DNA of 31,610 nucleotides from positions 1 to 31,610 of the IMG/VR virus record IMGVR_UViG_3300033148_002176. One strand, written 5' to 3'. The notes under the pieces are model-generated. The model searched no databases and was not told the origin of the DNA. It worked only from the letters and a program-made list of their open reading frames with translations. This stretch comes from a virus. Below are positions 1 through 31,610 of this stretch, one piece after another; within the stretch, counting starts at the first letter, position 1, and every line of letters begins with the position of its first letter. The position numbers and the translations under genes were made by a program.

Positions 1-69
1 CGTCGAGAAGCTGCATTCCAAGCAGAACTCGCAGAAATCAAAAGACTTGCCGGTTTTCCCATTGTATAG
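1..69 (+). CDS. C-terminal end of a truncated upstream gene
   Basis: An open frame runs from the first base of the window to a TAG at 67-69 and gives the last 22 residues of a protein, ending ...RLAGFPIV. The residues are Ala/Glu/Lys/Arg-rich and would form a helix. No function can be assigned from so short a piece. It reads in the same direction as the structural genes that follow, so it is probably the end of another virion or assembly gene. The start lies outside the window. Confidence 0.6.
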   Translation, partial: RREAAFQAELAEIKRLAGFPIV

Positions 70-113
70 GGTTTAAAAAAGGTATATACTCTAGTACTTG
101 GAGGAATACTTTT

Positions 114-629
114 ATGGCTTTCAAAGCAGGCATGCACCAACCAGTAAATGATTACGATGTAGACTTCGACGCAGTTATCGCAAAGATGTCACAGGTACAG
201 CCGCGTGCATCCTATCCGCTAGTCGGATGGGGCAAGAAAAGTTTCATCGAAGCCAGCATTAAAAAGAAAGCCGGAAACCGAATTGTGTTTGAGGTGTTTG
301 CCGAGACCACATTCAATACAGCGCCCACCGATCCCGAACTTGGGTACACAAAGGATGAGGCTCAGATGTTCAAAGGCGTAACTATTACCAACAACGAAGA
401 ACAGACAAACTCCAGCGGTCACCTATCGTCAATGGGTGAGATGTTGGAATACACGGACTTCGTAAATCGTTTCATTTCAGATGAAGCGACCCGTGTCACC
501 TTGGGTCTAATTTTTGATAACATGGCAGAGCAGATGAAGTGCAGTGACGAAATGCTCGAACGTGTAAACAAAGCGTGGACAAGCCGTGCAACGAATGCAC
601 AAGAATTATTTTACGTACCGTACCATTAA
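114..629 (+). CDS. Hypothetical protein, 171 aa, in the late structural block
   Basis: A strong ribosome binding site, GGAGGA at 100-105, sits 8 bases before the ATG, so the start is secure. The 171-residue product is soluble, has no signal peptide or membrane segment, and mixes beta-type N-terminal sequence (IVFEVFAETTF around residues 57-67) with a helical C-terminal half. I do not recognise the family. The stop codon abuts the ATG of the histidine phosphatase gene with no gap, so the two are probably co-translated. Its place just before the tail-tube gene suggests a neck, tail or other virion-assembly role, but that is inference from position only. Confidence 0.85.
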   Translation: MAFKAGMHQPVNDYDVDFDAVIAKMSQVQPRASYPLVGWGKKSFIEASIKKKAGNRIVFEVFAETTFNTAPTDPELGYTKDEAQMFKGVTITNNEEQTNSSGHLSSMGEMLEYTDFVNRFISDEATRVTLGLIFDNMAEQMKCSDEMLERVNKAWTSRATNAQELFYVPYH

Positions 630-1202
630 ATGCTAGTACTAATCAGACACGCCGAATGCGTTGCAAATACCGAGAACCGAAAGGTTGGGCACACGCAATC
701 ACCCCTAACTCCCCACGGAATCGTGCAGGCTAAAGAGTTAAAGGATGATATGGGTGGCTACAAATACGATGCAGTCTTCACCAGCGACCTTGAGCGCTGT
801 CAGGACACGACTTCGTATGCGTTAGGGCACACGCACCCGCGAGAGACTTGGACGCTCTCAGAAGAACTCAGGGAGCGCTCAGGCGGTCTTCTGGAGGGAA
901 TGACCTACCAAGACATCCGAAAGCAGTTTGCTCCCAAGTATTACAAGCTGTGGCAGCGTGATTACTTTGAAGCGCCACCGCAGGGAGAATCCTTCCGTGA
1001 TGTTGAAGACAGGGTGATTCCGTTCTTCCGCGAGTACGTGGTACCGCTGGTGAATGAGGGCAAGAATGTTTGGCTCTGTTCTCACACGATTCCGATGAAA
1101 ATTCTCATTGGTTACATCAAGGGAATGGAAGAAGCTGCCATTATGAAATTGCCAATCGACAACGCAATGCCTTACGTGCTTTATGGAAACATCCGAACCT
1201 AA
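630..1202 (+). CDS. Histidine phosphatase (phosphoglycerate mutase-like) superfamily protein
   Basis: The product has the branch-1 histidine phosphatase signature: RHAE at residues 6-9, where His7 would be the phosphorylated residue; a conserved Arg in SDLERCQDT near residue 56; the acid region ELRERSGGLLEG; and the second catalytic His in CSHTIPMK near residue 152. The length of 190 residues fits the family. Such enzymes remove or transfer phosphate through a phosphohistidine, but the substrate cannot be told from sequence. The ATG directly follows the previous stop codon, and a small gene overlaps its last 20 bases. It is unusual to find a metabolic-type phosphatase inside a tail gene cluster. 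A regulatory or nucleotide-related role is possible; a true mutase is less likely. Confidence 0.88.
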   Translation: MLVLIRHAECVANTENRKVGHTQSPLTPHGIVQAKELKDDMGGYKYDAVFTSDLERCQDTTSYALGHTHPRETWTLSEELRERSGGLLEGMTYQDIRKQFAPKYYKLWQRDYFEAPPQGESFRDVEDRVIPFFREYVVPLVNEGKNVWLCSHTIPMKILIGYIKGMEEAAIMKLPIDNAMPYVLYGNIRT

Positions 1203-1422
1203 ATTCTACTACATTATCAGGGAATCCGACGGTACCATCGCTGGTTATCATACGCGCAACGGACCCAACCATGAGCTTACTGCCCTTGGTTACAAACTTG
1301 AGCCCTCCACGCAAGCCATAATCGAAACGTTGCACGCGTTTGGTATGGGTATAAAACGCGTCCCCCTGTTCGATGATAGCGCCTCAAACAAAGAATTCTT
1401 CATGGTTACCCCCGACTCTTAA
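1183..1422 (+). CDS. Small hypothetical protein, 79 aa
   Basis: This short frame overlaps the end of the histidine phosphatase gene by 20 bases and ends at a TAA at 1420-1422. The product is hydrophilic, begins METSEPKFYYII and shows no motif I recognise. No clear ribosome binding site precedes the ATG, so expression would depend on translational coupling with the upstream gene. I preferred this frame to the overlapping 83-residue frame at 1070-1321 because it extends furthest past the upstream gene and has a more protein-like composition. Function unknown. Confidence 0.6.
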   Translation: METSEPKFYYIIRESDGTIAGYHTRNGPNHELTALGYKLEPSTQAIIETLHAFGMGIKRVPLFDDSASNKEFFMVTPDS

Positions 1423-1441
1423 ATCATATTGTCTCCGAACC

Positions 1442-1466
1442 CTAAATAGCTACATCAGGGTAAATA
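1442..1466 (+). promoter_or_regulatory. Putative late promoter (two TAAATA elements) for the tail-tube gene
   Basis: CTAAATA at 1442-1448 and a second TAAATA at 1461-1466 lie 46 and 28 bases before the tail-tube ATG at 1495. TAAATA recurs before other units that begin with virion genes on both strands here and resembles the TATAAATA late promoter of T4, which is read by the gp55 sigma factor. Which of the two copies is used cannot be decided by eye. Confidence 0.55.
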
Positions 1467-1494
1467 ATCCCATAGTACATAGGAAACAATAACA

Positions 1495-2259
1495 ATGACT
1501 GTCAACTCGCTTTCAAACTTTGGTGTACCGGGACTGAACGGTGACCGTTCGGCTCAGCTTCAACCAATTTTATCCAACCGCTTCCGTGCGTTGTTTTTCA
1601 ACTTCGGAACACCGGGTGAAGTAGCACCGTATGACCTGACACGCCAGATGCGTCGCATGGGTCGTCCGAACCTCGAATTCGAAACACAAACACTTTACTC
1701 CTACGTGTCTACTGTCTACATCGGTACTCGTGGTGAATGGGGAACAGTGGACGTTGTTTTCGTAGACGACATCACCAACTCCGTACAGCAACGCGTACAA
1801 GAGCAGGTTGCCAAGCAACAGAACTTCTTCGACCAGACCATGTCTCGTGCCGGTGAGAACTACAAGTTCGAAATCGACCTAGACGTACTTGCTGGTGGGC
1901 AGTCTGCTGGTGGTTCTGCATCTGATCCAAACATCATTCAAAAGTGGTGCTTCGCTGGTTGCCAAATTACCAACATGAACAATAACGAGCTATCTTATGA
2001 GGAAGCAACCGCGATGGAAATCACGTTGACTCTACGTTATGACAATGTTATCGGTTTCAACCAAGATGGTTTCCGTATGGGTGTCTTCTCCCACGCTCCA
2101 CAGATTGGTGCCCAACAGGGTGTTATCTCTACTGGTGCCGGTTCTGCCGGTGGTGGCGTTAGTACTTCGGGTGCTTCGGTTAGTATCGGTGTTTCTGGCT
2201 CGACTTCAATCGGTGGTGTTTCAATCGGTGGTAGTGTTGGTGGTTCATTCGGACTATAA
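1495..2259 (+). CDS. gp19: Tail tube protein, T4 gp19-like
   Basis: The product forms the inner tube of the contractile tail through which DNA passes. Residues 1-190 follow the T4 gp19 pattern: an N-terminal stretch with LSNRFRALFFNF, a segment on basic and Arg-Met-rich residues (RQMRRMGRP), a tube-fold strand region with VDVVFVDD, and a C-terminal part with ATAMEITLTLRYDNV. Residues from about 200 to 254 add a Gly/Ser/Val-rich tail made of repeats such as SIGGVSIGG, which the T4 protein lacks. The start has TAGGAAAC at 1479-1486 as ribosome binding site, and two TAAATA late-promoter elements lie upstream. A strong bidirectional terminator follows, so this may be a short, highly expressed unit. 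Confidence 0.88.
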   Translation: MTVNSLSNFGVPGLNGDRSAQLQPILSNRFRALFFNFGTPGEVAPYDLTRQMRRMGRPNLEFETQTLYSYVSTVYIGTRGEWGTVDVVFVDDITNSVQQRVQEQVAKQQNFFDQTMSRAGENYKFEIDLDVLAGGQSAGGSASDPNIIQKWCFAGCQITNMNNNELSYEEATAMEITLTLRYDNVIGFNQDGFRMGVFSHAPQIGAQQGVISTGAGSAGGGVSTSGASVSIGVSGSTSIGGVSIGGSVGGSFGL

Positions 2260-2278
2260 GAACCAAAGGTAAGAATTG

Positions 2279-2304
2279 AAAAAGGGGCGTTAAGCCCCTT
2301 TTTT
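2279..2304. terminator. Bidirectional rho-independent terminator
   Basis: GGGGC at 2284-2288 pairs with GCCCC at 2294-2298 around a GTTAA loop. It is flanked by five A residues on the left and six T residues on the right, so it works in both directions. It lies between the convergent tail-tube gene (+) and bS21 gene (-), and its T-tract overlaps the bS21 stop codon. Confidence 0.9.
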
Positions 2305-2524
2305 ATTTGCGTCGTAAACGTGCAGCTTCATGCTTAGCGCGTTCTTTTTCCAGATTCTTTCTGGTGCGGTTGACAGCCTCCTTATGTTTTTTGCGGCGAG
2401 TATCCGATGGCTTCTCATAATAACGCCTATCCATAGCGTCCCTGATTGATCCATCATCGAACAATTTCTTCTTGAGAATCTTTAATGCTTTATCAACATT
2501 CCCGTTACGTACATCAATGCGCAT
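2303..2524 (-). CDS. rpsU: Ribosomal protein bS21 homologue
   Basis: The 73-residue product closely follows bacterial 30S protein bS21: an N-terminal strand MRIDVRNGNVDKALKILK, a central RRYYEKPSDTRRKKHKEA block, and a strongly basic helical C-terminus. Cellular bS21 is the last protein to join the small subunit and sits near the anti-Shine-Dalgarno end of 16S rRNA. A phage copy could replace the host protein and steer initiation towards phage mRNAs; this role is inferred. GGAG at 2530-2533 lies just before the ATG. The gene is transcribed against its neighbours, with a possible sigma70-type promoter inside the start of the divergent structural gene. Identity is clear from sequence. Confidence 0.95.
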   Translation of the reverse strand: MRIDVRNGNVDKALKILKKKLFDDGSIRDAMDRRYYEKPSDTRRKKHKEAVNRTRKNLEKERAKHEAARLRRK

Positions 2525-2556
2525 GCTTTCTCCGTTATTAGGTTGTGGTCTGCGGG

Positions 2557-2562
2557 TAAATA
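2557..2562 (+). promoter_or_regulatory. Putative late promoter element TAAATA
   Basis: TAAATA at 2557-2562 lies 21 bases before the ATG at 2584 of the second tube/baseplate-like gene. It matches the element seen before other virion units in this window. The ribosome binding site AGGAG at 2571-2575 follows it, so the transcript leader would be very short. Confidence 0.45.
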
Positions 2563-2565
2563 TAC

Positions 2566-2594
2566 TTATTAGGAGTATTGAATATGGCAGTCAA
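2566..2594 (-). promoter_or_regulatory. Possible sigma70-type promoter for the bS21 gene
   Basis: On the minus strand TTGACT (plus coordinates 2589-2594) is followed after 17 bases by TAATAA (2566-2571). The -35 is good and the -10 is weak. It would give a leader of about 35 bases that includes the GGAG ribosome binding site. It overlaps the late element and the start codon of the divergent structural gene. Confidence 0.35.
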
Positions 2595-4161
2595 TAAGCG
2601 CGACTTGAACACATTAACCGATGAAACGGGTTGGCCGTTTGTAAACTATGCTCAGGAAGAGCGTAATTTACAGTCGGCTCCGGGCAATATTGCCTCGGCG
2701 TTAAGTATCCCCCGATTCAAGTTTACATGGGCAGTCGAATTCCAATTCAGTCCGCGAGCATTAGATAATCCAATAACTAATTTGGCTGATTTTATCAATG
2801 ACCGTGGGCGGTTATACGTACACCTGATATCCATCAATCACCCATCATCCACAATCAAGACAGAAAAATTACGGTCGTACAACAAATGGATTAATGTACC
2901 AACGCAAGTTGAACATCCGTCAGCCAGTATGACATTCCATGATGACTCGACTTCCGTCGTTCAAGCTCTCTGGAAGGAAAATCTGAATTTCTATACACAT
3001 CAAGCAACCATTGGTGACACACTATCTGGTAATCGTAGGACAAATTTAAGTTGGACTGACGAAAGTAACTCGTATCAATTCACCGATGACTTGACTTCGA
3101 CAGATGGCGGCGAAATGCGTTCCGCGATGGGGCGGAGACCTTCGTTGGGTATGAGATTAAAACCCAATGACGGAAGACACTTTTTTGAATCCATAAAGAT
3201 TATTGACCTCGGTACCGAACCGGACGGTCTTAACGTATATTGGTATCATCGTCCGATTATAACCGGATGGGATATTGACGCACTCGACAAAGAAGATCGT
3301 ACCGGAAACGTCAGAGTCACTGCCTCATTTGATTATGAGTCAACTTATTTCACCATCGGTCAATATCGTGGTCGTTTCGCGGGCGACGGTGAGACGGACG
3401 ATAACGGACGCTTGTTTGCAGGGCGTGGTGCGCGTAAAGCGGGTATCGCTCGTGATGGATTGGAAGGACGTGTCAACCGTCCCGTAGAACTCACAGAGGG
3501 TATAGTAGCCCCTGCTACTATCAGAGCAGCGGCAGAAGCAAAACGAGCGGCAGAAGTAGCAGCGGCAAACGAATTTATACACGACTTCGATGGTGTATTT
3601 GAACCGGCTCTTGAGAGTGAATTGAAACCAACTATACCGGAGAGTCTGGAAGGTAAGCAACAAGATTTGGAACAAGTTGAAGCAGAACGTGCAGCAATAT
3701 TTGAGGATGCTCTCGAAAATGAAGACGCCGATTTAGAGAGACTGTCCGAACTTAATAAACGAGATAATGAACTGACCGAGGCAATCAAGGAACAGAAAGC
3801 AACCGAGGCAGCAAGTGCCTTCCCCAACGAACCCGAACGTTCCGCATTACTTAATACCCAAGATGCAGCTAATATTGGTACATCAGATATCAGCACCACT
3901 TCGGTGCCCGACCCCGCTAACCAACAACTAGCAGACGATTTCCAATCTAACGCTGACTTCGCACAAAGGTCGGCTGATTTTGCTAATGCGAGTGCGGAGA
4001 GTCAGGAAAAGACCGCACAAGATATAGTTGAGTCCAACCCCAAACTGTCCCGCGAGTTGTCCGAAAACGCCGCTGAACTTAGAGGGCTAGCAAAAGAGCA
4101 ACAACGAACCGCTGATATATTTCAAGAGTCTGCCGATGCAACTAGACCCTTAAACCAATAA
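2584..4161 (+). CDS. Tail tube/baseplate-like structural protein with long coiled-coil C-terminus
   Basis: I chose the ATG at 2584 over an in-frame TTG at 2578 because AGGAG at 2571-2575 is 8 bases upstream of it. The product has 525 residues. Residues about 40-270 look like the tube fold of the T4 gp19/gp54 group: phrases such as LRSYNKWINVPTQVEHP, FHDDSTSVVQALWKE and GNVRVTASFDYESTYF. From about residue 300 the sequence changes to Ala/Glu/Lys/Gln-rich helices predicted to form coiled coils. By analogy it could start tail-tube assembly at the baseplate, as T4 gp54 does, or be another tube-like virion part. The stop codon overlaps the ATG of the next gene (TAATG). Confidence 0.8.
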   Translation: MAVNKRDLNTLTDETGWPFVNYAQEERNLQSAPGNIASALSIPRFKFTWAVEFQFSPRALDNPITNLADFINDRGRLYVHLISINHPSSTIKTEKLRSYNKWINVPTQVEHPSASMTFHDDSTSVVQALWKENLNFYTHQATIGDTLSGNRRTNLSWTDESNSYQFTDDLTSTDGGEMRSAMGRRPSLGMRLKPNDGRHFFESIKIIDLGTEPDGLNVYWYHRPIITGWDIDALDKEDRTGNVRVTASFDYESTYFTIGQYRGRFAGDGETDDNGRLFAGRGARKAGIARDGLEGRVNRPVELTEGIVAPATIRAAAEAKRAAEVAAANEFIHDFDGVFEPALESELKPTIPESLEGKQQDLEQVEAERAAIFEDALENEDADLERLSELNKRDNELTEAIKEQKATEAASAFPNEPERSALLNTQDAANIGTSDISTTSVPDPANQQLADDFQSNADFAQRSADFANASAESQEKTAQDIVESNPKLSRELSENAAELRGLAKEQQRTADIFQESADATRPLNQ

Positions 4162-4802
4162 TGGCTCGCTCAACTAACAAAGGCGCATTCAATCCCCAGT
4201 ATCCACAGAAGTATACGGGGGATTATCCGATTATATATCGCAGTTCGTGGGAGTTGGAGTTCATGCGCTATTGTGATTTACATCCGGGTGTTATGGAATG
4301 GGCTTCAGAGCCGCAAAAAATTCCTTACCAGAATCCACTGAACGGAAAGCAAACGGTTTATGTTCCAGACTTTCTCGTGACATACATGAAAGCGGGTGGT
4401 GGCACAAGTACCAAACTCATCGAAATCAAACCACTCCACGAAGCATCCGCAGCGCACGCAACCAATAGGATGGACGTAGCCCTCAGAATCAAAAATGAAT
4501 CCAAGTGGGGTGCAGCAGCACAATGGGCAGCACGTCGCGGCATTGACTTCATCGTATTGACCGAAGCTGAGTTGTATAGTAACCACGCAAATCGCAAGGG
4601 TCGTGCTCACCCAATCAAAGCTGTGGGTAAGGAACAAGTACGGTCTAATAAGCCATCCACTAAGGGCAAAACGAAGAAACAAACGGCATCAAACCTTGGC
4701 ACAGCGAGCAGAGCGGCTAGATCACAATCCAAGGCTAGGTTGGGTAATTCGGTAAGTAGAGTAGGTAAGGTACAAAAAGCTAAGAGGTCAACCAAACGAT
4801 GA
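4161..4802 (+). CDS. gp4: Head completion protein, T4 gp4-like with PD-(D/E)XK nuclease fold
   Basis: The first 100 residues carry the TnsA-like nuclease pattern found in T4 gp4: YPQKYTGDYPIIYRSSWELEF, with Glu31, then VPDF with Asp70, then IEIKP with Glu88 and Lys90. These four residues would make the catalytic centre of a PD-(D/E)XK nuclease. In T4, gp4 acts after DNA packaging to make heads competent for tail joining. Residues from about 150 onward form a Lys/Arg/Ser-rich low-complexity tail, probably DNA-binding. The gene overlaps its upstream neighbour by one base and the terminase small subunit gene by four (ATGA), so all three are likely co-translated. Confidence 0.85.
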   Translation: MARSTNKGAFNPQYPQKYTGDYPIIYRSSWELEFMRYCDLHPGVMEWASEPQKIPYQNPLNGKQTVYVPDFLVTYMKAGGGTSTKLIEIKPLHEASAAHATNRMDVALRIKNESKWGAAAQWAARRGIDFIVLTEAELYSNHANRKGRAHPIKAVGKEQVRSNKPSTKGKTKKQTASNLGTASRAARSQSKARLGNSVSRVGKVQKAKRSTKR

Positions 4803-5299
4803 ATCAACGTTTAAATCCCAACATTGCCGCAGCGCTAGACATGGACCTTCCTGACGAAGTTCCGGTGGAAGAAAGTGCTCCCGTGATCATTGTTGAACCT
4901 CATGAGATAGTAGCAGTAGCGAATGCAGATTTGCCAGACATGACCGACCTCGAAGTCAAAGTAGTACAAGGTGAGAAACAATTAGAACAGATTATCACCA
5001 AGGGTATGGGTATGTTCACAGAGTTATATGATGAACTCTCCGGCATTGACCCGAAGTACCGCAATCGCCATTTAGAAACCACAGCCCTCGTTATGGGACA
5101 CACTCTGGATGCCATCAAGCACAAGACTGGTCACCAACTAAAACGCAAAAAGCAGCGTATGGAAGAAGCTGAATTTGGCAAAGACGAGAGCAAAACTAAT
5201 ATAGGAACAGCCAACTTTTACGGCTCGCGTGAAGACCTCATCAAAATGATGAACGATGCCCAAACTGTGGATGTCCCACCAGAAAGCGAAACTCAGTAA
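4799..5299 (+). CDS. terS: Probable small terminase subunit, T4 gp16-like
   Basis: The 166-residue product has an acidic, flexible N-terminus (about residues 1-50), a central helical segment of about residues 55-125 rich in charged residues that could form the ring-building coiled coil of small terminases, and a short C-terminal tail. In T4-type phages gp16 forms a ring that regulates the gp17 motor and helps choose packaging starts. The assignment rests on size, helical design and position before gp17 rather than on a diagnostic motif. Unlike T4, another gene lies between it and the large subunit. It overlaps gp4 by four bases. Confidence 0.6.
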   Translation: MNQRLNPNIAAALDMDLPDEVPVEESAPVIIVEPHEIVAVANADLPDMTDLEVKVVQGEKQLEQIITKGMGMFTELYDELSGIDPKYRNRHLETTALVMGHTLDAIKHKTGHQLKRKKQRMEEAEFGKDESKTNIGTANFYGSREDLIKMMNDAQTVDVPPESETQ

Positions 5300-5328
5300 A
5301 TATGTTTGATAACATAGGAAACTCAACA

Positions 5329-6345
5329 ATGTCCAAGTCATTCCGAGCGCATCTTGCGGAACAAGACGCTGAATACGTCTACCACATTAAGTCAACGCGG
5401 CATTTGCACGATGATGAAATCTTCGGCAACTTGCAAATTGGACTGTTGGGCTATGACCTACGTTCGCTAGAACGCATCTCGTATCACCCACTTGCGGCTG
5501 TTGAGCCAATGTTTGCCCCGAGCAATGATGAGCCGGGACTGGATAAGATTTTTCATGTCCGCGTCGTTCTAGGAACTGACGTTGACAACGGTGTTCTTCG
5601 TCAGAAGATCGCCATGTTCACTGCAATAAATTGGAAGTATCTCGTAGTCCATAAGGACGGCGAGAAAATGGAAGACGATGAAACAATCGATCTCCATCCT
5701 TCAATGACCGGTGGCACATACAAGAGCCTTGCGAAGCATGCCAAGAATTGGGATGCAACCGTAGATGCTGATAACATCGACAACAAGGCACAAACCCTCG
5801 TGGGCTTAGACCGTATTGACGCTTTCATGCGAGAGCTAGATACGGACAGAAAGGCACGCGAACAAGAGGTAGAAGGGCGGAACGTCCAACCAAACTTGAC
5901 GGAATCATTCGTCACAACACACTTGGCCCTCTGCGACGTGTTCGGAACAAATTCTCCAAAGGGCTTCTACCTAGTAGAACGTCACGAAGACGAACCGAGC
6001 ATGATGCACATAGAGGGACCGTTCAAGCAACAGCCGACGAACTATGAATTCGTCCCCGACCTAAAGGTCAGGGGCTCAGGGACATTTGAAGTCCTCAGTG
6101 AAAGTCAGGTTCGATTGGTAGAGCATGATCGTGATTTTAGGTTCACGCGCCCATTGGTTGAGCGTATGGTACCAAAACCATTTGAGGTTACCGTTCAGGA
6201 TCAGGACACAGGAAAAACATATGATGTCCTCGTCAAAGCGCTTTCAGAGACCGATGCCAGAGAGGCAGGGGTTGAAACCGTAGCAAGTCAAGAACAGTTA
6301 GACCCTGAGAGGTTAGTCGCGATTGAGCCAATTATGGTCAATTAA
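5329..6345 (+). CDS. Conserved-looking hypothetical protein between terminase genes, 338 aa
   Basis: The frame opens at 5302, but I place the start at the ATG at 5329 because AGGAA at 5316-5320 is 8 bases upstream and the protein then begins MSKSFRAHLAEQDAEYVY. The product is soluble and acidic. Its N-terminal 110 residues look like a mixed alpha/beta domain (repeated strand-like stretches such as FHVRVVLGTDVDNG and WKYLVVHKDG); residues 150-195 are helical and charged; the C-terminal 120 residues look beta-rich. I do not recognise a named family. Its position between the two terminase genes, with its stop directly abutting the gp17 ATG, suggests a packaging or virion-assembly role, by inference only. 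Confidence 0.85.
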   Translation: MSKSFRAHLAEQDAEYVYHIKSTRHLHDDEIFGNLQIGLLGYDLRSLERISYHPLAAVEPMFAPSNDEPGLDKIFHVRVVLGTDVDNGVLRQKIAMFTAINWKYLVVHKDGEKMEDDETIDLHPSMTGGTYKSLAKHAKNWDATVDADNIDNKAQTLVGLDRIDAFMRELDTDRKAREQEVEGRNVQPNLTESFVTTHLALCDVFGTNSPKGFYLVERHEDEPSMMHIEGPFKQQPTNYEFVPDLKVRGSGTFEVLSESQVRLVEHDRDFRFTRPLVERMVPKPFEVTVQDQDTGKTYDVLVKALSETDAREAGVETVASQEQLDPERLVAIEPIMVN

Positions 6346-8139
6346 ATGCCTTCACTATCCGAAGCACAAGGCGGCAAGATAAAACCTGCCGGTCATAAAC
6401 AAACATTCGAACCATGGCAAATTAACGAGATTCTGAAATGTCAGAATGATGCCATCTATTTCTCTCGTAATTATGTCATGATTCAAAACCCCGTCCTCGG
6501 GGCAATGAAGTTCGATCTCTACGATTACCAAGAAAGTCTAATCGATGTCTACCAAGACAACAGATTGACTATCGCTATGCTCTCCCGTCAGTGTGGTAAG
6601 ACGCAAACCGCTGCCGCATTTCTATTGTGGTGGGCTATCTTCAAAAAAGACCAACGTATACTCATCGCATCGAAAGATGCTGAAGGTGCAACGGATATCA
6701 TGGAACGCCTATGGTATGCTTACGAAGAATTGCCGTGGTGGCTCAAGCCCGGAGCAGAAACCAACATCGTAACTCGAAAGAAGTTCGACAACGGTTCCAG
6801 CATCTTCGCTTCAGCTACAACTGCTACCAGTGGTCGTGGTAAAGCCAACTCCCTAATTTATCTCGACGAGTTCGCATTCGTGCGTCCGGGTATTGCTGAT
6901 AAATTCTGGACATCAATCTACCCAACAATCGCTACCGGTGGTAAATGTATCATCACCAGTACTCCCAACTCAGACGAAGACAAGTTCGCTAAAATCTGGT
7001 TCAACTCTAAAATGGCTGCATCTTCTGATCCGTGGGTGGATGTATATGCCGCACGTCAAAAGGATGCCGGTTCAATAGACGAACAAGAAGATGATGAAGA
7101 GTGGCAAATTCTGTACGAGAACGATGAAGCGAGACTTGATTTTGAGGCTAAGGAAGACGAGGACTTGTTCGAAGGCGAAGAAGAACTGGAAGGATTTGCA
7201 GGATTTCACGCACACTGGACTACGATTCCTGATGGCGTCGGTGGCTTCCGTGGACAAAAATTCAAGAACCAAATTATCAGGGCTGGTCTGTCAGAAGCAG
7301 AATGGCTGAGCGAATTCGAATGCGCATTCGTATCTGGTGATTCCACTCTGATTGCTGCTACTAAGCTGGCAGGATTGAAGGGCGTCGTCAAGAAACCAAG
7401 GTTCATTGACAAGTGGGGAATGCGCTGGTACTCCGAAATCAAGCCGAATCAAATCTACGGTGTGGTACTAGACCCGTCCGAGGGTGTTGGTGCAGACGAT
7501 GCGTGCATCCAAGTTTGGGAAATCCCACAGATGCGCCAAGTGGCGGAATGGAACAACAACTGGGCGGATCAGGTCGAGCAAACCAAGATGCTCCGAAGAA
7601 CTCTGAAGCGAATCTACATGATTCAAATGAATGACACGGAACACACGACGGGATGCCAGACTTATTACTCTGTGGAACGTAACGGACTCGGAATCGGTAT
7701 ACTCAATTCCATTGATTATGAGAACGAGCAAACATTCCCGGGCTACCTAATCGACTCAACCATGACATCGGTCAACGCACGCGGTGACGGAATGAACACT
7801 GGTTCTCCGAACAAATGGAGAGGACTCCTGACCAATGTCACGTCCAAGCGTCGATACAGTGTGGAACTGAAAAACCTCATCGAGAGAAATCTGTTCATCC
7901 CCCGTTCCAAGCACTTAGCTTCACAGTTGAAGACATTCGTCCGGTCTGGTGCTAGCTACGCTGCGAAGGAAGGAGCCAAGGACGATATCGTAATGTCCTG
8001 CGTGTTAATGGCTATGCTGATTGATGAAGTCAGATTCCATGAACCGGACTTGGATGACCTAATACGTCCTGACATGGACGACTACGACGCGGATGACTTC
8101 GACCATCCTGACAATATGGCCATGCTTCCCATGCTCTGA
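6346..8139 (+). CDS. terL: Large terminase subunit, T4 gp17-like DNA packaging motor
   Basis: This is the ATPase-nuclease that pumps DNA into the prohead and cuts it. The ATPase domain shows a Walker A variant SRQCGKT at residues 80-86, Walker B IYLDE at 171-175 with the catalytic Glu, and the coupling motif ITSTPNSDED near 205. The nuclease domain has VVLDPSEGVGADDA near residue 374, a second acidic region around SVERNGLGIGI near 442, and the closing DDIVMSCVLMAML segment. The length of 597 residues is close to T4 gp17. An odd feature is a highly acidic stretch at about residues 242-285 between the two domains. The start directly follows the upstream stop codon. Confidence 0.97.
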   Translation: MPSLSEAQGGKIKPAGHKQTFEPWQINEILKCQNDAIYFSRNYVMIQNPVLGAMKFDLYDYQESLIDVYQDNRLTIAMLSRQCGKTQTAAAFLLWWAIFKKDQRILIASKDAEGATDIMERLWYAYEELPWWLKPGAETNIVTRKKFDNGSSIFASATTATSGRGKANSLIYLDEFAFVRPGIADKFWTSIYPTIATGGKCIITSTPNSDEDKFAKIWFNSKMAASSDPWVDVYAARQKDAGSIDEQEDDEEWQILYENDEARLDFEAKEDEDLFEGEEELEGFAGFHAHWTTIPDGVGGFRGQKFKNQIIRAGLSEAEWLSEFECAFVSGDSTLIAATKLAGLKGVVKKPRFIDKWGMRWYSEIKPNQIYGVVLDPSEGVGADDACIQVWEIPQMRQVAEWNNNWADQVEQTKMLRRTLKRIYMIQMNDTEHTTGCQTYYSVERNGLGIGILNSIDYENEQTFPGYLIDSTMTSVNARGDGMNTGSPNKWRGLLTNVTSKRRYSVELKNLIERNLFIPRSKHLASQLKTFVRSGASYAAKEGAKDDIVMSCVLMAMLIDEVRFHEPDLDDLIRPDMDDYDADDFDHPDNMAMLPML

Positions 8140-8159
8140 CTTGACTTTCTCTTTGGTCG

Positions 8160-8180
8160 GTATCATCTTGATTATGATAC
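8160..8180. repeat. Perfect 7-bp inverted repeat upstream of dUTPase, candidate operator
   Basis: GTATCAT at 8160-8166 and ATGATAC at 8174-8180 are exact reverse complements separated by 7 bases. The right arm overlaps a TATGAT that could be a -10 box (8173-8178). The element lies in the 63-base gap between the late terminase gene and the replication block, and could be a repressor site or an RNA hairpin in the leader. Confidence 0.6.
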
Positions 8181-8202
8181 TGACAATTACTAAGAGAAAA
8201 CC

Positions 8203-8793
8203 ATGGCATCGGACCGTAAATTTGAGAAGGCTTTTACTGAACAGGACATGTTAGATTCCATTGCTTCCGATTTTGGTGGTGGTGAATCCGCAGTGGATAC
8301 TGCCCTCCCTACCCCAGAGCGGGTGGACGAAGCAGCACACATTCCACGCGTTCGTGTGAAGGTTAAAAAGCTCCCCCATTTCGACGGACTCTCCGAACTC
8401 GCCATGGCTACAATTGGTAGCGTCGGTATCGATCTTTACTGTGCGGTCAATAAGTCGGTTTGCCTAAATAACATGGGTGCGAGGGAAATAATTCCTACGG
8501 GAATTTCCATCGAACTACCGATTGGTTTCGAAGCTCAAATTCGACCACGGTCTGGATTGGCAGCAAAATACGGGATCACCGTTCTCAATACACCGGGAAC
8601 AATAGATTCTGATTATCGGGGCGAGATAGGCGTCATCTTGGTGAACCTATCTACAAAGAAATTCTTCGTTGAACGAGGAATGAGAATAGCCCAGATGGTT
8701 GTCAAACCTACTATCATACCGGTTCTCGACTATGTTGAAGAACTGGACTTGACAGGACGTGGTGAAGGCGGATTCGGATCAACCGGACAATAA
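8203..8793 (+). CDS. dut: dUTPase (deoxyuridine triphosphatase)
   Basis: The enzyme hydrolyses dUTP to dUMP and pyrophosphate, keeping uracil out of phage DNA and feeding thymidylate synthesis. All five trimeric dUTPase motifs are visible: motif 1 VGIDLYCAV, motif 2 RPRSGLA, motif 3 LNTPGTIDSDYRGEIGV including the catalytic Asp, motif 4 ERGMRIAQMVV, and the C-terminal lid motif 5 RGEGGFGSTG. The protein has 196 residues, about 50 more than typical; the extra piece is an N-terminal acidic extension before residue 60. The start has AAGAGA as ribosome binding site. It opens the replication block, after an intergenic gap with a perfect inverted repeat. Confidence 0.96.
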   Translation: MASDRKFEKAFTEQDMLDSIASDFGGGESAVDTALPTPERVDEAAHIPRVRVKVKKLPHFDGLSELAMATIGSVGIDLYCAVNKSVCLNNMGAREIIPTGISIELPIGFEAQIRPRSGLAAKYGITVLNTPGTIDSDYRGEIGVILVNLSTKKFFVERGMRIAQMVVKPTIIPVLDYVEELDLTGRGEGGFGSTGQ

Positions 8794-8871
8794 CTTAATA
8801 GAACTGTATAAAACTGTAATAAATTTGTAGATTCAATAAAGAACTGCATATAACTTAAGAGGAATAGTCTA
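8794..8871 (+). promoter_or_regulatory. AT-rich, repeat-containing leader of gp32, possible autoregulatory site
   Basis: This 78-base gap is strongly A/T-rich and contains repeats: GAACTGTATA at 8801-8810, a related AAACTGTAAT at 8811-8820, and GAACTGCATA at 8841-8850. TAACTTAA also occurs twice, at 8791-8798 and 8851-8858. The ribosome binding site AAGAGGA is at 8857-8863. T4 gp32 represses its own translation by binding an unstructured A/U-rich leader, so a similar role is plausible here. Confidence 0.4.
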
Positions 8872-10053
8872 ATGACTACAATGCTAGAACGCATGCGTGC
8901 CCGCGTGCAAGAACGTGCCCCACAATTCGAAAAAGATTACTCAATCTACGCATTCTGGAACCTTAAATTTGGTGGATCAAGTACCTTCCGCCTGTTGCCA
9001 TTCAACGACCCGTATACCGGTGGTTTCTGGACCGAAAAGGTCATGCTGCCAATGCAATTCACCGATCCCAGTGATCCTGAAAAGGTTGTTAAGTTCATGG
9101 CTCCGTGTCGTGAAATGTATGATCACGCCAACAAATGCCCTATCCTCGTACCCGTGCGCGAACTGTACGACGAAGAAAAGGAACTGCGGAACTCTGGTAA
9201 CACCAAGGAAGCCGACAAGCTGAAGAAGATCGCCGGTTTTCACTGGAAGAAGCCTACCTTCTACTACCAAGGATTTGTTAACAAGTCCGGCATGGCGGAA
9301 GAAGAAACTCCAGAAAATCCGATTCGTGTCTTTCCGTTCAACAAGAAGATTCATCAGATCATCTATAACTCGATCTTCCATTCCGACGAAGACCCGTATG
9401 AAACTCTACCATGTGGTGAGTTCACTCAGGAAGACGTTGAAGCGCTTCTCGGTGACGGCGATGTAGATATGTCGATTTTCGACGGCTACAACTTCATCGT
9501 CAAGAAGGGACAACAGGGCGAATACGCCGACTGGACAACTTCGTCTGGCTGGTCCAAGTCCCAGAGCCCACTTACTGATGAGCAACTGGCTGCTATCGCG
9601 GAGTACAAACTCCACGACCTGACCAAGCGTCTGCCTGACCGTCCAAGCGAAGAGATGTATGAAGTGCTGGCTGAGATGATGACTCTCTCCGTTCAGCGCC
9701 AACTTACTGGCGAAGTCGCGGTATGGAACACCGAATGGGAAGCACTTGGTTTCAAGCCTTTCCGTCAGCGTGGTGACAAGTCCCAAGCTGGAGATGCAAC
9801 TAAATCTTCCGCTCCGGCTTCCACTGAAGAAGGCGCAGGTGCCGGTAGTGCACTCGACCGTCTGAAAGCTGCACGCGGTAAGACCGCTGAAGCTCCAGCC
9901 GAAACCGAAGCCGAATCACCAGCCGAGGTTGCAGCCGCAGCCGACACTGATGTCAAGGTTGAAGAAGTTGCTGTTCCTGAAGAAGCGGGTGAGACTCAGG
10001 TCTCCGATCTTGCAGCTAAGATCAAAGCTCGTGTAGGTAAGAAATCGGCGTAA
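8872..10053 (+). CDS. gp32: Single-stranded DNA-binding protein, T4 gp32-like
   Basis: The product coats single-stranded DNA during replication and recombination and co-ordinates polymerase, helicase and UvsX/UvsY. The N-terminal segment with basic residues (LERMRARVQERAPQF) matches the co-operativity region, and the core has the gp32-type phrase STFRLLPFNDPYTGGFW near residues 37-53. Where T4 has a zinc site with three Cys, this protein keeps C79 and C89 with the same nine-residue spacing and H85, but the third Cys is missing, so metal binding is doubtful. After about residue 305 the protein is an Ala/Glu-rich acidic tail, as expected for partner binding, here unusually long (393 residues total; T4 about 300). 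A terminator follows. Confidence 0.9.
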   Translation: MTTMLERMRARVQERAPQFEKDYSIYAFWNLKFGGSSTFRLLPFNDPYTGGFWTEKVMLPMQFTDPSDPEKVVKFMAPCREMYDHANKCPILVPVRELYDEEKELRNSGNTKEADKLKKIAGFHWKKPTFYYQGFVNKSGMAEEETPENPIRVFPFNKKIHQIIYNSIFHSDEDPYETLPCGEFTQEDVEALLGDGDVDMSIFDGYNFIVKKGQQGEYADWTTSSGWSKSQSPLTDEQLAAIAEYKLHDLTKRLPDRPSEEMYEVLAEMMTLSVQRQLTGEVAVWNTEWEALGFKPFRQRGDKSQAGDATKSSAPASTEEGAGAGSALDRLKAARGKTAEAPAETEAESPAEVAAAADTDVKVEEVAVPEEAGETQVSDLAAKIKARVGKKSA

Positions 10054-10062
10054 GCTGATGTG

Positions 10063-10113
10063 CCCGACCCTGCTGAACGATTACCTCCTTTTAGTTCGCG
10101 GGGTCGGGTTTTT
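10063..10113 (+). terminator. Rho-independent terminator after gp32
   Basis: CCCGACCC at 10063-10070 pairs with GGGTCGGG at 10101-10108 and is followed by TTTTT at 10109-10113. Inside the 30-base loop, GAAC at 10075-10078 can pair with GTTC at 10094-10097. It separates the gp32 gene from uvsX and would let gp32 be expressed as its own abundant message. Confidence 0.85.
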
Positions 10114-10136
10114 GCCTAAACTGAGAGGAAACAATT

Positions 10137-11324
10137 ATGGCTAGTAAATTCACAAAGAAGCGCCAGAAGGCGTTCTCAACTCTAAAATCTGAGACGATTA
10201 AAGCAGGGTTTTCCAACATCGACATGTGGGTTGATATGGGAAATTTCTCAATGAATCGTATCATGTCCGGCAAGTTCAATGAAGGACTGCTGTTCGGACG
10301 ACAGTATGTATATTACGGCGAGTCTGGTTCGGGCAAATCCCTACAGACAGCTTATGCATGCGCTAATGCACAAAAGGCACATAACGCGTTTGTCCTATGG
10401 ATCGACGTGGAAAAGGCAACCGATGATGTCGCTGGTCAGCAATGGCTTGAACGTGTCGGTGTCGATCTTGACGAAGATAATTTTCAGTACATGACTGGCG
10501 CTACGCTCAGCGATTGTAAGAAGACTGTCTCAGAAATGTGCAAGATGTACCGTGAAGCATACGAGGCTGGCGACTTTGACAGACCAATGGTCATCGTTGT
10601 TGATTCGTGGTCTGCGGCTATGACCGAAAAGCAATGGGAAGAAGCTCAGGCTGGTACCATTGTTGGTGACATGGGACAGAAGGCTAAACAGACCGGTGAC
10701 GTGGTTCAGTCCATCACCCATCTGTGCAGCCACTTACCTGTCATGGTATTGGGTGTCGGTCACATCATGGACAATCAGGAAAAGTACGGAGCGAAGCACA
10801 AGACTACCGGCGGTCATAAGATGTTTTATATGGCATCGGGTTGTCTCATGTTGACCAAGGTGGCACTCAAGGAGAACGATAAAAATCGTGCTATTGAGGA
10901 TAAAGAAGTCGCGAAGTATTGGGCGGACATGAAGGCAGGCATGACTGCGGATCACAAGAAGCGTAGTCAGATTATTGGTCACGTTTGTGTCATTGATAAT
11001 CTCAAGTCCCGCGCATCCAAGCCCGGACAGCGCATCGAAATTCAAGTGCCGTTCAACACTGGTATGGACGCGTATTCTGGTCTGTTCGATCTGCTCATGT
11101 ACGAAGGTGCCATCACGGTTCCGTCAATAGGTTGGTATCAAATCGGTAAAGGGGACACACTCCAGAAATTCCGCAAAGGGGATTTCCGAAAGCATGCTGA
11201 TGCTGCGATGATATGGGCTGATGATCTGAATCCGAGTGGTGTCTCGCGCCCGCTTACCGATGAAGAAGTCAAAGCAGAACTTGCTGCGGCGGATGCTGAG
11301 GAAGACGAGGCTACTGATGAGTAA
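10137..11324 (+). CDS. uvsX: UvsX recombinase (RecA/Rad51 family)
   Basis: UvsX forms filaments on single-stranded DNA and carries out strand exchange for recombination-dependent replication and repair. The Walker A motif is GESGSGKS at residues 61-68, Walker B is MVIVVDSWSAA near residues 150-160, and the loop region GVGHIMDNQEKYGAKHKTTGG with downstream MASGCLMLTKVAL matches T4 UvsX. The 395-residue length fits, and the C-terminus is acidic. The start ATG at 10137 has GAGAGGAAA upstream. The last bases overlap the ATG of the uvsY-like gene, giving the classic uvsX-uvsY pairing. Confidence 0.96.
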   Translation: MASKFTKKRQKAFSTLKSETIKAGFSNIDMWVDMGNFSMNRIMSGKFNEGLLFGRQYVYYGESGSGKSLQTAYACANAQKAHNAFVLWIDVEKATDDVAGQQWLERVGVDLDEDNFQYMTGATLSDCKKTVSEMCKMYREAYEAGDFDRPMVIVVDSWSAAMTEKQWEEAQAGTIVGDMGQKAKQTGDVVQSITHLCSHLPVMVLGVGHIMDNQEKYGAKHKTTGGHKMFYMASGCLMLTKVALKENDKNRAIEDKEVAKYWADMKAGMTADHKKRSQIIGHVCVIDNLKSRASKPGQRIEIQVPFNTGMDAYSGLFDLLMYEGAITVPSIGWYQIGKGDTLQKFRKGDFRKHADAAMIWADDLNPSGVSRPLTDEEVKAELAAADAEEDEATDE

Positions 11325-11877
11325 GTCGCGCAGAGCGCAGAGATGGTTCGACACGGTTCGTGACGCATATGATGACCTCGATGATGATGACAAGAAGGAC
11401 ACATTCATCAACGCGGTCATTGGTGCGTCGGAGTACTTTCTTAAAGTGGAAAAAGATTCCACCGACGAGCTTTTGATTGTCGGTAGACTTGAGAGCATGT
11501 TGCAAGAAAATACTGCACTCGGTTATTTCTACAACAGCGTTCACACTGACGCCCTCCAGATACGAAAGTATCTAGAAACGGTATTATCAGATTATGAATA
11601 CAAGAAGTATGTTTGGTATCAAACCACATCTGATGGCAAAGCACTACTCGGCACCAAACCAACAGCGACCGATCTCAAAAATCACATCAAGGCGGAAGAT
11701 GTGGTTACCTTGCTAAACGACTGCATCCGGCTTATTGCCGACCGCCAACATGTATTGGAAGACCTTCGGGAAGGATTCATCACCCGTGGATTCACTCTGA
11801 AGACCATTACCGATATCCGAATAGCAAAACTTGAAGAGGTATGGATCGATGGGACACGCGAAACAGATAACTCCTGA
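11317..11877 (+). CDS. uvsY: UvsY-like recombination mediator
   Basis: The open frame begins at 11236, but the ATG at 11317 is the likely start because it overlaps the uvsX stop and removes a basic shadow translation of uvsX; the product then has 186 residues. Its C-terminal part, with LREGFITRGFTLKTITDIR, resembles the end of T4 UvsY (SRGFAIKHIQDMR from memory), and the protein is mainly helical throughout. UvsY helps UvsX displace gp32 from single-stranded DNA. It is about 50 residues longer than T4 UvsY, mostly in the N-terminal half. Both sequence and gene order support the call. Confidence 0.8.
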   Translation: MSKSRRAQRWFDTVRDAYDDLDDDDKKDTFINAVIGASEYFLKVEKDSTDELLIVGRLESMLQENTALGYFYNSVHTDALQIRKYLETVLSDYEYKKYVWYQTTSDGKALLGTKPTATDLKNHIKAEDVVTLLNDCIRLIADRQHVLEDLREGFITRGFTLKTITDIRIAKLEEVWIDGTRETDNS

Positions 11878-12547
11878 GCCGACTAAACCCGGTACGCTGA
11901 TTGATATTGAAGGTGAAAGACATATTTTCAATGGCCTATTTTGGCAACCGTTACGCGGTCGTGAGCTAAACAACTCGTTGCAGACATACGGTGGCAGTTT
12001 TGTATGGCCGCTAGACCCTTATGCTGACGAAATTGACTATCTCTCGGTGGCTCACGGACTCGCATGTGAGATGCGTTACGGCAATCAATCACCATATCCG
12101 CTTCCGGTTGCTTGGCATTCGGTAGCATTAAGCCATGTGGTGCCCCAGAAGTACGCTCAGACGGCGTTAATTCATGACGCAGCCGAAGCCTACCTCAAGG
12201 ACATGCCGCGCCCTATACGTCGTCAGGAGCCGTTCAAGAGCATCTATGATGCGATTGAAGACAAGCTACTGAGGACTTGCTTCGAATACTTTGGTGTTGA
12301 CTATTCACTCATGGACGATGAGTTCCTGTATTACGACATCAAAATGAGTTGGTGCGAGATGACCGTATGGGCTCGTACCAGTCCTGTATTCGAAGCGAAG
12401 CTGAATGCATTACATATATCATCCCCCGAACGCATTGAAGATTCTCTCGACGAGGACTACATTAAATGGGTGGAGAGATGTCCGCGCCATGAAATGTGGC
12501 AAAGCGCTGAGAAGGCGTGGCTAGAGCGGTACGATGAATTATTCTGA
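11849..12547 (+). CDS. HD-domain phosphohydrolase (YfbR-like nucleotidase group)
   Basis: The start is set at the ATG at 11849 (product MGHAKQITPE..., 232 residues); an upstream in-frame TTG is less likely because GAAGAGG lies about 9 bases before this ATG. The metal-binding HD pattern is clear: H69 in YLSVAHGLACE, H90 in AWHSVALSHVV, the H109-D110 pair in ALIHDAAEAYLKDMPRP, and a late Asp in YYDIKMSW. In the YfbR group such enzymes dephosphorylate deoxynucleoside monophosphates, so a role in nucleotide-pool adjustment is likely, but other HD substrates are possible. It overlaps uvsY by 29 bases and uvsW by one, sitting inside the recombination operon. Confidence 0.85.
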   Translation: MGHAKQITPEPTKPGTLIDIEGERHIFNGLFWQPLRGRELNNSLQTYGGSFVWPLDPYADEIDYLSVAHGLACEMRYGNQSPYPLPVAWHSVALSHVVPQKYAQTALIHDAAEAYLKDMPRPIRRQEPFKSIYDAIEDKLLRTCFEYFGVDYSLMDDEFLYYDIKMSWCEMTVWARTSPVFEAKLNALHISSPERIEDSLDEDYIKWVERCPRHEMWQSAEKAWLERYDELF

Positions 12548-13998
12548 TGCCAACAGCAAAGATAGTTATACATGATGAAGTCAATGTAGAATTCCGTGGG
12601 GTAGACCCTGACACCCTCTATGAGTGTCAGGAAGAATTAACCTACTACGTCCCGGGCTACATACACATGGCGAAGGTAAAACTTGGCTGGTGGGACGGGC
12701 GAATCAAACTAATGAAAGCCTCGGGGTACACCAGCTTCAACCTGATTGAATACATCGACCCCATCCTAGTACAAGCGGGATATAATTTCGAAATTATTGA
12801 CGAACGCTCTTGGGTCGATAATGTTTCCGACAAGCTACAATACATCGACGACTCTTATCTTAACGGTTTCTTAGATCGTGAGGGTAATCCGATCACGTTA
12901 TGGAAGCACCAAGTCACCGCCGTCAACACAGCAATTGAGCGTGGGCAGGGTGTATTGGAACTCGCTACCGGTGCAGGTAAAACTATCATCTGCGGCATCA
13001 TGGCTAAGGTGTGGGCTCCTCACGGGCGCGTCGTAATTATTGTTCCTAGCATCGACCTCATTCTCCAAACACATTATGAGTTTCAACAGCGGATGGGATT
13101 GGATGCCGGTATCTGGTATGGTGAACGCAAAGAACGTAAGCAAGTTACCATAGCTACATGGCAGAGCTTGGATCACTTTCCTGAACTGTTCAATGAAGTT
13201 ATCTGTGTCATCGTGGACGAAGTACACCAAGCCAAGGCACAGGTACTAGGTGAGATGCTGTCCGGTCCCGCTGCTAATGTTCCATTCCGATTTGGTTGCA
13301 CGGGAACGCTTCCAAAAGAAGACCTATTCCGAAAGCAAATCGAAGCTACGATTGGTAAGCACATTTACGTGGTTCGCTCGAAGCATCTACAAGACCTTGG
13401 CGTGCTCGCAAAGGCGGAGGTCTACCAAATGAAGTTGGGAGACTCGAAGAATCCTACATGGGAGAAAGCATCAGCCCACCATGAACTCTGGAAGGACGAA
13501 TTGGATTGGATGTTTTCCGATGAATTCCGCATGATGTATTTGGCTGTCACCATCGAAGAGATTGTCGAAGAGTTCGGCAATACGTTGGTGTTGGTTCAGT
13601 ACCGTGAACACGGAAAGAAGTTGGCAGCATTATTACCTGATGCCATATCGCTTGATGGTAGAGACAAGAATCGCCGAGACCACTACGAGACGTTTAACAA
13701 TAACGACAACGGTTTGCTTATTTGTACATACGGCATTGCATCCACCGGTATCGACATACCCAGAATTTTCAATCTCGTCATAATTGAGCCGGGGAAAAAG
13801 TTTGAAAAAGTTATGCAGACTCTCGGTCGTGGTTTTAGAATAGCCGAGGACAAGGACCATGTTAACATCTTCGATATATTCGGAGACTCTGGCTTGAGTA
13901 AAAAACATGCCGCGTCCAGAAGAACGTTTTATAAAGATGCCCAACAACCATTACAAATAATCGAGGTGGAGTACTACGATGTTAATACTAACGGCTGA
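12547..13998 (+). CDS. uvsW: UvsW-like superfamily 2 helicase
   Basis: UvsW unwinds branched DNA and R-loops, restarting forks and switching replication from origin- to recombination-dependent mode. The 483-residue product has an N-terminal substrate-recognition region (about residues 1-110), Walker A ATGAGKT at 140-146, motif II as DEVH near 222-225, motif III as FGCTGTLPK near 256, and a motif VI with QTLGRGFRIAED near 424. The ATG overlaps the HD gene stop (TGATG). The last 20 bases overlap the following gene. Helicase identity is certain and the UvsW assignment follows from N-terminal layout, length and neighbours. Confidence 0.93.
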   Translation: MPTAKIVIHDEVNVEFRGVDPDTLYECQEELTYYVPGYIHMAKVKLGWWDGRIKLMKASGYTSFNLIEYIDPILVQAGYNFEIIDERSWVDNVSDKLQYIDDSYLNGFLDREGNPITLWKHQVTAVNTAIERGQGVLELATGAGKTIICGIMAKVWAPHGRVVIIVPSIDLILQTHYEFQQRMGLDAGIWYGERKERKQVTIATWQSLDHFPELFNEVICVIVDEVHQAKAQVLGEMLSGPAANVPFRFGCTGTLPKEDLFRKQIEATIGKHIYVVRSKHLQDLGVLAKAEVYQMKLGDSKNPTWEKASAHHELWKDELDWMFSDEFRMMYLAVTIEEIVEEFGNTLVLVQYREHGKKLAALLPDAISLDGRDKNRRDHYETFNNNDNGLLICTYGIASTGIDIPRIFNLVIIEPGKKFEKVMQTLGRGFRIAEDKDHVNIFDIFGDSGLSKKHAASRRTFYKDAQQPLQIIEVEYYDVNTNG

Positions 13999-14494
13999 GA
14001 ACGAAGTTCTTAATACGGACTCTATGAAGGTGGGTGAGGTAGTTCATCACAGCACCCTAAGTTTCCAAGACCCCGCAAACATCGATTTCTATTTTAACGT
14101 GATAGAATTTCTTGAGGAATTCTCATCAGCGTCAGTGACCCTACAAATTGGGGAACATGAAATCGTAATGCCATTGCACTGGTCTATCATTTGTACGGAT
14201 TTGGAATACCTTCATTCCATTCCGTTGTACGAAATTGGTGGGAGAAACTTTCCTGCCTTTTGCCTGAATCCGATTGATGGTTTCAGGCCAGAGTTTTTGA
14301 AGGTACGACAGGGTACTATATTCCCGCAAGCCAATTGGACATCTCCGCAGATGAACGACAAGGACTTACTTGTAGTTCCACTGGGAGAAAATTCTAGCCC
14401 TTATCTCGCCGATGGGGTGAAACGTGGTCCGAATTGTGCTATATTCTCTTCCAGTAAGGTCGAGATTTACAAACCAATCGGCGACATCTGGTAA
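13979..14494 (+). CDS. Hypothetical protein downstream of uvsW, 171 aa
   Basis: The ATG lies inside the end of uvsW with GGTGGAG about 8 bases upstream. The product is soluble and beta-rich, with an N-terminal acidic region and a conserved-looking core containing MPLHWSIICTDL, FCLNPIDGFRPEF and ANWTSPQMNDKDLLVVPLG. It gives the impression of a conserved small protein of T4-like environmental phages, but I cannot name a family. Its place in the replication operon suggests a role linked to DNA replication or its regulation. Confidence 0.82.
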   Translation: MLILTAENEVLNTDSMKVGEVVHHSTLSFQDPANIDFYFNVIEFLEEFSSASVTLQIGEHEIVMPLHWSIICTDLEYLHSIPLYEIGGRNFPAFCLNPIDGFRPEFLKVRQGTIFPQANWTSPQMNDKDLLVVPLGENSSPYLADGVKRGPNCAIFSSSKVEIYKPIGDIW

Positions 14495-14505
14495 AGGACA
14501 GAGAA

Positions 14506-14817
14506 ATGAGAGATAAATTAATTGAAGCGATACGCGCCCGCAAGGTAGTCGAAGTGGAATACGAGTCGAAGGACAAAGGTATAGAAACCCGTGTATTTTA
14601 CCCGTTCACTGTCGGCAAGGCATCCAATGACAAGTACGCAGTTTTCGGAGAGCAGATTATCGGCGGTGGCGGTTCACATCCGGCACGATACAACATGGAC
14701 AACATCAAAAAGGTTTCGGTGTTGAATACTGACATTCCAGCAGAAGCGCCACACGACTACACCGTTGTAACAGCGCGGTGGGAAACTATCGAGGCGACTA
14801 TTGCTCCACCGAAGTAA
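14506..14817 (+). CDS. Small WYL-domain-like protein
   Basis: The 103-residue product reads as a single WYL-like domain: an N-terminal helix LIEAIRARKVVEVEYES, then the ETRVFYPFTVG strand pair, a loop with GGGGSHPARYNMDNI, and a closing IKKVSVLNTDI strand. WYL domains sense ligands, often nucleic acids or nucleotides, and usually sit on a DNA-binding or nuclease partner. Here the domain stands alone without a helix-turn-helix. GGACAGAG precedes the ATG. The assignment is from pattern and is moderate; an unrelated small SH3-like barrel is the alternative. Confidence 0.6.
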   Translation: MRDKLIEAIRARKVVEVEYESKDKGIETRVFYPFTVGKASNDKYAVFGEQIIGGGGSHPARYNMDNIKKVSVLNTDIPAEAPHDYTVVTARWETIEATIAPPK

Positions 14818-14819
14818 TT

Positions 14820-15317
14820 ATGGCGAACAAACTCGACCTCTTTGCTACCCTGTCCTACCTAGATCAAAACAATCTAGGGGTGTACGACTCGCTTCGTGCG
14901 GAGCCGGAAATGCTCAAGGAACTGGAACGTAATGTTTCTTGGATGCTCCCCCAGTGGGTAACCGGTGCCACGAGCGATGACGCGCATGCAGACCTTATTG
15001 ACAGTTTCAACGTCATATGCAATGATGGGTGGTTCGACCTATATGGTCATCCTGAATTACAGACGAAGTTATTAGCGTGTTGCGGGACGGGGCGGAAGGT
15101 TCGCCACAAGTATTACAAACCGTCAAAAATTCTTCATCTTAGTAAGATGATGAAACTTCTGGAAGGTAAGTACGAAGATATTCGGGAGGAAGAGGTAGAG
15201 ATGTGGGTCCGTCGTTCGACGAAGGCTGGCATGATTAGCTTTGCAGAATCCCTCGGGTATCAGGAAAAAGAGGTCAAGGAATTGACTAAAACATTTGACG
15301 CATTGAGGAAAGGCTAA
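14820..15317 (+). CDS. Probable clamp-loader small subunit, T4 gp62-like
   Basis: The start is the ATG at 14820, two bases after the upstream stop; a more upstream in-frame ATG would lie within the WYL-like gene. The 165-residue product is helical. Its layout recalls gp62-like proteins of environmental T4-type phages: an N-terminal LDLFATLSYL helix, a middle region with WMLPQW followed by a short basic segment GRKVRHKYYKP, and a C-terminal helix pair ending in YQEKEVKELTKTF. Together with gp44, gp62 loads the sliding clamp onto primed DNA. Similarity is weak, no gp44 gene is in the window, and another replication accessory is possible. Confidence 0.5.
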   Translation: MANKLDLFATLSYLDQNNLGVYDSLRAEPEMLKELERNVSWMLPQWVTGATSDDAHADLIDSFNVICNDGWFDLYGHPELQTKLLACCGTGRKVRHKYYKPSKILHLSKMMKLLEGKYEDIREEEVEMWVRRSTKAGMISFAESLGYQEKEVKELTKTFDALRKG

Positions 15318-16021
15318 TGTCGCTTAAAGAACGCAAATACAAGTGCTCGTTTTGTCGCCGTGACTTCGTAAGGAAGACATGGTACGAAAAACACATGTGT
15401 GATAAAAAGCAACGCTTTATGGATCGTAACAACATCACGACCATCAAAGCCCATCGCCTATTCAATCACTGGCAACAGCGAGCCAAGATGCTACGTCGTG
15501 GTAAAGAGAAATCCATTGACGAATTTTGCAAGTCTCCATTTTTCAAGGCGTTCAATCGCCTAGCAGAATTCACGTCTAATGAATACGTAGTATCAGGGTT
15601 CAAGTACATTGATTGGTTGGTGGAAAATAAAATCCCAGAGGCGAAGTGGTGTAACCCCCGCGACCTCGACGATTACCGTGCCTATCTACGAACCTCAGAG
15701 GAACCCGAGGCGCAAGCCAAAACATCCTGTAAGAACATTCGTGTGTGGTGTGTGGACAACGACATCAGCATGCCTGAATTCTTCAAGACCATTACGCCCG
15801 GGCAGGCTATGAGTATGGTTCGCGAGAACAAGCTAAGCCCGTGGGTTCTCCTCGGATATCAACCGTGCGTGGATGCCCTAACTTCGCGATTCAAACAAGA
15901 AATGCTGTTCACTCTGAACGAACACATCAACGTCCCTTACTGGTTGGAAAAGACAGAATCGGATGAAGTTGGTATGGCTACGGTGAACAAAGTGTTGACT
16001 GAGAAACTGCATGCTGTCTGA
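15317..16021 (+). CDS. Zinc-finger protein conserved-looking in T4-type phages, 234 aa
   Basis: The N-terminus carries a single zinc-finger-like motif YKCSFCRRDFVRKTWYEKHMC with C-x2-C and H-x2-C ligands (residues 9-28). The remaining 200 residues are helical, with FCKSPFFKAFNRLAEF, a YIDWLVENKIP segment and SPWVLLGYQP. I recognise this as a type of protein that accompanies the DnaE-like gene in T4-like phages, but it has no established function that I know of. It overlaps the upstream gene by one base (TAATG) and the downstream DnaE-like gene by 11 bases, so the pair is likely co-translated and may act together on DNA. Confidence 0.75.
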   Translation: MSLKERKYKCSFCRRDFVRKTWYEKHMCDKKQRFMDRNNITTIKAHRLFNHWQQRAKMLRRGKEKSIDEFCKSPFFKAFNRLAEFTSNEYVVSGFKYIDWLVENKIPEAKWCNPRDLDDYRAYLRTSEEPEAQAKTSCKNIRVWCVDNDISMPEFFKTITPGQAMSMVRENKLSPWVLLGYQPCVDALTSRFKQEMLFTLNEHINVPYWLEKTESDEVGMATVNKVLTEKLHAV

Positions 16022-16649
16022 TGTAGAAATCCCAGATGTTGACTTGGACGTGAGTGACCGAGATAAGGCACTCACGGCTTTGCGAAAATATACGCAAGCA
16101 TCACAGGTCAACAATGACCAAGTATTGGTTCCGCACAACACTGGAATTTATTTTCAAAAAGTACCAGTAGACCCAATCACGAAACTGTCTGCGTTTCCAT
16201 ACAAGGAAGCCGAGGTAATTGGTTACTTCAAAGTAGACCTCATCCCCAATCATGTGTATGACTTAGTAGAATCCAATGAAGAATTGGATGAGCTATTGGC
16301 TGCTCCGGTGAACTGGGAATGGTTTCAGGATAAACAGTTTTTTGAAGCGGAAGACCGTAGATACCAATTAACCCATCTGGCTAACTATCACCACCTGTGT
16401 GAAATGTACCCACCACAATCCGTGGAGGATATATCGTGTCTGCTCGCAGTGATTCGCCCGCGAAAGAAATATCTAGTGGGGCAACCATGGGAATTAATCA
16501 AAGACACGGTATGGGAAAAATTGGACATCGAGGACGACACGCATTATTTCTTCAAGAAAAGTCATGCTGTTGCGTTTGCGGTCCTCGTTATACTCCACGC
16601 TCAGCTAATAGCAAAGAAACTCGGACAAAGCGAAGAGTACTTCATTTAG
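16011..16649 (+). CDS. Condensed DnaE/PolIII-alpha-like protein, 212 aa
   Basis: The product has, in the same order as bacterial DNA polymerase III alpha, short versions of its core motifs: PDVDLD at residues 8-13, HNTG at 42-45 (DnaE HAGG), EAEVIGYFKVDL at 66-77, VEDISCLLAVIRP at 138-150 and FKKSHAVAFA at 181-190 (DnaE FNKSHAAAYA). Asp11, Asp13 and Asp76 correspond to the three palm aspartates. The protein is far too short to be a full polymerase and lacks PHP and C-terminal domains. It may be a degenerate or repurposed palm/fingers module. Its stop codon overlaps that of the convergent tail-fibre gene by a few bases, without a visible terminator. Confidence 0.7.
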   Translation: MLSDVEIPDVDLDVSDRDKALTALRKYTQASQVNNDQVLVPHNTGIYFQKVPVDPITKLSAFPYKEAEVIGYFKVDLIPNHVYDLVESNEELDELLAAPVNWEWFQDKQFFEAEDRRYQLTHLANYHHLCEMYPPQSVEDISCLLAVIRPRKKYLVGQPWELIKDTVWEKLDIEDDTHYFFKKSHAVAFAVLVILHAQLIAKKLGQSEEYFI

Positions 16650-18502
16650 AGGATTACTGCTTCGACTTCACCGATGCCATCTGCATCATAGGACGATAGG
16701 GCTTTAGCAAACACGGCATGAGGACTGACAGTCTTCTTCTCATCAGCCGTCAGCGCCCGCGCACAGCCTTCATCAGCGCTCGTTATGAGTAGGTCACCCT
16801 TCCTTACCAATCCATATACTTTGACCGGCACACGTCCACGTAGGGCGATGTATGGGGCTGTATCGTCATCACCGGCATCACTGTTCATCATGAACGCAGG
16901 TTTGGTAGACACAACACCCAGAACACGGTCGTCTGCTTCGTCAAGGGAACAACAAATATCATGGTCTTCGTGGTCGCAGATAACAACAACGTCACCCGGT
17001 TTCGGTTCGCAGCAACTACAGACTGAATAGCGTTCCGCTAAGTCAGAGTACTGTGCAGCGGTTGCAGTACCATCGAAGGTAGTAGCATAGACCGTACCGA
17101 GTCGTGTTCCTGATGTTGCAATGTCTGCACCACTTGATGTCGGTAACCAATCACCGCCCGAACTGACGCGCCAGCGTTGAATACCACCAGTGGCGAACGA
17201 TAGTATATTCGCACTACTACTGTACATCCCAGTATCATCATCCCCAGTGAATGAAAATCCCGGACCAGCCGCAGTACCACCAGCGCCACGGTATACCGGT
17301 AGGGCTCGTATATCCGTTGCATTGATTTGAAAATGGTCTACGCCACCTACAGCAAATTCAAGGACTCCGGTACTAGATAGGTACATACCAGTATCACTAT
17401 CATTAATGAAGGAGTAAGATGGTGCCGACTGGGTTCCGTCTTTAACCTCGATACCACCGATGTCCATATTTGCTGCAAGAACTCCGCCAGCACTAAAACT
17501 AATCGTGTCAGCAGCAGAACTATAAAAACCTGTATTAGGATCGTTGCTGAAAGATATTGCAGGAGTAGTAACTAGACCATCACCACCACGCCATAACAGC
17601 GAGCCGTCGGCTGTCGTACCACTAAAGCGTATTGTTTCTGTTCCGGTCGAAACCAGTGCGACTTCACCGAGTGTACCGTCATGTAGGATACCACTATTCA
17701 GGTCACCGTTGAATGCAATAGACGGAGCACCAATAGCACCACCATCGCCGACGAATTGCGCGGCGTTACGCATGCGTATACCAACAGAATCAAAATTAGC
17801 AATTTCTGCACCGCCAGCCGAGACACCGATGGAATTGGTACCATCAAGATAAAATCCATTATCCGCATCGAGAGAGAATGCAATACCGGGATCGGTAGCA
17901 GAACCACTGGCGATTAACAATTGAGTACCGGGGTTAAATGATAGATCGCCGGTCATGGTATCGCCGGAAGCATTGATGAAGTTGTCTTCAACATACTTGC
18001 GGTTAGGAATATCATTGTCCGACAACACGAGGGTTTCATATGATACGATGGTTGATGCTAGTGTTCCGTCAGATTCGATAACGAGGGCTTGAGTACCACC
18101 GGTTGAGAATCCGAGTTCATTAGCACCGACTTGAAAAATACCGGTGTCTTCGTCGCCGTTGAAAGCAAATGCAGGAGCCGTTGCATCAGCAGCGGGGTCG
18201 CCCAATAATTGAGCACTTGCTGTCATGACGATATCACCAGCAAAAGAACCACCACCAGCACCAGATGCTATCTGTGTCCATACAGCAGTATCATATACCC
18301 AGAGGGCAGAGCCGCCAGTGGTACCACGAATGTATACGTCACCGTCGGAAAATCCGTCATCCATGGGAGTCGGAGGAGTTACGGTTGGGTCGGCAGAACC
18401 GTTGTAAAACGTTGGACCATTAAGTCCAAGTCGGAAAGTTGGTAGGGTTGTTCCGATGGCGTCGGTGCCACCCCCTATTGTGCGGGCAGTGTATAAAGAC
18501 AT
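16646..18502 (-). CDS. Tail fibre/virion protein with repeats and C-terminal self-processing-type domain
   Basis: The 618-residue product starts with a short collar region and then has six to seven repeats of about 60-70 residues, each with a core like DTGMYSSSANILSFATGG (an Asp-Thr-Gly turn, then a strand ending Gly-Gly). Such repeats form fibrous trimers. From YSDLAERY at residue 485 the protein changes to a domain with LGVVSTKPAFMMNS, IALRGRVPVKVYG and a GEVEAVIL end, resembling G2-type intramolecular chaperone/peptidase ends of phage fibres. An odd feature is a Cys/His-rich patch at about residues 495-518. A TAAATA late element lies 36 bases before the ATG. Host-binding fibre is the likely role. 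Confidence 0.85.
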   Translation of the reverse strand: MSLYTARTIGGGTDAIGTTLPTFRLGLNGPTFYNGSADPTVTPPTPMDDGFSDGDVYIRGTTGGSALWVYDTAVWTQIASGAGGGSFAGDIVMTASAQLLGDPAADATAPAFAFNGDEDTGIFQVGANELGFSTGGTQALVIESDGTLASTIVSYETLVLSDNDIPNRKYVEDNFINASGDTMTGDLSFNPGTQLLIASGSATDPGIAFSLDADNGFYLDGTNSIGVSAGGAEIANFDSVGIRMRNAAQFVGDGGAIGAPSIAFNGDLNSGILHDGTLGEVALVSTGTETIRFSGTTADGSLLWRGGDGLVTTPAISFSNDPNTGFYSSAADTISFSAGGVLAANMDIGGIEVKDGTQSAPSYSFINDSDTGMYLSSTGVLEFAVGGVDHFQINATDIRALPVYRGAGGTAAGPGFSFTGDDDTGMYSSSANILSFATGGIQRWRVSSGGDWLPTSSGADIATSGTRLGTVYATTFDGTATAAQYSDLAERYSVCSCCEPKPGDVVVICDHEDHDICCSLDEADDRVLGVVSTKPAFMMNSDAGDDDTAPYIALRGRVPVKVYGLVRKGDLLITSADEGCARALTADEKKTVSPHAVFAKALSSYDADGIGEVEAVIL

Positions 18503-18538
18503 TTACCGTTCTCTCTTAGCGGTTATAGTTTCTTTATC

Positions 18539-18544
18539 TATTTA
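18539..18544 (-). promoter_or_regulatory. Putative late promoter element TAAATA (minus strand)
   Basis: TATTTA on the plus strand reads TAAATA on the minus strand, 36 bases before the ATG of the 618-residue fibre gene. It would give that gene its own late transcript within the fibre operon. The AGAGAG ribosome binding site follows. Confidence 0.5.
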
Positions 18545-18578
18545 CAACGATTGCAAAGCACGCGGATATACTACTAAA

Positions 18579-18986
18579 TCATGTAGCGCAAGCTACCTGT
18601 GATCTGTTGACTATTTCTATTTTCTTTTTCTTGACGCGTTTGAGGTATTGTTCTTGGAGGGAGATGGTGGGGCCGTGGATTTCTTCTATGGATTTTTTGG
18701 GATAGCCAGTTAAGGCGTCTCCAAATATATCGAAATCTTGCCCGATATATGAGTCTACGGGGAGTGCCTGATTACTCCCCCACCACCATGTATCACCTAG
18801 TTGTAGGAAGATTTTTTGATGATTCTTGTCCCTAATCTTTTCGTAGTCGTAAAACTGTACCATTTTGGGCGACTCGTTTTGGACAATTCCTACTTTGACT
18901 TCGCCAGAGGCGAGGACTAAGAACGTAAGAAACTCATGTTCGGCACGTGTTTCTTCGATCTGTGCCCGCGTTTTACTATCAATCAT
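18579..18986 (-). CDS. Hypothetical protein between fibre genes, 135 aa
   Basis: The ATG overlaps the stop codon of the upstream 760-residue fibre gene (TAATG), so translation is coupled. The product has a helical N-terminus with many charged residues, a beta-type core with VGIVQNESPKMVQFYDYEKIR and a striking LGDTWWWGSNQALPVD segment, then a basic C-terminus (KRVKKKKIEI). I recognise the general type as a conserved small protein that occurs beside tail fibre genes in T4-like phages. A fibre chaperone or virion-associated role is possible from context only. A small GC-rich hairpin at 18583-18596 lies at its end. Confidence 0.8.
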   Translation of the reverse strand: MIDSKTRAQIEETRAEHEFLTFLVLASGEVKVGIVQNESPKMVQFYDYEKIRDKNHQKIFLQLGDTWWWGSNQALPVDSYIGQDFDIFGDALTGYPKKSIEEIHGPTISLQEQYLKRVKKKKIEIVNRSQVACAT

Positions 18987-21268
18987 TATAGTTCAATTCC
19001 TAATACATAGACTGTTACAGTTAGGGCAGAAAATGTTCCACCTGCTGCTGTATCTACTTCAAACCGTACTATATTACCTGCGTTTGGTGAATCTGCTCCA
19101 TTCTTCGGTTGCAAATAAACCACCTGATCTCCAGCACCAGAGGTGCCTCCCCAGTCCAAAGGAGTGTCTACAACGATTTGGTCGTAGTTACCAGATAGAC
19201 CAACAGAACCGGTAGGGTTAGTCGGAGTAGCGCCCGGGGTATACGAGGTAGCACGAACGATAACTTCGGTCACGATGTGCATCTTACCAGCAGGAATTGT
19301 GTATACTGGAATCACGCCAGTAGACAGAAGGTCAACACCAGTTACGGAACCTAACAACTTCGTGTGCAACTGTGCATCAACGAAACCTTTGTTCACCGCA
19401 TGATCATCAGCAGTCGGGTTAGCAACACTAACAATATTACGTCCGTGAACATCAACTTCGTTAGAGCCACCAGCCGGAGAAACGGTCAATCCGCTTGTTC
19501 CGCCGATTGCTAATTGCAGGCTTGTTCCGTCATGCCACATACCTGTGTCGAGCGCACCCGTGAAGGAATACGCAGGAGCACCAATAGTACCAGAATCGGC
19601 ACTATGCTGTGAACCGGAAGACATGATAAGGTCACCGGTCATTGTGTCACCGGTTGCGAGTACGAATACACCGCTCGACAGACCAGCGATTTCGCTGTCT
19701 ACATAAGCCTTCGTGGCTGCGTCTTGAGCTATGGATGGGTCAAGCAGACCAGTAATTCCGCTACCACCCATGGCGATAGGACCACCCATTGTTCCACCAG
19801 CTAATTCTAGGAACGGTCCGGTTCCACCACCGAGTCCGAGAGCAGCAATTTCGGTATCAACGTAATTCTGGGTTGCGGCGTCTTGCGCACCAGATGGGTC
19901 AAGCAGACCAGTAATTCCGCTACCACCCATGGCGATAGGACCACCCATTGTTCCACCAGCTAATTCTAGGAATGGACCTGTTGCACCACCAAGACCGAGA
20001 TTAGTAATTTCGGTATCGACGTAATTCATTGTGGCTGCGTCTTGTGCAGCAGCAGGGTCAGTTACGCCAGTAATAAGATTTCCACCCATGGCGATTGCAC
20101 CAGACATGGTACCACCAGTTAATGGAAGATTTAGTGCATCAGCCGCGTCAACGAAACCTCGTGTGGCAGCGTCCTGTGCATTAGTAGGGTCAACAACGTT
20201 GTTGATAACGTTTGTACCCATGTTGATGGCACCAGACATCACACCACCCGCGAGCGGCAGATAGGTAGTACCGAGGTTCAGGTTAATGATCTCTGTGTCT
20301 ACGTAGCTCATCGTGGCAGCGTCTTGTGCGGCTACTGGGTCAACCACATCAGTGATGCGTTGTGTACCCATGTTCAGAATGCCGGTCATGGCGTCTGCGC
20401 CAGACAGCGGTAGATATGGACCAGTTGTGGCACCGAGATTTAGTGCTGTGATCTCTGTGTCTACGTAGTTCATCGTAGCCGCTTCCTGCGGATTCACAGG
20501 ATCAACGACGTTCGTTATTGTTTTGGTTCGTACATCAACAGATGCGGCATCGAACACGACACCAAGTACGCCGCCAATATACAAATCCAGTACATCATCG
20601 ACACTTGAATTGAAGTACGTATCACCATCAGCATCGAGGATTATACTGTTACCATCCATATCGATGGTGCCAGCCATAACACCGCCAGCCAGTTCGAGGA
20701 ACGGACCACCGATTACGGTAGTGATTGCATCGTCAACATATTTCTTGTTCGGGATGTCATCATCAGCAACAACCAACAATTCGTAGGTTGCGACTTGTGA
20801 CTGAAGGAGACCCGTTGGTAGGATACGGAATGCATCCAATCCACCAACTGAGACACCGAGGGTATCAGCAGCAGGCCAGAACAGACCAGTGTCGAGGTCG
20901 CCCACGCATACTATGCTCGGTAGACCGAAGGTACCGGCGTCAGCTTCGAGTTGAATACCAGCACCGAATAGCAAGTTGCCAGTCATTGTGTCGCCAGCGA
21001 GGTCAACCTTGCCGTCGAGTTGTGTTTGGATGAGTGAAGTAACACCAGCTAGATAATTAAGTTCAGTACCCGTAATTATGACTGTGCTTGTGAGTGGTGC
21101 GATTGTGCCGATTACATCTTCGAGCTTGGTATCAAGTACGGCTTGCAGGCCGGTGATATCACCGATGCCAATAGCGCCACCGCCGGGGATGTTAGGGGCT
21201 TGAATGCTGGTTACGATATCGAGTGGTCCAGCGAATACCGGAATACCGGCAATAATTGATACAGTCAT
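18986..21268 (-). CDS. Large tail fibre protein built of tandem repeats
   Basis: The 760-residue product begins with a short N-terminal attachment region (about residues 1-90) that is followed by a DTGLFWPAADTLG-type repeat and then, from about residue 265 to 535, six or seven tandem repeats of about 45-55 residues. Each has the pattern GGTMSGAINMG...I..V.DP..AQDAAT...VD, which is typical of phage fibre shafts. Residues about 640-760 form a different, beta-rich C-terminal domain, probably the receptor-binding tip. Two repeats share an 80-base exact DNA copy. AAGGGA lies upstream of the ATG and the gene starts six bases after the previous one ends. Confidence 0.88.
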   Translation of the reverse strand: MTVSIIAGIPVFAGPLDIVTSIQAPNIPGGGAIGIGDITGLQAVLDTKLEDVIGTIAPLTSTVIITGTELNYLAGVTSLIQTQLDGKVDLAGDTMTGNLLFGAGIQLEADAGTFGLPSIVCVGDLDTGLFWPAADTLGVSVGGLDAFRILPTGLLQSQVATYELLVVADDDIPNKKYVDDAITTVIGGPFLELAGGVMAGTIDMDGNSIILDADGDTYFNSSVDDVLDLYIGGVLGVVFDAASVDVRTKTITNVVDPVNPQEAATMNYVDTEITALNLGATTGPYLPLSGADAMTGILNMGTQRITDVVDPVAAQDAATMSYVDTEIINLNLGTTYLPLAGGVMSGAINMGTNVINNVVDPTNAQDAATRGFVDAADALNLPLTGGTMSGAIAMGGNLITGVTDPAAAQDAATMNYVDTEITNLGLGGATGPFLELAGGTMGGPIAMGGSGITGLLDPSGAQDAATQNYVDTEIAALGLGGGTGPFLELAGGTMGGPIAMGGSGITGLLDPSIAQDAATKAYVDSEIAGLSSGVFVLATGDTMTGDLIMSSGSQHSADSGTIGAPAYSFTGALDTGMWHDGTSLQLAIGGTSGLTVSPAGGSNEVDVHGRNIVSVANPTADDHAVNKGFVDAQLHTKLLGSVTGVDLLSTGVIPVYTIPAGKMHIVTEVIVRATSYTPGATPTNPTGSVGLSGNYDQIVVDTPLDWGGTSGAGDQVVYLQPKNGADSPNAGNIVRFEVDTAAGGTFSALTVTVYVLGIEL
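19734..19972. repeat. 80-bp perfect direct repeat inside the fibre gene
   Basis: The segments 19734-19813 and 19893-19972 appear identical over 80 bases and are offset by 159 bases, exactly 53 codons. They encode neighbouring shaft repeats of the 760-residue fibre. Such identity at the DNA level shows a recent duplication or gene conversion of one shaft unit. Confidence 0.9.
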
Positions 21269-21274
21269 TGTCCC

Positions 21275-21634
21275 TTACCTCATGCTCTGGCAGCTAATGA
21301 TTCTGCCACTCGTGTAATTTCCGGTTTTGCAAACCAGTCGAACTTGGGAAATTTCCACGCTTGTTTCGACGAAAAAGTTACCGACAGGGGCAATGCCATC
21401 CAATTCCAGTGAGACAAGGTCAACCCAAAGACGATCTTCTGCGGGCGTGGTACTCAGTGGTTCGTCATTCGATCCCTGTAGATGGATAGTTCCAATGAAT
21501 GGGTCAGCAGGGTCGTCTTCAAATACGAAGGTTTGAACTCTATCTTGATCCAGTCCACGTGAAGAGTAGGCTACCTGTTTGTTATTTTGAACCCCACCGA
21601 TGCCACCAAGGTCTGGGTATGCGCGTGCGACCAT
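21275..21634 (-). CDS. Small virion-associated hypothetical protein, 119 aa
   Basis: This gene heads a late sub-unit: a TAAATA element is 32 bases upstream on the minus strand, and AGAGGAAACG gives a ribosome binding site. The 119-residue product starts MVARAYPDLGGIGGVQNNK, then continues with beta-type sequence with FIGTIHLQGSNDEP and WVDLVSLELDG, as in small beta-sandwich virion proteins. It resembles small structural proteins found beside fibres in environmental T4-like phages; the exact role is unknown. The large fibre gene starts six bases downstream. Confidence 0.8.
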   Translation of the reverse strand: MVARAYPDLGGIGGVQNNKQVAYSSRGLDQDRVQTFVFEDDPADPFIGTIHLQGSNDEPLSTTPAEDRLWVDLVSLELDGIAPVGNFFVETSVEISQVRLVCKTGNYTSGRIISCQSMR

Positions 21635-21666
21635 CTGTCGTTTCCTCTATCGAGTATTGTTTTTGT

Positions 21667-21672
21667 TATTTA
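21667..21672 (-). promoter_or_regulatory. Putative late promoter element TAAATA (minus strand)
   Basis: TATTTA on the plus strand, TAAATA on the minus strand, lies 32 bases before the ATG of the 119-residue virion protein gene. It sits in the short gap after the 164-residue gene, at the end of which no terminator is visible. Confidence 0.5.
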
Positions 21673-21675
21673 CCA

Positions 21676-22170
21676 TTACAGAGACTTAATCATCTCCGCT
21701 GTTGGTATGCCGGAAGCAAAGTCCATCCGTACTGTTCCTGCACGTGTACCATTCCGGTTCACTTCTGCTGGAAATACATTGCCCGCTTCGTTTATCATAA
21801 ATGCCGACCAGCGAACTAAACTCGTTTGTTCACTGGCAATTCGTGTCGTCTCATCTGAGGTTAGTAAACCAAAGACGCGACCGGTGTAAGGCTCTTCTAC
21901 CCGCAACTCTTTACCGAATACAATCTTGGTTTGCCCCGGTACTAACTCGTCAATATCCATGTCCTGATTAACCCAGAAAACTATCTTCACTTTGAAGGGT
22001 ACTAGGTTTAGCGGGACGCCATCTTGGTTGCCAAATACGAACTCAAATGCTTCATCCATCCCGGGTGTGATGCGTAGTACACCATCACCCGACCGGTTCT
22101 GCCTTCCGGGTAGGGATAGGTTTACACGAGGGATGTCGTACTCGACGTTGTAGATGACTCTGTTACTCAT
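21676..22170 (-). CDS. Hypothetical late protein, 164 aa, first gene of the fibre operon
   Basis: The frame continues upstream of 22170, but I choose the ATG at 22170 (product MSNRVIYNVEYDIPRVNL...) because AAGGAC lies just before it and a late element, CATAAATA, lies 26 bases upstream; the longer version would run through that promoter. The 164-residue product is beta-rich, with FEFVFGNQDGVPLNLVPFK and FMINEAGNVFPAEVNRNG, suggesting a small virion beta-sandwich. The family is not recognised. As the first gene of the leftward fibre operon it may be a baseplate or fibre-associated protein. Confidence 0.78.
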   Translation of the reverse strand: MSNRVIYNVEYDIPRVNLSLPGRQNRSGDGVLRITPGMDEAFEFVFGNQDGVPLNLVPFKVKIVFWVNQDMDIDELVPGQTKIVFGKELRVEEPYTGRVFGLLTSDETTRIASEQTSLVRWSAFMINEAGNVFPAEVNRNGTRAGTVRMDFASGIPTAEMIKSL

Positions 22171-22181
22171 TATGGAAGTCC

Positions 22182-22210
22182 TTGACAGATGCACTGTATT
22201 TATGTTATTC
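22182..22210 (+). promoter_or_regulatory. Sigma70-type promoter, probably leaderless, for the cyclotransferase-like gene
   Basis: TTGACA at 22182-22187 is followed after 17 bases by TTATTC at 22205-22210, a weak -10. The ATG at 22218 is only 7 bases beyond, so transcription would start at or next to the start codon. The same design precedes the Acb1-like and primase genes. Confidence 0.45.
22197..22204 (-). promoter_or_regulatory. Putative late promoter CATAAATA (minus strand)
   Basis: The minus strand reads CATAAATA, one of the closest matches in this window to the T4 late promoter TATAAATA. It lies 26 bases before the leftward fibre operon and falls inside the -35/-10 spacer of the rightward promoter at 22182-22210. 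Confidence 0.6.
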
Positions 22211-22217
22211 TGGTGGG

Positions 22218-22736
22218 ATGAGAGAAATTGATACATATGAAGACCTAGATGAGTTGGACGAGATATTCGGCGACTTGAATCTAACTATGCTTCACACTAA
22301 TGAAAAGCATCGCGTATTTGTATACGGGACGCTGATGACAGGCATGCGTAATCATCATCGATTGGTAGATGGCGATGCCCGATTGATCGAGAAGTCTGCT
22401 CACCATCTCGGTACAATTAGCATGAAGAGCCGCGAGACAGATAGCGGGCATCGAGTACCGATGGTCGTGCTGGAACCGGCACATCAGCCGTTAGCAATTG
22501 TCATCGGTGAGGTGTACGAAGTAAGCAGCCAATTATTAAGCACGTTAGATTTGTTCGAAGGACATCCCGACGTGTATGCAAGAGACAAAGTTTTTGTCCA
22601 AGCAGAGAACATGTTTGAAGAAATGTGGATGTACATTTACGTAGCAGACCTTCCGGCTAATGCTTCACAAGAAAGCATTACCATTACAGAAGACGATAGG
22701 TTTGGAATTTTTCATCACAAGTGGAGAGGCTTATGA
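22218..22736 (+). CDS. Gamma-glutamylcyclotransferase-like (AIG2-type) protein
   Basis: The start is the ATG at 22218 rather than the upstream codon at 22182, which would overlap the promoter; the product has 172 residues. It has the fold signature YGTL at residues 36-39 followed by a glycine and Asn-His-His, then GEVYEVS near 98-104 and LDLFEGHPDVYAR, where Glu114 matches the catalytic acid of the family. Members cyclise gamma-glutamyl or glutathione-like amines, or trim isopeptide-like bonds; the substrate is unknown. An acidic 30-residue extension precedes the domain. The gene overlaps the lysin gene by four bases, so a link to peptidoglycan or glutamyl cross-links is possible, by inference. 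Confidence 0.82.
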   Translation: MREIDTYEDLDELDEIFGDLNLTMLHTNEKHRVFVYGTLMTGMRNHHRLVDGDARLIEKSAHHLGTISMKSRETDSGHRVPMVVLEPAHQPLAIVIGEVYEVSSQLLSTLDLFEGHPDVYARDKVFVQAENMFEEMWMYIYVADLPANASQESITITEDDRFGIFHHKWRGL

Positions 22737-23485
22737 TAAACAACATATTAGCAGTGTTAACATTAGGTATGATTCGTCCCAAGTTGGGACTGACAGGCTA
22801 TCTTATTATTGCTGCTATTGGCGTGGCTGCATTTTACAATTCACCCCTTCACGCACAGCAACGGATGGATTACAATTGTGAAGATCACTTGCATGATGAT
22901 TTGGCAGCAATGGCATGCAACATCTATTGGGAAGGACGCAATCAAGGTTCTAAAGGAATGATGGCTGTTGCTGCTGTTACTATATGGCGAGTCAGAGACC
23001 CCGATTGGCCGGATACCGTTGCCGATGTTGTATGGCAAAAGAACTGGTCTAAGAAATTTGGTCGAATGATCCCCATGTTTACTTGGACGTTGGATGGCAA
23101 ACGCGACCACCCATTTAAGAACGAACAAGCACAATGGAATGAAGCATGGATTATTGCCCGTAATTTCGCAATGGATTCAGCACAGAAAGACCGCATGTGT
23201 CCTCATATACGCGAAACGTTGGATAAGTGGAACGCCATGGAAGAGAAAGGAGAAATCGTTACCCGCGAACCAATAGTATGTGAAGCATACGATGAATTTC
23301 TAAAATCAAAATATTACATGATGAGTATTTTGGACCCAACTGGTGGAGCTACTTTGTATCATGCAAACTACGTCAAGCCGTGGTGGATGGGCGCTTACGT
23401 CTTTTCCAAGACGGTCGGTGACCACCTATTCTATCTTAACGAAAGGGTAGTAACTCCCAAGAAAGAGGTAGAAAAGCCAGAGTAG
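22733..23485 (+). CDS. SleB-like cell wall hydrolase (endolysin) with Sec-type signal
   Basis: I place the start at the ATG at 22733 (250 residues), with GGAG at 22723-22726 as ribosome binding site; a GTG at 22721 is an alternative. Residues about 19-36 are hydrophobic (GYLIIAAIGVAAF) and end in SPLHA, a possible signal-peptidase site, so the enzyme could be exported without a holin pore. The catalytic domain follows the SleB/hydrolase-2 pattern: Glu67 in IYWEGRNQG, the MMAVAAVTIWRV helix, and the C-terminal GATLYHANYVKPWW...GDHLFY signature. It would cut the glycan strands of peptidoglycan at lysis. It overlaps the cyclotransferase gene by four bases. Confidence 0.92.
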   Translation: MINNILAVLTLGMIRPKLGLTGYLIIAAIGVAAFYNSPLHAQQRMDYNCEDHLHDDLAAMACNIYWEGRNQGSKGMMAVAAVTIWRVRDPDWPDTVADVVWQKNWSKKFGRMIPMFTWTLDGKRDHPFKNEQAQWNEAWIIARNFAMDSAQKDRMCPHIRETLDKWNAMEEKGEIVTREPIVCEAYDEFLKSKYYMMSILDPTGGATLYHANYVKPWWMGAYVFSKTVGDHLFYLNERVVTPKKEVEKPE

Positions 23486-23507
23486 CACCAAATTCCTCAT
23501 GGGTTGA

Positions 23508-23514
23508 CTAAATA
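23508..23514 (+). promoter_or_regulatory. Putative late promoter CTAAATA
   Basis: GACTAAATA at 23506-23514 lies 37 bases before the ATG at 23552. The same GACTAAATA string recurs before the gene at 31017. This is among the clearest copies of the late element. Confidence 0.6.
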
Positions 23515-23551
23515 CTAGTTCAATCCATTTCTTGAAACGAGGAATATAATA

Positions 23552-24286
23552 ATGGCTTACATTTACGACACAGACATCCTAGCGGCTCTCTGGACAGGTG
23601 GCGAAGACGGTGAAGAGCCGTATGCGACCTTCATCGCAGACAACCCCGACCTAACCGACGAAGATTCTGAAAACCGAATTCTTTCTACCATCGAAGCAAT
23701 CCGCTCTCATATGGAAGTTCTTTCAGACCGTGACGAAGCTCGTCTTTTTCACTTCTGTATTTCTACCATGCTTGAAGGCTTTGGTTCTGGTGGTTTCATT
23801 TACGGCGCGACCTCCCGCAACGAAGAAGCTATCGTTGAAGGTAACATGCCAAACCCAGTGTTTGGGGCTGCTGACGAAATCGAATTTGCTGCTCTTGACG
23901 GCGTAACCGGTGGAGCATCCATTGCGATTGTTGTTGCTGGTGGTACTACTCTTGCCGACGTTGTTGCTGCAATCAACGGTACTGGTGCACTAACTGCTGT
24001 TGGTATCTTCGCTGAACCAACGCAAGACCAACGCCTGCGTATCTTCCAGACTCCTATCGGTGGTGCAACTGCCGCTGCTGGTTTCGTTATCACACGTGGT
24101 GTGGGTGCAGACGACCTCATCGTAACTGGTGCTGGTATTGTCACGCAAGAGCCCGGTGCTCGTGCAACTGAAGCTGGCTTGGCTGGTGGTTTCTACATCG
24201 CCCAAGTTACCAAGGTTGCAAACGAAGCTCGTGATCGCGCACTACGCGTGTTCCAAGGTCAGATTCGCGAAGCTGCACTGACTTAA
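23552..24286 (+). CDS. Probable virion protein, 244 aa, paralogue of the next gene
   Basis: ACGAGGAATA provides a ribosome binding site. The first 75 residues (from MAYIYDTDILAALWTG to the helix SHMEVLSDRDEARL) are clearly duplicated in the following gene. The rest is a Gly/Ala/Val/Thr-rich beta-type region with FAALDGVTGGASIAIVVAGG, and the C-terminus returns to a helix with EARDRALRVFQG. A strong late promoter element and codon usage rich in the preferred GGT/GCT/CGT codons suggest high late expression. I do not recognise the family; a head decoration or fibre-base protein would fit. No catalytic motif is visible. Confidence 0.83.
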   Translation: MAYIYDTDILAALWTGGEDGEEPYATFIADNPDLTDEDSENRILSTIEAIRSHMEVLSDRDEARLFHFCISTMLEGFGSGGFIYGATSRNEEAIVEGNMPNPVFGAADEIEFAALDGVTGGASIAIVVAGGTTLADVVAAINGTGALTAVGIFAEPTQDQRLRIFQTPIGGATAAAGFVITRGVGADDLIVTGAGIVTQEPGARATEAGLAGGFYIAQVTKVANEARDRALRVFQGQIREAALT

Positions 24287-24308
24287 TCGATAATCGGAGG
24301 AAATTACA

Positions 24309-25724
24309 ATGGCGTATGATTACGACGTTGATATCCTCGCTGGACTATGGACGGGTGTTGAGGATGCCAAGGAGCCTTATGCTTCTTTCATCGCTGCTAA
24401 CCCCGACCTTACCGACGAGGTTTCAGAGAATCGGATTCTATCGACAATAGAACTCCTCCGCTCACATATGGAATTGCTACAGACTCGTGAGGAAGCCAAG
24501 CTACTTCACGAGTCCATTAGCAAACTATTCCGTCACACGGCGGGTGGTTCTAATCCATGGAGCGAGGCGGCTGCTGTTACCGGCGCGGTTGGTAACGTAC
24601 CGGCACCGACATTTCCTGCTGGTGCCTCGATTGACATCACTATTAACGGAGCAACTGATTCTCCAGTATCCGCATCTGGCGGTGACTGTGCGACTACTGC
24701 TGCTGAATTGAATGCTGATTTGAATTCTGGTACCCCTGCTGTTGCTGAAAAAACAACTGTAATCCCCGTTGCTGATGTTGATGGCTCGCTAGGTTCGAAG
24801 TATTTTACCCTTAACTCGGGTGGCGATGTCACTGCGTATTATGTGTGGATGATCCATGCCGGTCGCGGCGAAAGCATGTCCTTGGATTTCACTGCTATTA
24901 CTGGTGGTACTCTTCCAGTAGGTGCGGTCCCCGCTGCATATTTCGATATCACCTCTGCGACAACAACTTACCGTTGCTGGTTCAGTGATGGCTCGACTAC
25001 GGCTCCTGCTGTTACGACCGAGACTTTGGTTCCTATTTCCTTTACCGGTGCTGATGCCGATACTGTGATTGCGGCTGCTGCTACTACAGCTATAGTAACC
25101 GGAACTGGTGATCCAGACTTCTCTGGGTTCGCCAATGGTGGCACCGCAGTTATAACGGGTACTTTGGTTACTGTTGGTAATGTAACCGACCCTGTTGATG
25201 GTGCTGTTACTACTGGGGCTCTTATTGGCACTACCACACAGGGTCTTGCTGCTGCTACTGATCCCGCACCGGGTGGAACCGGAATTCCGGTTGTTTATGC
25301 AGTCAATGACGCTTTTTCTACTATTGCTACTAAGGTTAAAAATGCTATTGATGCTAACGGCGACTTCTCTGCGGGTGAAGAAGGTACAATAACAATCACT
25401 GCTGCTGCGACTGGTCCTACTACTGATGCTGCTGATGTGGACACTGGGTTCGCAATCGCGGTTACTGTACAGGGTGCTGATGCCATTGGTGGCGTGAGTT
25501 CTGTTGAAGTGTACTGTGAACAACCCGGACCCCGTCTGGCAATTCGTGCCACGGAAGACTTCGTAACCTTCGAACTTGCAAACGGCACTGGTGGTGTTAT
25601 TGGACCCGCTGGTATTATTCCCGGCGAGCGTTCGAGCAAGCCAAAGCAAGTTGCCGACCAAGGTCGTGACCTATCATTGGGACACTTTGCTGGTACTCCA
25701 CGCGACTCCGTCCTAACTCCGTAA
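24309..25724 (+). CDS. Probable virion protein, 471 aa, with Ala/Thr/Gly-rich insertion
   Basis: This gene follows its paralogue after 22 bases with GGAGGAAA as ribosome binding site. Residues 1-75 share most positions with the first gene, including LWTGVED, NPDLTDE and SENRILSTIE. Between about residues 90 and 440 lies a long, repetitive beta-type region of Ala, Thr, Gly, Val and Asp (for example ITITAAATGPTTDAADVD), probably several Ig-like or similar domains. The end, VADQGRDLSLGHFAG, mirrors the helix at the end of its paralogue. This looks like the same head/tail protein with extra surface domains inserted. Function unknown beyond a likely virion role. Confidence 0.83.
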   Translation: MAYDYDVDILAGLWTGVEDAKEPYASFIAANPDLTDEVSENRILSTIELLRSHMELLQTREEAKLLHESISKLFRHTAGGSNPWSEAAAVTGAVGNVPAPTFPAGASIDITINGATDSPVSASGGDCATTAAELNADLNSGTPAVAEKTTVIPVADVDGSLGSKYFTLNSGGDVTAYYVWMIHAGRGESMSLDFTAITGGTLPVGAVPAAYFDITSATTTYRCWFSDGSTTAPAVTTETLVPISFTGADADTVIAAAATTAIVTGTGDPDFSGFANGGTAVITGTLVTVGNVTDPVDGAVTTGALIGTTTQGLAAATDPAPGGTGIPVVYAVNDAFSTIATKVKNAIDANGDFSAGEEGTITITAAATGPTTDAADVDTGFAIAVTVQGADAIGGVSSVEVYCEQPGPRLAIRATEDFVTFELANGTGGVIGPAGIIPGERSSKPKQVADQGRDLSLGHFAGTPRDSVLTP

Positions 25725-25726
25725 CA

Positions 25727-25756
25727 TTGACAAAACGTTGTCCGTAGTGGTAAAAT
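25727..25756 (+). promoter_or_regulatory. Strong sigma70-type promoter for the Acb1-like gene
   Basis: A consensus TTGACA at 25727-25732 and TAAAAT at 25751-25756 are separated by 18 bases. The ATG at 25763 is 6 bases beyond the -10, so the transcript is predicted to start at the A of the ATG or within a base or two. No ribosome binding site is present. Confidence 0.7.
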
Positions 25757-25763
25757 ACCACTA
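25745..25763. repeat. Perfect 8-bp inverted repeat over the -10 box and start codon
   Basis: TAGTGGTA at 25745-25752 and TACCACTA at 25756-25763 are exact reverse complements around AAA. The palindrome covers the -10 and the predicted transcription start of the Acb1-like gene, the usual place for a repressor operator. Confidence 0.75.
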
Positions 25764-26263
25764 TGGATAATTATGCCCACTATCATACTGGAATTGGTAC
25801 TATCAAGTACGATCCTCCGCGTCACGGGATGCGGAAGCGCACCCGTGCGTCTGGGGCAAGCAATAAGGATTTTTGGTGTATCCTCCAAGTTGACCGAGAA
25901 ATCACTCGCTACTATCGCTGGATGATTCAGCGTCGCCTGTGGGCATGGACGGCTTTGCAGCCTGATTGGTTGTGCCAACCTTCATGGGATGCACACGTGT
26001 CTATTGTGCGCGGTGAGATGCCTCGTCGGAACGTCGAACTGTGGCGCAAGTACGATGGAGTTAAGGTTGAATTTAAGTATGCTCACCACCCACGGAAGAC
26101 CACAATGGAAGACCGTGCGAACCGGTATGCCAAGGATGGAGACTTCTGGTTTATCGATGTGGAGTGTCCACTTATTGACCTCATCCGTGACGAACTTGGG
26201 TTGCGCGTGCACCATGGTTCTCACCTCACTGTCGGGCGTACCTACGATAACCGCAATCGCTAG
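25763..26263 (+). CDS. acb1: 2H phosphoesterase, probable Acb1-like anti-CBASS nuclease (T4 57B family)
   Basis: The 166-residue product has the two H-x-(S/T) motifs of 2H phosphoesterases: H78-V-S80 in DAHVSIVRGEMP and H154-L-T156 in GSHLTVGR. Between them are ELWRKYDGVKVEFKY and FWFIDVECPLIDLIRDELG, which I recognise from T4 gp57B (Acb1) and relatives. Acb1 degrades the cyclic oligonucleotide signals of CBASS immunity. The His-to-His spacing of 76 residues compares with about 69 that I recall for T4-type Acb1. The N-terminal 40 residues are basic and extra. An early, apparently leaderless promoter fits an anti-defence role. LigT-type RNA ligase/phosphodiesterase activity is the alternative. 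Confidence 0.8.
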   Translation: MDNYAHYHTGIGTIKYDPPRHGMRKRTRASGASNKDFWCILQVDREITRYYRWMIQRRLWAWTALQPDWLCQPSWDAHVSIVRGEMPRRNVELWRKYDGVKVEFKYAHHPRKTTMEDRANRYAKDGDFWFIDVECPLIDLIRDELGLRVHHGSHLTVGRTYDNRNR

Positions 26264-26264
26264 A

Positions 26265-26293
26265 TTGATTTTTGCCAATCTCGATGCTATATT
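26265..26293 (+). promoter_or_regulatory. Sigma70-type promoter, probably leaderless, for primase
   Basis: TTGATT at 26265-26270 and TATATT at 26288-26293 are 17 bases apart, and the ATG is at 26300, 6 bases after the -10. The promoter begins right after the stop codon of the Acb1-like gene and fills the whole gap. GAAGG touches the ATG, too close to act as a normal ribosome binding site. Confidence 0.65.
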
Positions 26294-26299
26294 CGAAGG

Positions 26300-27331
26300 A
26301 TGACAGATATTCTCGAAGAGTTCAGAGCGGCTATACCTGCGAACCGCAGGATGGGTCCGGGTGGTTGGTTAAACTTCTGCTGCCCTTCCTGTGGTGATCG
26401 CAAGTATCGTGGTGGCGTCGCCTTCACCCCTACGGGCGGGTGGCGCTATTACTGCTTCAACGGTGGTTGTGAATTCAATTCTCAGCCAGCCGGTTGGGAA
26501 CCAGAGAATGGTTTTGGTGGGCGTGCACGCAAGCTCTTCGAACTCATTGGTGGTGATGTCCGTAAGATTCCTCTAGCAGAGAGAATGAAATGGAGCACTA
26601 CCAAATTCTCTTCGGACGGTAGTATTTCCGAACAGGGTAAGAGCCTAGAAGTGGTACATACGTTCCCCGAGGTGGAATTACCCGACGGATGTCATTTATT
26701 GTTGGACGTTTATAAAGGTAACAAGTCCGCCAATAAAGTTATGCAATATGCCCGTGGACGAATGGGTCGCCAGTTCGTCGAGGACTTTCCATTATATTGG
26801 ACAGAGAAACATCCGTACTATGTGATCATGCCATACTTTCATTACAAGGATAAAATCATTGGATACCTCGGGAGGCACATATACCACACCCACGGACCGA
26901 AGAGATTTCTTCAGCGTGCACCCAGTGATTATCTTTTTAATCAGCACCTACTGACCACGTACAATGCACGGTATTTGTTCGTAGTGGAATCACCGATGGA
27001 TGCCGTACTCCTTGGTTGTGTAGCGGCACGTAATGATAGACTGACTGAGAAGCAAATCAACTTGCTTAAGGTAAGTGGAAAGGATATAGTTATGGTACCT
27101 GATTGCAAGACTGGCGAATACACCGAGTTCCTTCGTCAGGCTGAAGAAAATAATTGGTTTGTTGCTATTCCAGAATGGACGGGTAAATCAAATCCTGACT
27201 CATTGAAGACGACCGACATAGGTCGCTCGGTGGTCAAAGACGGCTTGTTGTTCACCATCGAATTAATGATGAAAGGGGCAACAAGGAATTTTGTAAGAGC
27301 AAACATTGAGTTGAACATCCGAAGCGTATGA
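26300..27331 (+). CDS. gp61: DNA primase, T4 gp61-like
   Basis: The product makes RNA primers for lagging-strand synthesis together with the gp41 helicase encoded next. The N-terminal zinc-binding domain has CCPSCGD at residues 27-33 and YCFNGGC at 51-57, giving four to five Cys ligands. A toprim-type catalytic centre follows: LFVVESPMDAVLLG near residues 225-238 with the Glu, then MVPDCKTGEY near 263 with the Asp. Total length is 343 residues, as in T4 gp61. The ATG overlaps nothing upstream and is probably read from a leaderless transcript. The stop overlaps the helicase ATG (ATGA). Confidence 0.93.
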   Translation: MTDILEEFRAAIPANRRMGPGGWLNFCCPSCGDRKYRGGVAFTPTGGWRYYCFNGGCEFNSQPAGWEPENGFGGRARKLFELIGGDVRKIPLAERMKWSTTKFSSDGSISEQGKSLEVVHTFPEVELPDGCHLLLDVYKGNKSANKVMQYARGRMGRQFVEDFPLYWTEKHPYYVIMPYFHYKDKIIGYLGRHIYHTHGPKRFLQRAPSDYLFNQHLLTTYNARYLFVVESPMDAVLLGCVAARNDRLTEKQINLLKVSGKDIVMVPDCKTGEYTEFLRQAEENNWFVAIPEWTGKSNPDSLKTTDIGRSVVKDGLLFTIELMMKGATRNFVRANIELNIRSV

Positions 27332-28920
27332 GCGACGATCTAGAAGAAGAGATGGAAGAAGACCACTTCGCCGATGGTGGAGAGCAAGACGGTCCTGATG
27401 AGGAAGCCAGCTTGCCCGATCTCGATGATATGGATGATATGGATTCCGCTGAAGATTCTGAGCCGTCCGACTATACACAGCACCTATTGTTATCGTATCT
27501 CATCTCTGCGCCAGAGTTGTGGGTAAAGTGTTCACCAATTATAAAAGCTGAATACTTCGATCCCCAATATCGTCCGGTCGTAACAAACATCGCCGAACAC
27601 TTGAAGAAATATAAGGACATGCCAACCCCCGAGATGATTCATACGGAAACGGGAGTGCGGTTGGATGTCAAAGACGACGCCGAAAAAGAATCAACACAAA
27701 CCTATGTCTGTGACAAGATAGAAGAATTTTGCCGCACGACAGCCTTTCATGATTTCCTAGTCCAATCGGCTGAGGAAACAGAGAGTGACAAGAGCCGAGC
27801 TACCATCTCCGCTCTCATGCAACAGGCAGCACAGATCGAGAAAATATCTCTCACTAGGAATCTGGGCATCGAGGTGCATACCGGTACTGTTGAAATACTG
27901 ACCCGATCAGAAAAAGACGACAACCTACCAACCGGATTCGCACACATGGATACGGCGTTCGGTGGTGGACTAACCTGTCCAAGTTTCAATATCGTCTCAT
28001 GCGCCAGTGGTGACGGTAAATCGATTTTCATACAGAACATGATGGTTAACTATATCGAGCAAGGTACGAACAGTGTTTTCTATTCGCTCGAACTTGAACC
28101 TGCGATTGTGCTTAAACGTTTTGCTGCCATGATGACGGAAACTCACATAGATCACGTGTATTCCCATTTGGATAGTATCGGACATGCCATGCACACGCGT
28201 AAGAAAACCGATGGCGCTCTGTGGGTAATAAAGTTCCCCATGGTAGGAACTTCCATGGCTGACATCGAAGCACACTTCCAAGAATTGGAGATGCACACCA
28301 AACTCAAATTCGGTGCCGTGGCTGTAGACTACATTGACATCATGGAACCAAAGGCAAAGATCGATAAGTCCAATATCCACATCAAGGACAAATTAGTATC
28401 TGAAGAAATGAACGACTGGGCTCATGAACAGAAATTGATACTCTGGTCGGCATCACAACAGACTAAGGGTGCACAAGATGAGAAAGACCCACGGCAGTCT
28501 GGTGTTTCTGGTGGTACTCCGAAGATTAGTACCTGTGACAATCTCATCATAGGTAAGCGCTCAGAGGATGACATCGAAGACGAAAGATGGTGGGCTCACG
28601 TACAGAAGGCGCGTTCATCGGGAGCCAACAAGACTAAAATTCCACTACACTGGGATTCTCATACGATGCGTATGCGCGATGGTGATCTTGATAAATTCAA
28701 GGAAGCCAATCCTAAACTGTTCGGCTTCAGACGCCCAACTGAAACAAAATCCAAATCATCAGAGCTAATTAGAAATGATCCAGTAGCGCAAGAGTTAGGT
28801 ATTGATATGGCTGAAAAGCCAGCGGAAACTGGAGTAAGTAAGAAGGTGGTAAACACCTTCAGTCGCCTCCGCACTTTTCATCACCCACAACAGGATATGC
28901 AAAATGACGAAACAGAGTGA
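27328..28920 (+). CDS. gp41: Replicative DNA helicase, T4 gp41/DnaB-like
   Basis: The hexameric helicase unwinds DNA ahead of the fork and contacts primase. The N-terminal 50 residues form an unusual, very acidic leader (Asp/Glu-rich with DDMDDMDSAEDSE). A DnaB-type N-terminal helical domain follows, with LLLSYLISAPELWVK. The RecA core starts with LPTGFAHMDTAFGGGL, Walker A is CASGDGKS near residues 226-233, then YSLELEPAIVLKRFAAMM (DnaB H1a), Walker B VAVDYIDIM near 332-340, and the H3 region LILWSASQQTKGA. Length is 530 residues. It overlaps primase by 4 bases and the next gene by 17, so the three are co-translated. Confidence 0.94.
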   Translation: MSDDLEEEMEEDHFADGGEQDGPDEEASLPDLDDMDDMDSAEDSEPSDYTQHLLLSYLISAPELWVKCSPIIKAEYFDPQYRPVVTNIAEHLKKYKDMPTPEMIHTETGVRLDVKDDAEKESTQTYVCDKIEEFCRTTAFHDFLVQSAEETESDKSRATISALMQQAAQIEKISLTRNLGIEVHTGTVEILTRSEKDDNLPTGFAHMDTAFGGGLTCPSFNIVSCASGDGKSIFIQNMMVNYIEQGTNSVFYSLELEPAIVLKRFAAMMTETHIDHVYSHLDSIGHAMHTRKKTDGALWVIKFPMVGTSMADIEAHFQELEMHTKLKFGAVAVDYIDIMEPKAKIDKSNIHIKDKLVSEEMNDWAHEQKLILWSASQQTKGAQDEKDPRQSGVSGGTPKISTCDNLIIGKRSEDDIEDERWWAHVQKARSSGANKTKIPLHWDSHTMRMRDGDLDKFKEANPKLFGFRRPTETKSKSSELIRNDPVAQELGIDMAEKPAETGVSKKVVNTFSRLRTFHHPQQDMQNDETE

Positions 28921-29389
28921 TATCCCCGGTATGGAACACGGGATGTTTTTTGAGCATTATGTGTTCGATCCCACATCCAATTATTCTGAGGCAGACCTTT
29001 TCCACATCGTTAAATTCTTTAACATCAAATTTGACGAGGATGTAGAGGCACCACACCCACGTCACTTTGACGGGAAGGTATTCAGACCAGAGGAGGACAT
29101 CACGGTCGGGGAATTTGCTGACATATTAACCGAGTCTGGTATTTCTGTTGATGAAACGATTATGAACAAACTCCCGAAGAATTTACAAGATCAATTTGAA
29201 GATGGTAAGTTCGTACCCTTTGACGATTTCGCGTTAGCAGATTTGACAGAGTTCATGACGAAGTTGATGAACTTCAGACTTAGTACGCCAGAATTCAATG
29301 CGTTGCCTCAGAAAATTAAGAGGCAATTTATTGTTTTCACACGCGATGGGAAGAATTGGAGATTTGGCGATAGACCACCAACACATTAA
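28904..29389 (+). CDS. Hypothetical protein with internal repeats, 161 aa
   Basis: The ATG is inside the end of the helicase gene with CAGGATAT about 9 bases upstream. The product is acidic and has an internal duplication: FADILTESGISVDETIMNKL and FMTKLMNFRLSTPEFNALPQ each continue into LP-xx-hxxQF, about 60 residues apart, and a weaker related segment occurs near residues 30-60. These could be small helical repeat units that bind a protein partner. I do not recognise a family. Its tight coupling to the helicase gene suggests a replisome accessory such as a helicase loader, but that is inference; T4 gp59 itself is not recognisable here. Confidence 0.8.
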   Translation: MTKQSDIPGMEHGMFFEHYVFDPTSNYSEADLFHIVKFFNIKFDEDVEAPHPRHFDGKVFRPEEDITVGEFADILTESGISVDETIMNKLPKNLQDQFEDGKFVPFDDFALADLTEFMTKLMNFRLSTPEFNALPQKIKRQFIVFTRDGKNWRFGDRPPTH

Positions 29390-29394
29390 ATACG

Positions 29395-29643
29395 ATGATG
29401 AAAGGTGATATATTCAAACAACTGATGGAGCAATTTTCTCCGCACACCGTGGGTGTACGAGGGGAAGAGGCACACGCCCATGCGGTCAAGTTTTTGGAGA
29501 TGCTAGTAGCACAGATTCCAGAAGAAGATGAGCGCAAGAAATTAATGGCAACATGGATGCGCTCCGTGAAAGACCGTGACTATAAAAAGTTTGAACGGGC
29601 ACTTAAAAGATATCATAGACGCCGAGAGGCAGGTACAGACTAA
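29395..29643 (+). CDS. Small basic helical hypothetical protein, 82 aa
   Basis: The gene starts five bases after the previous stop and overlaps the sulfotransferase ATG by one base (TAATG). A second in-frame ATG is at 29398; no good ribosome binding site is visible for either. The product is helical and ends in a basic segment, FERALKRYHRRREAGTD, that could bind nucleic acid. No motif is recognised. Its place in the early replication operon makes a real gene likely, but the function is unknown. Confidence 0.75.
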   Translation: MMKGDIFKQLMEQFSPHTVGVRGEEAHAHAVKFLEMLVAQIPEEDERKKLMATWMRSVKDRDYKKFERALKRYHRRREAGTD

Positions 29644-30440
29644 TGAGCAAACAGATACATTTCGTCACAGGACTCCCGCGCTCGGGTTCTACACTACTGT
29701 GCAACATTCTCAATCAGAATCCCGAATTCCATGCCACCTCTACATCAGGCATCCTCGACATCGTTCTAGCTATTCGCAACCAGTGGGAAAACCTCGCTGT
29801 GTTCAAAGCCTCACCCAATAAGGCAGGCAAGGCAGCGGTGGTCAATTCCATTCTGCATAACTACGTCAGCATAATCGACCGTCCAGTTTACTTCGATAAG
29901 TCTCGTGGATGGATTGCTCACATAGAAATGGCTGAAGTCATCCTCGGTCGTCCGGCCAAAATGATTGTGCCGGTCAGAAAAATCACCGACATCCTTTCCT
30001 CTTTTGAAAACCTATTCAGAAAGAATGCTCACGACTGGCAGTTCCCACAAGAGAAGACTCATTACTTTGATTGGCAGACAGTGGAAGGGCGTTCCGATAT
30101 CTGGATGCGCAGTGACCAACCGGTCGGGATTGCGTACAACCGAATCCGTGATGCTATCAGCCGTGGGTACCGTGACCGTCTACACTTCGTCGAGTTTGAA
30201 GACCTAGCATCCAAGCCCAAGGAAACAATGCAAGGAGTGTATGAGTTTCTGGAATACGAGTACTTCGACCATGACTTCGATTATGTCCCACAGGTTACCC
30301 AAGAGAATGATGACATTCATGGTATCCCGGGGCTGCACGTGATTCGTAACAAGGTCGAACCATTGCCATCATACGGTAATACACTAATCGGTGAGCAGTC
30401 TTACAATAAATACAACGATGCACAATTTTGGCAGACTTAA
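29643..30440 (+). CDS. Sulfotransferase family protein
   Basis: The N-terminus has the PAPS-binding 5' loop TGLPRSGSTLL at residues 9-19, the diagnostic sulfotransferase P-loop, and a 3'-phosphate-binding segment around IVPVRKITDILSSFENLF near residues 108-126. A later FVEFEDLASKPKETM segment corresponds to the usual conserved YEDL region. Such enzymes move a sulfuryl group from PAPS to a hydroxyl or amine; in phages they are thought to modify small molecules, host surface sugars or other targets, but the acceptor cannot be told from sequence. It is the last gene of the early rightward operon. Its stop codon is one base from the broken end of the convergent GIY-YIG gene. Confidence 0.9.
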   Translation: MSKQIHFVTGLPRSGSTLLCNILNQNPEFHATSTSGILDIVLAIRNQWENLAVFKASPNKAGKAAVVNSILHNYVSIIDRPVYFDKSRGWIAHIEMAEVILGRPAKMIVPVRKITDILSSFENLFRKNAHDWQFPQEKTHYFDWQTVEGRSDIWMRSDQPVGIAYNRIRDAISRGYRDRLHFVEFEDLASKPKETMQGVYEFLEYEYFDHDFDYVPQVTQENDDIHGIPGLHVIRNKVEPLPSYGNTLIGEQSYNKYNDAQFWQT

Positions 30441-30441
30441 T

Positions 30442-30913
30442 TTAATCAACGATAAACATCTGCGTTACGTGTGTCCAAGCCTGACCCTTTTTAATTTTGG
30501 TAACCATGGTGGTACTAATTCCGTACTCCTTAGCAATAAATTCCTGCGACTTGAATCTCTGTTAACTTACTTCTACGATTCTTAGAGCCCGTGACGCCAG
30601 CACGTTGCTCCAAGTCCCATAGATGCCCGCTGCTACCCCTTCCACCAATACTCTTATTATATCCAAAGGGATATAAAGCGTTATTCCGCATTATGTAAGT
30701 CTGTGCACGCCGGTTTGCCTCGATGGGTTCGTTATAACATTCGATTGTCTGGGAGATGAATGCCGCTCTACCATATTCTGCTACAGCTTCCTTCAGTAGG
30801 GGTGACCCCGTGCCGGTCATATGAGCGCTGATGCGCTTCTTGGGGTTGGTTGATAGTCCGACATACACCTTGTCGTTCACTGTGTTGACAATCCGATATA
30901 TGCAATATTCCAC
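30442..30913 (-). pseudogene. GIY-YIG endonuclease with frameshifted C-terminal DNA-binding domain
   Basis: A GTG start with AAGGTG upstream gives a GIY-YIG domain: variants C4-I5-Y6 and Y17-V18-G19, Arg27, Glu65 and PFGYNKSIGGRG near residues 82-92. The in-frame product (30530-30913) stops after 127 residues, in the sequence SKLTEIQVAGIYC. In the next frame the strand continues without a stop as EFIAKEYGISTTMVTKIKKG and then ends at 30442, which is the expected helix-turn-helix that follows KLTEIQV in homing endonucleases. So the gene has lost its reading frame near 30541, probably with a small deletion. The 127-residue piece may still fold, but lacks its specificity module. Confidence 0.78.
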
Positions 30914-30940
30914 TTTTGGACACCTTTTTGAACGTTTAGA

Positions 30941-30947
30941 CTAAATA
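30941..30947 (+). promoter_or_regulatory. Putative late promoter CTAAATA
   Basis: GACTAAATATA at 30939-30949 repeats the string found before the gene at 23552. It is 69 bases before the ATG at 31017, the longest spacing of the set, so the message would have a fairly long leader. Confidence 0.6.
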
Positions 30948-31016
30948 TATTTACTGGTAACTCAGGTTCGCGGACATAGAAACCGCAACTACATAACTCA
31001 AATTGGAGAAATTACA

Positions 31017-31610
31017 ATGACTACAGCACGTTACGACGTAAACAACGCTAACACCAACCGCCACGTTACATTTAATGTACAGGCTAGCGGTGGTGTACTC
31101 GATAACACATTCCTCGCACTGAAAGGTCCGGCGAATACATATCCTCACTACAATCAAATCGCAGGCGTTCCTACTGTTGAACAGGAATTGGCTCAGCTTC
31201 GTCTGAACCTTGCTGCTCGCGCTTTGACCGCTTACGCAATCACAGTTTCATTACTGGTTGACGACGCCGCTGGTATTGGTGGTCGCTTTAAGTGGACTGC
31301 TGAGCAAGACCAAATGGGTGCATTCTTTAACCAAGCTCTTCCGCCATTGGGTGCTACCCCGGGTGTTGACGAGTCGTGGCCTGTACAGGGTAACACTGCT
31401 GACAAGCATCACGTAGAAGACATCGTTGATCGTCTCGGTACTGGTGGTATGACTACTATCAAGACCAAGCCGGGTCTTCAGAGCCTTCTGGACTCTCTGT
31501 CTACCGTTTCTTACGACGGCGGCACGACTGGTCCTTTCGGTGCTCTTTCCATCACTGGTACTATCACTCTTCCTGACGGTCGCGTGGTAACAACTGGTGC
31601 TGCTGCACCG
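31017..31610 (+). CDS. Probable virion protein, N-terminal 198 aa (runs off the window)
   Basis: The ATG at 31017 follows TTGGAGAA, a good ribosome binding site, and a late promoter element. The frame is open to the last base, so the gene is truncated by the window. The visible 198 residues begin MTTARYDVNNANTNRHVTF and have a beta-type start, a helical stretch with VEQELAQLRLNLAARAL, and a Gly/Thr/Leu-rich region near the end with FGALSITGTITLPDG. Codons are of the highly expressed type seen in the structural genes. The family is not recognised; a virion role is inferred from promoter and composition. It does not share the N-terminal domain of the 23552/24309 pair. Confidence 0.85.
   Translation, partial: MTTARYDVNNANTNRHVTFNVQASGGVLDNTFLALKGPANTYPHYNQIAGVPTVEQELAQLRLNLAARALTAYAITVSLLVDDAAGIGGRFKWTAEQDQMGAFFNQALPPLGATPGVDESWPVQGNTADKHHVEDIVDRLGTGGMTTIKTKPGLQSLLDSLSTVSYDGGTTGPFGALSITGTITLPDGRVVTTGAAAP

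Follow-up and report, generated by a model that had tools for sequence, protein, structure and literature searches.

Acb1, the 57B protein of phage T4, is a phage-encoded phosphoesterase of the 2H superfamily that cleaves cyclic di- and trinucleotides and thereby acts against CBASS. Its tetrad consists of two HxT motifs (H44/T46 and H113/T115), W147 belongs to a C-terminal lid, and E141 contacts the adenine (PMC9117128). For the 2H enzymes of jumbo phages, comparative genomics has led to the prediction that they prepare RNAs for ligation by clearing 2',3'-cyclic ends (PMC7824862, PMC9503650). As to the control of single phage genes, hairpins are found at the starts of the T4 genes e, soc, 49 and I-TevI, and e and I-TevI have late promoters whose transcripts are made without the 5' arm of the hairpin (PMC3014915, PMC2988022).

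In this paper, we examine a gene for which all of these systems are relevant. The window, i.e. the whole stretch of DNA that was analysed, is an entire virus record of 31,610 bases with T4-like genes, among them those for a terminase, a UvsX-like recombinase, a primase and a DnaB-like helicase. An earlier note on this DNA had taken one of its genes for a probable Acb1-like anti-CBASS enzyme, and its own promoter as a sign of early expression.

The gene and its relatives

The gene, its two motifs and its downstream neighbours are located as follows.

25763..26263, + strand: 2H phosphoesterase gene (phrog_12204 family, 2H-SAK-like), 166 aa; its product is called P0001 below
25994..26002, + strand: first predicted catalytic motif, H78-V79-S80; H and S in 56/56 relatives
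26222..26230, + strand: second predicted catalytic motif, H154-L155-T156; H invariant, T in 53/56 relatives and S in 3
26300..27331, + strand: DNA primase, downstream neighbour; order kept in three relatives
27328..28920, + strand: DnaB-like replicative helicase, downstream neighbour; order kept in three relatives

The open reading frame from the ATG at 25763 to the stop at 26263 is confirmed, with 166 codons for amino acids and both H-x-(S/T) motifs in place. That it is a real gene is indicated by its match to phrog_12204 (1.4e-37) and by its homologues in 45 annotated phage records, almost all of them from phages of at least 300 kb (best identity 42.7%), where nearly all are annotated as "hypothetical". 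Closer homologues, with 58-81% identity, are present in IMG/VR contigs. The 360-kb contig G001 has a 2H copy that is 58-62% identical to P0001 and shares with the window the downstream order 2H gene, primase, helicase. PADLOC and NCBIfam yielded no families for P0001, and a sequence search of the PDB gave no match for P0001 and only a chance match for the family profile. Further downstream, the window has a sulfotransferase gene at 29643-30440 (Sulfotransfer_3, 7.8e-18) and, on the opposite strand at 30530-30913, a GIY-YIG endonuclease gene that occupies about the same place in three relatives.

Besides H78, S80 and H154, the residues R83, E85, P87, W94 and R142 are invariant in the 56 aligned relatives. 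The structure was modelled with AlphaFold2 from the family alignment (mean pLDDT 82.8, pTM 0.78), and both motifs fall on predicted strands (78-83 and 153-160). A Foldseek search of the PDB with this model returns weak matches (best E 0.4), of which the top ones are mostly 2H enzymes, namely the penguinpox cGAMP phosphodiesterase, TT0787 (1iuh) and E. coli LigT, with a mimivirus capping enzyme also among them; no Acb1 entry is found among the best 50 matches listed. Among viral structure models there are two matches at E below 0.001, both without a functional name, and the weaker ones include an RNA 2',3'-cyclic phosphodiesterase, a SAK 2H protein and, at E 0.42, one Acb1.

With both motifs invariant or nearly so, and with fold matches that are weak but mostly to 2H enzymes, P0001 is a member of the 2H phosphoesterase superfamily, and the earlier note was right on this point. 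By analogy with the rest of the superfamily, H78/S80 and H154/T156 would be the catalytic residues. Two features that had been regarded as peculiar to this copy turn out to be common property of the family: the serine of the first motif is present in 56/56 relatives, and what had been called an "extra" basic N-terminus, some 40 residues long, consists for the most part of a family-conserved G-x-I-x-Y-D-P-x-R strand. The true N-terminal insertion of the window's clade amounts to only some 8 residues, around positions 26-33.

Placement among the 2H families

When the 56 relatives were scanned one by one against Pfam, 50 of them matched 2H-SAK (PF22547) at E<=1, the best at 5.1e-10, while LigT_PEase was listed for a single member (E 0.18) and Acb1 (PF23474) for none. 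Three relatives scanned singly against 2H-SAK lie above the curated cut-off (L032, L050, L058) and two below it (L024, L074), and P0001 itself reaches 14.9 bits, which is under the cut-off of 27. Subject to the filters of HMMER, P0001 has no Acb1 match listed at an E of 10 or less; T4 57B, used as a positive control, matches PF23474 at 2.7e-60.

In the profile-profile comparison against nine bacterial 2H-SAK sequences, 101 columns of the family are aligned and both histidines are in register, with a probability of 95.5 and an E of 1.4e-8, to be read with the caveat that these sequences were gathered with the PF22547 model. Against 19 Acb1 sequences, the probability is 13.5 and the alignment is out of register, with the family's second motif on the first one of Acb1, a shift that is possible because 2H proteins are internally duplicated. 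LigT-type proteins reach 2.2 and column-shuffled controls at most 0.8. According to the earlier note, a best match to RNA-processing 2H enzymes of the LigT kind would speak against Acb1. In substance this is the outcome, as the best match is 2H-SAK and not Acb1; LigT itself, on the other hand, comes below even Acb1.

These profiles place the gene in a jumbo-phage branch allied to 2H-SAK, its closest profile match. Going by the Pfam title and the two comparative-genomics papers, we take SAK to stand for the "Swiss Army Knife" RNA-repair proteins, the namesake of PF22547; to our knowledge, no biochemistry has been described for 2H-SAK. The two have in common the HxS/T...HxT tetrad in register and an arginine in the helix that precedes the second motif, and several members of P0001's family are above the Pfam cut-off. 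They differ in that the window's copy is under that cut-off, that its family has RGExP, LWKKY and N-terminal GxIxYDPxR motifs of its own, and that what looks like a signal peptide extends the N-terminus of some bacterial 2H-SAK proteins. Two contigs, G017 and G018 (those of L066 and L067), have a second 2H-type gene each, with a 2H-SAK match 14 kb (G017) and 19 kb (G018) from the first.

With Acb1 (PF23474, phrog_755), the gene shares the superfamily, the phage origin and a similar size. The first motif is HxS in all 56 relatives and HxT in 14/14 of the Acb1 set. Only 12 residues follow H154 in P0001 (family median 9), whereas in Acb1 the second histidine is followed by E141 at a distance of 28 residues and by W147 at 34, and the lid can therefore not exist in the P0001 chain. 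The match to the T4 57B pattern that had been claimed for the middle of the protein comes down, in BLASTP, to ten residues (NVELWRKYDG/HLEVWKTQDG, E 0.34) whose places in the fold are not equivalent: with the P0001 strands taken from the AlphaFold2 model and the T4 strands inferred from sequence, W74 of T4 stands directly before the strand LVLVLDS, which corresponds to FWFIDVE in P0001, while W94 of P0001 is one strand earlier, before VKVEFKY. The gene neighbours are also different, and 11 of the 20 large phage contigs that carry the 2H gene, including G001, encode in addition a separate protein that passes the Pfam cut-off for Acb1. On the basis of its sequence, P0001 is thus a 2H phosphoesterase but not an Acb1, and its identification as an anti-CBASS enzyme of the Acb1 kind finds no support. 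In G001, the Acb1 forms a fusion with a PcfJ-like region, the two sharing a reading frame of 584 aa (L133:238-1992, - strand).

One could also imagine that P0001 shares with Acb1 the ability to cleave cyclic di- or trinucleotides, having come to it independently from another 2H branch. The chemistry would be within reach, since Acb1 and the penguinpox 2',3'-cGAMP phosphodiesterase are both 2H enzymes, the latter being the top, albeit weak, fold match in the PDB, and large phages do encounter CBASS. However, with no Acb1 match for P0001 or its 56 relatives, no lid to supply E141 and W147, a profile alignment that is out of register, and a true Acb1 already present in so many of the contigs, we consider this quite unlikely. 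A 2'-5' RNA ligase or phosphodiesterase of the LigT/ThpR type is suggested by the LigT entries among the weak fold matches; the low profile-profile probability and the lone LigT_PEase listing make this assignment very improbable.

Associating the 45-record family with 2H-SAK instead of Acb1 spares it a false anti-CBASS label and provides a direct assay, with RNA 2',3'-cyclic ends as the substrate. Since large phages often have both the 2H gene and Acb1, a single phage would allow a comparison of their activities.

A possible role in RNA repair

On balance, we think that P0001 is probably a small metal-independent 2H phosphoesterase that heals RNA ends with 2',3'-cyclic phosphates ahead of phage RNA ligases; both this substrate and the role in repair are what we infer for the family. 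In such a scheme, host RNases would cut RNA to leave 2',3'-cyclic phosphates, or closely related 2'-phosphoesters, at the ends. The 2H enzyme would open the cyclic ends, its acid-base tetrad being formed by H78/S80 and H154/T156, and phage RNA ligases could then reseal the cleaved tRNAs or other RNAs. Motura QDH83605 (L144:19928-20455, - strand), a review's example of a jumbo-phage 2H protein for 2',3'-cyclic phosphates, proved to match Pfam Acb1 (2.4e-12).

An RNA ligase match is found at most 5 kb from the 2H gene in 8/20 contigs, or in 4/16 when one lineage is collapsed (chance about 0.009), and because the 5-kb limit was fixed post hoc and the set consists of 2H-carrying contigs alone, this linkage lends the repair role moderate support. 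RNA ligases are common in jumbo phages, and 19 of the 20 contigs have at least one match. A tRNA nucleotidyltransferase is encoded within about 5 kb of the 2H gene at 7 of some 50 loci. No RNA ligase is seen in the 31,610-base window, nor near the 2H gene of the best relative, G001, where the nearest one is 52 kb away, and an operon-context check found no RNA-repair genes among the ten neighbours of bacterial homologues that were scanned. One of the ligases (L027:4253-5275) is a 341-aa protein with PF09414 at residues 165-313 and an N-terminus that is HNH-like by eye; similar ones occur in L024 and L025.

Instead of RNA ends, the enzyme might process small cyclic phosphates, for example ADP-ribose 1'',2''-cyclic phosphate, or a different host signal. 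Some 2H enzymes do so, and a link to the NAD-ADP-ribose network has been published (PMC9503650). Consistent with this, genes annotated for ADP-ribose 1-phosphate processing lie within about 5 kb in Atu_ph07 and phage G, and one bacterial homologue adjoins an ADP-ribosylglycohydrolase. These neighbours are single cases, however, and the RNA ligase linkage is the better supported pattern, so that we regard such a substrate as unlikely compared to RNA ends.

The start region in comparison with the T4 hairpins

Two overlapping elements are located at the start of the gene.

25727..25756, + strand: sigma70-like promoter site, TTGACA-18-TAAAAT, 11/12, TG-extended; putative function
25737..25771, + strand: inverted repeat forming an RNA hairpin of -21.9 kcal/mol (z -7.0), whose 3' arm holds the AUG and whose tip is spanned by the -10

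The last base of the -10 element (25751-25756) is 7 nt upstream of the A of the ATG, and a transcript from this site would consequently be nearly leaderless; no Shine-Dalgarno sequence is seen for the gene. The site is kept in three relatives, with a spacer of 17 instead of 18. Sigma70-like sites are not enriched as a class in this region (13 found vs 14.7 expected), and the one at the 2H gene is the best-scoring. What had been described as the gene's own sigma70-type promoter is therefore borne out as a conserved sequence, and "early" is a presumption as to its timing.

The hairpin has 12-16 bp, and its 12-bp core (25741-25752 with 25756-25767) is kept in the four sequences compared. In the three relatives, its energies are -15.9, -22.0 and -25.4 kcal/mol. 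Among the 34 gene starts of the window, the next strongest hairpin has only -9.7. Similarly, the homologous 2H start is extreme among the 407 starts of G001 (-25.4, the next being -16.4, with a mean of -4.9 and an sd of 3.1), and it is one of five there with a promoter of at least 10/12 abutting the ATG. Over the four sequences, 97.9% of the pair cells are kept and two pairs are changed on both sides; this covariation is suggestive but not strong, because the observed measures are reached by 17 to 48 of 500 shuffles. Rfam gives nothing in 25500-26500. The hairpin was not seen at the starts of most of the distant homologues and is thus a trait of the window's clade. We have also considered the dyad as a protein operator, but L005 keeps the pairing while changing the bases at two pairs, which a hairpin fits better than a fixed protein site does, as far as four sequences can tell.

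As the -10 spans the tip of the hairpin, transcripts from the promoter would start near the AUG and be without the 5' arm. In any read-through RNA, by contrast, the start codon would be buried in the hairpin, and for this reason the 2H protein would be made mainly from the gene's own promoter.

This arrangement can be compared with that of T4 genes e (lysozyme) and I-TevI. There too, a hairpin sequesters the translation start, the promoter is placed such that its transcripts are without the 5' arm, and read-through RNA would be silent. At the level of sequence anatomy, the window has what characterizes gene e, i.e. a hairpin enclosing the start and a promoter skipping its 5' arm, conserved in relatives. 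The differences are that the T4 promoter is a late one, while the site at the 2H gene is sigma70-like with its -10 spanning the hairpin tip, and that the 2H RNA would be nearly leaderless. The switch would thus appear to have a different polarity from that of T4. In a more tentative proposal, which goes further than we would expect to hold in full, these phages would have a hitherto unassigned 2H family that erases 2',3'-cyclic phosphate RNA damage, and perhaps also the signal which such damage gives, and whose gene is controlled in this clade by the T4 lysozyme switch in mirror image: the overlapping sigma70-like promoter would give the nearly leaderless message, and read-through RNA from upstream genes would be kept silent. 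If true, the promoter-and-hairpin start would be a testable variant of the classic T4 control.
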